NCBI RefSeq assembly: GCF_039645975.1
Contig: NZ_CP147918.1
Location: forward strand, 1,736,001-1,800,000
From: Sulfurimonas sp. HSL-1716
GTDB taxonomy: Bacteria; Campylobacterota; Campylobacteria; Campylobacterales; Sulfurimonadaceae
Reading direction: 5' to 3'
DNA: 64,000 nt
Below, piece after piece: positions 1 to 64,000 of the stretch. Under the pieces are notes generated by a model. It was not told the DNA's origin. It was given only the letters and a program-made list of their open reading frames with translations, and searched no databases. The position numbers were made by a program, and so were the translations under genes. The stretch's first letter is position 1. Every line of letters starts with the position of its first letter.

Positions 1-447
1 TTGTTGTATGGAACTGAATGCCATCCTCTTGCAACATTTAAAAAAATCAATTCTAAAGAACTGTATTTTAAAGAGCAAAATATAAAGATTAAATTAAAAA
101 CAATGAAAACTATATTTGACAATAGTGCTAATTTAGAGTGGTGGGGTACAGAAAACACAACACCGACGAAAGTAATATCTAGTGTGATTGTTGAAGAAAA
201 TAAAAATAAAATAGTTTTTCCGGTGTCGGCATATATAGATTTAACAGAACTTTGGGGAGTTAAGGTTATAAAAGTATCAAAAGGTTTTAAAATAGTTTTT
301 ATAGGCTCTCAAACGGATTTTTTATATCAGGCAACTTTTTTGATTCATAACAATCAGCTTGTAGAAAGAAAAGTAATAAGTTGTACATTCCCTGAAGAAA
401 GATGGGAAAAAACGACTTATTCATGGATACAAGACACGGGACAATAA
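1..447 (+). CDS. Hypothetical protein, 5' end outside or at the window edge
   Basis: The frame is open at the first base, so the true start may lie upstream. An internal ATG at 103 would give about 114 residues starting MKTIFDNSANLEWWGT, but no clear ribosome site precedes it. The protein is soluble, without signal peptide or membrane segment, rich in beta-prone stretches and aromatic residues, and ends with an acidic/aromatic tail (FPEERWEKTTYSWIQ). I do not recognise a named family. Small soluble proteins with this type of ending often occur as immunity proteins next to polymorphic toxins, and an RHS gene lies 13 kb away, but that role is only a guess. It is followed by a 143-base A+T-rich gap. 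Confidence 0.55.
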   Translation: MLYGTECHPLATFKKINSKELYFKEQNIKIKLKTMKTIFDNSANLEWWGTENTTPTKVISSVIVEENKNKIVFPVSAYIDLTELWGVKVIKVSKGFKIVFIGSQTDFLYQATFLIHNNQLVERKVISCTFPEERWEKTTYSWIQDTGQ

Positions 448-590
448 GTAATTTTACTTTATGTATTAAATAAAACATAATATTTTCTTGATTTAATTAT
501 TTATTTTAAATATTTTGTGTTATAGTGTAACAAATCAAAAAAAACAATTTATAGCAACAGTTGTATTGCTTGAATTTTAAAGGGGTATAG

Positions 591-1496
591 ATGATTCGGG
601 TTTTAGTAATTATATTTGTAAGTTTGTTGCCATTTAGCTTAAATGCTTCGGATGAACATATGGCTAAATCGAAGGGAATAGATCAAGAAAGTATTTTAAG
701 TTTATATCCCGTACCTTCTCAAGTGGATGTTCCTCAAAATGCAGTAATAAAGGTTCAGTTTAAAATACCTTTAGACCCATCGTCTGTTCAAAAACATAAT
801 GTTAAATTAGTTGATCTTTCTTCACATCATCATGAGCATATTCGTGGCAATATCGCATATGACAAAGATCAATATCTTCTTACATATACACCCAGTAAAT
901 TGCTTCAACCAGGTTTTTATGAAGTTGAAATAAAAAGTTTAAAAGCAGCCAAAACACATAAGCAAAGACATATTCATGAAATAAAGTACCATTTTTATGT
1001 TCCTGAAGTTGTAAACGGTTATGCATTGCCTCCGGAACCGGACAAAAAGTTAAACGACTCAACTCTGCTTGGTATAGACTTTAATAATAATGGGATTAGG
1101 GATGATGTTGAGCGACTTGTAATCATAGAAGAATCGAAAAATAGTGAGTATCCTAAAACACAAATAGCAATTTCTATGCAATACGCTTGGGCATGGCAAA
1201 AGATAATTGATTCTCCAACGTTAGAAGCTAGAAAATATTTGGAAAATGCTTCTTCTTGTCAATGGTATTGGTTTGCTAAAAAAACTAAAGATATTGAGGG
1301 TTATGTTGAATCAAGAAAATGGAGAAAAGAGCATATAGGAAAATTAGGTGTAGAGCTTGAGGATAAAATTTTTAATACTAAAGAGCGCACTCTTCAACGT
1401 TTTAAATTTAATGAAGCATGTAGCGGACAAATATTTTCACTTCCAAAAGATACTATAGAAAATTGTCAAATAAATATTGATGAGTTGGGAGAATAG
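591..1496 (+). CDS. Exported protein with Ig-like (SbsA/Big_5-type) domain and EF-hand-like segment
   Basis: The N-terminus (MIRVLVIIFVSLLPFSLNAS) is a Sec signal peptide. Residues about 38-135 resemble a bacterial Ig-like domain of the SbsA type: YPVPSQVDVPQNAVIKVQF, then a lysine/histidine-rich loop, then a final strand ending YHFYV. Residues about 155-175 contain GIDFNNNGIRDDVERL, an acidic D-x-N-x-N-G-x-x-D loop like a calcium-binding EF-hand or dockerin turn. The remainder is helical with two cysteines in a C-x-W-Y-W-F context. The next gene starts two bases after the stop, so the two are cotranscribed. The position in front of a type II secretion operon suggests export, possibly as a substrate, but this is inference. 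Confidence 0.75.
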   Translation: MIRVLVIIFVSLLPFSLNASDEHMAKSKGIDQESILSLYPVPSQVDVPQNAVIKVQFKIPLDPSSVQKHNVKLVDLSSHHHEHIRGNIAYDKDQYLLTYTPSKLLQPGFYEVEIKSLKAAKTHKQRHIHEIKYHFYVPEVVNGYALPPEPDKKLNDSTLLGIDFNNNGIRDDVERLVIIEESKNSEYPKTQIAISMQYAWAWQKIIDSPTLEARKYLENASSCQWYWFAKKTKDIEGYVESRKWRKEHIGKLGVELEDKIFNTKERTLQRFKFNEACSGQIFSLPKDTIENCQINIDELGE

Positions 1497-1498
1497 TT

Positions 1499-3157
1499 TT
1501 GAAGAAGTTATTATTTATTTTATCATTAATGATTAGTTCTTTACTTCTTGCTCAAACACAAAAAATTAATGAATGTAAGACTGATATATACTTTGGGAAC
1601 GGTGTATGGAATAAACAATATTCAAGAGATGATTGTGACAAAGATAGTGCAGCGGAATGCAGTGTTAGAGAATTAAATGATTTAATTAACAAAGAAATAA
1701 TAAAAGACGATCCAAAACTAAAAGCTAACTATGGAGAAGTAAAACTTCAGTACAACTGGAGTTATGGCAAAATGATAGATTTACTTGAAACATTTTACCA
1801 ATTAAAAGAGGCTGGTCAAATCAGTGAAAAATCTTTTTTCATTTTAGTTGATGAACTAATGGGAAAACAGGTAAGTGCTATATCAGATGAAAATTTATTG
1901 AATTTAAGACAACAAATTATTAGTGCCATAACAACTGCTGAAGAACAAGATGTAAATAACATGCTTGTAAAGTATTATAATACAAGTTTTCAATACAGTC
2001 ATAGAGTTCTTTTAGTTTCTCATTCTCAGGGAAATATGTTCGCAAATCGCGTTTATGCTGCAATATCTCCTACGGGTTATCAAAATTATTTTGCAAACCT
2101 ACAAGTTGCATCACCTGCTAGTGAAGTCAAAGCTAAACTAGGTGATTATGTTACAGGTTATATTGATCCTGTGATTAATACCATACCCGGTAGTATGCAA
2201 CATAATGCAGATTTAGACTTACCCGGTGGGCATAAGTTCGTTGAAGCATATTTGGCTAGTCAAGACACAAGAACTAAAATAATTCAAAAGATACAACAAC
2301 TACTAGCGGCTTTAGATACTTTACCTTCACAATGGGAAACAAATCAAGAATTCAATAAAGACACCATGAATTATAGAATTACAGTTAAACATCGTTTTGA
2401 TCCTAATGCTGTAATAGATGAAGAAGTTTTTCCATTTAATACTAGTCAAAAGCTATATACAGTTAATTATAACGGTACTCCTACGTATGTAAAAGCAAGT
2501 TGTGGAGGTACAAGTATAACACTGCAGAATGATACATACTGGCTTATTAATAATCCTGAAGAGGAAAAGATTAAAGCATCAAAATGTCTTGATACACAAT
2601 ATTTTGATTTAGTTACAAACACCTGTAAAGATTATAGTAGTTATAAATATGATTATAACGGTACTGTAGAGTTCAAAGCAACAGGCATAAGATATGATTA
2701 TCATTATGAAGGCGGGTATATTAATAGTTATGATTATTATGATGGAGGACATATTGTTTACGATAAAACATCCAATGTAGAAGCAACTAAAACGATATAC
2801 TACCCTAATTTTAGGAGAGAGCTAGGTTTACCGAATGCTACAGAATCTTGTGAAACTGTACCTCAAAATCCTGCTGGCAGCTATCTTCTACTAGAGAATA
2901 AAATAGTATTCTTAGGAAATAATACTTTTGAAAGAGTACAAGGTAGGATACAAGTAGGTGGAGGAATGTATCAAAACTGTTTTTTAGGATTTTTGTATAA
3001 CGTTGGTGAATATTTTCCACCTGATACTTCTTTCGATGAAGAATGGATTAAGGAGTATAAAGGGCCTGATGTAAGAGAGAATGGAGGTGTAGGCTATGAG
3101 ATATGGACAACCAGTTATAAAATCATTCAATATGGAACAGTTACTGGTGTAAAATAA
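1499..3157 (+). CDS. Secreted alpha/beta-hydrolase (lipase-like) protein
   Basis: A TTG start is used, with AGTTGGGAGAA just upstream as ribosome site. A signal peptide (MKKLLFILSLMISSLLLAQ) is followed by a domain with the nucleophile elbow VSHSQGN at residues 173-179. Ser176 is the predicted nucleophile. His245 (GGHKFVEAY) and a nearby acid such as Asp223 are candidate triad members. The second half (about 290-550) is unlike the first: tyrosine-rich (YDYHYEGGYINSYDYYDGG) with paired cysteines. Substrate is unknown; lipid, ester or cell-wall esters are all possible. It is two bases downstream of the Ig-like gene and just upstream of the type II secretion genes, which makes it a plausible secreted substrate of that machine. 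Confidence 0.72.
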   Translation: MKKLLFILSLMISSLLLAQTQKINECKTDIYFGNGVWNKQYSRDDCDKDSAAECSVRELNDLINKEIIKDDPKLKANYGEVKLQYNWSYGKMIDLLETFYQLKEAGQISEKSFFILVDELMGKQVSAISDENLLNLRQQIISAITTAEEQDVNNMLVKYYNTSFQYSHRVLLVSHSQGNMFANRVYAAISPTGYQNYFANLQVASPASEVKAKLGDYVTGYIDPVINTIPGSMQHNADLDLPGGHKFVEAYLASQDTRTKIIQKIQQLLAALDTLPSQWETNQEFNKDTMNYRITVKHRFDPNAVIDEEVFPFNTSQKLYTVNYNGTPTYVKASCGGTSITLQNDTYWLINNPEEEKIKASKCLDTQYFDLVTNTCKDYSSYKYDYNGTVEFKATGIRYDYHYEGGYINSYDYYDGGHIVYDKTSNVEATKTIYYPNFRRELGLPNATESCETVPQNPAGSYLLLENKIVFLGNNTFERVQGRIQVGGGMYQNCFLGFLYNVGEYFPPDTSFDEEWIKEYKGPDVRENGGVGYEIWTTSYKIIQYGTVTGVK

Positions 3158-3226
3158 AAATGTAATGCATGAAGTAAATATAGCAATTTTATAATATACT
3201 ACTTTTAAATTGTAAGGAAATGTTAA

Positions 3227-3658
3227 ATGCGAACAAAGTTTAGAGGTGCTTTCACCCTTATAGAATTGATGATAGTCATCGTAATTCTTGGACTTCTAGC
3301 TGCAATGGTTGTACCTAATCTTGTAGGTAAAGGTGAAGAAGCCAAACAAAAGATTGTATGTGTGAATATGAAAAGTCTTTATGATGGTCCTTTAGACATG
3401 TTTAAAGTAGACAACGGGGTGTACCCTACTACAGAAGAGGGGTTGGCTGCTTTGGCTAAAAACCCCGATGAGAATAAATACTCAAACTACTCTAAAAAAG
3501 GATATTTAAAAGATGGCAAGATTCCTAAAGACTCTTGGGGGAATGATTTCATTTACCTCAATAATGAGGGCAAAGTGGAACTAGTGTCCTTGGGGGCAGA
3601 TAAAAAAGAGGGCGGTAAAGATGAATACGCCGACATTAAAATGAGTGAGTGTAAATAA
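3227..3658 (+). CDS. gspG: Type II secretion major pseudopilin GspG
   Basis: It forms the bulk of the periplasmic pseudopilus of the type II secretion system. The prepilin cleavage site is a short basic leader (MRTKFRGA) followed by FTLIELMIVIVILGLLAAMVVP, with Glu+5 present. The globular part has the GspG pattern: YPTTEEGLAAL, then KDSWGNDFIY and an acidic C-terminal loop typical of the calcium site. The length of 143 residues is normal. AAGGAA precedes the ATG, and a TATAAT at 3190-3195 could be the operon promoter. It is the first gene of a twelve-gene cluster running to 12972. Confidence 0.95.
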   Translation: MRTKFRGAFTLIELMIVIVILGLLAAMVVPNLVGKGEEAKQKIVCVNMKSLYDGPLDMFKVDNGVYPTTEEGLAALAKNPDENKYSNYSKKGYLKDGKIPKDSWGNDFIYLNNEGKVELVSLGADKKEGGKDEYADIKMSECK

Positions 3659-3661
3659 GGA

Positions 3662-4177
3662 GTGAAAAGAGGAGCTTTTACTCTTGTGGAGCTGATGATA
3701 GTCGTGCTTATTATCGGTATTGTCTATACGCTTGTCATAGTAAACTTTAAAACAAAAGAGAGTGATGAAAAACCTCTTTCTTTAGAGAAACTCAAAAGTT
3801 ATCTACAGCATTTTCATTTTAAAAGCCAAGTACGTCTGTTGTGTCTTGATGAATGTAACGAATGCGAAGTAATCGTGGACGGTAATGAAACGGCTCGTTT
3901 AAAGCATTTTGTAGACAAAAGTATTGAGATGTACAGATACGACCCTTTGAGGGGAATGGTACTTTTGGATGAAAGTTATTATGACAAAGAGCAGGAACGG
4001 CATCATGTCTGTTTTTCTTACACGATGTATAAAAACGGTGTAGGGGATCAAATAGCTGCTGTATATAAAAACCAAGCTTATGATTTCACACCTTATCTAG
4101 AAACTGTGAAAGTATATGAGTCGATCAATGAACTGCAAAGCGCCAAAGAAGAAAAAATAGAAGAGTTAAAAAGATGA
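3662..4177 (+). CDS. gspH: Type II secretion minor pseudopilin, GspH-like
   Basis: A GTG start gives a very short leader (MKRGA) before FTLVELMIVVLIIGIVYTLV, a type IV prepilin-type segment cut by the prepilin peptidase. No other start is possible because a stop codon lies two codons upstream. The rest of the protein (171 residues) is not closely diagnostic and carries a C-x3-C-x2-C stretch (CLDECNECEV) unusual for a pseudopilin. By position after gspG it is the GspH-like minor subunit. The start sits 3 bases after the gspG stop, and the stop overlaps the gspF start (ATGA), so translation is coupled. Confidence 0.8.
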   Translation: MKRGAFTLVELMIVVLIIGIVYTLVIVNFKTKESDEKPLSLEKLKSYLQHFHFKSQVRLLCLDECNECEVIVDGNETARLKHFVDKSIEMYRYDPLRGMVLLDESYYDKEQERHHVCFSYTMYKNGVGDQIAAVYKNQAYDFTPYLETVKVYESINELQSAKEEKIEELKR

Positions 4178-5388
4178 TCTATAAATATAAAGGTATAGAC
4201 GCTGACGGCAATAAAGTAAAAGCCAAAGTAGAAGCATCCTCACTTACAGAAGCAAAAAGTAAACTTGCTGCGCAGAACATCATTTATGAAAGTGTATCCG
4301 AAGATAACAAAACTCTTTTTGAGGGATTTTCATTCGTTCGAAAATATAAAATTCCTCCAAAAGAGCTTTCGTCGCTTTCCAGAGAGCTTGCTACATATAT
4401 TCGTTCGGGGATCAGCATCGTTTCTGCACTTAAGATCGTTAAAACTCATTATGAAAACGACAAGCGAATGAAGCTTTTTCTAAACAGTGTCAGTACCTAT
4501 TTGGATGAGGGGAAAAACTTTTATACGGCATTGCAAACACAAAATGTGGCGATCTTGCCCGAGTTTTACAAAGAGTCTATTAAAGTAAGTGAAGACGGGG
4601 GAATACTTGAAGAAGTACTTATGGAGCTTTCACGTTTTTTAAAAGAACAAGAGAAGCTGCATAAAGAGATAAAAAGTGCATTTATGTACCCCGGTTTCAT
4701 GATAGCGGTTTCATTTTTTATGATCTCTTTTATGCTTGCTTTCGTAGTACCGCAGATTACGGGGATATTTAAAAGTTTAAATCAGGAACTCCCCGGTGCA
4801 ACAAAAGCCGTCATATGGACAGGTGAGTTCTTTGAAGCAAACGTGGTGCATATGATCATTCTTTTTTTTGTTGTGATCTTTTTATTTTTATTCCTAATGA
4901 AAAAGAGTCAATCTTTTGCCTACTTTTTTCATAGACTACTTTTGCGGCTGCCTTTGTTTGGAAAGATAACCCAAAAAAGCGAGTTGGCGCGTTTTGCATA
5001 TATTGCTTCGCTTTTAGTCCGTTCTGGGGTACCTTTTGTTCAAACTGTGCAGCTTAGTGCGAACATTCTCAATAACACTGTCTTAAAAGGTGTATTTAAT
5101 AGTGCTGCGACTAAAGTCGTTGAAGGAAAACTGCTTTCTAATGCACTAAACAATGCTTCGTTTAAAGTCGACTACGCTTTTGTTCAAGCTGTTGCACTCG
5201 GTGAAGAAACTTCACAGCTGCAAAATGTCTTAAGTAACATTTCCGAACTCTATTTTGAAGAGAACCGCGATAAGACCTCAATGATGCTTACACTGCTAGA
5301 GCCGCTACTTATGCTCTTTGTGGGCGGGACTATCGGCTTCATAGTCTCTGCGATGCTGCTGCCTATCTTTTCAATGAGTATATCGTGA
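4174..5388 (+). CDS. gspF: Type II secretion inner-membrane platform protein GspF
   Basis: This polytopic platform protein couples the ATPase to pseudopilus assembly. The N-terminus MIYKYKGIDADGNKVKAKVEA is the family's cytoplasmic beta-strand start. Two T2SSF domains follow, each a helical cytoplasmic bundle ending in membrane segments: about 170-195 and 225-245 in the first half, and near the C-terminus about 375-400. The motif ELARFAYIASLLVRSGVPFVQ opens the second domain. The length of 404 residues matches the family. It overlaps gspH by 4 bases and gspK by 4 bases. Confidence 0.95.
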   Translation: MIYKYKGIDADGNKVKAKVEASSLTEAKSKLAAQNIIYESVSEDNKTLFEGFSFVRKYKIPPKELSSLSRELATYIRSGISIVSALKIVKTHYENDKRMKLFLNSVSTYLDEGKNFYTALQTQNVAILPEFYKESIKVSEDGGILEEVLMELSRFLKEQEKLHKEIKSAFMYPGFMIAVSFFMISFMLAFVVPQITGIFKSLNQELPGATKAVIWTGEFFEANVVHMIILFFVVIFLFLFLMKKSQSFAYFFHRLLLRLPLFGKITQKSELARFAYIASLLVRSGVPFVQTVQLSANILNNTVLKGVFNSAATKVVEGKLLSNALNNASFKVDYAFVQAVALGEETSQLQNVLSNISELYFEENRDKTSMMLTLLEPLLMLFVGGTIGFIVSAMLLPIFSMSIS

Positions 5389-6299
5389 TGAGCAAAAATG
5401 GTATAGCGCTTCTTTTGACCTTGCTGTTTATTATAGCTATGACCGCATCTGTCGGAATAGGACTGAAGCAGATGAAAAATGCGCAAACAAGCGTAGTTAA
5501 CGACAAGTTTATGACTCAAAGCAGAATGGTGGTAGACGATGTTTTGACGATTTTAAAAAACAATAGTATATTGGACAAGATAGTACACGATAAATCTGTT
5601 GAAGAACTTCATACTTTTTTATCTCAAAGTAAGTCACTTCCTTTGAACATAAGCGATTTAGAGATAGATATTGCCGTAACGAGTGCGAGATCGAAGTTTA
5701 ATATAAATGATCTTACAGATGCTAATTCGACTATAAATGTAAAACGTGTAGAAATTCTAAAAGAGTATATGAGCAGACATAATGTAAATAGTAATTTTGT
5801 AGATATGTTACTGGATAATATGGGGAAAGTTAAAGAGGCTATGCTCTATAATAGTAGCATTTTTGATGATAATCCTACACTGTTTCGAGATTTTATTGCC
5901 TCATTGCAGCATTACAACAAAATAATGCAGTATTATGAACAACGCTATAATGATCCAAGTGTTGAAAAGATAGATGCAAAAGAGCTGTTCTCGTTTAGCT
6001 CGAAGCGAGATGACAGTATTGATCTAAACTATGCTACGGCCGAAGTATGGCAGATGTTACTGGGAGTGGATGGACAAACAGCGCAAAAACTTCAGAATAA
6101 AGAGGGAAGTTTAACGAGTTTTGATGACCTTGGAATATCCAAGATGCAGCAACAGCATCTTCAAAATTTCAATGTTAGTTTTTTTGAACCTTATCTATTG
6201 GTCAAGATAAAAATACGACAAGAGAAAAAAGAAGCAAATGTACGTTTTGAATATGACATAAAAAATAAAAAAGGGTATAACTTTGTTTACGAAATATAA
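5385..6299 (+). CDS. gspK: Type II secretion minor pseudopilin GspK
   Basis: GspK is the large tip pseudopilin. The leader MMSKNG precedes a hydrophobic prepilin segment (IALLLTLLFIIAMTASVGIGL) without the Glu+5 of other pseudopilins, which is the hallmark of GspK. Later residues contain the SAM-like helical insertion typical of the family, including the NINDLTDANS stretch and IDLNYATAEVWQMLLGVDGQTAQKLQ, the helix-hairpin pattern known in GspK. At 304 residues the length fits. The start codon overlaps the gspF stop, and the stop overlaps the start of the next gene by 17 bases. Confidence 0.88.
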   Translation: MMSKNGIALLLTLLFIIAMTASVGIGLKQMKNAQTSVVNDKFMTQSRMVVDDVLTILKNNSILDKIVHDKSVEELHTFLSQSKSLPLNISDLEIDIAVTSARSKFNINDLTDANSTINVKRVEILKEYMSRHNVNSNFVDMLLDNMGKVKEAMLYNSSIFDDNPTLFRDFIASLQHYNKIMQYYEQRYNDPSVEKIDAKELFSFSSKRDDSIDLNYATAEVWQMLLGVDGQTAQKLQNKEGSLTSFDDLGISKMQQQHLQNFNVSFFEPYLLVKIKIRQEKKEANVRFEYDIKNKKGYNFVYEI

Positions 6300-7209
6300 A
6301 CAAAAAGCCGAGATGCGGCTTATCGGTGACAATGTTGAACCTTTACAGGTGAATGTAAAAGCAAACATAATATTGCCTCCCTCTTTTTATTGGTTCAAAA
6401 AGCTTTCCTTACCCGTAAAAAGCGTACACAAAATTAAAAAACTACTACCCTCACTCTTTGAGAGCTTTATTCCTCCAGGAGAATACAGCTATAGTGTTTA
6501 TAAAGAGGGAGAGTTCTTTTATGCATTTGCATATGATGACAAAGCCATCATAGATCAACTGGCTAAAAAAGGTCTGCTTTTAACACAGATCGAAGGTGTC
6601 TATTTTGCACAAAGTGAATTTTCTAATAGTGATCAGGATATCATTCTAGATGATGCAAAAGTCTTACATGTAAAAGATGGTACTGTTATAACAATACCAC
6701 GAGAGTGGGTAAAAGATGCCAAAGAGATCGACTTAACAAATTTCATTCTTTCAAAGCACAAAATAAACCTCAAAGAGTATGGACATATCATTAAAACCGA
6801 CAAACTCTATAAGTTCGCAGTTGTTCTACTTATCTTTACATTTATAACGTTTGGTAAGTATTTTTTCGTGCATCATGAGGTACAAGAGATACAAGAGAAA
6901 TATTCTCGACTCTTTACACAATACTCCCTTTTACCTACAATGATGCAAAACCGTTCTGTTTTGAAACACTATGAATCGGTATATAAAAGACAGATAAAAC
7001 TGCGCCAGATATTTGCACAACTTATCTCTTTAAAACTGCCTAATGGAGTCAAGTTAAGTGCCATAAAAGCACAAGACAAAACAGTTAGTGCAGAATTTAC
7101 AGCAGAAGATGTCAAAAGTATAGATGCACTTCAAAACCTGTTAAGCAAGATCACAAATGTGCAAGTGCAAAAACAATCAAATGTGTTACATGTAGAGGCT
7201 GCTTTATGA
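6283..7209 (+). CDS. gspL: Type II secretion assembly-platform protein, GspL-like
   Basis: A bitopic inner-membrane protein in the GspL position. It has a cytoplasmic part (1-175), one membrane segment at about 178-198 (FAVVLLIFTFITFGKYFFV), then a periplasmic coiled stretch and a small ferredoxin-like domain (about 215-308). The sequence is weakly conserved, as usual for GspL, so the call rests on topology, size and gene order. The TTG start has AAAAAGGG eight bases upstream and lies inside the end of gspK. An ATG at 6313 is the alternative. The stop overlaps the gspM-like start (ATGA). Confidence 0.72.
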   Translation: MFTKYKQKAEMRLIGDNVEPLQVNVKANIILPPSFYWFKKLSLPVKSVHKIKKLLPSLFESFIPPGEYSYSVYKEGEFFYAFAYDDKAIIDQLAKKGLLLTQIEGVYFAQSEFSNSDQDIILDDAKVLHVKDGTVITIPREWVKDAKEIDLTNFILSKHKINLKEYGHIIKTDKLYKFAVVLLIFTFITFGKYFFVHHEVQEIQEKYSRLFTQYSLLPTMMQNRSVLKHYESVYKRQIKLRQIFAQLISLKLPNGVKLSAIKAQDKTVSAEFTAEDVKSIDALQNLLSKITNVQVQKQSNVLHVEAAL

Positions 7210-7601
7210 GAAGTGTCAATCTTGTCTATATGTTTGTTCTTCTGGGGATGTTGCCTATTTTTTCTATATGGAAGCTGCATAGTGAAAAAGAAAATGTTCA
7301 TGATCTTAGAAGCAATTACACGCAAACTTTAGAGATGGCTAAAAAACTCAATAGTTTAAAAAAGGAATACAAAGACAATAGAAGACTTCAAAGCGAGTTG
7401 CAACGTGTAATTGCACAAAATCAAGAGTTGCAGGTAAAGAAAAAAGGGGATATAACAGTTCTGACATCACAAAATATTAATTATATGAAGCTCAACAATG
7501 TCGTTTCAAAGCTTTTTAACGATTCTTTTAATTTACAAAAGATTGAAATCAAGCGGGTCGACGACATTCATGCTCAACTGTATGTGGAGATAAAATGGTA
7601 A
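7206..7601 (+). CDS. gspM: Type II secretion assembly protein, GspM-like
   Basis: A small bitopic protein (131 residues): one N-terminal membrane segment (about 5-21), a coiled-coil of about 70 residues rich in Lys, Glu, Gln and Leu, then a short alpha/beta domain ending LYVEIKW. This matches the layout of GspM, the periplasmic partner of GspL. Sequence similarity alone would not be decisive; position between gspL-like and gspN-like genes supports it. It is coupled by 4-base overlap upstream and 7-base overlap downstream. Confidence 0.68.
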   Translation: MRSVNLVYMFVLLGMLPIFSIWKLHSEKENVHDLRSNYTQTLEMAKKLNSLKKEYKDNRRLQSELQRVIAQNQELQVKKKGDITVLTSQNINYMKLNNVVSKLFNDSFNLQKIEIKRVDDIHAQLYVEIKW

Positions 7602-8128
7602 AAAAAATACTTATATTTATACTCTATCTGCTTTTTTTCATAATCGCACTGCTTTTAACAGTTCCAAAAGAGAGACTATACTTTTTTGCGGAGCAGGCAT
7701 TGCAAAAACACCAGATTATAATCAATGAGAGGAGTATTCAAGAGCATGCTTTTTCATTGCAATTAAACGGAGTAAATGTATTTGTCCGAAGAGTACCAAA
7801 TGCATCTATTGAAAGTGTAGTTATTCGTCCTTATCTCTTTTATAACGCAGTCGATTTGAAACAGGTGTCATCCGATAAGATGATGTTCTCTTTTGCAGCC
7901 GAAAAAATAGAAAAGCTTGAGATGTATCAGAGTATTTTTAATCCTCTATCTTTGCATTTAGAAGCGCATGGCAGTTTTGGTACATTAGAAGGAAAGTTTT
8001 CCCTTTTAAACCGTCATCTTTTTTTGTTGTTAACCCCTTCAAAACTGCTGCTGCAAAACCGAAGTGATTTGCTAAGAAACTTCGTTAAAAATCAAAAAGG
8101 AGAGTATGTATATGAAAAAAATATCTAA
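7595..8128 (+). CDS. gspN: GspN-like membrane-anchored periplasmic protein
   Basis: One N-terminal membrane segment (ILIFILYLLFFIIALLLTV) is followed by a periplasmic beta-rich domain of about 150 residues. Placement after the GspM-like gene and the general layout suggest GspN. The usual GspN is about 250 residues, so this copy is short and the assignment is moderate. The 3' end overlaps the next gene by 17 bases, and its last codons contain the ribosome site (AAAAAGGAG) of that gene. Confidence 0.55.
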   Translation: MVKKILIFILYLLFFIIALLLTVPKERLYFFAEQALQKHQIIINERSIQEHAFSLQLNGVNVFVRRVPNASIESVVIRPYLFYNAVDLKQVSSDKMMFSFAAEKIEKLEMYQSIFNPLSLHLEAHGSFGTLEGKFSLLNRHLFLLLTPSKLLLQNRSDLLRNFVKNQKGEYVYEKNI

Positions 8129-8597
8129 TACTTTAGACTTTAACATACTCTTAAAGCTTTTATATCTCTTTTTATTGGCTGATCTGTTTTCATTATTTTT
8201 GGCTTACTACTTACCTGTACAGGGAGTAAACAATATGCAAAACGATCATTATGAAATTCCTTATATTCGAACAAACCTTCAAAATATGTTTCCCGATGCA
8301 AAGCAGGTAAAAAGTGATGAAATGCAAACCCTGCAGAGTATGACTATTTCAGATATTATTTTAAAAGGTCTGTACGGAAATGAGAAAACGGGCTTTGTCA
8401 TTGTTTCTTTAAAATCAGAAAGAAATAAAACAAAGATTGTAGCCATTGGAGAAAACTTTCATGGTTATGTGTTGCGTTCAATAGCCTTAAAAAGTGCAAA
8501 ATTTATGAGGAATGGTCAAGAGTATACGGTCAATTTAGAACAGCCGCATACAGTTCCAAGTTTCAATATAAGTTCATATAAGGCTGAAAAAAGGTAA
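8112..8597 (+). CDS. gspC: Type II secretion GspC-like inner-membrane protein
   Basis: The first residues (MKKISNTLDF) precede a membrane segment (about 12-30, LLKLLYLFLLADLFSLFLAYYL). The periplasmic part has an HR-type domain (about 75-115) with MTISDIILKGLYGNEKTGFVIVSL, close to the GspC homology-region pattern that docks on the secretin N0 domain. It ends without a PDZ domain. I chose ATG 8112 because GGAG at 8099-8102 is nine bases away; ATG 8106 would be only three bases away. It lies directly before gspD, the usual partner. Confidence 0.7.
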   Translation: MKKISNTLDFNILLKLLYLFLLADLFSLFLAYYLPVQGVNNMQNDHYEIPYIRTNLQNMFPDAKQVKSDEMQTLQSMTISDIILKGLYGNEKTGFVIVSLKSERNKTKIVAIGENFHGYVLRSIALKSAKFMRNGQEYTVNLEQPHTVPSFNISSYKAEKR

Positions 8598-8650
8598 TCT
8601 AATCATTAAAGCTGGTAGTGCGGTGAAATAATAAAAATATGGAGTAATAT

Positions 8651-10537
8651 ATGCGATTCATTAAAGTGTCTTTTCTTATTTTGTTTTTAGTTGTCAATCT
8701 TTATGCTAGAGAGAAGGTAAATGTCAATCTATCCAATGTCGAGATCAACGATTTTATTGAACTTATCTCAAAAATAATCCATAAAAATATTTTAATTAAT
8801 TACAAGTTGACCGGTAAGGTAAACTTTGTCAGTAGCGCACCTATATATGAAGACGAGTTAATGGGGATACTTGTTTCTGTGTTAAATACCAAAGGGTATA
8901 CGCTAGTGCAAAACGGTTCCTTATATGAACTTGTCCGTTCAGCAGATGCATCGAAAAGCAATGTACAAGTGGTTCAGAAAGGAAAAGGTCTTTATGGTAG
9001 TTTAATGGTCACTCAAGCTATTGATGTCAAAGGTGAAAATGTTGATGTCGTAGCTTCCAAAGTACGGCACTTACTTTCACAAAACGCAAAACTCATTACA
9101 ATGCAGGAAAGCAATACCCTTTTGGTGACCGATTTCCCCGGAAATATCAAAACGATTAAAGAAGTTATAGATCAAATAAATGTAAGTCACCAGAATATTG
9201 TTAAAGTCGTACATATAAATTATGCGGAGATAAAAAAACTTCAGGCGAACCTTACGACTATTGCTGCAAGCATTTTCAATACAAAGATCAATAGCGAACA
9301 GGTGAAGATTCTTTTAGATAATGACACAAATAGTCTTATTTTAGTAGGAAGTCCACAAAATGTAGAAAAGCTTACAAAACTAATTGCAGAGTTGGATATA
9401 GAGTCTAACGGCAGTAAATTAACAAAAATATTTGAACTCAAAAACTCTGATGCTAAAAATGTGGCAGACAGCTTGAACGCAATCATGTCCAAACAAGTTT
9501 ATACTGATCCGGATGCTAAACCGTATATATCTACCAGCCAGGAAATAAATGCTGTTATTGTCGTAGGACAACCGAATACTATTGCAGATATCAAATCGAT
9601 TATCGGCGAACTTGATAAAGAGAAGTACCAAGTGTATGTAAAAGCGGAAATAATTCAGATCAATAAGACAAATACTGAGAATTTAGGATTAAAATATGGT
9701 TTTGCAGCGGGAGATATCTCTTCAAGCGGACTCTATGCTATGAGTGCGAATTTTGGAGATGCTACACTTACAAGCCAGGCATCTACAAGTGTTCTTACAT
9801 ATTTGGGTGATATCGGAAGCGGTGCTAAAAGTACCTTTGCTTTAGGTGCGACATTAGATTTTTTAAAGACTCATGGTGCCTCAAAATCACTTTCAAATCC
9901 TTCTATTCTTTGTGTGAACAATAAAGAATCCTCTATTTATGTCGGAAAAACAATTTCAATTAAAACAGGGAGTGTTACGGGGACTACGACATCAGGTGTT
10001 ACCGACAGCTATAAACGAGAAGATGTAGGGTTGACTCTAAAAATAAAACCGCGAGTTTCATCAAAAGAGAAAGTAACGTTAGATGTAAAAGCCGTCTTGG
10101 AAAATGTATTGGATGACGGAAGTAATAATGCTACAGGACAGCCTGTTACTTCTAAACAAGAGGTGAAAACAGAAGCAATACTGCGTCATGGAGAAAGCAT
10201 CATAATCGGTGGACTCGTTAAAAACTATAATACATCAAGTAAGACAAAAATCCCTGTACTTGGAAACATTCCTGTACTTGGAGCGTTGTTTCGTTCAACT
10301 TCGACTTCTACTGAGAATGATAATATAGTCGTTTTATTGACCCCATATGTTATTGATAAGAGTGAAGAACTTTCCAAACTGCAAAAAGATCTGGGCATTT
10401 TGGCACAGATACAAAAAAGTTATAATGATCAAATTTTCAAGAAAATTGAGAAAAACAAGAAGGAAAATAAGCAAGAAGACAATGAAACTAAACTTAACCC
10501 TGCCGATACGATCTTCGGGAAAAAGAACGGCAGATGA
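8651..10537 (+). CDS. gspD: Type II secretion secretin GspD
   Basis: This forms the outer-membrane secretion channel. A signal peptide (MRFIKVSFLILFLVVNLYA) is followed by the N0 domain (VNVNLSNVEINDFIELISKI), N1-N3 domains (about 120-330, with repeated secretin N-domain patterns such as ILLDNDTNSLILVGSPQNVEKL) and the secretin domain (about 330-575) with SLSNPSILCVNNKESSIYVG and the signature GESIIIGGLVKNYNTSSKTKIPVLGNIPVLGALFRS, of which VPxLGxxPxLGxLF is the core. The C-terminal tail is lysine-rich. Length 628 is typical. No lipobox and no adjacent pilotin gene are seen. Confidence 0.96.
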   Translation: MRFIKVSFLILFLVVNLYAREKVNVNLSNVEINDFIELISKIIHKNILINYKLTGKVNFVSSAPIYEDELMGILVSVLNTKGYTLVQNGSLYELVRSADASKSNVQVVQKGKGLYGSLMVTQAIDVKGENVDVVASKVRHLLSQNAKLITMQESNTLLVTDFPGNIKTIKEVIDQINVSHQNIVKVVHINYAEIKKLQANLTTIAASIFNTKINSEQVKILLDNDTNSLILVGSPQNVEKLTKLIAELDIESNGSKLTKIFELKNSDAKNVADSLNAIMSKQVYTDPDAKPYISTSQEINAVIVVGQPNTIADIKSIIGELDKEKYQVYVKAEIIQINKTNTENLGLKYGFAAGDISSSGLYAMSANFGDATLTSQASTSVLTYLGDIGSGAKSTFALGATLDFLKTHGASKSLSNPSILCVNNKESSIYVGKTISIKTGSVTGTTTSGVTDSYKREDVGLTLKIKPRVSSKEKVTLDVKAVLENVLDDGSNNATGQPVTSKQEVKTEAILRHGESIIIGGLVKNYNTSSKTKIPVLGNIPVLGALFRSTSTSTENDNIVVLLTPYVIDKSEELSKLQKDLGILAQIQKSYNDQIFKKIEKNKKENKQEDNETKLNPADTIFGKKNGR

Positions 10538-12054
10538 AACTAGATATACAGGTACTGCATACTTTTGATTTAGAACCGTTTGAACCGAAAGACATAAATA
10601 CTGAACTTTCGGTAAAAAACTATCTGCTTTTTGCAAAATACCAAAAAAAGATTACAGCCTTTACGAGTGAACGTTATATTGTAGAGGCAAGCGGTTTTTA
10701 CGATAAGATAAAACAGTATTACCCCTTAATGCTTTTAGATCAAGATTCCTATGACAGGCTCTATAACCGTTTTTTGGAGTTACGAACCGATAAAACGATT
10801 GAAACGATGCAGGAAGATTCCAATACTATGCAAGAGGAAGCCGATATCTCTCTAACGGACTTCCTGCGTACTACTTCGGACATTCTTACAAGTCAAGAAT
10901 CTGCTCCTATTATTAAGTTTGTTAACGCACTCTTTTATCAAGCGATCAAAAAACGTGCTTCGGACATCCATATCGAAGTCCATGAAAATAGAGGTGAAAT
11001 ACGTTTTAGAATAGATGGGATGCTCGTTAAGAATGCAGATATAGATAAAAAAGTGCTTGGACTTATTGTCAGCCGTATCAAAGTCATCTCCAATCTGGAT
11101 ATCTCCGAAAAACGTATTCCTCAGGACGGTCGAACACAAATCAAGATATCGGGTGAGACATTGGATGTACGGGTTTCCGTACTGCCGACATTTTATGGTG
11201 AACGCGTAGTTATGCGGATTTTGATGCAAAGTTCACAGATCCCGCAAATAGATGAACTTGGGTTTGATGATAGTCTTATAAATGACGTGAAACGTTTGCT
11301 GCGTCTTTCTCATGGGATCATTTTAGTAACGGGACCTACTGGAAGCGGGAAAACTACCTCGTTACACTCTTTTTTACGAGCGGTCGAGTCTCCTGAAAAA
11401 AATCTCATTACCGTTGAAGATCCTGTTGAGTACAAAAGTGAAAAGATATCTCAGATTCAGGTGAATGAAAAAGTCGGTTTGACCTTTGCATCTGCCTTAC
11501 GTTCCATTTTACGTCAAGACCCTGATGTCATCATGATAGGGGAGATTCGTGATGAAGAAACAGCATCCATAGCCGTGCGTGCTGCATTAACAGGGCATTT
11601 GGTTTTTTCTACTTTACATACTAACTCAGCTGCCGCAACAATCTCTCGTCTTGCAGATATGAAAATAGAACCTTTCTTAATATCCTCTTCTTTACTCGGG
11701 ATCTTGGCGCAAAGATTGGTTCGCATTTTATGTCCTACATGTAAAGAAGAAGACTCTTTAGCCGAAGAGTTCTCAAGCGATTACGATATCTCCAAAGAAA
11801 CAAAAATATTCAAAGCAGTTGGGTGTCCTCAGTGTAATTACAGCGGTTACAGCAAACGGCGTTCTATCGGAGAACTTTTAGTAATGAATGATGATGTTAA
11901 AGAGATTTTAAAAACCACAACCGATGAACATACTATAAAAACTCTCCTTGAAGCACAAGGACTGAAGACACTTGCAAAACAGCTGCGTCAAATGCTCATA
12001 AATGGAGAAACATCTTTAGATGAAGCAATACGCATTGGTTTAGGACATGAGTAA
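10534..12054 (+). CDS. gspE: Type II secretion ATPase GspE
   Basis: This cytoplasmic hexameric ATPase powers pseudopilus assembly. N1E-like residues 1-120 are followed by the ASDIHIEVHENRGEIRFRIDG segment, Walker A GPTGSGKTT (about 265-273), the Asp box, Walker B DPDVIMIGEIRDEETA (about 328-343), a His box around STLHTNSAAATISRL, and a C-terminal zinc motif of two CxxC pairs (CPTC and CPQC). The length of 506 residues matches GspE. It overlaps the gspD stop by 4 bases and gspI by 8 bases. Confidence 0.97.
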   Translation: MKLDIQVLHTFDLEPFEPKDINTELSVKNYLLFAKYQKKITAFTSERYIVEASGFYDKIKQYYPLMLLDQDSYDRLYNRFLELRTDKTIETMQEDSNTMQEEADISLTDFLRTTSDILTSQESAPIIKFVNALFYQAIKKRASDIHIEVHENRGEIRFRIDGMLVKNADIDKKVLGLIVSRIKVISNLDISEKRIPQDGRTQIKISGETLDVRVSVLPTFYGERVVMRILMQSSQIPQIDELGFDDSLINDVKRLLRLSHGIILVTGPTGSGKTTSLHSFLRAVESPEKNLITVEDPVEYKSEKISQIQVNEKVGLTFASALRSILRQDPDVIMIGEIRDEETASIAVRAALTGHLVFSTLHTNSAAATISRLADMKIEPFLISSSLLGILAQRLVRILCPTCKEEDSLAEEFSSDYDISKETKIFKAVGCPQCNYSGYSKRRSIGELLVMNDDVKEILKTTTDEHTIKTLLEAQGLKTLAKQLRQMLINGETSLDEAIRIGLGHE

Positions 12055-12466
12055 ACACAAAGGTTTTACTCTCATAGAAGTCATGGTGGCAGTTATGATT
12101 ATATCTGTTGTCATTATGGCACTTTTACAGATGCACGCTAATTCTACGAATCTTTTCTCAAATATAGAAGAGAAGTTAACAAAAGAAGATCTGTCCTCCT
12201 TTTTTGTAGGTAATGCGGATTACGGGTTTAATAAAGAAAAAGTAGATGCATATGAACTTGTCAGCGAGTTTTCTTTAGATGATGATTTTCGAAGACAACT
12301 AAAACAAAACAAGCTGAGTATTGATTATGAACAGTTAGATACTCCTGATGACAATAACCAAACAAATTCTCTAAACGGAATTGTTTTGTATATGGGAAAA
12401 ATGGATGTTAAGAGTAAAGATGAAACTGCTTCATTTTACAGACTTACTACAAGAAGTATAAAATGA
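12047..12466 (+). CDS. gspI: Type II secretion minor pseudopilin GspI
   Basis: The prepilin-type N-terminus is MSKHKGFTLIEVMVAVMIISVVIMALLQM, with Glu+5 and the FTLIEVMVA consensus that is frequent in GspI. The remaining 110 residues are a small globular domain with an acidic loop (DTPDDNNQTN). GspI initiates the pseudopilus tip with GspJ and GspK. It overlaps gspE and, by 4 bases, gspJ. Confidence 0.82.
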   Translation: MSKHKGFTLIEVMVAVMIISVVIMALLQMHANSTNLFSNIEEKLTKEDLSSFFVGNADYGFNKEKVDAYELVSEFSLDDDFRRQLKQNKLSIDYEQLDTPDDNNQTNSLNGIVLYMGKMDVKSKDETASFYRLTTRSIK

Positions 12467-12972
12467 GAAAAGCATTTACACTCATAGAGATGATGATATC
12501 TATTGTTATCCTCTCGATTATGCTGCTTTTTTTGTATCGAAGTTACAGCTCTTTGAACCGTTCAAATGAGGTGTATGAAAAAAAGATGGAACAGATACAG
12601 AATTTTGAAACAAAGAAAAAACTCTTTTTTTCAGATTTTACCCTCTCTTTATTTGACAGTGTACAAATATTGAACCAAGATAAAAGCAATGATGTTGTTT
12701 TTTTACAGACTACTAACTCTGTACATCAAAGGTTTAACCCGTATATTGCATATATAGTAAAGGGACATGAACTTTACAGATTAGAGTCCCTCAAACCTTT
12801 TAAGACATACCCATTGCCGCAAGACAGTGAGTTTGATATCGATAATCTTGGTAAAATAAAAAGTTTCAGAGTATATGCATCGCCTACAAACAAAAGGGAC
12901 TTTATTTTACATGTAGAGTTTTATGGCATGCAGACGATTCTGATGAAAATAAAAGCTCTTAATGAAGAGTGA
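12463..12972 (+). CDS. gspJ: Type II secretion minor pseudopilin GspJ
   Basis: A prepilin N-terminus (MRKAFTLIEMMISIVILSIMLLFLYRSY) is followed by a beta-rich globular domain with an FRVYASPTNKRDFILHVEF end. The size (169 residues) and the last position in the cluster fit GspJ. It starts within the gspI stop codon (ATGA). Immediately after its stop, on the other strand, begins a decayed RHS fragment, so the type II operon ends here. No convincing terminator follows. A prepilin peptidase gene (gspO) is not in the window. Confidence 0.82.
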   Translation: MRKAFTLIEMMISIVILSIMLLFLYRSYSSLNRSNEVYEKKMEQIQNFETKKKLFFSDFTLSLFDSVQILNQDKSNDVVFLQTTNSVHQRFNPYIAYIVKGHELYRLESLKPFKTYPLPQDSEFDIDNLGKIKSFRVYASPTNKRDFILHVEFYGMQTILMKIKALNEE

Positions 12973-12975
12973 TTT

Positions 12976-13128
12976 AGCGTATTAGACCTGTATCTCTGTC
13001 TTGTAATCCTCCAGCAAACCCGAACTCTACATGCGCCCCGAAGGAAGTGCCCTTGGGGTATAAAGTCAGTTTGTGTCTAGTGCTATATTACCGAAACTGT
13101 CATAAGTTATGGTTTTAACGACCTTTTT
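12976..13128 (-). pseudogene. Orphan fragment of an RHS core tip region, disrupted
   Basis: The minus strand reads KVVKTITYDSFGNIALDTN, then a stop, and after a frame change HVEFGFAGGLQDRDTGLIR, then a stop. The intact RHS gene has KVVKAITYDSFGNILEDTNPK and HIEFGFAGGLQDTDTGLVHFGYRDYD at 13887-14020, so this is a second copy of the same segment. Nucleotide identity outside the insert is high. The match stops at both ends; no start, core or tip is attached. A 35-base insert replaces 9 bases in the middle. It is best read as a relic of RHS tip displacement next to the present cassette. Confidence 0.85.
13034..13068. repeat. 35-bp palindromic insert inside the RHS fragment
   Basis: Compared with the intact RHS gene, 35 bases here replace 9 bases. 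The core, CCCCGAAGG-AAGTGC-CCTTGGGG, forms an imperfect hairpin (8 paired bases with one mismatch or bulge). The insert causes the stop and frame change in the fragment. It has the appearance of a small interspersed palindromic element, but no second copy was seen in this window. Confidence 0.5.
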
Positions 13129-13131
13129 GTT

Positions 13132-13476
13132 TTATTGATGAATAAAATGTTTGTTTTTTGTTAAAACTTTTACATATGGACTTGCATATTTTAAATTTAT
13201 ATGGAGTATTTCATTCAATGCTATATCATTTATTTTATAAAGTGAAACTATATCTTTTTGTTCAAACTTATAATTTTTTTCTGCATAAAAATCTAAAAGT
13301 GCTATTGCTAAATCTTTTTTTATTTTCGCAAAGAAAATAGCTTGTTTAACGATTTGATATTCATTTCCTTTTAGTGAGAATTGTATATATGCATTATTTG
13401 CTCTCTTATACTTATTACAAAGAAAAGCGAGCCTTTCTCTTTTCATATTAGGTTTAATTAAAATACGTATCATCAT
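13132..13476 (-). CDS. Candidate immunity protein for the RHS tip toxin
   Basis: The ATG at 13476 overlaps the RHS stop codon (ATGA on the minus strand), so translation is coupled; an upstream in-frame ATG at 13491 is less likely. The product is about 114 residues, lysine-rich, without signal or membrane segment, and mostly helical: KRERLAFLCNKYKRANNAY and KQAIFFAKIKKDLAIALLDFY. I recognise no family. Base composition is much more A+T-rich than the RHS core. A small cytosolic protein coupled directly behind an RHS tip is the classical place of a cognate immunity gene (established for polymorphic toxins); its function here is inference. Confidence 0.65.
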   Translation of the reverse strand: MMIRILIKPNMKRERLAFLCNKYKRANNAYIQFSLKGNEYQIVKQAIFFAKIKKDLAIALLDFYAEKNYKFEQKDIVSLYKINDIALNEILHINLKYASPYVKVLTKNKHFIHQ

Positions 13477-16400
13477 AGTTGACATCCACATTCACCGCAT
13501 TGCTGCCATTTTTGAAATTCTTCAAGATTATTAAAGGGCATCAAATTTATTAACGGTGTTTTCATATTTTTTAGAAAATCTAGCCATATTCGAAGTTGTT
13601 TTTTTGGTAGTTTTCCGATTTGTTTATTATTTTTATAGATATTTCCGTCTTTATCAATTACTTGATTATTAGCATAATCATGTCCATGCGGAATACTAGG
13701 TCTAGGGTCTACATCATTTTTATGTACTTGAATTTTTTGACCATTTATTTTTAAAGTAGCCAATCCTTTCGGATCCACCAGATTAACCGGGTCACCCAAC
13801 ACATACCCATAAAGGTTAGTATCACCACCGTTAAAACCTATAGGGTCTTTTGCAGTCCATTTTCCTGTTACCGGGTCATAGTCACGGTAGCCGAAGTGTA
13901 CTAAGCCTGTATCAGTGTCTTGTAATCCTCCCGCAAACCCGAACTCTATATGTAGTTTAGGGTTTGTGTCCTCTAGTATATTACCAAAGCTGTCGTATGT
14001 TATGGCTTTAACGACTTTTCCTCTTGCATCTGCAACGGCTTTAAGCGTTCCTGCTTGGTCGTATGCGAGGTAATATGCTTTTCCTTTAGACTCCATCTTA
14101 TACGGCATTCTTGAGTCTGCGTAGTCGTATCTTCTTAGCAGGTTGTCATTACCGTCATACACTGCCAGCAGTGTTGTAAGATCTGCCCAGAGGTATTTCT
14201 CAGTAATAGTGCCGTTTACCTCTTTAGCAACTCTTTGGTTTTGAGCATTATAGAGGTACTGTACTGTCGTACCGTCTTCGAGCACTACGCTTTTGAGTTC
14301 ACCCAAAGAACCGTAGTCGTAGCTTGTTGTCCCTGTAGGGCTTACTTTGCTTGAAAGATAGCCGTCTTGGTTATAAGCATAGAGTGTATCTCCCACTTTT
14401 TCAAGCTGGTCTTCTACCGTGTAGCTGCTTTTTATACTTGCACGTCTGTGCTGGAGTGCCTTACAATGTTCTGTTGAGTGTTCACGGTTTTTCTCTATGT
14501 TAAATCCAAGGTGTCTGCCCGGATGTTCTAAAACATATCCCTCTTTTAGAATGCGGTTACCGTTTGCATCGTACTCGTAGCGCTCTACTGTTTTATGGTT
14601 CTCTTTTACTTCTATAAGACGTCCGACTTTGTCATATGTATAACTATAACGGGTTCTTTTATGTCCAAGACGTTCTGTTTTACTAAGTATCTGTCCTTTG
14701 GAGTTACGTTTATCTATACTATATGAGAAGATATGGTGTCTTCCTATCTGTGTAGTCAGGTCGTTTATCTCTGCATACTCGTTATAGCCGTATTTCTGTT
14801 CGTATCTTCCATCTTTTACTGAGAGGGTTAGTCCATTAGAACTGTCACGGGTTATGCTCGCGTCACCACTTTGAATGAGCAGTCCATCTTTATCGTAACC
14901 TAGTGTTTGCGTTGCTGCTGCATAGGTAATGCCTTGTACGTAAAAGTCGTTGTTATAAGTGTAATCGATACTTTGATTGAGTACACCGCTGTACGTTACA
15001 TTAGTAAGCAGATCACCGTCATAACTATAGTTTATGCTCTCACTTCCTGCTGTGACAGATGCCACTTTACCGCCGCAGGCATATGTGTAATCGGCCTCTC
15101 CCTCAGGACGAACGACGGAATCTATAAGACCGTTGACATAGTTGTAAGTGATACTATTACCCGATGGCTTGACTATTTTTGTAATACGGCGCTGCATATC
15201 GTAAAGGTACTGTGTCTGTGAACCCAGCGGAGAGCTCATTCCTGTTTGCTTATTTACTCCGTTATATGTAAATGTAAAATCTGCCGGTGTCGGAGTGGTA
15301 AGTTTGAGCATATTACCGTTTGAATCATAGGCAAAGTAGGTCGTATGACCGTCAGGGTAAGTGATACTTGTTACTCTGTCTTTAACATCGTACGTGTATG
15401 TTGTGGCCGTGTTGTCTGCAACATTTAACTCTTTTTGCAGATTCCCTTTGTCATCGTAAACATACTGCACCTCTCTTTGTCCTTGTGCGGCATCTGTGAG
15501 TCTGCCTTCACTGTCGTATGCATATGTAACAGGTGCAATATTTGCTATTTGCATTTGAGTAGGCAACAGTGTATTTGGATCGTAGGTTATCTGACGTACA
15601 CGTCCCTCAGGAGATGTAAGAGTCGCCGTAGAAAGATCATAATCTCTTGAGAGTTTCGTAACGGCTCCGTTGTCATCTATGGTACTTTCTTGTTTGGCAA
15701 GAGCAGTACCGTTGTAGGTGTAGTCTTTAGTGAACTCAAGAGTCTGTGTAAGACCGCTTGGCATTTGGGTTACTTTGCTTGCAGGGCTTCTTTCGTTCGT
15801 TATCGGGTCATTTGTACTGCTGAATCCCAGTGTAGTGGTGACACCGCAAGACTTGAACACGCTCTGGGTACCGTCAAGTTTTGAGGAGTGGCTGAAAACA
15901 TCACCGTAAGGAAATACTTTTTCACTAAGCAGAGTGTCACCGTCTAAGTAGTAGTCTTTGTAAGTGACCGTATCGCCTGCAGCTTTTGTTACGACTGTTT
16001 TATAAAAGCTACCGTTGTCATCGTTTGAAAACTTCCATACACCCTGTACTGCATCGGTAACCTTCGTGACCTCGTTTTTATCATCGTATGCGTGAATGAA
16101 CTCGTTACCGTTTGGTTCTGTTTCGTTCGTCATCAAATGGTTTGCATATACAAACACATATTTAGAACCGTCTGCGTATGTTACATCGGCCAAGTCACCG
16201 CTGGAATCTATATCCAAAGTGTTGACTTGTCCATGCGGTGCTGTGACAGAGATCACGTTACCGTTGCCGTCTCTGTTGATGGTTGTCACATTTGAAAAAG
16301 CATCGGTAATGGAGGTAAGTTTACCGTTAGCATCATATGCAAATGAATAAAGTGTCTTTTGCGTATAGCTGTCTTTGGTAAACGTATGACGGTTGTCTGC

Positions 16401-17258
16401 ATCGAATACATAACTTTTTCCTCCGATGCTTACCGTAGTTATATTATTATCCACAGAGATAGCAGACTTAACGTTAAGAAGTTGCCCCTCACCTAAATAG
16501 AGGTAATCTCCCTCTAAAGAAGCAGATACGTTAAAACTCCATCCCGGAGCAATTGAAAGGTCTTTTAGGTGATCACTTCTGTAATGCAGGGAAACATCTG
16601 TACCTGTAAGGGCTATATTTTCGTTAAATACTCCCGTTGTAGGAGAAACGTATGAACCGACAGGTTGATTTCTACTTACTGAACATGTCTGTTGCGTCGG
16701 GTCTTGAATCGCACCTACACATCTATATGTAGTCTGACAGTTCTTCGTAGCAGTTTGCACCATTCCTGAAAGCTGGGTACATTGATCTGTTAGGTCTGTT
16801 AATGACGGCTGTAATATAACACGCTCGTTACCTGCCGGTGTCGGAAATTTGGTGTCCGGGGTTTGGCAGGTAGAAGGAGCTTCACAAACACCAGTAGAAG
16901 GATTTGGAATATAATTAGATTGACAACCAGAAACATGAACAGCATCGTAAAAATTTGGATATAAATGAAAAGATATAGCAGAAACCCAATGTGCGTCATA
17001 AATACCATTAGTGCTATACGATTCACAATCACCCGCACCATTACAAAAAACAGTAGTATTATATGCGCCATGATACATAAGAAAATACCAATTGCCAGTT
17101 ATTTGAAAGTATGAATCATAACTATCATAAAGAACATCACCAGCAGTTCCAACTTGAGTACAAGTTACACCAGTTTGATTACATAACTCTGAAAGAGTCC
17201 AACCATACGAAAAAGTAGGAAAAACAACAAATAAAAAACTATATAGTAAACGTTTCAT
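13473..17258 (-). CDS. Secreted RHS/YD-repeat protein with variable C-terminal tip
   Basis: About 1261 residues from ATG 17258 (preceded by AAAGG); a TTG at 17273 is less likely. Domains in order: signal peptide (MKRLLYSFLFVVFPTFSYG); cysteine-rich N-terminal region to about 190; DUF6531-like segment (SVSRNQPVGSYVSPTTGVF); more than fifteen YD repeats (YDANGKLTSI, YDDKGNLQKE and similar); then the conserved core end FGYRDYDPVTGKWTAKDPIGF...NLYGYVLGDPVNLVDPKGL. After DPKGL come about 98 residues unlike the core: a stretch with PSIPHGHDY, a lysine-rich part and a terminal CGECGC. By analogy with RHS toxins the core encapsulates this tip. Toxin type is not recognised. Export would be by Sec, not as a type VI cargo. 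The two ends are visibly more A+T-rich than the core. Confidence 0.88.
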   Translation of the reverse strand: MKRLLYSFLFVVFPTFSYGWTLSELCNQTGVTCTQVGTAGDVLYDSYDSYFQITGNWYFLMYHGAYNTTVFCNGAGDCESYSTNGIYDAHWVSAISFHLYPNFYDAVHVSGCQSNYIPNPSTGVCEAPSTCQTPDTKFPTPAGNERVILQPSLTDLTDQCTQLSGMVQTATKNCQTTYRCVGAIQDPTQQTCSVSRNQPVGSYVSPTTGVFNENIALTGTDVSLHYRSDHLKDLSIAPGWSFNVSASLEGDYLYLGEGQLLNVKSAISVDNNITTVSIGGKSYVFDADNRHTFTKDSYTQKTLYSFAYDANGKLTSITDAFSNVTTINRDGNGNVISVTAPHGQVNTLDIDSSGDLADVTYADGSKYVFVYANHLMTNETEPNGNEFIHAYDDKNEVTKVTDAVQGVWKFSNDDNGSFYKTVVTKAAGDTVTYKDYYLDGDTLLSEKVFPYGDVFSHSSKLDGTQSVFKSCGVTTTLGFSSTNDPITNERSPASKVTQMPSGLTQTLEFTKDYTYNGTALAKQESTIDDNGAVTKLSRDYDLSTATLTSPEGRVRQITYDPNTLLPTQMQIANIAPVTYAYDSEGRLTDAAQGQREVQYVYDDKGNLQKELNVADNTATTYTYDVKDRVTSITYPDGHTTYFAYDSNGNMLKLTTPTPADFTFTYNGVNKQTGMSSPLGSQTQYLYDMQRRITKIVKPSGNSITYNYVNGLIDSVVRPEGEADYTYACGGKVASVTAGSESINYSYDGDLLTNVTYSGVLNQSIDYTYNNDFYVQGITYAAATQTLGYDKDGLLIQSGDASITRDSSNGLTLSVKDGRYEQKYGYNEYAEINDLTTQIGRHHIFSYSIDKRNSKGQILSKTERLGHKRTRYSYTYDKVGRLIEVKENHKTVERYEYDANGNRILKEGYVLEHPGRHLGFNIEKNREHSTEHCKALQHRRASIKSSYTVEDQLEKVGDTLYAYNQDGYLSSKVSPTGTTSYDYGSLGELKSVVLEDGTTVQYLYNAQNQRVAKEVNGTITEKYLWADLTTLLAVYDGNDNLLRRYDYADSRMPYKMESKGKAYYLAYDQAGTLKAVADARGKVVKAITYDSFGNILEDTNPKLHIEFGFAGGLQDTDTGLVHFGYRDYDPVTGKWTAKDPIGFNGGDTNLYGYVLGDPVNLVDPKGLATLKINGQKIQVHKNDVDPRPSIPHGHDYANNQVIDKDGNIYKNNKQIGKLPKKQLRIWLDFLKNMKTPLINLMPFNNLEEFQKWQQCGECGCQL

Positions 17259-17505
17259 TTTGAGACCTTTCAAGATAAATAATGAGAATAAAGCAGTTGA
17301 AGCTTTGTGATTAAATAGAGGAAATCTTCTAATGCTTTTTTAAGTAAAAAGCACTATAACATAAAATATATTAAGCAGTTTATTAAATTAAAAAAAAATT
17401 TTGATTGATGAAAAAAGCCGTAAACACCTCAAACTTTCGAAGCGGCAAATAAAGAGTATTAAAAGAGTTAGTATTATACAATGACGCTATAAAAAAGGAG
17501 TGTTG

Positions 17506-18732
17506 ATGGCTTATGATATTTTGACGCCGCAAAATATTGTCTCTTATATTTTGGCGATCGATTCTTTAAGATCCTTCTTCGGTACGGACGACATCAGTGT
17601 CGATGAGATCGGTGACGGAAACCTTAACTATGTCTATATCTTGAAATCAAAAAAAGACGCTGCCAAAGCTCTAATAGTGAAGCAGGCGGTACCGTACTTA
17701 CGCTGTGTAGGAGAGACTTTTCCGCTGAGCAGAGAACGCATGAACTACGAAATACGGGCTCTAAATACTTTTTATGAACGCTCTCCCGAGTTCATCCCCA
17801 AAATACATTATGCCGATGAGTCGATGAGTCTGGTCGTGATGCAGTATCTGGGCAAACATATCATCCTGCGTCATGGGCTTATGCGGGGTCTGAGATACCC
17901 TAAGCTCGCCGATGACGTATCTACCTATCTTGCCAATGCGCTTTTTTACACCTCTTCGCTTTATCTGCAAAGCGATAAAAAGCGTGAGCTCATAGACCGC
18001 TTCAACAGTAATACCGAGCTGTGCAAACTTACGGAAGATTTCGTTTTTACAACGGCGTACATGGAGCATGAGACCAACGACAACAAGAATGTCAAAGACA
18101 ACCCGTTGGCAGCGGAGCTTTTTGCCGATATGCCTTTTAAAGAGAAGGTCTTATGCCTCAAGTACAAGTTCATGACTCAAAACGATGCCCTTTTACACGG
18201 CGACCTGCATACGGGCTCATTGATGGTCAATCAAGACGAAACTTATGTGATAGACCCTGAGTTCGCCTTTGTAGGACCGTTTGGATTTGACATCGGCGCT
18301 CTGCTTGCAAACTTCGTAAATGCATACATTCACCATACCGTCGTGACTGCCGATACCGATTACCAAAGCTGGCTGCTTGAGAGCATCGATGCACTCTTGG
18401 AAGGCTTTTTACAAAAGTTTTTAAGATTATGGGACCAGACAGAAAGTTCCGCTCTCATCACTCCGGGTTTTTTAGACGATGCGACGCTCAGCTCTTTCAA
18501 AAATGATTTTATCCGCCAGATCCTGCGTGACACTGTAGGGTTTGCAGGATGCAAAATGGCAAGACGCGTCTTCGGCGTGGCAGGCGTAGCGGAGATACGG
18601 GGCATAGAAGACAAAGAAAAACGTGCACAAGCCGAAGCGATGGCGCTGAGTATCGCAAAAAGATTCGTCATGGAGCACGAGAACATCGGATCAACAAAAG
18701 ACATAAGGGATCTCATAACAGATGAACGCTAA
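17506..18732 (+). CDS. mtnK: S-methyl-5-thioribose kinase MtnK
   Basis: It phosphorylates 5-methylthioribose with ATP to 5-methylthioribose-1-phosphate. The fold is APH/choline-kinase-like: nucleotide loop GDGNLNYVY (about 37-45), lysine in LIVKQAVPYLR (about 58-68), catalytic loop HGDLHTGSLMV (about 229-239) and metal-binding DPEFAFVGPFGFDIG (about 247-261). Length 408 is normal. The ATG at 17506 has AAAAAAGGAG five bases upstream; GTG 17500 and TTG 17503 are in frame but overlap that site. It overlaps mtnA by 11 bases. A TATTAT at 17472-17477 may be the -10 element. Confidence 0.94.
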   Translation: MAYDILTPQNIVSYILAIDSLRSFFGTDDISVDEIGDGNLNYVYILKSKKDAAKALIVKQAVPYLRCVGETFPLSRERMNYEIRALNTFYERSPEFIPKIHYADESMSLVVMQYLGKHIILRHGLMRGLRYPKLADDVSTYLANALFYTSSLYLQSDKKRELIDRFNSNTELCKLTEDFVFTTAYMEHETNDNKNVKDNPLAAELFADMPFKEKVLCLKYKFMTQNDALLHGDLHTGSLMVNQDETYVIDPEFAFVGPFGFDIGALLANFVNAYIHHTVVTADTDYQSWLLESIDALLEGFLQKFLRLWDQTESSALITPGFLDDATLSSFKNDFIRQILRDTVGFAGCKMARRVFGVAGVAEIRGIEDKEKRAQAEAMALSIAKRFVMEHENIGSTKDIRDLITDER

Positions 18733-19801
18733 ATACAAAGCTCTTTGGCTTAACGACAACGACAACCTCGAAGTGATCGACCAGACAAAACTTCCCTTTT
18801 CTTACGAGACAAAAGAGCTTGTGACCACCGATGAAGTAGTAAACGCCATCAAAGATATGACCGTCCGCGGAGCGGGCGTCATCGGAAGCGTCGCCGCTTT
18901 TGGCATCTACATGGCGGCAAAAGAGGTAAAAGGCGATTATGAAGCGCTTTTACATAAAGCCTCTCTCATCAGAGATTCTCGCCCTACGGCAGTGAACCTC
19001 ATGTGGGCGGTAGACAGGATGATGCTCCGCCTAAAAGACGCCAAAGACCTCATCGCAAAAGCCAGAGAGGAAGCGGTCCTTTTAAACGATGAAGAAGCGC
19101 AGGAGAGTCAAAAGATAGCAAAATACGGCTGCGAGATCATCGAAGATATCCTAAAAGAGAAAAACAAGACCCGGATCAACATCCTCACCCACTGCAATGC
19201 GGGATGGCTTGCCGTTATCGATGAAGGAACCGCCCTTGCTCCTATCTACGAAGCACACAAAAGAGGCATCGACGTACATGTATGGGTTGATGAGACCCGC
19301 CCCCGCAATCAAGGTGCAAGCCTTACCGCATGGGAACTTACCCAAAGCGGTATTAAACACACCATCATCGCAGACAATACGGGCGGTCATTTGATGCAGC
19401 ACGGTATGGTCGATATGGTCATCACCGGAGCAGACCGCATAAGCGCAAACGGCGATGTGGCCAACAAGATCGGCACCTATCTCAAAGCCTTAGCAGCTTT
19501 TGACAACCAAGTACCTTTTTACGTAGCCATCCCCGCTTCTACTTTTGATCATGAGATCAGAGACGGGGTCAAGGAGATCCCTATCGAGACTAGAAGCGCA
19601 GACGAAGTGAAGTACATGCGCGGAGTCGATAAGAAGGGCGTGCTTCACGAAGTGCTCATCACCCCTGCGCAGAGTCCGGCATTAAACTACGGTTTTGACG
19701 TCACGCCGAGCCGTCTTGTCACGGGTCTCATCACGAACAAAGGTGTCTGCAAAGCGGACTATCAAAGCATCAAAGAAAAATTTAACAGTGACGGAGAGTA
19801 A
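18722..19801 (+). CDS. mtnA: Methylthioribose-1-phosphate isomerase MtnA
   Basis: It converts 5-methylthioribose-1-phosphate to 5-methylthioribulose-1-phosphate; the fold is shared with eIF2B. Signatures are TVRGAGVIGSVAAFG (47-61), ILTHCNAG (154-161) with the catalytic Cys158, and TGADRISANGDVANKIGTY (235-253) with the catalytic Asp238. The length of 359 residues is standard. The gene lies between the kinase and the aldolase, overlapping the former and separated by 3 bases from the latter, so the three form one operon. Confidence 0.96.
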   Translation: MNAKYKALWLNDNDNLEVIDQTKLPFSYETKELVTTDEVVNAIKDMTVRGAGVIGSVAAFGIYMAAKEVKGDYEALLHKASLIRDSRPTAVNLMWAVDRMMLRLKDAKDLIAKAREEAVLLNDEEAQESQKIAKYGCEIIEDILKEKNKTRINILTHCNAGWLAVIDEGTALAPIYEAHKRGIDVHVWVDETRPRNQGASLTAWELTQSGIKHTIIADNTGGHLMQHGMVDMVITGADRISANGDVANKIGTYLKALAAFDNQVPFYVAIPASTFDHEIRDGVKEIPIETRSADEVKYMRGVDKKGVLHEVLITPAQSPALNYGFDVTPSRLVTGLITNKGVCKADYQSIKEKFNSDGE

Positions 19802-19804
19802 ACA

Positions 19805-21766
19805 TTGAAAAGTCTATATAACGAATCAGAAGCAGCGAGTTTTAAAAGCGACCTCGACTTACGTGTCTACACGTCGCGTCTTTTAGGACGCGATCCTTCG
19901 CTTGTTTTACATGGCGGAGGAAACACCTCGGTAAAATCTGCGGTCACGAACCTGTTCGGCGAAACGGAAGATATCCTCTATGTAAAAGGAAGCGGCTGGG
20001 ATCTCGCTACCATAGAAGCTGCAGGTTTTGCACCGGTAAAGATGGATATGCTCTTAAAAATGGCAAAGCTCGACTATCTCAGCGACAGCGACATGGTAAA
20101 GTATCAGCGTGCCGCTATGATCGATCCTTCCGCGCCGAACCCTTCGGTGGAGGCTATCTTGCATGCCATCATCCCGTTTAAATATGTGGACCATACCCAT
20201 GCCGATGCGGTAGTGACTATTACAAATACCGCGGATGGCGAAGCACGCATCAAAGAACTCTACGGTAAAAAGGTCTTGGTCATCCCTTACATCATGCCGG
20301 GATTCGTTCTCGCGCAGCTTGTCTACCGCATGACAAAAGATATAGACTGGAACGAGCTGGAGGGCATGGTACTTTTCAACCATGGACTCTTCACTTTTGC
20401 CGATGACGCAAAAAGCTCTTACGAAAAAAGTATCGAGCTCGTAGACAAAGCGGAACAATATCTTCAGCAAAAAGGTGCCACGCTCACACTCGATGAAACG
20501 AAACCGGACGTTGACCCGCTCAAGATCGCCACTTTAAGAAAAGAGATATCCTCACTCAAAGGTCATGCGACCATAGTCAAACTAAGCACCTCCGCAGCGG
20601 CTGTCACCTTTGCAAAGACAGACGTAGAAAAGATCGCGCAAAGAGGCCCGCTCACACCAGATCATGTCATCCGCACAAAGAGGATTCCCGCTATCTTAAA
20701 AGAGAATTTTAAAAACGAATTGGCGGATTACGTAGCATCTTACATAAACTACTACGAATCTTACAAAAAAGACGAGATCTGTCTCAACCCTGCTCCGAAC
20801 TTTGCTATATACAAAGATATAGGAGCCGTGTCGTTCGGAAAGAACATCCAAGAAGCAGATATCATTGACGATATCTCCCAGCATACCTTCAAAGCGATCT
20901 TAAAAGCGGAAAAACTCGGCGGCTACAAAGCGCTTGATGCCGCGAAGATCTTTGAAGTGGAGTACTGGGAACTCGAACAGGCAAAACTCAAAAAAGGAGG
21001 CGGTGCTCCGGAGTTTAGCGGAAAAATCGCTATCGTCACCGGAGCTGCGAGCGGTATCGGCGCTGCATGCGCAAAGATGCTCCAAAGTAAAGGAGCTGCC
21101 GTCGTCGCTTTAGACATCAACCCTGACGTGGCAAAAACATTTAACTCTAAAGACGCTGTAGGTATCGTCTGCGACCTCACGAACGAAGCCGACATTCAAA
21201 ATGCCGTGAGCAGCACCGTAGCAAAATTCGGCGGACTGGATATCGTAGTAAGCAATGCCGGTATCTTTACGCCGAGTGAGACTCTGGACGTACTAAGTGA
21301 GAGCAACTGGGAAAAAAGCATGAGCATCAATCTTACCGCCCATCAAAAGCTTTTGAAAGTCACCGCACCGTTCTTAAAGCTCGGCATAGACCCTGCCATC
21401 GTCATGGTCGCAAGCAAGAATTTTCCGGCTCCGGGAAAAGGCGCCGCTGCATACTCCGTCGCAAAAGCCGGTCAGACACAGCTTGCGCGTATCGCGGCAC
21501 TGGAACTCGGTGATTACGGCGTGCGCGTCAATACACTTCATCCTCATGCAGTTTTTGATACGGCTATCTGGACGGACGAAGTCCTTCAAAAAAGAGCCGA
21601 GGCTTACGGCATGACGGTAGAGCAATACAAAACGAACAACGTTCTCAAAACGGAAATAAGATCTGCGGACGTTGCAAGACTCGTCTGCGCCATGGCTGGC
21701 GATGTCTTTGGCAAGACTACGGGCGCACAAGTAGCCATAGACGGCGGGAGCGACCGTATCATATAA
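19805..21766 (+). CDS. Bifunctional class II aldolase / short-chain dehydrogenase
   Basis: Two enzymes are fused. Residues 1-230 are a class II aldolase: HGGGNTSVK (36-44), Glu116, the zinc ligands His130 and His132 (DHTHAD) and His193 (FNHGLF). After a linker of about 170 residues comes a short-chain dehydrogenase: TGAASGIG (412-419), SNAG (483-486), Ser537, Tyr550 and Lys554. This is the architecture of RhaD/YuxG-like proteins. After mtnK and mtnA the likely substrate is methylthioribulose-1-phosphate (or 5-deoxyribulose-1-phosphate), cleaved to DHAP and an aldehyde that the fused dehydrogenase may reduce or oxidise. The start is TTG, preceded by GGAGAG. Substrate is inferred from context. 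Confidence 0.88.
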   Translation: MKSLYNESEAASFKSDLDLRVYTSRLLGRDPSLVLHGGGNTSVKSAVTNLFGETEDILYVKGSGWDLATIEAAGFAPVKMDMLLKMAKLDYLSDSDMVKYQRAAMIDPSAPNPSVEAILHAIIPFKYVDHTHADAVVTITNTADGEARIKELYGKKVLVIPYIMPGFVLAQLVYRMTKDIDWNELEGMVLFNHGLFTFADDAKSSYEKSIELVDKAEQYLQQKGATLTLDETKPDVDPLKIATLRKEISSLKGHATIVKLSTSAAAVTFAKTDVEKIAQRGPLTPDHVIRTKRIPAILKENFKNELADYVASYINYYESYKKDEICLNPAPNFAIYKDIGAVSFGKNIQEADIIDDISQHTFKAILKAEKLGGYKALDAAKIFEVEYWELEQAKLKKGGGAPEFSGKIAIVTGAASGIGAACAKMLQSKGAAVVALDINPDVAKTFNSKDAVGIVCDLTNEADIQNAVSSTVAKFGGLDIVVSNAGIFTPSETLDVLSESNWEKSMSINLTAHQKLLKVTAPFLKLGIDPAIVMVASKNFPAPGKGAAAYSVAKAGQTQLARIAALELGDYGVRVNTLHPHAVFDTAIWTDEVLQKRAEAYGMTVEQYKTNNVLKTEIRSADVARLVCAMAGDVFGKTTGAQVAIDGGSDRII

Positions 21767-21785
21767 CAGACCCCTCTTTATAAAC

Positions 21786-21815
21786 CCCGCAGGCAAAACT
21801 CTTTTGTCCTACGGG
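21786..21815 (+). other. Stem-loop after the mtn operon
   Basis: CCCGCAGG and CCTACGGG pair with one G-T position, extended inward by CAAAA/TTTTG with one unpaired base, around a three-base loop. It begins 20 bases after the aldolase stop. There is no T-run behind it, so it may stabilise the 3' end rather than terminate on its own. Confidence 0.4.
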
Positions 21816-21970
21816 AAACAAACCCTGCAAAAATCTTCGTCTATACCCCTCATTAATTCCTTAATTGATAATTATTCTCTTAGAAAATAATTTATTTACC
21901 AAAATCATGATACTATATAAAATCACAAAGTATAACTAAAAAAAATTATTTGTCTTGAAAATGGAATGAA

Positions 21971-23818
21971 ATGTCTCTAAAACGCTTGTCTTTTGATTTT
22001 TTCTTTTTCTTGTTACTCTTTGTTTCTCTTTCCGCCAAAATTTATGCCTTTCCCATCACCGATGTCAGAAATCTTAGCAAACCTCAGGAACTTTACGGGC
22101 CTTGGGCTTATACACCGACTATCGTAGCCAAGAGTGATGATAATCGTCTCAACAAGCAGCAGATGCTCCTCCCAAAATTTGTCGAATCAATCCTCAAAAG
22201 CTCCAAAGGGGCTTTTACTTTTGCCATAAAGCTCAAAACTACTCCAAACAAACCCTTGTCGATAAACTTGAGACAGCCCTTTAGCATCTGGAAACTGTAT
22301 GTAGACGGAAAGCTCGCAGGATCTTCGGGAAAATTCAATACTGCACAAAATATCTACAAGGCACAAGCCTACTACCCGATCGTCAGCTTCACGCCAAAAA
22401 CAACGACCACGACGCTGATGCTTTATCTGGCAAATGCGCAGCATCAGCACATCGGATTTTATGAAGTACCCGTCATTGCACCAAAAGGGATGCTGGAACA
22501 ACAACGCCTTTTGGCGATATACATACAGCTTGTCATCACTGCGATACTTTGTTCCTTCGCCATATATCATATAGGTCTTTTTTTGGCATGGAGGCAGGAT
22601 AAAGCACCTTTATGGTTTGGTCTTTTAAGCTTCTCGCTTGCATTGCGGGCCGCAGTGACCGGAGAAAAGGTATTATTGCAGTTCTTCCCCTATATCTCCT
22701 GGGAGACACTGCTTCGGCTGGAGTATGTCAGCGGCTATATAGCGCTTCCGCTCTTTGTGCTGTATATCGGTTCTCTTTATCCCAAACAAACATCAAAGAG
22801 TGCCGAGCGCGTTTATCTGGCGACGGGAGCTTTGTTCTTAAGCTTTGCCCTTTTCTTTCCGACTATATTTTTTACCTCCACGCTACAAACTTATGAGATC
22901 CTCGTGATCACGTTTATCTTTTACACCGTGTGGATACTGTTTCAATCTTACCGCTCCAAAGAGAAAGGCTCATCTTTGGCATTGGGCGCATTTTTGATAT
23001 TTAGCGCCGCGGTCATTCATGACCTTTTGATGTTTGAGAACATCATCAGATCATCGAGCGATCTGATGCCGTATGGTTTTTCCGTCTATCTCTTGGCTCA
23101 AGCCGTCATCTTGCTGCTGCGGTATGCCGACGCATTCCGGCTCATCGAGTCACATACCGGAAACTTGGAAAAACTCATAGCCGACAGAACATCCAAACTG
23201 CGTAATCTTGTCTCACAGCGCGAACTGCTGCTGCGTGAACTCACACACCGAGTCAAAAACAATCTGCAGCTTATTTTGGGGTTTTTATGGATACAGCGCA
23301 AAGAAGCCAACGAAGATATGAATGCAAGTCTAAGGACATTGGAATCACAGGTAAAGGCGATCTCTTCAGTGCATGAAGCCCTGTGTACGCAGTCAAACAT
23401 CAATGCGATCGAGATGAACAACTATATTCACAGAGTGGTCTCCTCGCTTCAACAGCTCTACCCAGATCTTACGATCATTTTCAACGAAGACATTCCCATC
23501 TTTATCGAAACCGATCATGCCGTATCTCTTGGACTTATCGTAAATGAATTGATCGCCAACCATATCAAGTATGCCGATCTTAATACTGCACGAGCAATTA
23601 TTTTACAGACTACTCAGACAACGGATCAAGAGGTGGTACTTTCCTACAACGACGGTATCGATCACAGTCATTATTTTTCACAGGCGGAAGAGATACTCTT
23701 CGGTCTTCCGAAATTCGGCTGGTCTATGATCAAAAAGTTTATCAAACAGATGAACGCTTCGATCGCAATCCATTCCGATCATATAAAGATATCCTTTGCC
23801 GCAAGCGAGACGTTATGA
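21971..23818 (+). CDS. Membrane histidine kinase with 7TMR-DISM sensor
   Basis: A signal-anchored N-terminus is followed by an extracytoplasmic beta-sandwich (about 30-170; PFSIWKLYVDGKLAGSSGKF, the 7TMR-DISMED2 pattern), seven membrane helices (about 180-390, 7TMR-DISM_7TM), a coiled linker, and a HisKA_2-type phosphorylation helix with RELTHRVKNNLQLI, where His426 is the phosphate acceptor. The ATPase domain has GLIVNELIANHIKYA as N box; the later glycine motifs are weak (YNDGIDHS, FGWSMIKKFI). Ligand is unknown; DISMED2 domains are thought to bind carbohydrate-like ligands. The stop overlaps the start of the regulator gene (ATGA), which is its probable partner. Confidence 0.87.
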   Translation: MSLKRLSFDFFFFLLLFVSLSAKIYAFPITDVRNLSKPQELYGPWAYTPTIVAKSDDNRLNKQQMLLPKFVESILKSSKGAFTFAIKLKTTPNKPLSINLRQPFSIWKLYVDGKLAGSSGKFNTAQNIYKAQAYYPIVSFTPKTTTTTLMLYLANAQHQHIGFYEVPVIAPKGMLEQQRLLAIYIQLVITAILCSFAIYHIGLFLAWRQDKAPLWFGLLSFSLALRAAVTGEKVLLQFFPYISWETLLRLEYVSGYIALPLFVLYIGSLYPKQTSKSAERVYLATGALFLSFALFFPTIFFTSTLQTYEILVITFIFYTVWILFQSYRSKEKGSSLALGAFLIFSAAVIHDLLMFENIIRSSSDLMPYGFSVYLLAQAVILLLRYADAFRLIESHTGNLEKLIADRTSKLRNLVSQRELLLRELTHRVKNNLQLILGFLWIQRKEANEDMNASLRTLESQVKAISSVHEALCTQSNINAIEMNNYIHRVVSSLQQLYPDLTIIFNEDIPIFIETDHAVSLGLIVNELIANHIKYADLNTARAIILQTTQTTDQEVVLSYNDGIDHSHYFSQAEEILFGLPKFGWSMIKKFIKQMNASIAIHSDHIKISFAASETL

Positions 23819-24465
23819 TACGGCTGCTCATTATTGAAGACGAATGGATCGTTGCCAACTTTATCGCAGATGTCGCCATAAGCCAGCATTGCCGAGTCGC
23901 TGCTATCGTCGAGAGCTATCAAAAAGCCAAAGAATTTCTATTTGATAATGATGTCGACTGCGCCATTGTGGATATAAACCTTAAAGGTCCCAGACATGGT
24001 ATCGACGTGGCTCATATGCTCAACGAAAAAAAGATCAACTTCTTGTTTTTAACCGCGTACAAAGACAAAGATACCATCAAAGAAGCCACAGGGCTAAAAC
24101 CTCTTTCATACCTCATCAAACCGGCATCGGAGGAGGAGATCATCGCTGCCTTATCGATAGCCAAAAATAATCATGCAAGCACACCTCCTCCGACAGCGCT
24201 TCCTTTCTCCGTCGATGCCCACGGGATGATCTTACACAAGGGTGAGATCATCCCATTATCGGGCTATGAAAGAATTGTTTTTGCCATATTGATAAAGAAT
24301 TATCGTTCCATCGTTCCCCGCGAAACTTTCTTTGAGATGCTCTGGGAACATGCCGACGACATAAACGACGGAACACTGCGTAACATAATCTTCAAATTGA
24401 GAAAAAGGTTTGATCTGCAAATAGAGAGTGTAAGAAATATAGGTTATTCTTTAATTTCATTTTGA
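23815..24465 (+). CDS. Response regulator with winged-helix output domain
   Basis: A receiver domain (1-120) has the acidic pair Glu8-Asp9, phosphoacceptor Asp53 (CAIVDINLKG), Thr (FLTAYKD) and Lys (YLIKPAS). Residues about 130-216 form an OmpR-type winged helix: LSGYERIVFAILIKNYRSIVPRETFFEMLW, then GTLRNIIFKLRKRF and the wing RNIGYSLISF. It is translationally coupled to the 7TM kinase and therefore its likely target. Its regulon cannot be read from the sequence. The 3' end overlaps the end of the HD-GYP gene on the other strand by 9 bases. Confidence 0.92.
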   Translation: MIRLLIIEDEWIVANFIADVAISQHCRVAAIVESYQKAKEFLFDNDVDCAIVDINLKGPRHGIDVAHMLNEKKINFLFLTAYKDKDTIKEATGLKPLSYLIKPASEEEIIAALSIAKNNHASTPPPTALPFSVDAHGMILHKGEIIPLSGYERIVFAILIKNYRSIVPRETFFEMLWEHADDINDGTLRNIIFKLRKRFDLQIESVRNIGYSLISF

Positions 24466-26286
24466 TGTGAGAGCACTCTCCTGTTCGACATCTCGATAGG
24501 TATCTCGTATAAGCAGGAACTTCTCGATGTTGTTTAAAAATATATCTACGAGCACCGGATCGAAATGCTTGCTTTTCTCCTCTTTTAAAAAATCGATTAT
24601 CTTCTCAAGCTTCCATGCTTTTTTATAGACTCTGTCTGTTCCAAGCGCATCAAATACGTCAGCAATCGCCGTCAATCTCCCTTCTATAGGGATATCCTCA
24701 CCCGCCAAATTGTTCGGGTAACCGTTTCCGTCATATCTTTCATGATGTGAATAGGCTATGGTAGCGGCGGTCTTTAATATGTTACGCTTGGAATATTTTA
24801 ACATCTCATACCCTATCGTACTATGGGTCTTGACGATCTCGAACTCCTCTTTTGTCAGTTTTCCCGGTTTGTTGAGTATGCTCTCTGGAATACCGATCTT
24901 ACCTATATCATGCATCGGCGAAGCCTGTTTTATAGTACTTGCCTGCTTTTCGCTCAGCCCTGCAAGTTTTGCCAAGATATAGGAGTATTCTGCAACTCTT
25001 TTTACATGGAGTCCCGTCTCTTTCGAGCGGGTCTCTCCGATAGTGCCCATAGTCAAGATAACCTCTTTTTGGGTATCTATGATCTCCTCGTTAAGATTCA
25101 CTATCTCGGTGACGTCATGCATGATCTGCAAATACTCCGTAACGTTTGAATGCCTGTCGACAATAGGATAAAAAAATGTTGTCATATGGAGTTTACGGCC
25201 GTCTTTTGTGATGTTTGTCAGCAGTTTTGTAACCGTTTTTTTGTTTTTGACCTCCTCTTTTATATTCTCGCAATCAAGCATAAGTCTGTGTTTTTCATCT
25301 CTAAGCTGGCTGCAGTCCTGACCAATGAGATCTTGAATCTGATATCCCATAAGCTCGCAGAATCTTGCATTCGCATAGGTGATGATATTGTTCGTATCCG
25401 TTTTCAGTATAGCCGTAACAAAACTGATAGCTTCTTCATACTGCCGCATATAGTTCATATTTTCTTCGAGGTTTCGACTTGTAGTGCTGAGTTCGTCTTT
25501 GAGCAGGTCTTTGTACTGTTCGAGTTCGGTTATATCGTATCTTAAAGCGATATATTCTATGACGTTTCCATGATCGTCAAGAACGGGATTGACTATAGTG
25601 TCCACATAGTAATAGCCTCCGTTTTTTTTGAGATTTTTTACTTTTCCCACCCAGGGCCTGCCGGCTTTTATGGTCCCCCAAAGATTTTCAAAAGCGCTTG
25701 TAGGCATATCGGGATGACGTATTATGTTATGCGGTTTGCCGATAAGCTCTTCCTGCGTATATCCGGATATCTCGCAGAATTTGTCGTTGGCGTATGTGAT
25801 GATCCCGCGCTTATCGGTTTTGGAGACGACAGCGCTTCTGTCCACTATGTTTTTATACTGTTCAAGCAGTTGCTGCTTCTCTTTGTTCTCCATGGTTTTT
25901 TTGACAAGTTTCGCCCAGAGAGAAAGCTTAAGCATGAAAGATTTCGGTTCGATCGGTTTGCTGATATAATCTGCCACTCCAAGATCGGACCATTTCGTTA
26001 TATGGTCGATGCTGTGCCCGCTCAGAAGAATGATAGGTATCTCTTTGTTCAATTCATCATCATGAATCCGTTTGATTATGTCATGAGCGTCTGTGTAGGG
26101 TATGTTTGTATCAAAGAGTATGATATCGGGGCGTTTTTGTTTTATCATCTTCATAACGCTCAAGCTGTCGCCTGCGGCACGTACACTATACTCATCCTGC
26201 AGCAGATCGACAACGGCGTGTATATCGACCTCTTCATTGTCTATGATCAAGATGTCAAGTTTGCTGTTGTCGTCTGTCACTATCAT
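24457..26286 (-). CDS. Receiver-PAS-PAS-HD-GYP protein (predicted c-di-GMP phosphodiesterase)
   Basis: About 609 residues from ATG 26286 (AAGG eight bases upstream; GTG 26301 is the alternative). Order: receiver with Asp in ILFDTNIPYTD; PAS 1 with GIITYANDKFCEISGYTQEELIG and the NIIRHPDMP motif; PAS 2 with NIITYANARFCELMGYQ; HD-GYP domain with HDIGKIGIP and HHERYDGNGYP, both intact. HD-GYP proteins hydrolyse c-di-GMP. It is the third gene of the cetB/cetA-like operon; a possible GTG start overlaps the receptor stop. PAS 1 shares its motif with the CetB-like protein, which suggests a common redox or flavin signal (inference). Confidence 0.92.
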   Translation of the reverse strand: MIVTDDNSKLDILIIDNEEVDIHAVVDLLQDEYSVRAAGDSLSVMKMIKQKRPDIILFDTNIPYTDAHDIIKRIHDDELNKEIPIILLSGHSIDHITKWSDLGVADYISKPIEPKSFMLKLSLWAKLVKKTMENKEKQQLLEQYKNIVDRSAVVSKTDKRGIITYANDKFCEISGYTQEELIGKPHNIIRHPDMPTSAFENLWGTIKAGRPWVGKVKNLKKNGGYYYVDTIVNPVLDDHGNVIEYIALRYDITELEQYKDLLKDELSTTSRNLEENMNYMRQYEEAISFVTAILKTDTNNIITYANARFCELMGYQIQDLIGQDCSQLRDEKHRLMLDCENIKEEVKNKKTVTKLLTNITKDGRKLHMTTFFYPIVDRHSNVTEYLQIMHDVTEIVNLNEEIIDTQKEVILTMGTIGETRSKETGLHVKRVAEYSYILAKLAGLSEKQASTIKQASPMHDIGKIGIPESILNKPGKLTKEEFEIVKTHSTIGYEMLKYSKRNILKTAATIAYSHHERYDGNGYPNNLAGEDIPIEGRLTAIADVFDALGTDRVYKKAWKLEKIIDFLKEEKSKHFDPVLVDIFLNNIEKFLLIRDTYRDVEQESALTSK

Positions 26287-26297
26287 ATCACATACCT

Positions 26298-27716
26298 TCA
26301 CTCATCTATCATGTTTTCGACAAGAGAAAATAGCTCTGCACTGGCACGCTCCATCTCTTGAAACTCTTTTAAGACTTTCTCTTTTTTGATGATACACTCA
26401 TCTTTACTGTCGATACATTTGACGACATCTATTATTTTGTTGTGTACCGTCGCATGCGGAAGGTCTATGTTTTGGTAGCTTTTTGTATGCCCGAACTGTT
26501 TTTTGCCTTCGCCGAAGAACCATTTTCCAAAACGGCAGTCATGATGCGTACCAAACTCTCCGATCTTTTTTCCGAGACTCATCGAATCGTAAGCATTGGC
26601 CTTAAAAAGAATATGATCTATCATAATGAGATTTACAAAGATACGGTTCTTTATGCTCTGTATGTCACTTTCTACCGTTTCGTTCATATCGCGAAGTTCC
26701 GCCATACTGCTGCTAAAGATATTCATCAGCTCACTGAAATCATGTACGACCCCGCGCATGGATTCAGAACTACTTGACATATCCATGCTTTCTTGCTGCA
26801 GAATCTGAACGGTCGTTCTTATCTCTACCGTTGCTTTTTGGGTACGTTCTGCCAATTTTCTGACTTCATCAGCGACGACGGCGAAGCCTCTTCCATGCTC
26901 GCCTGCGCGCGCCGCCTCGATTGCCGCGTTTAGTGCCAGCAGATTCGTCTGATCGGAGATGTCGCTTATAAGATCTATAACGGTCGTGATCTCCTGTGTA
27001 CGCTCTTTTAATGAATCGGTAGATTCGGTGTTACGGCCCAGAAGTTCAAGCAATCCGCTCAGTTTATCTCCGACGTTTTGCGATTCTTTTGCCCGTTTGA
27101 TCGTCATCTGCGTGGCATCTTGGACACTCTGGGATATCTTCTCCAGCTTGTCGGTATTTCTCTTAAAGCTTGCACGAAGAGACTGGAGCTGTTCATTGTT
27201 CTTATTGATAGTGTTTAGTTCCGTATTCAGCTGTACGCGCATCTGCGTCATATGGTTAAGGTTCATGACATCGATGCTCTCGTTTATTTTGCCGCCCGCA
27301 AAACTAAATGCAGGATTCAGTCCCGTTGTATCGAACTTTCTGAAGAACTCGTTGTTCCCCGTATATTCTATCGAGGTCACTATCTCGCGCATGAACGTTT
27401 CCATCTGATCTAAAAGATTGTTGATCTGCCGGCAGATCGTGCCTGCCGTACCACTGTCGGAGATATCTTTTATACGGCCCTCAAGGTCCCCTTTTATAGC
27501 ACTGTTTAAGACATCGATCGATCTATTCATACAAGACCTTAATCCAAAGAGATAGATGTTAAACAACACGCCAAAACCGATATACAAAAACAAAAGCAGC
27601 GTGTCCACGGTACTAAAACCGTCAAAAAAGAGCTTTACGAGATATCCGATGACAAAAGCGGCAAAAAAAAGATATCCCATAACCTGCAGTTTAAAGAGAT
27701 AGGATAAATTTGTCAT
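26298..27716 (-). CDS. cetA: CZB-domain methyl-accepting chemotaxis protein, CetA-like
   Basis: About 472 residues from ATG 27716, preceded by GGAGG at five bases. Two membrane segments lie close together (about 7-28 and 34-58) with almost no periplasmic loop, so it should sense through a partner or the cytoplasm. The signalling hairpin contains [33 protein letters not shown]. The C-terminus is a CZB zinc-binding domain with the H-C-H-H pattern ([11 protein letters not shown], later HATVHNKI). The gene overlaps the end of the PAS gene by 26 bases. A PAS protein directly upstream of a short-loop receptor is the arrangement of Campylobacter CetB/CetA; the CZB addition is extra. Confidence 0.88.
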
Positions 27717-28173
27717 AACGTCCTCCGTTCTTTGCAAGCAGATCATTCAGCATTTTTTCAGACGCACTCATTCCTCCTGTTTTTTCGGCGTCAAGAAGCT
27801 GCCGATAAAGCGGTTTTACGATATCGACGGCTTTTTTTGAGGGTTTTCTTCGCACGGAATGATATCCGATGATCTTTCCGGCTGCATCGTACGAAGGGGT
27901 CACATTCGCAAAGACCCAGTAATAATCGCCGTTTTTTGCTTTATTGACGACATATGCATAAACCTCTTTTCCTTTATGAACGGTGTCCCACAGCAGTTTA
28001 AAGACGATTTTCGGCATATCGGGATGGCGGATTATATTGTGCGGTGCGCCCAGAAGCTCTTTTTCACTATAGCCCGCAAGCTTTAAAAAAAGCTCGTTCC
28101 CATAGGTTATCTTCCCTTTTGTGTCCGTTTTGGAGACGATTATCTCATTCTTATCAAAGTTTAGTTCTTTCAT
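27691..28173 (-). CDS. cetB: Aer/CetB-like PAS sensor protein
   Basis: A stand-alone PAS protein of 160 residues: [31 protein letters not shown], then [20 protein letters not shown] and [16 protein letters not shown], then a helical tail. This is the Aer-type PAS fold that binds FAD in E. coli Aer and Campylobacter CetB; the YYWV motif carries the conserved tryptophan. It has no output domain, so it must act through a partner, most likely the overlapping receptor gene. First gene of a three-gene operon ending in the HD-GYP protein. Confidence 0.87.
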
Positions 28174-28295
28174 AAAAAAATTTTAATTCATATTTGTCAT
28201 CGCTTTGTCATCATGCGTAAAAATCAACATATTTAAATTATAAAGATTATAAATCCCGACTTAGTGCTATAATATATAAAATGGAGGGTTACCCT

Positions 28296-29510
28296 ATGAA
28301 TGTTATAAATCTTTCCAAACAGAAAATCTTTACCAATAAAAACGAAGTATATGCGTATGAGCTTGTTTTTAAAGATGGCGAAAACCATCCGGCCGGTTTT
28401 TCCGATAACGTCAAAGGTACCGCACAGCTCATAATAAGATCCATAACCAGTCCGGAGCTGGAGAACCTGCTGGGAAAAAATACCCTTGCTTTTGTGAACG
28501 TGGACGACAAAACACTTACAAAAGGGATTCTTGACGTCTTGGATAAAAACAGATTTATTTTAAATATACTCGAAGATATAAAACTGACCGAAAACGTTAT
28601 CAACAAGATAATACAGTACAGAAAAAGGGGATTTCGGCTCTCTATCGAACATTTCGATTCCAGTGCCGATATGATAAGCAAATTCAGCAGGCTTTTTAAC
28701 TACATCGATATCATCAAGATGGATACGGTTCTCTCCGAACCGCAGAATATGCAAAAGGTTATGAACAAGTTCAAAGGCACAAGGATAAAACTTCTGGCCC
28801 AAAACATCGAAACAAAAGAGGATTTTAGAAAATATCTGGATATGGGCTTTGACCTTTTTCAGGGGTACTATCTCGACAAACCCGAGGTAATGGAGATCAT
28901 AGGTTCCAAAGAGCCTGCCCAATTTATCATACTGCAGCTGATCAAGATCATAAAAGAGGACAATACCAATAATGACAAATTGGAGTATTTCATAAAAAAA
29001 CAACCCGACCTTTCATATAAGCTCATACAGTTTTTCAATAACTCAAAAAGATTCAGCATCAAAGTAGAATCTTTGACACAGGTGATCACCCTGATGGGCA
29101 GGGATAAGCTGCTGAGATGGCTGCTGGTATACCTGTATTCGGAAGTCTCTAAAAATCCCGCTTCAAAAACCCTGCTGGATTTAGCGATAAAAAGAGCCGA
29201 AAGGATGGAAGCCGAAGCCGATCCGAGAAACAAAGAAAAAGCTTATTTGGCGGGTATGTTCTCTATGCTCAGCTCTATTTTCGAAACGGACATCAGAGAG
29301 CTGATGAACCATATAAACATGGATAACGACATCACCTCCTTGGTCCTAGAAAAAAAAGGGATCTTCGCTTCGAGCCTTATGCGCGCCGAACAGGCGGAAA
29401 AAGAGTATCTGAAAAAAGTGATGCTGGCGAATTTTGACAAGATATATACTACGGATTTGATCTACACGCTGGAATACAGTGGCGTCGAGATAGATAAAGA
29501 CAAAATATGA
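28296..29510 (+). CDS. EAL-like/HDOD signalling protein (YuxH family)
   Basis: ATG 28296 is chosen because GGAGGG lies seven bases upstream; an in-frame ATG at 28281 includes that site. The N-terminal half is an EAL-like domain (YAYELVFKDG, later IKMDTVLSE and AQNIETKEDF) lacking the usual run of metal ligands, so it probably does not degrade c-di-GMP. Residues about 205-400 are an HDOD domain (FIILQLIKIIKEDN...KLIQFFNNSKRFS). The EAL-HDOD pair is known as the YuxH/CdgJ family. A TATAAT at 28268-28273 is a likely -10 element. It diverges from the cetB-like operon. Confidence 0.85.
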   Translation: MNVINLSKQKIFTNKNEVYAYELVFKDGENHPAGFSDNVKGTAQLIIRSITSPELENLLGKNTLAFVNVDDKTLTKGILDVLDKNRFILNILEDIKLTENVINKIIQYRKRGFRLSIEHFDSSADMISKFSRLFNYIDIIKMDTVLSEPQNMQKVMNKFKGTRIKLLAQNIETKEDFRKYLDMGFDLFQGYYLDKPEVMEIIGSKEPAQFIILQLIKIIKEDNTNNDKLEYFIKKQPDLSYKLIQFFNNSKRFSIKVESLTQVITLMGRDKLLRWLLVYLYSEVSKNPASKTLLDLAIKRAERMEAEADPRNKEKAYLAGMFSMLSSIFETDIRELMNHINMDNDITSLVLEKKGIFASSLMRAEQAEKEYLKKVMLANFDKIYTTDLIYTLEYSGVEIDKDKI

Positions 29511-29686
29511 TGCGGTGGTCCCATCCGCTCCCGCATTACCGATCTTCGCATATCTATGGCGTTTAATGTTTATTATTTCTAATATATTACATAATCAAAC
29601 AAAATATTGTTATAATTTTACGGTAGCGCGGCTTTTTGTTTATGCATAAAACAAGACATGATTTAAACTATATAAATGGAGTAAAA

Positions 29687-30133
29687 ATGAATCTATATAA
29701 ACTTGTACTTTCATCCATATTTTTGGTACTGGCGTTTGCAGGATGCGACAATAAATCCAATACGAGCGTAGCGGAAGTTCACTGGGACAGAGACACATGT
29801 ACGAGATGCGTCATGGTTATAAGCGACAGAAAAAATGCCGTTCAGGTCAGAAATGCACAAAACGGCAAGACATATATGTTTGACGATCTTGGCTGTATGG
29901 CTATCTGGTTTGAAAACGAAAAAATCTCTTGGAAAGACAAAGCGGTTATCTGGGTCAAAGATGTCGATACGGGAGCTTGGCTCAATGCAAGAAAAGCGTT
30001 TTATGATGCAGGGAACCTGACCCCTATGGGCTATGGATTTAGCGCACATAAAACAAAAGAGAGCATCAAAGCAGGTAAAAAGGTCTTTACCTTTAACGAA
30101 GCCGTAGAAACTATTTTAAAAACAGAAAAATAG
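29687..30133 (+). CDS. nosL: NosL-type copper lipoprotein (second copy, with CxxCxM)
   Basis: ATG 29687 (TGGAGT upstream) gives a lipoprotein signal with lipobox LAFAGC; upstream in-frame starts would spoil it. The mature protein has the NosL copper motif CTRCVMVI (Cys-x2-Cys-x-Met) followed by FDDLGCMAIWF and a late TPMGYGFSA. NosL delivers Cu(I) for assembly of the NosZ CuZ centre. It faces the end of the nos operon from the other strand with its own TATAAT at 29611-29616, so it can be expressed independently. It is complementary to the nosL at 31942-32436, which lacks the CxxCxM. Confidence 0.84.
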   Translation: MNLYKLVLSSIFLVLAFAGCDNKSNTSVAEVHWDRDTCTRCVMVISDRKNAVQVRNAQNGKTYMFDDLGCMAIWFENEKISWKDKAVIWVKDVDTGAWLNARKAFYDAGNLTPMGYGFSAHKTKESIKAGKKVFTFNEAVETILKTEK

Positions 30134-30166
30134 TTAAAAAACAAATATTCGGGGATCGAACCTTGT

Positions 30167-31378
30167 TCAATCCTCGATATTGACGATCGGAGTCTTATCT
30201 TCAAGCAGCAGCACCGGATCGATGAACGGGGCTAAAGAAGCCAGAAAGTTCATCAAAGACATGACCGGACTTGCATAAAAAAACTTGACCTTGTTGTTGT
30301 ACTCCCAAAGCTGATCCGCGTACTGATAGACTCTATGCGGCGTGTCTCCTATATTGTCTCCGTTTTTATCGAATCCCGCATATCTGTCCCAGTAATTATG
30401 TCCTATATCGTTTGCGATCGTGACATTGGCTCTAGAATCCCTTACCACATCATCGATATTACCGAATATCTTGTTATCCCTGATAGTATTGTTCTTGATA
30501 ATGGCATGAAAATGCATAGCTTCTTTGTTGTATGAGATCTCGTTATTTTTTATATATCTCTGCATACCCTCTTCGGTATTTTTCGAATCTATGTATATCC
30601 CCTGCGCATTGTAACTGATAGTATTGCCCTCTAAATGAAAATTGGACGATCCTTTGATGACTATCCCTATTCCAGCGGCTCCTTTGGAACTTTTAATCTG
30701 ATTTTTCGTTACATTCGTATCCATAACACCCATTACGATAATCGCTACGGAGTTGTATTTAAAAATATTGTCCGTGATCCTGTTTTTGCGGCTTAATCCG
30801 ATATGCAGACCGAATCTGTTATTCGTGATAGTGTTACCTTCGATAATGTTGTTATTCGAATAGGTCAAAGTGATGTCACGCGAAGCATCTATCCTATTGT
30901 TTCTTATGATATTGCCGTTACTGTACCAAATTTTCAGCGCATCACCTCTGAGCTCTATATCGTTCTTTTTGGACGTGATATAGTTATTTTGGATGATCGA
31001 GTTTTGCACCATTACCATATCTATGCCGTACAGGCTGTTTAATATCTTGCAGTTGCTTATCTCACAATCACTGACTTTGTCCATCTTGATCGCGGAATCA
31101 AGGTTTTCCATTCTGCCGCCGCTATTAGTTACGGTAAGATTTTTTAAGACGACGCCTGAACTGTTGATCGTTATGACCCTGCCCGTACCGCCGCCTTCTA
31201 TGACCACATCATGACTCTTGCCTATGATCGTCAAAGGCTTGTCGATGACGATCTGTCCCGGATATACTCCTGAAGAAAGTTTTAAAATGGAGCCGGGAGA
31301 AGCTTTGTCGATCGTTTCTTGCAGAATATTTGCGTAAGAGATGGAGATCAAAATAAAAAAAAGCAATAATAATTTCAT
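30167..31378 (-). CDS. nosD: Second NosD-like periplasmic beta-helix protein
   Basis: A Sec signal (MKLLLLFFILISISYA) and right-handed beta-helix repeats of the NosD/CASH type (NNNIIEGNTITNNRFGLHIG and similar) fill its 403 residues. It is plainly a paralogue of nosD at 36791-38008: same length, same start LQETIDKASPGSILKLSSG and same end RVYQYADQLWEYN. But where the true NosD has LHFMYAGKN and FFMYSQDT, this copy has LHIGLSRKN and IVMGVMDT, so conserved methionines are lost. It is the last gene of the nos operon, 31 bases after a PAS gene. It might serve another maturation step. Confidence 0.82.
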   Translation of the reverse strand: MKLLLLFFILISISYANILQETIDKASPGSILKLSSGVYPGQIVIDKPLTIIGKSHDVVIEGGGTGRVITINSSGVVLKNLTVTNSGGRMENLDSAIKMDKVSDCEISNCKILNSLYGIDMVMVQNSIIQNNYITSKKNDIELRGDALKIWYSNGNIIRNNRIDASRDITLTYSNNNIIEGNTITNNRFGLHIGLSRKNRITDNIFKYNSVAIIVMGVMDTNVTKNQIKSSKGAAGIGIVIKGSSNFHLEGNTISYNAQGIYIDSKNTEEGMQRYIKNNEISYNKEAMHFHAIIKNNTIRDNKIFGNIDDVVRDSRANVTIANDIGHNYWDRYAGFDKNGDNIGDTPHRVYQYADQLWEYNNKVKFFYASPVMSLMNFLASLAPFIDPVLLLEDKTPIVNIED

Positions 31379-31409
31379 AACTCGCTATCTCTGCCGATAA
31401 ATTCTGGTT

Positions 31410-31931
31410 TTAATAAAATTTATGGATCTCTTCCATAAGGTTCTGAAACTCGACATTATCGCCTTTTGATTTTAAAAAGGATTTCAAATACTCTTCACTC
31501 GCCTCGATACCCTCTTCTTTCTCTATCTCCAACAGCTTCGCATATAGGTCCGATATTATCTCGGTCACATGTTTTGAAACGGTCTTTCTTGAAGCGGTAT
31601 ATCCTATGATTTTTCCCGTATCCGTATCTCTTCTTGATTCAAACTCGGTAAACACCCAGTAGTATCTGCCGTCTTTTGCCAAGTTTTTTATAACGACATT
31701 GATATTTTTACCTTGAGATATAAACTCCCATAATAGTTTGAACACGACTTTTGGCATGTCGGGATGACGGATAATATTATGAGGTTTCCCCATCAGTTCC
31801 TCTTTGCTGTAACCGGAGATCTCTACAAAGTAATCATTGCAGAAGGTTATTGTTCCCAGTTCATCCGTTTCACTGACTATATATCTTTTTGGATCCAGCT
31901 GTATCTCTTCATTTATAGGCGTTGGTTTCAT
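31410..31931 (-). CDS. Aer-like PAS domain protein in the nos operon
   Basis: Stand-alone PAS protein of 173 residues: RYIVSETDELGTITFCNDYFVEISGYSKEELMG, then the same [19 protein letters not shown] signature as the CetB-like protein, then DGRYYWVFTEFESRRDTDTGKIIGYTASRK with the tryptophan of flavin-binding Aer PAS domains. No output domain is present. It begins 10 bases after nosL and ends 31 bases before the second nosD, so it is made together with the N2O-reductase genes. It could feed redox state of N2O respiration into taxis; that is inference. Confidence 0.85.
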   Translation of the reverse strand: MKPTPINEEIQLDPKRYIVSETDELGTITFCNDYFVEISGYSKEELMGKPHNIIRHPDMPKVVFKLLWEFISQGKNINVVIKNLAKDGRYYWVFTEFESRRDTDTGKIIGYTASRKTVSKHVTEIISDLYAKLLEIEKEEGIEASEEYLKSFLKSKGDNVEFQNLMEEIHKFY

Positions 31932-31941
31932 AGTATCTCCT

Positions 31942-32436
31942 TTAAATATCTCCGTTAAGAAGTCTTATTAGCCCAGGAGCCACCTTGTCGAACTTAAACA
32001 CTCTTGCCGCATGATGTTTTTTCGCAAACTTTTGGGCATCTTCGTATGAAGCGAACGCAGGCAGATCGTCTCCTGCCGGTGAGATCACATTGCTTCCGTA
32101 AACAAAAAAAGCTTTTTTTGCATCGATAGGCTTTAAAGTAGCAAAATCAGTAACGACTATGGCTTTGAAATCACTTTCGCTTTTCACATTAAGATAAGGC
32201 CATTTCGCCGGTCTGTCATAAAACTCGAACATAGACTTTGGACTACAGAAATAAAGTTCTTTTCCGCTGCTCAAGTTTATCTTAGCCACCCATTCCGGTG
32301 CTTTATACACTTTGACCTTTCTAATGAAACCGATAGTGTTCCTATCAAATTTTAATGTATATAAATCATTTGCCGACAAAAGCGGTACAAATACGAAAGA
32401 CGACAGTATCAATATGCCCATAACCAATTTTTTCAT
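31942..32436 (-). CDS. nosL: NosL-family accessory protein lacking the CxxCxM motif
   Basis: A Sec signal peptide (MKKLVMGILILSSFVFVPLLS) is followed by a NosL-type domain: EWVAKINLSSGKELYFCSPKSMFEFY, VTDFATLKPIDAKKAFFVYGSNVISPAGDDLPAF and a final FKFDKV segment. This is the pattern and position of epsilonproteobacterial NosL, after nosY. Unlike canonical NosL, no Cys-x2-Cys-x-Met is found; the only cysteine is in YFCSPKSM. Copper binding, if any, would need Met/His residues or the other NosL. Spacing is 9 bases after nosY. Confidence 0.8.
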   Translation of the reverse strand: MKKLVMGILILSSFVFVPLLSANDLYTLKFDRNTIGFIRKVKVYKAPEWVAKINLSSGKELYFCSPKSMFEFYDRPAKWPYLNVKSESDFKAIVVTDFATLKPIDAKKAFFVYGSNVISPAGDDLPAFASYEDAQKFAKKHHAARVFKFDKVAPGLIRLLNGDI

Positions 32437-32445
32437 TGTGACTCC

Positions 32446-33273
32446 TTACACCAGATCTTTTTTTTGAAATATCTTAAAACCTAAAACAGCAAAAATCAGT
32501 CCCAGGACTAACGGATATCCGATAGACACGAGGACAAATACCGCTTGACTCATAGAATCGAGTATATAAAATGCGACCGGACCCATAACGGTGAGCTCGG
32601 GATCAAAAAGCGAGATCGCCGCCACTCTGAATATCTCCATCGGATTGATCATCGCTATGAATATTATCAACTCTTCATTGAATCTTTGCTGCATCATCAG
32701 CGAGATCAAGGCGATATCAATGAACGCAAGCAGGAATATCCATATAAAAAATGCTATCCCCAGCGCAACCTCGGAAGATTTTACAAAAGAGGATATAAAA
32801 AACGCTATCCCCAAAAAAGCGCTTGAAAGCGCAAAAAGCAGTCCCGTATACAAGAAAAAGATGCTCCATGGAATCGCTGCGCCTTTTATGGCTCCGTAAA
32901 CAATGGCTATAAGCATAGCAAAGAAAACAGGCAGATAGACGGTGATAAATCTTCCTATGATTTTTCCCCAGTAGTATTGCGTAAGAGATATAGGAAAAGA
33001 GAGCATATATTCCAATATGTGATTATCCCTGTCTCCTGATATCGATCTTACCGTAGTGATCAATATAAATATCGGAAGGATCACGATGGTTATCTGTATA
33101 TACATAAGCAAAAGCCTGCTTAGACCGCTAAAGCCCATCACCTGCGAATCTGTTACTCCCGCGATGAAAAACAGAGCAATAAGTCCTCCAAATACGATCG
33201 AATAGATCACGAACCATTTGGCTCTGACGGATTCTTTCAAATCCAACTGCGCAATTAAAAATAAATTTCTCAA
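32446..33273 (-). CDS. nosY: ABC transporter permease NosY
   Basis: The membrane part of the NosDFY complex, which acts in NosZ copper-site maturation. It has six predicted helices in 275 residues, starting with MRNLFLIAQLDLKESVRAKWF, a cytoplasmic elbow helix typical of ABC-2 type permeases, and containing SISGDRDNHILEYMLSFPISLTQYYWGK, the family's coupling region. It follows nosF by 54 bases and precedes nosL by 9 bases. Confidence 0.92.
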   Translation of the reverse strand: MRNLFLIAQLDLKESVRAKWFVIYSIVFGGLIALFFIAGVTDSQVMGFSGLSRLLLMYIQITIVILPIFILITTVRSISGDRDNHILEYMLSFPISLTQYYWGKIIGRFITVYLPVFFAMLIAIVYGAIKGAAIPWSIFFLYTGLLFALSSAFLGIAFFISSFVKSSEVALGIAFFIWIFLLAFIDIALISLMMQQRFNEELIIFIAMINPMEIFRVAAISLFDPELTVMGPVAFYILDSMSQAVFVLVSIGYPLVLGLIFAVLGFKIFQKKDLV

Positions 33274-33327
33274 AACAACTCTCCTGTTCTTTTGCTGTGT
33301 ACTTTGGGCAATACTAAAGACAAAACC

Positions 33328-33966
33328 TTAAAATCTTTCATCTGAAGAGATCTTTCCAAGATCCATATATATCTGTCTGTTGACCAGCTCTTTTACCTCT
33401 TCTATTCTGTGCGTAACGAACAAAAGTACTTTTTCCTCTTCATTTTGTTTCAAAAGTCTGTAAAAATCGTCTCTGGCATGAGGATCGAGATTTGCCGTAG
33501 GTTCGTCGTATATTATGATATCACTTTTTTTTGCCAGACTTATAGCTATGAGCATTTTTTGTTTCATCCCGCCGCTCAGTTTGAAAAAAGATTTATTCAT
33601 ATTCGATTTGACATCAAGCTTCATCTCGTTTGCGTAATGCATTATCAGCTCTTTGTCGATATCCGCACTTACACTGATATACTGCACCAGTTCGGCCAGG
33701 CTCAGTTTTATCGGAGGTGGAAGCTGCGGAACGAAGCTTATGTCATGCAGTACCTTGACCCTTTGTTTAACGGGATTGAGCCCGTTTATCAAAACTTCAC
33801 CCGCATCGGGATGATAATATCCAAGGATCGATCTTATAAGCGTGGTCTTTCCTGCACCGTTAGCGCCCATCAAGGCTATTGAATCATTTTTATTAAACTC
33901 ACAGCTGACATTGTCAAGCGATACGTTTGAACCGAATTTTTTAGTAAGATTAGAGATTTTTATCAT
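33328..33966 (-). CDS. nosF: ABC transporter ATPase NosF
   Basis: The ATP-binding subunit of NosDFY. Walker A is GANGAGKTT (about 34-42), signature LSGGMKQKMLIA (about 128-139), Walker B IIIYDEPTAN and switch histidine in LLFVTHRIEE. The protein is short (212 residues) but complete. It is 11 bases downstream of nosH and 54 bases upstream of nosY. Confidence 0.93.
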   Translation of the reverse strand: MIKISNLTKKFGSNVSLDNVSCEFNKNDSIALMGANGAGKTTLIRSILGYYHPDAGEVLINGLNPVKQRVKVLHDISFVPQLPPPIKLSLAELVQYISVSADIDKELIMHYANEMKLDVKSNMNKSFFKLSGGMKQKMLIAISLAKKSDIIIYDEPTANLDPHARDDFYRLLKQNEEEKVLLFVTHRIEEVKELVNRQIYMDLGKISSDERF

Positions 33967-33977
33967 ACTTTACTGCC

Positions 33978-34883
33978 TTATACCAAATTTTTCAATCTAA
34001 ATCCGAACTCAAGAGCATCGACATGGCATATATCTATACATCTTCCGCATAATGTACAGTCTGCACCCGTAATATACTCTCTGGTGATCCCTTTTTCTTC
34101 TCTTTGCTTATCGTATTTCGCTTTTGTTATCTCTAAGACCTGATTTTCAAAACATACGTCATGGCATACCATACAGTGGTCGCAGTTATCGTTCCACTCT
34201 ACTCTGAGCGCCGACGCTTTTCCGATATAGCCGTATGTGGTCCCGATCGGACAGATATAGGTACACCAGGCACGGCGTGAAAAAAAGACTTCAAACGCAA
34301 ATACGATGACAACCCAGATCAAAGCCAAAGACCAGCCGTATACGATAGCCCTGCTGAGAATCCCGACAACGTTGAAAGTCTCAAATACCAGATAGCCGCT
34401 GGTAAATGACAAGATTAAAAATATTGCCCAGAAAAAGTGTCTGATCCTATGATCGAAAGTTCTGTTTTTTATGATCTTTTTAGCCACAAGGTTATCATGG
34501 ATCTTTTCTCCTATCTCGCTAAGAAGACCGTAAGGGCAAACCCACGCACAGTAAGTTCTTCCTCCTACCAAAAGATAAAAAACGGTGATCGTACTCACTC
34601 CGATTATGATATTTATATGCAGATTATGTTCTGCAAAAAACATCTCAAGCGTCGTAAAGATATCTATAAGGTGAAATCCCAGAAATCTAGAACCGTTCAA
34701 GGTTCCCTCTAATGTTTGAATATCAATAGCGAACGATAGAAAGAACAGCAGATGAATAGCGATAACGACTATCCATCTTTTCATTCTATAACTAAAAACT
34801 TTTTTTCCATCTTTAGTCGTACTAAAAAATGTCGACCAAAAAGTCGTTCTTCTTATCGTCTCTCTGCTATTATATTTATCCAT
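33978..34883 (-). CDS. nosH: Membrane polyferredoxin NosH
   Basis: NapH-type quinol-linked membrane protein of 301 residues with about four to five membrane segments, two cytoplasmic cysteine motifs between them (CAWVCPYG and CTYICPIG), and two C-terminal [4Fe-4S] sites (CDHCMVCHDVC and CTLCGRCIDIC). In Wolinella-type clusters NosG and NosH are proposed to pass electrons from menaquinol towards NosZ. It follows nosC2 by 33 bases. Confidence 0.92.
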   Translation of the reverse strand: MDKYNSRETIRRTTFWSTFFSTTKDGKKVFSYRMKRWIVVIAIHLLFFLSFAIDIQTLEGTLNGSRFLGFHLIDIFTTLEMFFAEHNLHINIIIGVSTITVFYLLVGGRTYCAWVCPYGLLSEIGEKIHDNLVAKKIIKNRTFDHRIRHFFWAIFLILSFTSGYLVFETFNVVGILSRAIVYGWSLALIWVVIVFAFEVFFSRRAWCTYICPIGTTYGYIGKASALRVEWNDNCDHCMVCHDVCFENQVLEITKAKYDKQREEKGITREYITGADCTLCGRCIDICHVDALEFGFRLKNLV

Positions 34884-34916
34884 TTCGACATCCTGCTATT
34901 ATATTGTATATTTAGA

Positions 34917-35426
34917 TTACTTGTTAAGCTCTTGGGCTCTTCTTGGGAAATCACCTATCTCTTCAGCAAACTTTTTAAGATCGTCGTCCGTAAGTTTAAG
35001 CAGCAGACCTCTCATTACAAGGTTCTCTCTTCTTCCGGATTTAAAATCGCTCAGATTTTTATAAACCTGTTCCGTGGTCAGACCAAATAGTTTAGGACCG
35101 ATAAGTTTTTTGCCGTTTTGTTCTCCTGAACCGTTCACCCCATGACAAGAAGAACATTTGCTTTTATATGCCTGGCTCACTTTAAACGCTCCGCTGTTAC
35201 CGGCTTTTTCTCTTAACGCCGTCAATTTGTCCTGCTCTTTATTGTCTTCTTTTTTATTCATCATCTCCTCAGATGCCGCAGATGCTTTTTGCTGAGCGGT
35301 TATTTGTGCAATGTTTTCAATTACTTTTCCGCGATTACCGCCGTTATATGCTCCGCCGCCTATGTAAGTAAAAAGCATCAGTCCAAATATTACGATCGTT
35401 AAAATTCCTACAATTATATTTTTCAT
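34917..35426 (-). CDS. nosC2: Cytochrome c NosC2
   Basis: Membrane-anchored monoheme c-type cytochrome, 169 residues. An N-terminal anchor (MKNIIVGILTIVIFGLMLFTYIGGG) is followed by a charged linker and a heme site CSSCHG, with a possible distal methionine in LVMRGLLLKL. It lies 3 bases after nosC1. Both are thought to relay electrons to the cytochrome domain of NosZ. Confidence 0.9.
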   Translation of the reverse strand: MKNIIVGILTIVIFGLMLFTYIGGGAYNGGNRGKVIENIAQITAQQKASAASEEMMNKKEDNKEQDKLTALREKAGNSGAFKVSQAYKSKCSSCHGVNGSGEQNGKKLIGPKLFGLTTEQVYKNLSDFKSGRRENLVMRGLLLKLTDDDLKKFAEEIGDFPRRAQELNK

Positions 35427-35429
35427 TTT

Positions 35430-36035
35430 TTATTTCCTTATGTGTTTTATTTTTTGGTTGAATGTATATATCTCATTTGCGAGTTTTTTGATCTCTTTGT
35501 CGCTCAACATCTTCACCAGATCATGCATCAATGCATTTTTCTTTTCGCCGCTTTTAAACTGCTGTATCTTGTTATAGATATAGTCGGCATCTCTTCCCAA
35601 AAGCGACGGACCGATTATTCCGTTTGCATAATCATTATGGCAGGCAGAACATTTTACGATGAAGTCTTTGCTCAACTTACCGACGAGCATCGATATCTGT
35701 ACTTTTTCGTAAGGGCTTCGCACATGCATGTTCGCATCAAGATTCGTTCTCGGTTTTGCTTCTTCGTCGTTTTCTTCCGCTTTTTTCTTTGTATCATAGT
35801 CGTAATAGTATGACTTGCTTTGATTTTTGTCATACGCTTTTTCCTGCACTTTTATCTCTTGTGCATTTTCATTTTTTACAATCTCGATCTTCGGTGCCGT
35901 TTTTATACTTTGTACCGAAGTTTGCGTTTTTTCGGATTTATCTTCATGTCTGTCGTTACATCCTGTCAAAAACGTAAAAAGTAAAAAACCAGACGCATAT
36001 AACAAGGGTTGAATCTTTAAATTTTTAAACATCAC
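35430..36035 (-). CDS. nosC1: Lipoprotein cytochrome c NosC1
   Basis: The N-terminus ends in a lipobox (FLTGC), so the protein should be lipid-anchored. A long charged, low-complexity linker (about 30-105) leads to one c-type heme site CSACHN with a candidate distal Met in DLVKMLSD. It forms a pair with nosC2, 3 bases downstream. The tandem C1-C2 is characteristic of epsilonproteobacterial nos loci. Confidence 0.9.
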   Translation of the reverse strand: MMFKNLKIQPLLYASGFLLFTFLTGCNDRHEDKSEKTQTSVQSIKTAPKIEIVKNENAQEIKVQEKAYDKNQSKSYYYDYDTKKKAEENDEEAKPRTNLDANMHVRSPYEKVQISMLVGKLSKDFIVKCSACHNDYANGIIGPSLLGRDADYIYNKIQQFKSGEKKNALMHDLVKMLSDKEIKKLANEIYTFNQKIKHIRK

Positions 36036-36037
36036 TG

Positions 36038-36787
36038 TTAACTCCTTACTTTATCTTTTTTATAATACTCTTCATAAGTCATTCTCGGTTTTACCGCTAT
36101 AGAAGGAATAGTCGTCGGGCAGATCTCTTGACATGCCCCGCATCCTATACATCCGTCATAGATTTCCGGACGCTGTCCGCCGCCGCTATCGGGAACCATG
36201 GCGATTGCCGTCAGCGGATTTGGAATCGGACATATGGTGGCACACAGCGTACAGCTTTTACCTTCAAATCCGTCTATTCTTTCGAGCAGTTTTACTTCCA
36301 ACGGATTTTTGTGTCTCACAGAATCCGTAAAAGCTTTGATCTCGTCATTATACCCCTTAGGAACAGGTGTCTTTTTTATACCTAAACAGGTATCGGGAAA
36401 CTCCAGTACGGCGATCCCCATCTTTATATCTTCAGGTTTTTCACAATGATGATCCAATGCGCCGCTCGGACAAGCCAAGACACAAGGAACGGCTTCACAA
36501 GCAAAACAGGCCCTTACGTTCGCATCGATGTAAGGCGTACCGACTCCATGCCCTTGTACGGCATCTGATAATTTTATAGCATGATACGGGCAGACCTGTA
36601 GACACTGACCGCATTTTATACATAAAGCCAGAAATTTGTTTTCAGCTACTGCACCCGGCGGTCTTAGCCTATTCTCGGCCCGTGCAACATACGGACTAAA
36701 TACGATTCCGCCGCCGAGAACAAGTCCTAATACTCCAAGTGTGGAATATTTTACAAATTCTCTTCTGTCCGTCTGTACTTTTTGCAT
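36038..36787 (-). CDS. nosG: Periplasmic ferredoxin NosG
   Basis: NapG-like protein of 249 residues with a Tat-type leader (DRREFVKYSTLGVLG) and four [4Fe-4S] cysteine motifs: CIKCGQCLQVC, CFACEAVPCVLAC, CTLCATIC and CIGCGACQEIC. The Tat leader means export after cluster insertion. It partners NosH. It begins 3 bases after nosD and ends 2 bases before nosC1. Confidence 0.93.
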   Translation of the reverse strand: MQKVQTDRREFVKYSTLGVLGLVLGGGIVFSPYVARAENRLRPPGAVAENKFLALCIKCGQCLQVCPYHAIKLSDAVQGHGVGTPYIDANVRACFACEAVPCVLACPSGALDHHCEKPEDIKMGIAVLEFPDTCLGIKKTPVPKGYNDEIKAFTDSVRHKNPLEVKLLERIDGFEGKSCTLCATICPIPNPLTAIAMVPDSGGGQRPEIYDGCIGCGACQEICPTTIPSIAVKPRMTYEEYYKKDKVRS

Positions 36788-36790
36788 AAT

Positions 36791-38008
36791 TTATCCTCCT
36801 ACTCTAACTATTGGTTTTTTATCTTCAAGCAAAAAGAGCGGTTTAGTAAACGGAGCCAGTTTTGCCAAGAAATTCAATAATGAAATCACCGGTGAACCAT
36901 AAAAGAATTTTACGCTGGGATTATAGACCCAAAGCTGATCTGCATACTGGTAGACCTTATGCGGAGTATCTCCGATATTGTCGCCGTTTTTATCAAATCC
37001 TTCGTATTTATCCCAATAGTTGCCTGCTATCTCGTTTTCGTTCGATCTGCTTCCTCTGCTGTCGTTAACGACATCTTCGATATTGCCGGCGATAATATTG
37101 TCTTTAATGACATTGTTTTCACTCAGTGAGTGAAAATGTATCGCTTCGGCATTATAGAGAATCTTGTTGCCTATCATCCAGTTGTGGGTGTTTGGTTCAA
37201 AAGGCGATCTGTCGATATATATACCCTGAGCACAGTAGATCACGGTATTATTTTTAAGAGTAAAGTTCGAAACATCTTTTAGACCTATTCCCATGCCCGT
37301 GGCACCCAAAGAACTTTTGATCACGTTTCCTTCTGCAATAGTATCTTGTGAGTACATAAAAAATATACCCACCGAGTTATACTGGTAATGATTGTTTTTT
37401 ACAATATTCTTACCCGCATACATAAAATGCAGAGAATATCTGCAGTATTCGCTGTAATTGTCTTCTATCTCGTTTCCATGCGAATACCAAACGACTACGT
37501 CACGAGATTTTTTCAAACGGTTGCCCTTTATTATATTGTCATTACTGTACCATAGCCTCAAACCATCACCTCTTAACCCGAGTTCATAGTTTTTTGAAGT
37601 TATGTTGTTATCAGATATGATCGAATTGCTAACCATTTGAAAATCTATTCCGAAAAGACAATCTTTTATATTACAATGACTGATCTCGCACTGTTTGCCG
37701 CCAACCACGGAAACGGCTGCATCCACTTTTTCATGTCTGTCGCCGCTGCCCACTATGTTTAGGTTTTTGAGCGTTACAAAAGAGCTTTTGACGGTTATGA
37801 CCGTTCCTTTCTCTCCTCCGTCGATAACGACGCCGGCTTCCTTACCGATAATGCTAAGCGGCTTATCGATCGTAATCTTTCCCTTATATACTCCTGCAGG
37901 AAGTTTGATTATAGAACCTGCGGGCGCATTGTCAATAGCTTCTTGAAGTACGTTCGCATATAATACGTTTAACAGTAAAAAGAAAACAATGATTATCGCT
38001 TTTAACAT
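36791..38008 (-). CDS. nosD: Copper-maturation beta-helix protein NosD
   Basis: A Sec signal (MLKAIIIVFFLLLNVLYA) leads into right-handed beta-helix repeats over 405 residues. It has the family's conserved patterns VVWYSHGNEIEDN, SLHFMYAGKN and GIFFMYSQDT, expected to contribute to copper handling, and the C-terminal NYWDKYEGFDKNGDNIGDTP. NosD works with NosFY in forming CuZ of NosZ. A diverged paralogue ends the same operon. Confidence 0.93.
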   Translation of the reverse strand: MLKAIIIVFFLLLNVLYANVLQEAIDNAPAGSIIKLPAGVYKGKITIDKPLSIIGKEAGVVIDGGEKGTVITVKSSFVTLKNLNIVGSGDRHEKVDAAVSVVGGKQCEISHCNIKDCLFGIDFQMVSNSIISDNNITSKNYELGLRGDGLRLWYSNDNIIKGNRLKKSRDVVVWYSHGNEIEDNYSEYCRYSLHFMYAGKNIVKNNHYQYNSVGIFFMYSQDTIAEGNVIKSSLGATGMGIGLKDVSNFTLKNNTVIYCAQGIYIDRSPFEPNTHNWMIGNKILYNAEAIHFHSLSENNVIKDNIIAGNIEDVVNDSRGSRSNENEIAGNYWDKYEGFDKNGDNIGDTPHKVYQYADQLWVYNPSVKFFYGSPVISLLNFLAKLAPFTKPLFLLEDKKPIVRVGG

Positions 38009-38030
38009 ACTTCAGCCTTTACGTTATGAT

Positions 38031-38813
38031 TTACTGCTCTGCTTCTCTTAATGCTTTTTGTTTTGCAAAGAAAGCAAGCAGGCTTAATATACCGACAACA
38101 AGCAATGCGTAAAAACCTATCGTAGGATATGAATGGGTAGTAAACTGGGCTATCTTACCGTCTCCGAAAACCGTCGGCATAAAAGGTTTGATCTTAAACG
38201 CTCCCCAGTCATGCAGGTTATGTCCGAACCAATACAGCCAGTATGAGTAATCGGCCACAAAAAGGATCGGCAATATGGTCGGTATAAGCATGATATAGCT
38301 GAGTATCTTTTTGTTGTATGCTATGAAATAGATCATTCCCAAACTCACAAGCAGCAGTGCATAGATACCGATCGCTCTTTCAATATGTCCGCCGACCCAC
38401 ATCGGATCCATACCGACATAATGGTTGATCGTATTCATCTCATGAACCTCTCCGCTGTATCCGTCAAAGTGAAAATATACCGGGATTCCTTCCGGGAAAG
38501 CTTCTTTAGGATAGTTCGGTGCTTCAAGAGAAACTGCCCAGATAGGTAAAGAGGGAACGCCTATCTCTGATTCTGTTTCGATCATCTTCACTAAGTCGTT
38601 ATCGGCTTCTTTAGGTGTCGCTTGGCTTTGATATCTGCCTTTGCTGTATAGATTCCATACGGCTATAGAAAGAGATGACACCTGATCACCCTTTCCTGCA
38701 TCGACTTTATTTAATGTTCCATGAAATGCGATCATTGGAAAAGTAAACGATATTGTTAAAATAATTAAGGCTAACGTCGCAAATATTCTTGCTTTTTTTA
38801 GACTTGGATTCAT
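38031..38813 (-). CDS. nosB: Membrane protein NosB
   Basis: 260 residues with an N-terminal membrane segment, a periplasmic domain (about 35-150) and four further helices, ending in a lysine-rich tail. It sits between nosZ and nosD, the place of NosB in Wolinella, and contains MDPMWVGGHIERAIGIYALLLVSLGMIYF as first helix of the bundle. The exact function of NosB is not settled. Its ATG is 194 bases from the nosZ stop; that gap holds a strong hairpin and a promoter-like sequence. Confidence 0.85.
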   Translation of the reverse strand: MNPSLKKARIFATLALIILTISFTFPMIAFHGTLNKVDAGKGDQVSSLSIAVWNLYSKGRYQSQATPKEADNDLVKMIETESEIGVPSLPIWAVSLEAPNYPKEAFPEGIPVYFHFDGYSGEVHEMNTINHYVGMDPMWVGGHIERAIGIYALLLVSLGMIYFIAYNKKILSYIMLIPTILPILFVADYSYWLYWFGHNLHDWGAFKIKPFMPTVFGDGKIAQFTTHSYPTIGFYALLVVGILSLLAFFAKQKALREAEQ

Positions 38814-38881
38814 GATTTTTTTTCCTTTGTATAAATTAAAAACTCAAAGTCACCTATACCCTCAATTTTTAATTCTTTAAT

Positions 38882-38911
38882 ATTATAAAGTATTGTAGGA
38901 TAACACTGCAA
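38882..38911 (-). promoter_or_regulatory. Putative internal promoter of nosB operon
   Basis: On the minus strand TTGCAG (38911-38906) and a perfect TATAAT (38887-38882) are 18 bases apart. A start near 38875 would give a leader of about 60 bases to the nosB ATG. This would let the accessory genes be transcribed without nosZ. Confidence 0.5.
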
Positions 38912-38953
38912 CCATCATATTGACTTTTTGCCAACATAATTTCATTATTTAAG

Positions 38954-38981
38954 ATGCGGGAGGGCTTTCGCCCTCCCGCAT
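38954..38981 (-). terminator. Perfect 12-bp hairpin between nosZ and nosB
   Basis: ATGCGGGAGGGC (38954-38965) pairs perfectly with 38970-38981. On the nosZ transcript the loop is GAAA, a GNRA tetraloop. It lies 25 bases after the nosZ stop. No U-run follows on the minus strand, so it may act as a partial terminator or as a 3' stabiliser that keeps nosZ mRNA more abundant than the accessory mRNA. Confidence 0.7.
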
Positions 38982-39006
38982 ACGGATTTTTGTTGAAGAC
39001 TACCTA

Positions 39007-41610
39007 TTAGAATAGGTTTGCATTTTGATCTACCCATTTTAGGTATTCAATAATATTTTTGACTTCTTTTTCGTTCATATGTTGATTAGGCATTTTCAAG
39101 TTGAAATAATCAATCATACTTTTTACATACGGATCAGTATATTTAGACGCCGGATTCATAACGAAATCCTTAACCCATTTTTCACCGTTTTCATGTCTTT
39201 GTAGAACACCTGTTAAGTCCGGACCGGATGAAACTTTACCGATTACGTGACATCCGCCACATCCGCCTTCGCCAAATGCTCTTTCCCCTTCTGCAGCAGC
39301 AGGAGATTGTTTAGTAGCAACTTCTTTTACAAGCAGGTCTTTTGCTCTGATTCCAACATCGGCTGTTTTAACCATATATTGCCAGATCATGTTTTCAAAA
39401 AGAACCGCTTTTTCATAATCGCCTTTTTTCACTGCTGCATCAGATTGTTTCTTTTGCGCAGGAATTTTTCCGTATTGATCAAGAGCATCCGTCACAAGGT
39501 TTTTAACCGTTGCATGTTTTTCGAAGTGGTTTTCTTTTAAGAATTTAACAACACTTTGAATAACAGCGTCAGTAGCACTGTTTACAGCAACTGCTTTGTC
39601 ATACTCAGCTTTTAGCTGTGCTTTAGTCATTGTTTTCATTTTTAGTTTTTGAGCACTAACATATTTTTTGTTAGGATCTTTAACCATCATGTAACCCATC
39701 ATCTCTAAGTGTAGTGCTGAACAGAACTCTGTACAGTAGTACGGGAATACACCTTCCAAGTCAGCTTTAAATGTCATTGCTACCGTTTCACCCGGCTCTA
39801 AAGATGCATGGATATTGTAATCATCAACTGTAAAGCCGTGAGTTTCATCTTCAGCACGTTCTAGGTTTGTCAAGTAGAAAGTAACAGTATCGCCTTTGTT
39901 AACAGTAACTCTCTCAGGATTGATATGAGATCTGACAAGTGTTCCGTAGATATAGACATGTTTGCCTTTTCTTACGATTTTTTCTTGACCTGCCAAAGTT
40001 TTACCAACGTGTTGTTTTCCTGTTTTAGGATCTATACCCATTTGGTATCTTACTTCAGGATGAAGTTTACTCAATCTGATCGCAACTGCTTGGTGAGGTT
40101 CTCCAAGAGGTAACGGCATATCTACCAAAAGATCCATTTTCTTACCGCTGATATCAATCAACTGGTGATTTTGCGGATGTAAAGGACCTACCGGATCGAA
40201 TCTGTCGATAGCCAGTTTGTTCAATGAGATAATGTATTTACCTTGAGGATCAGCTGATTTGCCTTCCATACCACAAAGGTGACCAACGTTGTAGTGAACG
40301 TTTACTTTATCTACCACTTTTAATGTTTTATAGTTCCATTTTACGATTTGGCTGTCAACATATAAAGAAGTATAGATCTCACCGTCTTTCCAATCTTTAC
40401 CATATTGGTTATGTAATGGCCCAAGACCTAGTTCAGCTTGTCCATGTAAAGATTTTTTCATATCTAGGATAGGAATACCGTAAGGATCTCTTCCTGCATA
40501 TTCTTTATTGTCGATAAGTTTTTTGATTTTGCTCCATTGGAATACAGATGCATGAGTATCTAGTTTCCCACATACTACGATGTATTCGCCGTCCGGAGAC
40601 ACATCCACACCGTGCGGTGATTTTGGTTCAGGGATCAAGAAAAGAGCATTGTTCGCAACAGCTACGCTCATAGGAATAACTCTCATTCCGTTGATCATTT
40701 TATAGTTTTTCTTGTTTTTTACAAGTTGTGCAAGTTTTTTCCAGTTATAAACATGCATAAAGTCGGTATCATTTCTACTCATACCCGCTTCGTTCGGCGG
40801 CATACCTACTTCGATCCCACCTGTATACATTTCAGTATTAAATGAGTTTGTAAAGCCCCAGCCGTAAGACACGCCTTTACCAGCATCACTTAGATCTTGC
40901 ATATATGGAGGTAGTTCAAGAGTAAAAGAATCTTTTGGAATGATTCTTCCTTTTTTATGATCGAACTTCCATAGTGTAACACCGCCGCGATATGTTTCTT
41001 TATAATCTTCTATCGGGTGATAGTTATTATCAAACGGCGCAGCATATTGACACGCTTCTAGGATATATTCACTGTTTGGAGTAAAGAATGCTCCACCGTG
41101 CTCAGATTTAAATACAGGGTTGACCACGATTTGTTTTGTTTCGAAATCATTAAGATCGATGATTGCGACCCTAGGGTTTGCTTTATCATTGATCGCTAAC
41201 CATTTACCGTCGTATTTACCATCTGTTTCAGAAAGCGCAGGGTGGTGTGTATCTCCCCAGTTGATCTCTTTGCCTCTGATATTTCCCTCTCTTAAAATTT
41301 TCAAGCTGTCGTCATCATAACCATACCCCTGCCATGGTTCCGGTGTAAATACAGCGATGTATTTTAAGATTCTCATTGACGGTACGCCATAGACTATGAC
41401 TTGTCCACACTGCCCGCCAGAACTAAATACCATAAATTCATCTCTGCCCCCCGTTGGATTGTAGGTTTTAGCAGCATGAATAACATCGTTTTCCGTTAAG
41501 CCTCTAGCTTTCATTACTTTTTCAAGTTCCCCACCGTTTGCAGACGCAACCGTCGCAGCAAGCGAAGTACCTAAAACAAGCATGGAAAGCTTACTTAAAT
41601 ACTTGTCCAT
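39007..41610 (-). CDS. nosZ: Nitrous oxide reductase NosZ, clade II, with C-terminal cytochrome c
   Basis: It reduces N2O to N2 in the periplasm. About 867 residues from ATG 41610 (AAGGAG nearby). The Sec leader MDKYLSKLSMLVLGTSLA shows clade II rather than the Tat-exported clade I. A seven-bladed propeller carrying the CuZ histidines (GDTHHPA, SPHGVDVS, GPLHNQ, EPHQAV and others) is followed by a cupredoxin with the CuA motif YCTEFCSALHLEMMGYM (about 640-660). A linker and a monoheme domain with GCGGCHVIG (about 790-798) follow. The fused heme domain is the epsilonproteobacterial form and accepts electrons from NosC-type cytochromes. Confidence 0.97.
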   Translation of the reverse strand: MDKYLSKLSMLVLGTSLAATVASANGGELEKVMKARGLTENDVIHAAKTYNPTGGRDEFMVFSSGGQCGQVIVYGVPSMRILKYIAVFTPEPWQGYGYDDDSLKILREGNIRGKEINWGDTHHPALSETDGKYDGKWLAINDKANPRVAIIDLNDFETKQIVVNPVFKSEHGGAFFTPNSEYILEACQYAAPFDNNYHPIEDYKETYRGGVTLWKFDHKKGRIIPKDSFTLELPPYMQDLSDAGKGVSYGWGFTNSFNTEMYTGGIEVGMPPNEAGMSRNDTDFMHVYNWKKLAQLVKNKKNYKMINGMRVIPMSVAVANNALFLIPEPKSPHGVDVSPDGEYIVVCGKLDTHASVFQWSKIKKLIDNKEYAGRDPYGIPILDMKKSLHGQAELGLGPLHNQYGKDWKDGEIYTSLYVDSQIVKWNYKTLKVVDKVNVHYNVGHLCGMEGKSADPQGKYIISLNKLAIDRFDPVGPLHPQNHQLIDISGKKMDLLVDMPLPLGEPHQAVAIRLSKLHPEVRYQMGIDPKTGKQHVGKTLAGQEKIVRKGKHVYIYGTLVRSHINPERVTVNKGDTVTFYLTNLERAEDETHGFTVDDYNIHASLEPGETVAMTFKADLEGVFPYYCTEFCSALHLEMMGYMMVKDPNKKYVSAQKLKMKTMTKAQLKAEYDKAVAVNSATDAVIQSVVKFLKENHFEKHATVKNLVTDALDQYGKIPAQKKQSDAAVKKGDYEKAVLFENMIWQYMVKTADVGIRAKDLLVKEVATKQSPAAAEGERAFGEGGCGGCHVIGKVSSGPDLTGVLQRHENGEKWVKDFVMNPASKYTDPYVKSMIDYFNLKMPNQHMNEKEVKNIIEYLKWVDQNANLF

Positions 41611-41673
41611 TTTCCACTCCTTAAAATTCTTTAAGCATAGGCAAAAAACAACCATATACTCAAATTAAGCAAA

Positions 41674-41679
41674 ATAATA
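41674..41679 (-). promoter_or_regulatory. Putative -10 element of nosZ
   Basis: TATTAT on the minus strand. With the usual 6-7 bases to the start, transcription would begin near 41667, placing the palindrome at 41695-41722 exactly at -41.5. The nosZ ATG is about 57 bases further on. Confidence 0.5.
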
Positions 41680-41694
41680 TTACATTTTACAGGG

Positions 41695-41722
41695 TAAAAA
41701 TTTGACCCAGGTCAAATTTTTA
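41695..41722 (-). promoter_or_regulatory. Crp/Fnr-type operator upstream of nosZ
   Basis: A 28-base inverted repeat with 13 of 14 matching positions per arm; the core is TTTGACCCAGGTCAAA, that is TTGAC-N4-GTCAA, close to the FNR/DNR consensus TTGAT-N4-ATCAA. It lies 85 bases upstream of the nosZ ATG, directly behind the stop of the upstream gene. The regulator is probably the Crp/Fnr protein encoded at 42707-43363. Confidence 0.75.
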
Positions 41723-41724
41723 CA

Positions 41725-42702
41725 TTACTTTGATTTATTAAGATTATAAGTAGAAATTAAGTTGTCTAAATCGATTTTTAGATTCTTTAGTTTGAGGGTT
41801 GAATTGGTCAGCTCTTCCAGACTGTTGATCACGCTGTCCTCTTTTTTCGTCAACTCGTGATCGATATCTTTATCTTTTTCCATAAGTGCGAGAAGCTCGA
41901 GAATATCTTCTATATTGTTCTCGACAATCTCTAAAGATTCATACGTATGCTGCAGTAATTCCGTAGAATTTTTTACCGATTTGTTTATTTTATTGACCAA
42001 GAAGTTAAAATTATTCGTGGCTTCGGTTACATCCTCGATATTATTGTATATCTTGATCGGCTTAAGCCCTTGAATGGTCGAATTGGTAATGATATTCTTA
42101 GAAGTAAGAAGAAATTTTTGTACAAAATCGATAACGCTTTTGAGCTGTGTAAACAGGTAGATAAGCGAAAGGGCCAGAAGAATGAACAAGATATCCTGTA
42201 CTGCCTTAAAGGCGTTTATTTTATTGCTAAAATACAACTGATGCATCTTATTGAGCTTATTTATTTCAAAGACAAGCTGCAGATTCGTATTATATATGTC
42301 GTTTACAAGTTCCTGTAAAAGCATGGTTGAGTAGACCGATGTGGTATTCACCTGCCCCATAAAAGTTTGCGCCAGGTTATAAAACTTATTTCTTAAATGG
42401 ATTATGTTTGCTTTTTGCTGTTTCCCCAAAGGCAGTTTTTTATCGTCTAAAGTCTTGATCTCGGTATTTATACGAAACAGATTTTTTTTGATCGAGTTAT
42501 CCAGCTCTTTGGTAGAGGAGTTTTCATTCTTATATATATAAAAAATATTTTTCGATATCTCTTGAATAAAATCTTTCTGTTGGTTTAAAGAGGTCAGGAT
42601 GCTGCTTTGAATATTGTTTTGATAATTAATATAGTTGAACAAAAGGGCCAATGCCATCGATAACATAAAAATCAATATACCGACTATTTTTATTTTTTTC
42701 AT
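41725..42702 (-). CDS. Sensor-like two-helix membrane protein without output domain
   Basis: 325 residues. Membrane segment 1 (about 7-24) and segment 2 (about 165-186, ILFILLALSLIYLFT) enclose a helical periplasmic domain of about 140 residues rich in Asn, Gln and Leu, like the four-helix sensors of NarX or PilJ type. The cytoplasmic part (about 190-325) is a coiled coil without kinase, HAMP-kinase, GGDEF or chemoreceptor hairpin signatures. It begins 4 bases after the Crp/Fnr gene, in the same operon, and its stop abuts the nosZ operator. It may sense a nitrogen oxide or quinone-linked signal for that regulator (inference). Confidence 0.6.
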   Translation of the reverse strand: MKKIKIVGILIFMLSMALALLFNYINYQNNIQSSILTSLNQQKDFIQEISKNIFYIYKNENSSTKELDNSIKKNLFRINTEIKTLDDKKLPLGKQQKANIIHLRNKFYNLAQTFMGQVNTTSVYSTMLLQELVNDIYNTNLQLVFEINKLNKMHQLYFSNKINAFKAVQDILFILLALSLIYLFTQLKSVIDFVQKFLLTSKNIITNSTIQGLKPIKIYNNIEDVTEATNNFNFLVNKINKSVKNSTELLQHTYESLEIVENNIEDILELLALMEKDKDIDHELTKKEDSVINSLEELTNSTLKLKNLKIDLDNLISTYNLNKSK

Positions 42703-42706
42703 CTGA

Positions 42707-43363
42707 TCATTCCTTATATATCGCTTCTAAACCTGAAGAATCCAATACAATGACCCTTCCATGGATAATATCGATTATCTTATTGCGTTTTAATCTATTT
42801 AATATGCGTGAAAGCGTAGCGGGCTGAATATGCAGGACAAGAGAAACTTCATGCCTTTTTAATTTGTTAAACATATCAAGGTCCGTATTTAACATCATGG
42901 CAACCTTTGATACGGAATCAAAAATAAACTCTCTGTCGATTAGAAACTCCAGTTTTTTCGACCTGGAAATCATTTCATTTATAAACTCAAAACATAGTAC
43001 GTTGTTATGTAAAAACTCCTCTTTGAAGCGTTTATAGTCTACGCCGAGTATCTGTGAATCTTCCAAAAGAGTTATATTGGAAAAAGAGAGGATCGTTTCG
43101 CTTTTTATATCCGAGATTCTTGATATAAGCGAATTCTCATGTATATAGTATAGGAATATATCGTTTTCATGCTTATCTATCTTATATGCTTTAGCCAGAC
43201 CTTTGGTCAAGAAAAGAAGCTCTTTGCTTTGCTCCTTTTCATAATAAAGAAGATAACCTTTATTGTAATCATGCAGGGTGGAAAAGCTAGCTAATTTTTG
43301 GATATCTTCACTGCTAAGGGCAGCAAAAAAGTCCAATGATTCTATAGCTTTTAATATAGACAC
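42707..43363 (-). CDS. Crp/Fnr-family transcriptional regulator
   Basis: 218 residues from a GTG start. The N-terminal cyclic-nucleotide-like beta-roll (about 10-125) contains GYLLYYEKEQSKELLFLTKGLAKAY. A dimer helix follows, then a Crp-type helix-turn-helix (about 165-200, RHEVSLVLHIQPATLSRILNRLKRNKII). The four cysteines of FNR are absent, so it is not an oxygen-sensing Fe-S protein; DNR/NarR-like heme or ligand sensing is possible. The operators TTGAC-N4-GTCAA before its own operon and before nosZ suggest that it activates both. Confidence 0.88.
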   Translation of the reverse strand: MSILKAIESLDFFAALSSEDIQKLASFSTLHDYNKGYLLYYEKEQSKELLFLTKGLAKAYKIDKHENDIFLYYIHENSLISRISDIKSETILSFSNITLLEDSQILGVDYKRFKEEFLHNNVLCFEFINEMISRSKKLEFLIDREFIFDSVSKVAMMLNTDLDMFNKLKRHEVSLVLHIQPATLSRILNRLKRNKIIDIIHGRVIVLDSSGLEAIYKE

Positions 43364-43370
43364 AAAAAAC

Positions 43371-43844
43371 CTAATTTATAAGATTCAAACAATCTTTTTT
43401 TGTGATATCGAACTCAAAGAGAGTATTTTTTGTTTTCGCGCTCGTATAGATGTAAGAGACGTTTATTCCTGCGTCTAAGAAAGTTTTCGAAGATTGGCAT
43501 ATCCCCTTTGTGATACTTTTTTGCATTCTTGCTTTGTCGTCTTTTATCACAGCCTGATCATTTTTGGCACCGGTATTTATCTCGAATGTATATACCAGCG
43601 ATGAGTTTTTACTACCGATCTTTATCAATTGTGTATATTTATCTACGGTCTGCGGCAAAGTTTTAGAGACTTCCGCGACTACCATCTTGATCACATGTTC
43701 TCTTTGCTTCATCATCTCTTTTTTAGGAAATTCACCGGGTCGCGTCGGTATTTCATCTGCAAAAGAATAAGAGCTAAAAGAGATCAAAATGAAAATCGGG
43801 AGCAGTGAACTTTTTATTAGAGTAAGAACTTTGTCATAACGCAT
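43371..43844 (-). CDS. Exported protein of unknown function, nos regulatory operon
   Basis: 157 residues with a long basic n-region and signal peptide ending SSYSFA. The mature part begins DEIPTRPGEFPKKEMM and has two cysteines (KGICQSSK and KKDCLNL) that could form a disulfide. No family is recognised. First gene of an operon with the Crp/Fnr regulator (7 bases downstream) and the sensor-like membrane protein. AAGGCG precedes the ATG. Candidate periplasmic ligand-binding partner, without direct evidence. Confidence 0.65.
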   Translation of the reverse strand: MRYDKVLTLIKSSLLPIFILISFSSYSFADEIPTRPGEFPKKEMMKQREHVIKMVVAEVSKTLPQTVDKYTQLIKIGSKNSSLVYTFEINTGAKNDQAVIKDDKARMQKSITKGICQSSKTFLDAGINVSYIYTSAKTKNTLFEFDITKKDCLNLIN

Positions 43845-43876
43845 ATTTCGCCTTTTTCTTGATGTATGTGGCCGGT

Positions 43877-43919
43877 ATTTTACATTAGCGCTCGGCTCAA
43901 ATATTTGACCTAGGTCAAA
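43877..43919 (-). promoter_or_regulatory. Promoter and Crp/Fnr operator of the regulatory operon
   Basis: TTTGACCTAGGTCAAA (43904-43919) is a perfect 16-base palindrome of the TTGAC-N4-GTCAA type. A -10-like TAAAAT lies at 43882-43877. The inferred start near 43870 puts the palindrome centre at -41.5, the same geometry as at nosZ. This suggests positive autoregulation. Confidence 0.72.
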
Positions 43920-43943
43920 CTTTTTAAAAAACTCGAATAGGGG

Positions 43944-44981
43944 TCATTGTACCGTTTTTCTTTTTATTCTCATCTTAATTTTTGCCAATTCTCTCATATC
44001 GTCGTTTAAGTCGCTTTCATCTACTATTTCGACGCCGAGAATAGTCTCTATACAGTCTTCCAATGTGACGATCCCGTCATTTTGGTCATACTGATCCTTT
44101 ACCAAAAACATATGCTCTTTTTTCGAGATGAACAGATCCAGCGCTATGGATACGGGCAGATTTTTATTGATAGAAAAGATATCTTTTTTTATAGAACCTA
44201 TCTTTACATTATCGTCTTCAAGCACCTGCTTGAATATGTTCTTGGTCAATACAATACCCGTCACATTTTCAAAACTGCCTTTATATATAGGTATTCTGGA
44301 GAACTGAAATATCTCTTTTTTAGCAGCGATCACGTCTTTTAACAGCATATCTTCATCAAGTGCGAACACGACGCTTCTTGGTGTCAGTATCTCTTTTACT
44401 TTTATCTCGTCGAGCTTCAGGATATTTTCGATCGCGTCCGATTCCTGTTCGTCCAAAACACCCTGATTTTCACTCAAAAGCGTACTTTGAAGCAGTTCCT
44501 CTTTACTCAGTCCATTAAGATTTTTTCTGTTTTTAGATATCTTGTTCGTGATAAAAAGCGTCAGCAATATAACGGGATACGTCAAGAATATAAAAAACTT
44601 TATAATATGTGCGGAAGCCGGTGCAAGCTGCTTGTAATATACGGCGCCTATGGTCTTTGGAATGATCTCGGAAAAAAACAGGATAGCAAAGGTCAAGAAG
44701 ATAGAAATCAGCACGACCGCGTCGCTCCCGAACACTTTTGAAGCCTGTGCTCCGACCGCCGCGGCACCCAAAGTATTGGCAACCGTGTTTATTATCAATA
44801 TCGCCGCAATCGATTTGTTTATGTGCTCTTTATGCATACGCAAGAGGCCGCCCGAACGCGGTCTGTGTTTTTCAAGTACGGCGATGTAGGGAATATTTAC
44901 CGATAACAATACCGATTCCAAAACGGAACATATGAAAGAAACGCTGATAGAAAAAACGAAAAAGAGTACTAACAGTTCCAC
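43944..44981 (-). CDS. CNNM/CorC-family transporter (DUF21 plus CBS pair)
   Basis: 345 residues from a GTG start with AAGGATG upstream. Residues 1-180 form the DUF21 membrane domain (about four helices, ESVLLSVNIPYIAVLEKHRPRSGGLL at the start, FAILFFSEIIPKTIGAVYYK in the middle). Two CBS domains follow (about 190-320) with LTPRSVVFALDE and NDGIVTLEDCIETILG. The CorC/HlyC C-terminal domain is missing, so it is a short form. Bacterial members move Mg2+ or related divalent ions. It is divergent from prs. Confidence 0.88.
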   Translation of the reverse strand: MELLVLFFVFSISVSFICSVLESVLLSVNIPYIAVLEKHRPRSGGLLRMHKEHINKSIAAILIINTVANTLGAAAVGAQASKVFGSDAVVLISIFLTFAILFFSEIIPKTIGAVYYKQLAPASAHIIKFFIFLTYPVILLTLFITNKISKNRKNLNGLSKEELLQSTLLSENQGVLDEQESDAIENILKLDEIKVKEILTPRSVVFALDEDMLLKDVIAAKKEIFQFSRIPIYKGSFENVTGIVLTKNIFKQVLEDDNVKIGSIKKDIFSINKNLPVSIALDLFISKKEHMFLVKDQYDQNDGIVTLEDCIETILGVEIVDESDLNDDMRELAKIKMRIKRKTVQ

Positions 44982-45060
44982 TTACATCCTTTATGAGGAT
45001 TATAACAAAAAGCCGATCTATTTTCATATATTCTTTAATAGTTTCAAAGAACCAATCTGT

Positions 45061-45066
45061 TATAAT
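45061..45066 (+). promoter_or_regulatory. Putative -10 element of prs
   Basis: A perfect TATAAT 28 bases before the prs ATG. The -35 region (AATAGT at a 17-base distance) is poor, as is usual in Campylobacterota. Confidence 0.45.
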
Positions 45067-45093
45067 CCCGCAATTATATTTTCAAGGAATGAA

Positions 45094-46020
45094 ATGCGCG
45101 GTTACAAGATATTTGCTGGCACGTCTAGCGTCGAATTTGCCAAGGAGGTATGCGAAACACTTGATGTTCCGTTGGCAAAAGCGGAAATCAAACGTTTTAG
45201 TGATGGGGAGATATCGGTTCAGATATCCGAGAGTGTTCGCGGACGCGATGTATTTATCATCCAGTCAACGGGTTCACCTTCGAACGACAATCTGATGGAG
45301 CTTTTGATCATGACGGATGCTCTTCGCCGCTCAAGCGCGAGCAGTATCACGGCTGTCGTACCCTACTTCGGATATGCCCGTCAAGACAGAAAAGCAGCTC
45401 CCCGTGTTCCCATCACGGCACGTCTGGTTGCCAACATGTATGAGACTGCGGGAATAGACAGGGTCGTGACGATCGATCTTCATGCCGGACAGATCCAGGG
45501 CTTTTTCGATATTCCTGTTGACAACCTTTACGGTTCTATCATCTTTAAAGAGTACATCAAATCAAAACACCTGAAAAACCCCGTTATCGCTTCGCCTGAT
45601 ATCGGAGGTGTTGCAAGAGCCAGATATTTTGCGCAAAAGATAGGTCTTGAAATGGTTATCGTCGATAAACGCCGTGAAAAAGCAAACGTCGCAGAGGTTA
45701 TGAACATCATCGGCGACGTCAAAGGCAAAGACGTGATCATGATAGATGATATGGTCGATACGGCGGGAACGATGGTCAAAGCTGCCGCAGCACTCAAGAA
45801 AAACGGTGCTACTTCGGTAATGGCGTGTGCTACTCACGCGGTCTTGAGCGGCAAAGCCTACGAAAACCTTGACGGCGGAGAACTGGACGAGCTTATCGTC
45901 TCGAATACTCTTGTTTCAAAACCAAACGACAAGATAAAAGTACTCACGGTCGCTCCGCTTTTTGCCGAAGTCATCCGTCGCGTATATCACAATGAAAGTG
46001 TAAATTCACTGTTTATATAA
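45094..46020 (+). CDS. prs: Ribose-phosphate pyrophosphokinase (PRPP synthetase)
   Basis: It makes PRPP from ribose-5-phosphate and ATP for nucleotide, His and Trp synthesis. From ATG 45094 (AAGGAA upstream) the protein has 308 residues and begins MRGYKIFAGTSSVEFAKEV, the usual start; an upstream extension in the same frame lacks family features. Motifs: FSDGEISVQISESVRGRDVF, VVPYFGYARQDRK, TIDLHAGQIQGFF and the PRPP loop VIMIDDMVDTAGTM. Confidence 0.96.
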   Translation: MRGYKIFAGTSSVEFAKEVCETLDVPLAKAEIKRFSDGEISVQISESVRGRDVFIIQSTGSPSNDNLMELLIMTDALRRSSASSITAVVPYFGYARQDRKAAPRVPITARLVANMYETAGIDRVVTIDLHAGQIQGFFDIPVDNLYGSIIFKEYIKSKHLKNPVIASPDIGGVARARYFAQKIGLEMVIVDKRREKANVAEVMNIIGDVKGKDVIMIDDMVDTAGTMVKAAAALKKNGATSVMACATHAVLSGKAYENLDGGELDELIVSNTLVSKPNDKIKVLTVAPLFAEVIRRVYHNESVNSLFI

Positions 46021-46056
46021 ATATAACCCATCTTAAAACTAAAGAATATATATACT

Positions 46057-47847
46057 ATGAAAAACATTAGAAATTTTTCTATTATCGCACATATCGACCA
46101 TGGTAAAAGCACGCTTGCGGACCGTATTATTCAAGAGTGCGGAGCTGTAAGCGAACGTGAACTGACAAAACAGATGATGGACACGATGGACATAGAACAA
46201 GAACGCGGCATAACCATAAAAGCACAGTCTGTCAGACTCGACTATGTCAAAGACGGTCAGCATTATGTACTCAATCTCATCGACACTCCGGGCCACGTCG
46301 ACTTCTCCTATGAAGTCAGCAAGTCTCTTGCATCAAGCGACGGAGCTCTGCTTATCGTCGATGCGGCACAAGGCGTCGAAGCACAGACTATCGCCAACGT
46401 CTATATGGCGCTTGAGAACAACCTTGAGATCATTCCCGTCATCAACAAAATCGACCTCCCCGCAGCAGAACCCGAACGCGTTGCAGAAGAGATAGAAGCT
46501 ACGATAGGCATCGATGCGACCGACGCACTTTTGGTATCGGCAAAAAGCGGTATCGGTATCCGAGCACTTCTTGATGCTATCGTCGACCGTGTCCCTGAAC
46601 CGGTCGGCGATCCCGATGCCACGACAAAAGCGATCATCTACGACTCTTGGTTCGATTCTTATTTAGGAGCTCTGGCACTTGTTCGCGTGTTTGACGGTTC
46701 TATAAAAAAAGGCCAGCTCGTCAAACTCATGAGCAACGGCGAAGAGCATCATGTATTAGACCTGATGTATCCGCATCCGCTAAAACGCCAAAAGACTTCA
46801 TCTATCGAGAGCGGAGAGATAGGTATCGTCGTCTTGGGACTTAAAGATGTAAGCGTCATCAACGTCGGCGATACCATCACTGATGCCAAAAATCCGACGA
46901 AGGAACCTGCTTTAAAATACGAACCTGCAAAACCGTTTGTATTTGCGGGACTCTACCCGATAGATACGGACAAGTTCGAAGATCTGCGCGAAGCTCTTGA
47001 CAAATTGCGTCTCAATGACAGTTCTCTCTCATATGAACCGGAGACGTCTGTGGCACTGGGATTCGGTTTCCGTGTCGGATTTTTGGGAATGCTTCATATG
47101 GAGGTCGTCAAAGAGAGACTGGAGCGTGAATTTGATATCGAACTGATCGCTACTGCTCCCTCTGTTATCTATAACGTCTATATGACCAACGGTGAAATGG
47201 TAGAAGTACAAAATCCTTCGGAACTCCCGGAACCGAACTATATAGACCATATCGAAGAACCGTATGTAAAAGCGACTGTCATCACGCCTGCGGATTATCT
47301 TGGAAATATCATCACACTTCTGGTCTCCAAGCGCGGTATTCAAGACAAGATGAGCTACATCAACGAAGATCGCGTACTATTGGAGTATTCGATCCCGATG
47401 AACGAAATAGTCGTGGACTTTTACGATAAGCTCAAATCGATCTCGAAAGGGTATGCGAGTTTCGATTACGATCCAAGCGGTTTTAAAGAGGGGGATCTTG
47501 TCAAACTCGATGTAAGGGTCGCAGGTGACGTAGTCGATGCACTCTCCGTTATCGTTCCTAGAAGTTCGGCGGAATCCCGTGGGCGCGTTTTGGTCAAAAA
47601 TATGAAAGAGATCATCCCGCGCCAGCTTTTTGAAGTTGCCGTCCAGGCATCGATCGGCAACCGTGTCATTGCCCGCGAAACCGTGAAAAGTATGGGCAAA
47701 AACGTTACCGCCAAATGTTACGGAGGAGACATTACCCGTAAACGCAAACTTTTAGAAAAACAAAAGGCGGGTAAAAAACGTATGAAAGCCATCGGTAAAG
47801 TTCAGCTTCCGCAAGAAGCTTTTATGTCAGTTCTTAAAATGGATTAA
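46057..47847 (+). CDS. lepA: Elongation factor 4 (LepA), ribosome back-translocation GTPase
   Basis: 596 residues. G1 [10 protein letters not shown]2 region [10 protein letters not shown]3 DTPGHVDF, G4 NKIDLP and G5 SAKSG are all intact. EF-G-like domains III and V follow, and the LepA-specific C-terminus has [35 protein letters not shown]. The gene follows prs by 36 bases and is followed after 1 base by the comF-like gene. Confidence 0.97.
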
Positions 47848-47848
47848 A

Positions 47849-48421
47849 ATGCGCTGCATATTGTGTGAGAGGCTCTCCTTCACACATATCTGCTTCTCCT
47901 GTGAAGAAAAATTCTTAACGCCTTCTCTTTTTAAACGAAAAATCCTTGACGGCATCGAAGTCTTCTCCTTTTACAAATACAATGATATAAAAGATCTGAT
48001 CCATACCAAACATACCGATTTGGGATACTACGTCTACTCCGCTCTTGCAAAACTCACTTTTAAAAAATTTTCCTCCGAGTTTGTCTTTGATGAAAATACA
48101 GCAGGTATATGCATCGACGACAGAGTAAAAAACGGCTATTCGCATACTGCAGTCTTGAATAAAGCTTTAAAAAGCAGATATATAACGCCTAGGTATGCAA
48201 AGCTTCGCTCGAACAACGATATAACCTATTCCGGCAAAACAAAAGAGTACAGACTAAACAATCCGAGAGATTTTGAACTAAAAGAGTTTAAAGAAAAAAA
48301 TGTTATCTTGGTCGATGATATTATTACGACGGGCTTGACGCTTACTCAAGGCTGCAACGCTCTTAGAGATAAAGGAAAAGAGATTTTATTTTGCCTTACT
48401 CTTGCTGATGCAGGCGAATAA
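47849..48421 (+). CDS. ComF-family phosphoribosyltransferase-like protein
   Basis: 190 residues. A zinc-ribbon-like N-terminus (CILCERLSFTHICFSCEEKF) is followed by a type I PRTase fold ending in the PRPP loop VILVDDIITTGLTLTQGCNAL. This layout is that of ComF, needed for DNA uptake in transformable bacteria; in others its role is not known. The start is one base after the lepA stop (TAAAATG). Confidence 0.85.
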   Translation: MRCILCERLSFTHICFSCEEKFLTPSLFKRKILDGIEVFSFYKYNDIKDLIHTKHTDLGYYVYSALAKLTFKKFSSEFVFDENTAGICIDDRVKNGYSHTAVLNKALKSRYITPRYAKLRSNNDITYSGKTKEYRLNNPRDFELKEFKEKNVILVDDIITTGLTLTQGCNALRDKGKEILFCLTLADAGE

Positions 48422-48433
48422 AAAGGATCGGTC

Positions 48434-49756
48434 ATCGAAAAGAAAATAGGTTTTTTAGAAGCATTCAGCATAGGTGTCGGAGGGATGGTAGGCGGAGGAA
48501 TCTTCGCCGTTTTGGGGCTTACCATCGACCTTTCGCGCGGAGGAGCTCCCGTAGCATTTATAATTGCCGGAATACTGGCACTCGTCACCGCCTATTCCTA
48601 CGTAAAGCTGTCTCTTCGCTATCCAAGCGAAGGCGGAACCATCGAGTTTATCGTTCAGGCTTTTGGAAACAGACTTTTCTCATCGATCATCAATAATCTT
48701 CTGCTTATAAGTTACGTCATCATGCTGGCTCTTTATGCCTACGCTTTTGGAAGCTACGGAGCTGTTTTGTCCGGTCATAGTTCCCTATGGGTGCATAAAG
48801 TACTCTCGTCGGGCATTATTTTATTTTTTGTGTTTATAAACATCCTCGGCGCACTCTTGACAGGTAGGGCGGAAGACGTTATGGTTTTTATTAAGATAAT
48901 CATACTTCTTGTATTTGCCGGTGCCGGCCTTTTAAGTGTCGATTGGACGCATATGGCACCGCACAACTGGATGCCTCTTCCCTCCGTTGCAGCAGGCGGA
49001 TTTATGATCTTTCTTGCATATGAGGGTTTTGAGCTTATAGCAAACACCGCAAGGGATGTCAGAGATCCGCAGATAAATCTTCCGCGTGCATACTATGCAT
49101 CTGTCATATTTGTCATCTTGCTCTACATAGTCATCTCGGCCGTGGCAGTCGGAAATCTGAGCTTTGCAGAAGCCAAAAGCGCACAGGATTACGTCCTGGC
49201 AAAAGCCGCCGAACCCTTTTTCGGTCAAGCAGGATTCGTCTTTATCTCTATCGCTGCCCTGCTTTCGACGGCGTCTGCCATCAACGCTACCATCTATGGA
49301 AGCGGAAGGATAAGCTACATAGTCGCAAAGCTCGGCGAACTCCCTGCGGAGTTTGAAACAAAGATAAAGCACGGATATGAAGGGATGGTTATCATAGGAA
49401 TATTGGCTGTCATTTTCACAACGCTTTTTAATCTGGACAACATTTCTGTCGCGGGAAGTATGGGATTTCTTATCGTTTTCGGACTTGTCAATCTGGCAAA
49501 TTTCAGACTGTATAAGCAAACCGGATCAAATCGCTTTGTCCCTCTGACAGGTGCTTTGTTTTGTACCGGTGCAGCTATCACTCTCATAACGTATACCGCT
49601 AAAAACTCTCCCGATTCGCTAGGCAGCAGCCTCGTTGTTTTGTTCGGCGTACTGATATTTAGCTATCTGTACAATCATCTAAAAGGTAAAAAGCTCTCGG
49701 CTTATATAGACAAAGAGCTTGAACGTGAAGAACGTTTCCTTAAAAAGCTGCTGTAA
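48434..49756 (+). CDS. APC-family amino acid permease
   Basis: About 12 membrane helices. The protein must begin before the first ATG (48485), because the conserved start IGFLEAFSIGVGG of helix 1 is encoded in frame just upstream of it and the ATG falls within the GGMVGGGIF motif that forms the substrate-binding break. The in-frame window from the stop at 48419 contains no ATG, GTG or TTG; AAAAGGA at 48421-48427 is six bases before ATC 48434, which I propose as start. Later features include AYEGFELIANTARDVRDP. Substrate is unknown. A 14-base gap separates it from comF. Confidence 0.82.
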   Translation: MEKKIGFLEAFSIGVGGMVGGGIFAVLGLTIDLSRGGAPVAFIIAGILALVTAYSYVKLSLRYPSEGGTIEFIVQAFGNRLFSSIINNLLLISYVIMLALYAYAFGSYGAVLSGHSSLWVHKVLSSGIILFFVFINILGALLTGRAEDVMVFIKIIILLVFAGAGLLSVDWTHMAPHNWMPLPSVAAGGFMIFLAYEGFELIANTARDVRDPQINLPRAYYASVIFVILLYIVISAVAVGNLSFAEAKSAQDYVLAKAAEPFFGQAGFVFISIAALLSTASAINATIYGSGRISYIVAKLGELPAEFETKIKHGYEGMVIIGILAVIFTTLFNLDNISVAGSMGFLIVFGLVNLANFRLYKQTGSNRFVPLTGALFCTGAAITLITYTAKNSPDSLGSSLVVLFGVLIFSYLYNHLKGKKLSAYIDKELEREERFLKKLL

Positions 49757-50256
49757 TGACAAAGAGGTTCGTTGCATCTATTATTCTGATTCACTCTTTA
49801 CTGCTTGCCGGCAGTTTAAAGGTCGGGGATACGATCTCTCCGTCACTTTTTAAGTCGCAATTTGAAAAAAAGATATCGGTCGCCGATAAAAATATTTTGA
49901 TCATCACTTGGGAGAGATCCACCACTGACGATGTAAACAGTTTTATCTCTAAAAACCTTTCATTTATAAAAAAACAAAAAACGTCTATAATCATAGACGT
50001 ATCTACGATCCCGCATTTTATATTTTCTTCTTTCGTGATGCCAAAACTACAAAAATACTCCTATGAAGTTTTACTCAACTATGATAAGAGGTTTGAAAAA
50101 AGTTTTCCGCACCGAAAGAACAGGATTACGCTACTGTGTCTAAAAGAATCCATAATTCAAAAAATCTTTTTTGAAAAAAGCAGTAAAAGAGTGGCCGAAG
50201 ATATGCTTACATGTAAAAGATATCAAAAAGCAAAATCCCGTTTTATTCACTTTTAA
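49756..50256 (+). CDS. Exported thioredoxin-fold-like protein of unknown function
   Basis: 166 residues with a signal peptide (MTKRFVASIILIHSLLLAG). The mature part starts LKVGDTISP, like redoxins and YtfJ-type proteins, and continues with ILIITWERSTTDDVNSFI and SIIIDVSTIPHF. There is no CxxC; two isolated cysteines occur late (LLCLKES, LTCKRY), so no thiol exchange is expected. The ATG overlaps the stop of the permease gene (TAATG). Function is not known. Confidence 0.65.
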   Translation: MTKRFVASIILIHSLLLAGSLKVGDTISPSLFKSQFEKKISVADKNILIITWERSTTDDVNSFISKNLSFIKKQKTSIIIDVSTIPHFIFSSFVMPKLQKYSYEVLLNYDKRFEKSFPHRKNRITLLCLKESIIQKIFFEKSSKRVAEDMLTCKRYQKAKSRFIHF

Positions 50257-50263
50257 AAAAAGA

Positions 50264-52252
50264 TTAGAACAACCCTTTTAAGAACTTGTTCACCTCTTTT
50301 TCTATCGCTTTTCCCGCCTCTTTTTTTATGAGTTCCGTTGCATCAATACCGATGCGCGGTTTGGCTGCGTTACCTTTTAAACTCAAGGTAAGAGGATTCT
50401 TATTGGCTTCGATCCTTATATCGGCATCGATATATTTTGTTTTTGAGTTTAGTTTCAGGTTTTTTGTATCTATCTTTGCGTTGTTCGAATTTAGATGAAG
50501 CGATGCCGTTATGTTTTCCTGACGGATGTCAGCATGAAGATCACCCAAGAATTTTTCCTTATAAAGGTCGGTTTTCGCATACTGTTTGACAAGGTTTATC
50601 ATTTGATTGTTCGTAAAATGGCCGTCGTTTAGTTTGGCATCGAACTTGCCCGATTTTTTAGCAAGATTATAGTTAAGTTTCCCGTCCAAAGATGAGGCGA
50701 ATATCTCCGGATAGATCAGCATCTTTAAAAGCGGAAGTGTCTGCAGATTCTCTAGATTGGCTGAAAGATCGTCATTATGCAAAAGTGCGTCCACTTTTCC
50801 GTCAAATATATCCGAATGAGCCGTAAGCCGCATATTTTTATCTTTTTTCAGACTCCCGTCTACTAGAACAGATCCTTTTAACTCTCTGTTTGTCACGAAG
50901 TAGAGTTTGCTCAGATCGGGGATCTTCACTTTGTAATCACTGTTTAAAGTTTTAGTCTGTAGGTCGTAACTCGCTTTTTTAATACCAAGAACCGCAAGAT
51001 TTGAATTAATATCTACCGCCGTATCTATACTGTTTTTCAAAAGCCTGCTCTGAGATAGCGCATTAAAAGTTACCGAAGGCATATTTTTAAATCCGTAAGT
51101 TTTTGAAACATAGCCCGTATCGAGAACACCGCGAGTTATCTTTGATACGACCGTTCCGTTGAACGGTTTGAGATCTTTTATTTTGATCTGCGCATCGATC
51201 AGGGCGTCGCCGTAATGAGGTTGTTCGACCATATAAAGGAGTTTTGAAAGGTCTATATTCTTTATATCCGCATCGATCTGTTTTGGTTTAAGATCGGCAA
51301 ATTCGACGTCAAAAACTGTATTGCTGCCGGCTATACCGCTTGTTCCGCTTACATGAAGCTTCTCTTTCGTACCTTTTACTTTACCCTTGACATCTATTTT
51401 TCCGCGAAGCGGCGTTTTAAGCAAAGGACGAAGTAGAGCGAGCTCTTTTACACTGATATCATATGTAAGGTTCAAAGCAAGCGGAGAAGGCGTAAGTACT
51501 CCCTGCGATTTTATCTTTGCAAGATTGGAATCCATATCATACATATAAACGGCTTCATCGCCTTTAAGCCTTGCTTTTGCATCGACTTTCAGCTCGGTTT
51601 TCGGCAGATCGACGCCGAACTCTTTTTGTATGATCTGGTAATCTATTACGGAATTACGGATATGAAAATCCAGATCTCCGTCTAAATGATGCGGCTTTAT
51701 ATCTTTGAAATTTACGTCAAGTACGATATCTGCTTTTGCATAGGGTTTTTCTCCCAGAAGCGCCAAGATATTTTCAAGCTTTGCACCTTTTACTTTGGCA
51801 ATGACGGACGTCGGATCGAATTTTGTCAGTTCTACATGATAAAAAGTGTCACTTTTTGCCACGTCGCTTATACCGTCAATCTTCATAAAATCAAGATTTC
51901 CTTTAACCTCACCGTTTGTATGAAGTTTTCCGTGAAGCTGCTTTTTTGTTACAGAAGCCAGTGACTGCAGTTCATCGAATTTACAGTTGTAAGATATATC
52001 AAACGATCGAGAGAACAGCGAATACGTCCCTTTTACAAGTAAGCTGTTTTTTTCATTTAACCATAAAGATAGTTCAATATAATTTGTTGTAAGTTTAAAT
52101 ACATCGATCTTTAGAGGAAGATCAGTATTCTCCTTTAACTTCGATTCGACGACGGGTTTTAGCAGCTTATTGCCAAATGCGGTAAACGCAGTTATATATA
52201 TAATGACGATGAAAGATAAAATCAGTCCGAAAAACCATCCGATGTATTTCAA
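50264..52252 (-). CDS. AsmA/TamB-like large periplasmic protein with N-terminal anchor
   Basis: One membrane helix (KYIGWFFGLILSFIVIIYITAF) and then about 620 residues of repeated beta-strand segments (for example LKVDAKARLKGDEAVYMYDM, GKIDVKGKVKGTKEKLHVSG), the pattern of AsmA-like lipid-transport or scaffold proteins. I prefer TTG 52252 as start because the ORF further upstream (to 52381) runs through the grpE promoter and repeat region; AAAAAAAGG precedes this TTG. It converges with the thioredoxin-like gene, 7 bases apart, and diverges from grpE. Confidence 0.72.
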   Translation of the reverse strand: MKYIGWFFGLILSFIVIIYITAFTAFGNKLLKPVVESKLKENTDLPLKIDVFKLTTNYIELSLWLNEKNSLLVKGTYSLFSRSFDISYNCKFDELQSLASVTKKQLHGKLHTNGEVKGNLDFMKIDGISDVAKSDTFYHVELTKFDPTSVIAKVKGAKLENILALLGEKPYAKADIVLDVNFKDIKPHHLDGDLDFHIRNSVIDYQIIQKEFGVDLPKTELKVDAKARLKGDEAVYMYDMDSNLAKIKSQGVLTPSPLALNLTYDISVKELALLRPLLKTPLRGKIDVKGKVKGTKEKLHVSGTSGIAGSNTVFDVEFADLKPKQIDADIKNIDLSKLLYMVEQPHYGDALIDAQIKIKDLKPFNGTVVSKITRGVLDTGYVSKTYGFKNMPSVTFNALSQSRLLKNSIDTAVDINSNLAVLGIKKASYDLQTKTLNSDYKVKIPDLSKLYFVTNRELKGSVLVDGSLKKDKNMRLTAHSDIFDGKVDALLHNDDLSANLENLQTLPLLKMLIYPEIFASSLDGKLNYNLAKKSGKFDAKLNDGHFTNNQMINLVKQYAKTDLYKEKFLGDLHADIRQENITASLHLNSNNAKIDTKNLKLNSKTKYIDADIRIEANKNPLTLSLKGNAAKPRIGIDATELIKKEAGKAIEKEVNKFLKGLF

Positions 52253-52312
52253 AACAGAGCCTTTTTTTTTAAAAATTTTATCATAAAAGCGATAAATTGA
52301 TAAAATTTTATA

Positions 52313-52333
52313 CTTGATATTGATTGACTCAAC
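52313..52333 (+). promoter_or_regulatory. HAIR-like operator, distal copy
   Basis: CTTGA and ACTCAA half-sites in the arrangement of the HspR operator CTTGAGT-N7-ACTCAAG: 5 of 7 and 6 of 7 positions fit, spacing is exactly 7. It is a near repeat of 52362-52382, 49 bases downstream. Confidence 0.5.
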
Positions 52334-52361
52334 TATTCTAAGTAAATTTAATAATATTGTA

Positions 52362-52392
52362 CTTGACATAGATTGACTCAATTTGTTATAAT
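52362..52392 (+). promoter_or_regulatory. grpE: grpE promoter overlapped by HAIR-like operator, proximal copy
   Basis: TTGACA (52363-52368) and TATAAT (52387-52392) are a consensus sigma-70 promoter with an 18-base spacer. The HAIR-like element 52362-52382 (CTTGA...ACTCAA, spacing 7) covers the -35 box, so a bound repressor would block polymerase. Start of transcription is expected near 52399. Confidence 0.65.
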
Positions 52393-52427
52393 ACTCGCGG
52401 ATTTCAAAAAAGGAGTCGATTTACAAT

Positions 52428-52967
52428 ATGTCTAATGAAAATATGAATGAAGAAACACCCCAGGAAAATGAGGGGATCGAGGCTTCAGAAGAGGTCACAG
52501 AAGAGCTTAGTGAAATTGAGCGTCTTCATAACGAAAACGCTCAATTAAAAGATAAGTACGCAAGAGTACATGCAGATTTTGATAATATTAAAAAACGTTT
52601 AGAGCGTGAGAAGTATCAAGCGGTTGATTATGCGAATGAAAAATTCGCAAGGGACCTCATCCCGGTGATCGATGCTTTGGATATGGCGATCTCGGCAACT
52701 AAAAATGCCGACCTTGCCACCGAAGAGCTCTTAGAAAAGCTCAAAGAGGGAATCGAACTGACAATGAAGCAGTTTCTTACCACTTTGGAAAAACACGGTG
52801 TTACGGCAGTGAGCCACGAAGAGGAGTTTGATCCAAACATCCACAATGCGGTTCAAAAAGTCGACAGTGACGAACATGAAAGCGGAGCGATCGTACAGAC
52901 CTTTCAAACAGGTTACAGATACAAAGACCGCCCGTTACGTGATGCGATGGTCATAGTAGCAAATTAA
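52428..52967 (+). CDS. grpE: Nucleotide exchange factor GrpE
   Basis: 179 residues. An acidic N-terminus is followed by a long coiled coil (ENAQLKDKYARVHADFDNIKKRLEREK) and the beta-wing domain with GVTAVSHEEEFDPNIHNAV and the family signature VVQTFQTGYRYKDRPLRDAMVIV-like end. It releases ADP from DnaK, the next gene. No hrcA gene precedes it. Confidence 0.95.
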   Translation: MSNENMNEETPQENEGIEASEEVTEELSEIERLHNENAQLKDKYARVHADFDNIKKRLEREKYQAVDYANEKFARDLIPVIDALDMAISATKNADLATEELLEKLKEGIELTMKQFLTTLEKHGVTAVSHEEEFDPNIHNAVQKVDSDEHESGAIVQTFQTGYRYKDRPLRDAMVIVAN

Positions 52968-52980
52968 TAATAAAAGGAAC

Positions 52981-53052
52981 GGAGTTGGAACAAAGTCCCA
53001 ACTTCCTACGCTTGCGCCGCTAAGGCGACTAAAGCTTGACTCTTACGAGTCA
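52981..53052 (+). other. Three consecutive small stem-loops between grpE and dnaK
   Basis: The 123-base spacer contains AGTTGG/CCAACT (52983-52988 with 52998-53003), CGCC/GGCG (53015-53018 with 53024-53027) and TGACTC/GAGTCA (53037-53042 with 53047-53052). Nothing codes here. It may be an mRNA processing or stability region that sets dnaK above grpE, or a decayed interspersed element. Confidence 0.5.
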
Positions 53053-53090
53053 GAAACTAAAAAATAAAACTTGAAAAAAAGGATATAAAG

Positions 53091-54971
53091 ATGTCAAAAG
53101 TAATTGGAATTGACTTAGGAACAACAAACTCTTGTGTCGCTGTTTATGAGGGCGGCGAAGCAAAAATCATCCCAAACAAAGAGGGAAAAAATACTACTCC
53201 TTCAGTTGTTGCTTTCACAGACAAAGGCGACGTACTTGTAGGTGATCCTGCAAAACGTCAAGCGATCACAAATCCTGACAAGACCATCTCGTCTGTTAAG
53301 AGAATCATGGGTCTTATGATGGATGAAGACAAAGCAAAAGAAGCACACGATAAAGTTACATACAAGATTGTAAGCAAAGACGGTATGGCTGCAGTCGATG
53401 TTGCCGGGAAAGTATACACTCCTCAAGAGATCTCTGCTAAGATCCTTACGAAATTAAAAGAGGATGCAGAGAGCTATCTGGGATCAAAAGTAACCGATGC
53501 GGTCATCACCGTTCCCGCTTACTTCAACGATGCACAGCGTAAAGCGACAAAAGATGCAGGGACTATAGCGGGACTTAACGTTCTACGTATCATAAACGAG
53601 CCTACCGCTTCTGCACTGGCTTACGGTCTAGAGAGCAAAGCTGATGAAAACGTTCTTGTTTACGACCTTGGAGGCGGAACGTTCGACGTTACGACTCTAG
53701 AGATCAGTGACGGAACTTTCGAGGTTCTTTCAACTGACGGAAATGCGTTCTTAGGCGGAGACGACTTTGATAACAAGATCGTTGATTTCCTGGCAGCTGA
53801 GTTTAAAAATGACAACGGAATAGACCTTAAAAACGACAAAATGGCTCTTCAACGTCTAAAAGATGCTGCAGAAAGCGCGAAAAAAGAGCTTTCTTCTGCT
53901 CAAGAGACTGAGATCAACCTACCGTTCATTACAGCAGACGCAACTGGTCCTAAACACCTTGTTGTGAAACTTACTCGTGCGAAGTTCGAGGGTATGATCG
54001 AAACTCTTGTAAAAGAGACTATCAGCCACATCAAAACAGCTATGAAAGATGCAGATCTATCTAACGGTGACGTAAAAGAGATTATCATGGTCGGCGGTTC
54101 TACTCGTGTTCCGCTTGCTCAAAAAATGGTTTCTGAGTACTTCGGAGGCAAAGAGCTTAACAAAGGTGTTAACCCGGATGAAGTTGTTGCTGCGGGTGCT
54201 GCTATTCAAGGCGGTGTTTTAAGAGGAGACGTTAAAGACGTTCTTCTTCTTGACGTTACTCCGCTTTCACTCGGTATCGAGACACTTGGCGGTGTTGCAA
54301 CTAAAATCATCGAAAAAGGTACGACTATCCCTGTTAAGAAATCTCAAGTTTTCTCAACAGCAGAAGACAACCAGCCGGCTGTTACGATCTCCGTTGTACA
54401 GGGTGAGCGTGAGTTTGCAAAAGACAATAAATCTTTAGGTCTTTTCGAACTTTCTAACATTCCGGCTGCTCCGCGCGGTGTACCTCAGATCGAAGTTACT
54501 TTTGACATCGATGCAAACGGTATCTTAACCGTTAGCGCAAAAGACAAAGGTACAGGTACTGAACAAAAAATTACTATTACGGGAAGCACAGGGCTTAGCG
54601 AAGAAGAGATCAATCAAATGGTTCAAGATGCTGAAAGCCACAAAGCTGAAGATGAAAAACGCAAAGCGCTTGTTGACCTTCGCAACCAGGCAGATGCACT
54701 TATCGCTCAGACTGAGAAGTCTATGACTGAGATGGGTGACAAGCTCGATGCAGAAGAAAAAGTCAAAATCGAAAAAGCTATCGAAGAACTAAAAGCAACG
54801 CTTAAAGATGAAAACTCTACAAAAGAGCAGATCGAAGAGAAAGTAAAAGCATTGACAGAAGTGAGCCATAAAATGGCAGAGCAGATGTACAAACAAGAAA
54901 ATCAAGGCGCAGAAGCGGCACAAGAAGCTAAAAAAGCCGATGACGACGTTATCGACGCAGAGATAGAATAA
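53091..54971 (+). CDS. dnaK: Chaperone DnaK (Hsp70)
   Basis: 626 residues. ATPase signatures: [18 protein letters not shown] at the start, [15 protein letters not shown] (about 191-205) and [17 protein letters not shown] (about 330-346). The substrate domain and helical lid follow, ending in the acidic motif [20 protein letters not shown] precedes the ATG. A terminator follows the gene. Confidence 0.98.
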
Positions 54972-54986
54972 TATCTGTCTTATACA

Positions 54987-55010
54987 TAAAAGAGCTTTAA
55001 TGCTCTTTTA
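54987..55010 (+). terminator. Terminator between dnaK and merR-type gene
   Basis: TAAAAGAGC (54987-54995) and GCTCTTTTA (55002-55010) form a perfect 9-bp stem with a 6-base loop, followed by a pyrimidine-rich tract. The A/T arms make it usable in both directions for the convergent genes. Confidence 0.8.
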
Positions 55011-55021
55011 TCTCTCTCTTT

Positions 55022-55699
55022 TTACCCAAACTTATCTTCCATTATCGCTTTTAAAAATGTTTTATACGTATACCTGTTAAACACATACTCCTTAGCTTTG
55101 AAAAGCGTATCAAACATGATCTCCCAAAGAGTCGTAAAGTTATCATCGGTCCGCACTTTGCAAAGCTGTTCTTGCATCTTTCGCTCCAACTTGCTTATCT
55201 CCTTTGCATGAAGCATATACTGTTTAAGTATCTCGTACTGTAACCCTACCTGTTCGAACGACTCGACCAGTCTGATAATAATGACATCTTTTTCCGTGAA
55301 CCGGTCATCGTGAAGCGATACGATCAAACCATCGTCTATGAGTTTGTCTAAAAGTTTTTCGTTAATCTTAAAACTGCCGATAAACTCCTCTTTGGTGTAA
55401 AATCTATCATTTTTTGAAACCAGACTCAGCGTATTCATCAACGGTTCTATCATCGTAAACGACGTTGCCAAAGAGCTGTTTTTATTTTTTAACGCTATCT
55501 TGATGTCATCATTGCTGCTGCCTATACTGTTTTTCATATATTTGATATATTTGATCAATTCAAGATGTTCGTCGTTATAGACATGTACGTTTGACTTTAT
55601 CTTCTTTGCTTCTGGCAGCATACCCTCTCTGATATAGTACAGTATCGTAGATTTTGGCATGCCTGTCATCGAGACGAGCTGCGATATTTTGTATTCCAT
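55022..55699 (-). CDS. MerR-family transcriptional regulator
   Basis: 225 residues. The N-terminal winged helix is MEYKISQLVSMTGMPKSTILYYIREGMLPEAKKI, then a second helical pair DEHLELIKYIKYM. Residues 90-225 are a helical effector domain without recognisable metal-binding cysteines (a single Cys near 181). It diverges from the AhpD-like gene; the perfect palindrome between them at 55750-55768 is its likely operator. It is much longer than HspR and is not proposed as the heat-shock repressor. Confidence 0.82.
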   Translation of the reverse strand: MEYKISQLVSMTGMPKSTILYYIREGMLPEAKKIKSNVHVYNDEHLELIKYIKYMKNSIGSSNDDIKIALKNKNSSLATSFTMIEPLMNTLSLVSKNDRFYTKEEFIGSFKINEKLLDKLIDDGLIVSLHDDRFTEKDVIIIRLVESFEQVGLQYEILKQYMLHAKEISKLERKMQEQLCKVRTDDNFTTLWEIMFDTLFKAKEYVFNRYTYKTFLKAIMEDKFG

Positions 55700-55749
55700 G
55701 TTTTTCTCTTTTTAAAACTCTAATTAAGAATTATACATTATAATTATAT

Positions 55750-55768
55750 CGTTAAGTTGAACTTAACG
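55750..55768. promoter_or_regulatory. Perfect 19-bp palindromic operator
   Basis: CGTTAAGTT-G-AACTTAACG lies between the divergent merR-type and ahpD-like genes, 28 bases before the ahpD-like ATG. A TATAAT for the merR-type gene occurs next to it on the minus strand. Size and place fit a MerR-family binding site. Confidence 0.7.
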
Positions 55769-55795
55769 TTTTTAAGATTTATAACAGGAAATAAA

Positions 55796-56326
55796 ATGGC
55801 ACATATAAAACTACCTGAATTTGAAGACATGAGTCCCGAGATACAAGAAAAAGCAAGACCTATCTTAGAAAAAACGGGACAGCTGGGAGAGATATTCAAA
55901 CTTATTGCACTGGATGAAAAAATATATTTTGCGACAGATATGATGGTTCAAAAATATCTTTTAGAAAAAACGACTCTTTCTTATGACATAAAAGAAGCGA
56001 TCGCACTGCTTATCTCAAAAGAGAACGGCTGCAAAATGTGTGTAGACGTACATAAAAGCATAGCAAAGATGTTAGGACTCAGTGAAGAGAAGATCGAACA
56101 AATCCTGCAGGGTGTCGAGAGTATAAATACGACCGAAGGAGAGAAAGCTCTTCTAAATTTCTGTATCAAAGCCTCCAAAAAAGACAACTACAAAATAGAA
56201 AAAAAGGAGATAGATGCCTTAAAAGAATTTGGATATAATGATGTTCAAATTCTTGAAGCCGTTGCAATTACGGGCTACTTTAACTATATAAATACTCTCT
56301 CTAATGTATTTGCACTTGGTGAGTAA
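55796..56326 (+). CDS. AhpD-like carboxymuconolactone decarboxylase-family protein
   Basis: About 176 residues from ATG 55796 (AGGAAAT upstream); the in-frame extension to 55757 overlaps the operator. The AhpD core is ENGCKMCVDVHKSIAKMLGLSEEKI: Cys-x2-Cys and the following His are the redox and proton-relay residues of alkylhydroperoxidase D. A second helical half with NDVQILEAVAITGYFNYINT is also typical. It probably reduces peroxides or thiol-linked adducts; the electron partner is not evident. It is likely controlled by the divergent MerR-type regulator. Confidence 0.85.
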   Translation: MAHIKLPEFEDMSPEIQEKARPILEKTGQLGEIFKLIALDEKIYFATDMMVQKYLLEKTTLSYDIKEAIALLISKENGCKMCVDVHKSIAKMLGLSEEKIEQILQGVESINTTEGEKALLNFCIKASKKDNYKIEKKEIDALKEFGYNDVQILEAVAITGYFNYINTLSNVFALGE

Positions 56327-56355
56327 TATATAAAATATAAAAACAGGGACGAAAC

Positions 56356-57165
56356 ATGGTAAAAGAAATTGTTAAATATCCGACAACTCCTAGTCTTGAA
56401 TATGGCGCGAATGTCAGGCATTTCAATGACGAGCTGTTCGCGATCATAGAAGATTTAAAAGATACGATGGAGGCAAACGGAATCACCGCTCTTGCAGCTT
56501 TTCAGATAAGCTCACCGCTCTCGGTCATCGTTATAAAACAGGAAAACGGAGAGTATTTAGAGATCATAAATCCAAGAGTCATAAAAAGAGAGGGAAAGAT
56601 ACATCCTATCGAAACGACGGCTTACTTCCCGGAGCTGAGCGCCAAAACGACACGTTACGAAAAAATAAAAGTGATGTATGAAGACAAAGAGCAAAACCAG
56701 AAATTTTTAGAGGCCGAAGGGGATCTTGCCGTGGTTCTTCAAAGAAAGATGGATTATCTTTTCGGAGCAAACTTCAGGGTCAGACTTGATAAAGACGAAA
56801 AAAAACTTTTTGATTCGAAACTGGAGTTCGGAACGGATGCGATCATGAAAAACGATTGCCCGACGGTCTTTAAAAGGGACAGACTTTTAAAACTGCTGAA
56901 AATTCTCTTTGCTATAGGTTTTGTATCGCTTGGAGCGAAGTTTTTCATAGATGCATCGATGCTTCCGATATTAAAGACGGCGGAAAACTACATAATGATA
57001 GCTATGCTTACGACATCCGTAATCTACTTTTTCTATGCACAATACGAAGGAAAACAGTACAAACACTGTACCTCTTGTCAAATAGGCAATATCATAGGTT
57101 CGACTGCGATCTCTTTGATCAGACTGATCATCCTATTTGTCGCCAACTACTTCCTTCTTTGGTAA
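56356..57165 (+). CDS. Degenerate peptide-deformylase-like domain fused to membrane helices
   Basis: 269 residues. Residues 1-160 align with peptide deformylase in its three motifs, but all active-site residues are replaced: motif 1 [11 protein letters not shown] keeps the Gln; motif 2 is ETTAYFPEL without the cysteine of EGCLS; motif 3 is QRKMDYLFG where deformylase has QHExDHLxG. Metal binding and catalysis should be lost. After about residue 180 come two or three hydrophobic helices and a pair of cysteines (HCTSCQIG), with a further hydrophobic C-terminus. It overlaps lgt by 33 bases at the 3' end (convergent). Role unknown; perhaps binding of N-terminal formyl-methionine peptides. Confidence 0.75.
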
Positions 57166-57960
57166 GAAATAGAACCAAAGCACTACTGCAAGCAAAGCCA
57201 TAGACAGGCTTAACGCCTGTCCGAGCGTGACTGTACCGCAGCAGATATAGCCTATCTGAACGTCCGGAGCCCTGAAAAGTTCGGCTACCGCCCGAAGTAT
57301 CCCGTACGAAAACGCATACAGCAGTATCAACTCGCCTTCAAATCTTTTATGGTTTCTATACATATACACGATGACAAAAACAACCACGCCCTCCAAGAAT
57401 GCTTCATAGAGCTGAGAAGGATGGCGAAGTATGCCGTTTACATAGATACCCCAGCTTACATCTGTCACTCTACCTACAAGTTCCTGATTTAAAAAATTGC
57501 CTATACGTCCAAACACATATCCCAAAGGTACGGATACCGCAACGATATCCATCAGTTTTCCAAAACCGATTTTGTCTTTTTTGCTGTAAAGGTACGCTCC
57601 TATCAAAAAGCCAAACAGTGCTCCATGATAGCTCATTCCTCTGATACCGACAAACTCACCGTTTTTAAAAGGATTGAATATCTGCCATGGATGAGAGAGA
57701 TAATAAAGCGTGTCGGGATCGTAAAAGAGGATATACCCAAGTCTTGCTCCCAGTATCACACCTATCTCCACATAGATAAAAAAGTTGTCAAGTTGCTCTT
57801 TGGTGATATCTATACCGTCTTTTTTCACGATCCATTTGGCCATATACAAAGCCGTGACAAGGGCCAGCACATACATCATCCCGTACCAGTGCACGGGCAG
57901 AACAAAAATATGAAAAGCTACGGGATTAAAATGCTCATAGACATGATTCCAAAACTCCAT
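57133..57960 (-). CDS. lgt: Prolipoprotein diacylglyceryl transferase Lgt
   Basis: It transfers diacylglyceryl to the lipobox cysteine of prolipoproteins. 275 residues with about seven membrane helices; signature [21 protein letters not shown] (about 150-170), the HPSQLYEA motif and the [15 protein letters not shown] segment are intact. The start is directly adjacent to the Fe-S oxidoreductase stop, so the three genes hemN, oxidoreductase and lgt run as one unit. Confidence 0.96.
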
Positions 57961-59243
57961 TATTTCTCCAGAGCTTCGGCGATCAGTTCAATAGGATTCT
58001 TAAATACGGCATCGACTTCTGCATGGTGCATTGAGTCGTTGATCTGCATACGGCAGGCACTGCACTCCGCACTGACTATTTTTGCACCGCTCTGCTTTAT
58101 CATGGCGGCTTTAGGCACACCCGCTGCTTTTGCAAAGTGGTACTTCTCAGTTTGCATCGTCACCCCGCCGAATCCGCAGCAGGCGTTAGGATCGCTCATC
58201 TCTTTTATCGTATAGTTTTGAGATATGAGCTTACGCGGCTCCTGGTATATCCCCTGCATTTTTCTCGCATGGCATGGGTCATGGTACGTAACATCGACAT
58301 CCTGTCTGCCTTTTGACGCGAGCAGAGTCCGAAGATGCGTATGGGTATCGAGCCATTCCGTCGCCATAAAGATCTTTTTGGCTACTTTTTTGGCACGTTC
58401 GCCCCACTCGGGCTGATCGTGGAAATAGTGCTCATAATCTATCTTCATCATAGCGCTGCATGTCGCTTCGGGGATAATTATCGCCTCCACGTCATCGATG
58501 AACTTTTCAAAATACTCTATATTGTATTTTGCAAGATAATCGACCGTATCGAAATCACCCGTGAAATAAGCGGGAGCCGAACAGCACTTTTGTGCCTTTG
58601 CTAAAAATGCGTCGATCTCCAGATGTTTTAATATGCTCAATAGAGACTCTCCGACCTGGCGATAATTATAATTTCCCAAACATCCGATAAAGATCGCTAC
58701 TTTTCTTTTCCCGCCGTTGCTTATATTTTCCGGATGCGCATTTAAAAACGATGTTTTGCCCATACTCGGAAGCAGTCTGTCTTTTTTGATGATAGGCAGA
58801 GAAAATCTCGGCTCCATCGATTCTATCTCTTTTTTTATCTTGAATCCGCAGGTTTGAAAGACATATCCGAGTTTAAAAAGAAGATCCATAGTGAATCTAT
58901 GGCGCAGAAGATAGAAAAATGCTTTTTTAAACCACGCGAGTCCATACTTTTTGCGGATATCGTTTCTCACCTGTTCTATAACCATGTCCGTAGGTAGTGA
59001 TTTTGGACATACGTCGGTACAGTTCGTACATAAAAAGCAGCTTTCAAAGATATTCTTTGCATTTTTATCAAGATCCAGGTTTCCGTCTTGATAAGCTCCG
59101 AGCAGATCTATAAACCCGCGCGGCGAGGTTACTTCGTCGGGATTTACGTTATGAATGGTACAAACAGGGATACATTTCCCGCATTTTATACATTGATCAG
59201 ACGTAGCTTTAAAATCAAATATATCGTTTGTCTGCATTATCAC
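57960..59243 (-). CDS. Fe-S oxidoreductase of the GlcF/HdrB-like (CCG domain) family
   Basis: 427 residues. Two [4Fe-4S] ferredoxin motifs ([11 protein letters not shown] and [11 protein letters not shown]), then two CCG-type domains with CCSAPAYF and CHARKMQG...CCGFGG. Such proteins are electron-transfer subunits of glycolate, lactate, glycerol-3-phosphate or heterodisulfide-type enzymes; no catalytic partner is adjacent, so the substrate is open. The start is GTG 59243 (overlapping the hemN stop as GTGA) or ATG 59237; neither has a strong ribosome site. Confidence 0.87.
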
Positions 59244-60619
59244 ACCGTTTTAGAGAATGTTTTTTGACTCGCCGCGTGTTTTTTCATATAAGCATCAAAA
59301 GGCATCGCGATATTTCTAATGAGCAGGGTTCCCGTTTCAGAACATACAATATGATCCTCATCGATCGTTAAAAGCCCCTCTTCTTCAAAAGGTCTCAAAG
59401 CTTCGACGGCATCTGCAAAATAGCTCTTAAACTCTACGTTATACTCTTTTTCAAAACGTTTGATATCAAGCTTGAAGTTGCTCATCAGCTCCATGATGAC
59501 ATACTGGCGGATCCTGTCGTCTTCATTAAGCAATACTCCCCTCTCAAACGGAAGGCGTCCCGCATCGATCGCTTCTTCATACTCGTTCATATCTTTAAAA
59601 TTTTGAGCATAATAGTCTACGCCTTCTCCTATGGAAGTAAGACCGACACCGATAAGATCGGCGCCTCCTTTGGTCGTATACCCTTGGAAGTTTCTATGCA
59701 ACTCGCCTTTTTCTATCGCTTTAAAAAGTTCGTCTTCTGGCTTTGCGAAATGATCCATTCCTATCATCTTGTATCCATGAGAAGTAAAGAAGTCTATGGT
59801 GTACTGCATGATATGAAGTTTCTCTTCAGGAGTCGGAAGCGTCGTTTCGTCGATCTTTCTCATCGTCTTTTTAAGCCATGGAACATGCGCGTAATTAAAC
59901 ACCGCAAAACGATCCGGATCAAGCGTCAAAGCAAGTTCAAGCGTTTCTTTAAAAGTTTCCAAAGTTTGGTACGGAAGACCGTATATCAGATCGGTGTTTA
60001 CCGAAACCATGTTGTATTTTCTGGCCAGTTCCATAGCGTTTTTCGTTATATCGTAGGGCTGGATACGATGGACGGCAGCTTGAACCTTTTCGTTAAAATC
60101 CTGTATCCCGAAACTCACACGGTTGAAACCCGCATCGCTCATAGCTTTCATCTGAGCCTCATCGATATGACGAGGATCGATCTCGCAGCTGACCTCCGCC
60201 CCCTCTACAAAGTTTGGAAAATGAGATTTGATCATACGGATGATCTCATCAAGCTGTACATCGGAAAAGAAAGTAGGTGTCCCGCCGCCGAAATGCATCT
60301 GAATAACCTCTCTTGAGGTGTCAAGGTGCTTGCTTAATATCTCCAGTTCACGGCGAAGGTAGTCTATATATCTCGTTTTTTTGTCATCTTTGGAAGTAAA
60401 AACCACGTTGCAGCCGCAAAAATAACAGGCACTTCTACAAAAAGGCAGATGAAAATACAGAGACAACGGACGATTTTTGTCTTGTGATTCCAGTTTGTTT
60501 ATATATTCGTCATATCTAAAATTATCATTGAATTCTAAAGCTGTAGGATAACTGGTATATCTCGGTCCTGGTTTAGAGTATTTTGTGAATTTTGCGAAAT
60601 CTAGCATAAAGGGATCCAT
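59240..60619 (-). CDS. hemN: Oxygen-independent coproporphyrinogen III dehydrogenase HemN
   Basis: Radical-SAM enzyme of heme synthesis, 459 residues. The iron-sulfur motif is FCRSACYFCGC (C-x3-C-x2-C plus the extra Cys of HemN); GGGTPTFF and the PGPRYTSYPTALEF N-terminal substrate segment are present, and the HemN C-terminal domain (about 350-450) is complete. It fits a low-oxygen lifestyle that needs heme for c-type cytochromes. First of three linked genes on this strand. Confidence 0.95.
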   Translation of the reverse strand: MDPFMLDFAKFTKYSKPGPRYTSYPTALEFNDNFRYDEYINKLESQDKNRPLSLYFHLPFCRSACYFCGCNVVFTSKDDKKTRYIDYLRRELEILSKHLDTSREVIQMHFGGGTPTFFSDVQLDEIIRMIKSHFPNFVEGAEVSCEIDPRHIDEAQMKAMSDAGFNRVSFGIQDFNEKVQAAVHRIQPYDITKNAMELARKYNMVSVNTDLIYGLPYQTLETFKETLELALTLDPDRFAVFNYAHVPWLKKTMRKIDETTLPTPEEKLHIMQYTIDFFTSHGYKMIGMDHFAKPEDELFKAIEKGELHRNFQGYTTKGGADLIGVGLTSIGEGVDYYAQNFKDMNEYEEAIDAGRLPFERGVLLNEDDRIRQYVIMELMSNFKLDIKRFEKEYNVEFKSYFADAVEALRPFEEEGLLTIDEDHIVCSETGTLLIRNIAMPFDAYMKKHAASQKTFSKTV

Positions 60620-60850
60620 TTTTTATAATATAGATGTGATTATGGCAAATATGTGTTGAATAAGTTATAAAACATACAAAGAATCCTCACATGTAAGAAG
60701 TTACTAAGAAGAAATGTACATATTTATGTTTAGTTTTAACACAAATCCGATTACTTTATATTATATTCTTCAAAAAATATCACTTTTTTAGTATACTAAC
60801 GGATATGAAATTATCACTTTTTCAAATAATTATAGTTTTAGGATAAATAC

Positions 60851-61600
60851 ATGAAAAACAAGAGGGTGTTGATTGTAGAAGACGATGAAGTAACTGCAAT
60901 GAACCTGAAAATGTCCCTTGAAAAGCAGGGATACTCGGTCGCTTCAATAGCCGATGACGCGGCTAGTGCCAAAAGTAAAATGAAAATATATGACCCTGAT
61001 ATAATAATTATCGATATTTCACTTCAAGAAAGCAATGACGGTATAATGCTGGCAAACTATATCCGTGAAAAACAGTTGATGCCGTTTATTTTCTTGACTT
61101 CACATACCGACGACCATATAATCGAAGACGCGAGCAAAACAGAACCGTACGGCTACATCATAAAACCTTTTGATCCGTCAAATCTGCATGCGACGATTCA
61201 GATGGCCCTTTATAAATACGACCAGGAAAAAAAGAGAAACGAGAGTCTTGATTCTCTAAAAATCGATAAGCTCAATCTGGAAAAACTTCTTTACAGTAAA
61301 AAAATGGTCGACAAACCGATCGTTCCTTTTGGAGACAATTACTATCTGGATATAAGCGTATGCGAAACTTTTTATAACTCCAAAAAGATAAAACTGACAA
61401 AAAAAGAAAACTCTTTCATCCGTCTTTTGGTTGCGCAACTCGGTCTGGTTGTAAGCTTTGAACAAGCTATCGGTTATGTATGGGAAGATGAAGGAGCTAC
61501 TGAGAACAGCGTACGTACACTGGTATGGAGGCTCAGAAACAAACTGCCGACCGACATCATTAAAAATGCATCGGGCATGGGATACTATATAGAAGATTAA
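60851..61600 (+). CDS. OmpR-type response regulator
   Basis: 249 residues. Receiver: EDDE at 10-13, phosphoacceptor Asp55 (IIIIDISLQE), Thr/Ser in FLTSHTDD and Lys in GYIIKPFD. A coiled linker leads to a winged helix (about 165-248): KLTKKENSFIRLLVAQLGLVVSFEQAIGYVW, then SVRTLVWRLRNKLP and SGMGYYIED. The 231 bases upstream hold no gene, only A+T-rich DNA with possible -10 sites. Its end overlaps the end of the hybrid kinase gene by 4 bases; they could form a pair, but this is not shown. Confidence 0.92.
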   Translation: MKNKRVLIVEDDEVTAMNLKMSLEKQGYSVASIADDAASAKSKMKIYDPDIIIIDISLQESNDGIMLANYIREKQLMPFIFLTSHTDDHIIEDASKTEPYGYIIKPFDPSNLHATIQMALYKYDQEKKRNESLDSLKIDKLNLEKLLYSKKMVDKPIVPFGDNYYLDISVCETFYNSKKIKLTKKENSFIRLLVAQLGLVVSFEQAIGYVWEDEGATENSVRTLVWRLRNKLPTDIIKNASGMGYYIED

Positions 61601-63999
61601 AAGTTTTTAATCTTCATATACTCTTTTTCTATTCTTTCCATACACTCTTCATAGTGGTATATCTCATTTTCCTCTTTGGCATTGATCTCAAGTTCATGCG
61701 CATACTTCTGCATATTTTCCAATCTAAAGTTTGCACTTGAACCTTTAACCGAATGAGCCAGTCTTGAGATATCGTAATAATTGTTTTGAAATATCTCGTC
61801 TTTTAATTTCGGAAGCGTTTCGTCCATCTTTTTTATATATATCTCCAAAAGCATTTTCAACTGTTCAGAATCAAGTTGCAGCTCGTCTTTTAAAGACTCT
61901 ATGTCAAAATCGCTTTCACTCTCCTGCTCGTCGACGGTTTCTAAAAATCTTTCAAATACCGCTTCGAGCTCTTTTAAAATGATCGGTTTTCCGAGAAAAT
62001 AGTCGCACCCGCATTTCAGGCTTTTTTCTTTACACCCTTTCACGACATTTGCCGTTAAAGTAGAGATAGGCGTACGCTTCAAGTTGCAGCTCTTTTCATA
62101 ATATCGTATATCATCCACCGCTTCAAAACCGTTTTTTATAGGCATTTGATCATCCATGAGAACAAGATCATACCTGTTGTCTTTGAACATCGCAACGGCT
62201 TCGACTCCGTCTGAAGCGATATCGTATGTCACGCCGTATTTGTCCAAAATGATTTTTATAAGCTCCTGATTTGCTTCATTATCTTCAGCGACTAAGATGT
62301 GTCCGCTGAAATTTTTACCGTTTTTCAAACTGCTTTTACGTTTGTTATAAGCCTCTTTGAGACCCAAAGCGTCCAAGGTCCTGTCTCTTAATTTTGTCAG
62401 ATACACGGGAAAGCAGAGGTTGGATATGCTGTTTATGAGATCGTAACTGTCGTCCATATACTCCATGATCGCTATTGAAGGCCTGTTCTTTTGAATAACT
62501 TTGTATCTGTCGGCGTCATCAAGATCACTGTCCATAAAATAAAGCAGATCATAGTTGCTTTGCTTTATGTCATTGATAAGATTCAGTTTTATATTTATCT
62601 GGTCGTAGTATTTTTTAAAGATATCCAGTTTTCTGGTGTCTGTTTTATCATTGACAAAAAAAGCGATGTGCTTATCCTGCAGCATTTTACAATCCAAACT
62701 CAATATGTCGCTGTTTACTACTACTACGGGAAGATGCAGAGTAAATCTGCTTCCGTGACCGATCGTCGATTCCACCTCGATATGCCCGCCCATGATCTCT
62801 GCAAGCTGTTTACAGATGGAGAGTCCAAGGCCCGTCCCTCCGCTACGCTTTATAACGCTGTTTTGCGCTTGAGTGAAAGCCTCGAATATCTTTTTAATAT
62901 CGCGTTTTGCAATACCGACTCCCGAATCTTCTACCGATATTTTTATGGTTCCGTCCTCATATGTTGCATCGACTTCGACTATGCCGTTTATAGGCGTAAA
63001 TTTGATGGCATTGCTTAAAAAGTTCGAGACTATCTGCCCGAGCCTGAGCTGATCTGCCAGTATCTCTGAGGGGATCGTTGGATCGATAAAACTTATTATC
63101 GTTATCTGCTTCTGATTGGCAGAAGCCACGAACAGCTCCATTGTACGGGAAAGAACCTCCTCGAGATTAAATATTTTAGGCTCTATGGTAAACTCGCCGC
63201 TTCGAAGCTTGGAAAAATCAAGTATATCGTTTATGATATTTAAAAGATTTTCCCCGCTGTTATGGATGATGTCGAGATAGTTTTTATGTTTGGTAGACAT
63301 GTTTTCATCTTTTAAAAGCGACACAAATCCCAATATGGCATTTAAAGGCGTTCTGATCTCATGAGACATGTTTGATAAAAAATAGTCTTTTGCTTTATCG
63401 GCTTCTATCGCTTTTTGTCTTGCGTCGATCAGTTTTGTTACTTCATAACCTATGGCCATATACTCTTTTTTCCCGCTAAAAGGATCTTCTATAGGCATAA
63501 TAGTCGTATCGATATAAAAATAGCTGCCGTCCTTGCTTTTATTTTTGATCGTTCCCGTAAAGATCTGATTGGATTGGATCGTCTCCCAAAGCTTTTTGAA
63601 AAAGGCCTTTGACATATCTTCGTGTCTCATTATATTATGAGATCTGCCTATAAGCTCGTTCTCCTCATATCCGCATAATGTCACAAATTTTGAGTTAACA
63701 TGGGTAATAAATCCGTTTTGATCGGTCTTTGATACGAGCGCGCTTTCATTAAGAGCATAGATATACTGCTCCAAAAGCTCCACATTTTTTCCTATCTCTA
63801 TATCTTTTTCATAGATTGTTTCGGAATATATCTCCAGAACTTTTGAAAAGTTTTTATCAAAGACGTAACTGATCTCGCTAAAGAGCTCTTTTGTATTGAT
63901 CTGAGTTTCATATGAGTACTCCACCATCGAAAGTTTGAAATGGCTGCAGATCGTAAAAAGTTCTTTGGAACTTATGTTTCTATCTTTCAAATACCTCAA
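61597..63999 (-). CDS. Hybrid histidine kinase PAS-HisKA-HATPase-REC-HPt (5' end beyond window)
   Basis: At least 800 residues; the frame is open at the window edge. An N-terminal helical region (about 1-85) is followed by PAS with GFITHVNSKFVTLCGYEENELIG and the NIMRHEDM motif, a HisKA domain with NMSHEIRTPLNAILGF, an ATPase domain with DSGVGIAKRDIKKIFEAF and GGTGLGLSICK, a degenerate receiver-like stretch without phosphoacceptor (about 430-535), a true receiver with VAEDNEANQ and LVLMDDQMPIKNG, and a C-terminal HPt domain with LAHSVKGSSANF. It is a complete phosphorelay in one protein. Signal unknown; the PAS resembles the Aer-like ones seen elsewhere in the window. Confidence 0.93.
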   Translation of the reverse strand: MRYLKDRNISSKELFTICSHFKLSMVEYSYETQINTKELFSEISYVFDKNFSKVLEIYSETIYEKDIEIGKNVELLEQYIYALNESALVSKTDQNGFITHVNSKFVTLCGYEENELIGRSHNIMRHEDMSKAFFKKLWETIQSNQIFTGTIKNKSKDGSYFYIDTTIMPIEDPFSGKKEYMAIGYEVTKLIDARQKAIEADKAKDYFLSNMSHEIRTPLNAILGFVSLLKDENMSTKHKNYLDIIHNSGENLLNIINDILDFSKLRSGEFTIEPKIFNLEEVLSRTMELFVASANQKQITIISFIDPTIPSEILADQLRLGQIVSNFLSNAIKFTPINGIVEVDATYEDGTIKISVEDSGVGIAKRDIKKIFEAFTQAQNSVIKRSGGTGLGLSICKQLAEIMGGHIEVESTIGHGSRFTLHLPVVVVNSDILSLDCKMLQDKHIAFFVNDKTDTRKLDIFKKYYDQINIKLNLINDIKQSNYDLLYFMDSDLDDADRYKVIQKNRPSIAIMEYMDDSYDLINSISNLCFPVYLTKLRDRTLDALGLKEAYNKRKSSLKNGKNFSGHILVAEDNEANQELIKIILDKYGVTYDIASDGVEAVAMFKDNRYDLVLMDDQMPIKNGFEAVDDIRYYEKSCNLKRTPISTLTANVVKGCKEKSLKCGCDYFLGKPIILKELEAVFERFLETVDEQESESDFDIESLKDELQLDSEQLKMLLEIYIKKMDETLPKLKDEIFQNNYYDISRLAHSVKGSSANFRLENMQKYAHELEINAKEENEIYHYEECMERIEKEYMKIKNF

Positions 64000-64000
64000 A

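Follow-up and report, generated by a model that had tools for sequence, protein, structure and literature searches.

Upstream of the clade II nosZ operon of Sulfurimonas sp. HSL-1716, a regulator of the Crp/Fnr family (here CRP) is encoded together with a membrane protein of the NarX/PilJ type that carries no output domain (here MEMB), and these two proteins form a real, obligate unit. We consider it probable that they work as a transmembrane signalling pair without a kinase, in which MEMB would read a periplasmic nitrogen oxide and control CRP by direct contact. In the window, i.e. the whole stretch of 64,000 nucleotides analysed here, both genes are preceded by that of an exported protein (EXP), and the three follow one another on the minus strand in the order EXP, CRP and MEMB (Table 1). 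The intergenic gaps of 7 bp (EXP-CRP) and 4 bp (CRP-MEMB) bear out the tight packing that had been noted when these genes were read from the sequence alone. Behind MEMB, the same strand carries nosZ, nosB, nosD, nosG, two cytochrome genes, nosH, nosF and nosY. The genome, a single contig of 2.26 Mb, belongs to the Sulfurimonadaceae.

Some further features of the nos cluster were observed. The nosD gene is present twice (30167-31378 and 36791-38008). Small proteins consisting of a single PAS domain, without output domain, are encoded in or near the cluster (31410-31931 and 27691-28173), and a similar one is found in a nap operon (L039 18778-19230); a PAS gene is also drawn among the denitrification genes of Nitrosophilus labii (PMC11539149). 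These single-PAS proteins are candidates for another output-less sensor.

Table 1. Positions in the window of the three-gene module, its promoter elements and its presumed target.
Feature	Position	Strand	Basis
EXP (exported protein, 157 aa; PA3611/AspS-pilotin-like fold)	43371-43844	-	ORF, alignment, AlphaFold/Foldseek
CRP (Crp/Fnr regulator, NssA type, 218 aa, GTG start; MEMB partner)	42707-43363	-	ORF, Pfam HTH_Crp_2 over cut-off
MEMB (325 aa, two TM, PilJ/NarX-like periplasmic four-helix domain, cytoplasmic coiled coil)	41725-42702	-	ORF, family Pfam PilJ, model match to NarQ
Degenerate N-box LTSLNQQKDFIQ of MEMB, residues 36-47	42562-42597	-	N-box definition of PMC6381276
K43 of MEMB, in place of the nitrate-binding Arg	42574-42576	-	Family alignment
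MEMB residues 286-315, most conserved cytoplasmic segment, candidate docking site	41758-41847	-	Conservation profile, 159 pairs
Palindrome TTGACCTAGGTCAA upstream of the EXP-CRP-MEMB module, centre near -41.5	43905-43918	-	Pattern scan
Module promoter -10 hexamer TAAAAT	43877-43882	-	Starts 22 nt after palindrome
Palindrome TTGACCCAGGTCAA upstream of nosZ, centre near -41.5	41702-41715	-	Pattern scan
nosZ promoter -10 hexamer TATTAT	41674-41679	-	22-nt spacing from palindrome, as at module
nosZ (clade II, Sec-dependent, C-terminal cytochrome c; presumed target)	39007-41655	-	TIGR04246 E 9e-265

A Crp/Fnr regulator paired with an output-less membrane protein

Among 101 distinct MEMB open reading frames, which were found independently of CRP, 100 have a CRP gene immediately in front of them in the same orientation; the only other one is the second half of a MEMB gene split by a frameshift (genome G389). 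The same arrangement, MEMB behind CRP, was found at all of the 80 named loci retrieved with CRP as query. The two genes are usually spaced by -8 to +12 bp, overlaps of 4 or 8 bp being commonest, and no CRP-MEMB fusion protein was seen among the loci read, most of which come from draft assemblies. With the window MEMB alone as query, matches were obtained in 31 of the 150 genomes of the order, while a MEMB family profile matched 139 of the 397 genomes of the phylum, the weakest of these matches possibly being other PilJ proteins. Members of the CRP family without MEMB occur in the same genomes, on other branches. The motif FNxxK[RK], located before the helix-turn-helix, is present in 153 of 159 partnered CRPs and in none of 18 unpartnered ones; since the latter are more distant paralogues, this motif may mark ancestry and not an interface.

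The window CRP contains one cysteine in the whole protein, which is not N-terminal, and the absence of the N-terminal 4Fe-4S cysteines of FNR agrees with what had been said of it earlier. In most CRPs of the nos type (see below), e.g. that of the window, the recognition helix reads PATLSR and not PETLSR. The idea that this E-to-A change confers a new DNA specificity was dropped, because nos and nap sites look alike. In G389 (L103 9410-10382), a MEMB of the nos type is split into two overlapping frames, with EXP, CRP and nosZ intact, and represents either a natural knock-out or a sequencing error.

Searches of Pfam, NCBIfam and the PDB with the sequence of the window MEMB by itself returned no recognised domain, so that a family profile was needed. 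The PilJ domain (PF13675) was detected in 15 of 21 family members (Pfam, E<=0.1) and scored over cut-off in representatives of the nap-type and tandem-type MEMBs, family proteins having either one PilJ domain or two in tandem. In the PDB, the family profile matched PilJ as well as the nitrate-binding domain of McpN (6gcv). The window MEMB, too diverged for a Pfam match of its own, is counted as a PilJ protein by homology. Its AlphaFold model (pLDDT 77; helices 2-58, 65-87, 94-118 and 123-206) displays a feature of the NarX/NarQ type, namely a periplasmic four-helix sensor flanked by two transmembrane helices, and matches sensor fragments of NarQ in several entries (Foldseek: probability 0.96-0.99, TMt <=0.64, weak E of 0.08-0.3). 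A NarQ fragment aligned collinearly with the profile over the P-box, at a level that is not significant (probability 1.4%, E 0.038), and this comparison is given no weight here.

No kinase domain was found in the window MEMB or five further members, the protein stopping after its coiled coil; no HAMP domain was detected in the members scanned, and no MCP signalling domain in the window MEMB or family representatives. Together with the NarQ match of the model and the PilJ domains of the family, this sustains the earlier description of the third protein as a NarX/PilJ-like sensor stripped of its output. Across 159 pairs, the most conserved block of 15 residues falls within cytoplasmic C-terminal residues 286-315, where E288, D289, I292, L298, L305, L308 and L312 are invariant or near-invariant. 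This segment occupies the place where the output of a kinase or receptor would otherwise stand, and is a candidate docking site for CRP.

Kinship with NssA and target promoters

Genomes G245 and G077 each encode three strong Crp proteins, whose identities of 45.2/28.6/25.5 and 33.2/48.8/28.2 agree, in all six cases within about 1.2 points, with the values published for N. labii versus NssA/NssB/NssC (44.8/29.2/26.1 and 33.3/50.0/28.2; PMC11539149). On the strength of these six matches, G245 is taken as Wolinella succinogenes and its paired CRP as NssA, which regulates the nitrate response in that organism (PMC6682613). The CRP taken as NssA precedes a tandem-PilJ MEMB located directly upstream of napA (L089); no MEMB partner was found for W. 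succinogenes NssB and NssC. The window CRP is 36% identical to NssA, 30% to NssB and 25% to NssC. According to a review of 2021, the sensing of nitrate, NO and N2O by Nss proteins needs further study (PMC8139620). In the literature searched, mainly papers outside subscription, no Nss regulator is mentioned as having a PilJ partner.

The perfect palindrome TTGAC-N4-GTCAA occurs six times in the 2.26 Mb genome, and the reversed control pattern not at all. Within 200 bp upstream of nosZ, nos-type loci carry it exactly in 50 of 56 cases and with one mismatch in 6 (0.05 and 0.7, respectively, in the shuffled control), whereas the corresponding figures upstream of napA are 23 and 6 out of 32. A TAnnnT hexamer stands exactly 22 nt after the palindrome at 50/50 exact nosZ sites, and at 22 nt (16/23) or 23 nt (7/23) at those of napA. 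Before both genes this reads as the spacing of a class II activator, with the centre of the site near -41.5, and as the hexamers lie at 22 nt at both window sites, this position is right for both. The target promoter thus holds a site of the TTGA-N6-TCAA form known for Nss proteins.

The sequence-only reading had placed a perfect site at -41.5 before the module. The site before nosZ recurs with at most one mismatch in 56/56 nos-type loci; that before the module exists in this genome but is not generally conserved in relatives, one exact and four one-mismatch sites being present among 48 nos-type loci with EXP. General autoregulation of the module through the palindrome was therefore rejected, a good module site being for the most part peculiar to this genome. 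Additional perfect palindromes of the same genome (L002, L003) are found close to other Crp genes of the Nss-like kind, in one case divergent from genes for a hemerythrin-like and an NnrS-like protein, which suggests that a larger NO regulon uses this site.

Nitrate box, exported protein and proposed signalling

The N-box, as defined with McpN, is [IVL][ND]xAGxQRML[ST]Q, and its arginine is essential for nitrate binding (PMC6381276). With nap and nos classes assigned by a 1.5 kb neighbourhood rule, an R-type box is kept by all 49 pairs beside nap, 43 of them having the strict N-box, and is absent in 59 of 60 nosZ-linked pairs (Fisher p 2e-30 vs nap-linked). The N-box found in nap-linked relatives is present neither in the window MEMB nor in the nos type as a whole, where about 98% of the proteins have Lys at the ligand position, this residue being Arg in all single-PilJ MEMBs of the nap type. 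Further changes in the nos-type box are Gly to Asn (95%) and Leu to Phe (87%), and N40, K43, F45 and Q47 are strongly conserved. Substitutions at such high frequencies represent a conserved change and not random decay.

Pairs of the N-box type precede nap and nrf operons across the phylum, in which NapA is too common for co-occurrence to discriminate, and 25 of 88, many of them with tandem PilJ domains, have no nap, nos or nrf gene nearby within the stretch read. N-box-less pairs, i.e. those of the nos type, adjoin nosZ in 54 of the 63 loci for which sufficient sequence was available. The synteny survey that had been proposed for the putative nos control module thus upholds a unit of regulator and output-less sensor that, in its nos type, lies mostly at nosZ, although the family to which it belongs is wider than nos.

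Among the nosZ-linked pairs there is a single exception (L051 of genome G120, Arcobacteraceae), where nosZ is immediately preceded by a pair of the nap type whose N-box is near-intact; this nosZ may therefore be controlled by nitrate. In an Arcobacter MEMB (L245) the box reads IHIASNQSVLTQ, with Arg changed to Ser, an independent loss of the nitrate arginine. We also would like to mention a third PilJ protein of the Sulfurimonas genome (L118 652-1866), which combines the N-box-like sequence INVSGKQRMLSQ with a fused GGDEF domain and is possibly a nitrate-controlled diguanylate cyclase.

Of 57 nos-type loci adjacent to nosZ, 48 have EXP immediately before CRP, versus 0 of 88 N-box-type pairs, and EXP accompanies only the nos type. 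Of 26 EXP-bearing genomes of the family, 25 also have nosZ (hypergeometric p 1e-15, with a hand-chosen threshold). Two cysteines, C116 and C152, are invariant in the alignment of seven homologues. Sequence-based searches gave no match for EXP; its AlphaFold model (pLDDT 80.5) matches 3npd (Foldseek E 4e-7, TMt 0.83), 6i2v and 4ftf, which are a PA3611-like secreted protein and pilotins of the AspS/EpsS type. As these matches are of fold and not of sequence, function is not transferable from these proteins.

A second CRP/MEMB pair of the window genome, located directly upstream of napA, is 44% and 29% identical to the nos pair. CRP and MEMB trees are concordant (159 partners; Mantel r 0.84, reached by 0 of 999 permutations), and the nos type forms one clade with support 1.0 in both, bar the same single sequence. 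The unit was duplicated and specialised as a whole, and we infer that the change went from the nap form to the nos form. Linkage also favours co-inheritance, and tree agreement alone consequently does not prove contact.

In the mechanism that we favour, the periplasmic four-helix domain of MEMB would bind a small nitrogen oxide, and the signal would cross the membrane to the cytoplasmic coil, whose conserved C-terminal segment would touch CRP, perhaps near the FNxxK[RK] hinge, and switch its activity, MEMB either activating CRP upon ligand binding or releasing CRP that it had sequestered. CRP would then activate the adjoining operon from its TTGAC-N4-GTCAA site in class II position. In its ancestral form, the pair would have sensed nitrate and governed nap/nrf, as NssA of W. 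succinogenes with its tandem-PilJ partner, and the nos form would be a duplicate that moved to nosZ, acquired EXP and replaced the N-box by a different conserved sequence. The ligand of the nap-type MEMB is very probably nitrate. The nos form probably reads a different one, N2O being one candidate; for this type, the options also extend to some other nitrogen oxide, to a signal relayed by EXP and to a locked state with no ligand at all.

This last option, which concerns the nos branch only and is compatible with the pair model, has a real if minor chance of being correct. A ligand-less MEMB, locked in one state like NarQ R50K, would leave nosZ under constitutive anaerobic or cross-talk control, and it would fit the near-universal Lys at the ligand position, the description of the NarQ R50K structure (5jeq) as apo and the constitutive expression of denitrification genes in N. 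labii (PMC11539149), where the nap-linked pair is of the N-box type. However, the conservation of the replacement residues and the presence of EXP suggest a pocket that was re-specialised and not decayed.

In another explanation, CRP itself would be the sensor, either of NO through a haem like that of DNR or of redox state, and the role of MEMB would be confined to tuning or localising it, e.g. as an anti-activator that keeps CRP membrane-bound until demand for the operon arises. Regulators of the Nss/DNR type can work without a partner, unpartnered paralogues being present in the same genomes, and MEMB may act in either direction; against the pair model also stand the lack of fusion proteins among the loci read and G389, with its split MEMB beside an intact nosZ. 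Nevertheless, it is in MEMB that the N-box has been retained at nap/nrf and altered at nosZ, which speaks for MEMB as the reader of the ligand, and we regard sensing by CRP itself as improbable. That MEMB serves chemotaxis or type IV pili as an accessory protein, placed by chance in a regulatory operon, is suggested by the name and origin of the PilJ domain, but is hardly credible for a protein that lacks an MCP signalling domain and stands always beside CRP and mostly beside nap, nos or nrf in the loci read.

If a kinase-less pair is accepted, bacterial transmembrane signalling would extend past kinases and chemoreceptors, and a testable answer is offered to how Campylobacterota sense nitrate and possibly N2O. 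For the question of Nss sensing, one gene beside nssA and one arginine are singled out in a genetically tractable organism. A bolder version, about which we are doubtful, would see in these pairs a new signalling class, widespread in Campylobacterota, of enzyme-less nitrogen-oxide receptors contacting a Crp/Fnr activator, with the nos branch (degenerate N-box plus EXP) as a dedicated N2O sensor. We know of no described example of a dedicated N2O sensor of such a kind. W. succinogenes NssC is reported to respond to N2O and has no MEMB partner, so that N2O sensing in that organism need not involve MEMB. If the nos branch does sense N2O, it would open a first way of studying the means by which strong N2O consumers induce the enzyme that removes this greenhouse gas.

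Comparison with known systems

MEMB shares with NarX and NarQ (NarXL, NarQP) the periplasmic four-helix sensor between two transmembrane helices, the ligand arginine in helix 1 and the link to nitrate-respiration genes, and NarQ is its best fold match. Differently from these sensors, MEMB has no kinase domain, no HAMP was detected in the members scanned, and its partner is a Crp/Fnr protein and not a response regulator. With McpN of Pseudomonas aeruginosa (6gcv) it has in common the PilJ domain and, in nap/nrf-linked MEMBs, the same N-box motif, but it is devoid of the MCP signalling domain, and the nos-type MEMBs also of the N-box. Among the Nss regulators (NssA, NssB and NssC of W. succinogenes, NssR of C. 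jejuni), the window CRP is a paralogue of NssA and shares the TTGA-N6-TCAA sites, whereas NssB and NssC have no PilJ partner; FNR, unlike the window CRP, has N-terminal cysteines that hold a 4Fe-4S cluster. Transcription factors controlled through contact with a membrane protein are known from FecR-FecI and EIICB-Mlc. The contact proposed here between CRP and MEMB would resemble these systems in that a membrane protein controls a cytoplasmic transcription factor without phosphorylation, while fold, ligand class and regulator family are different.
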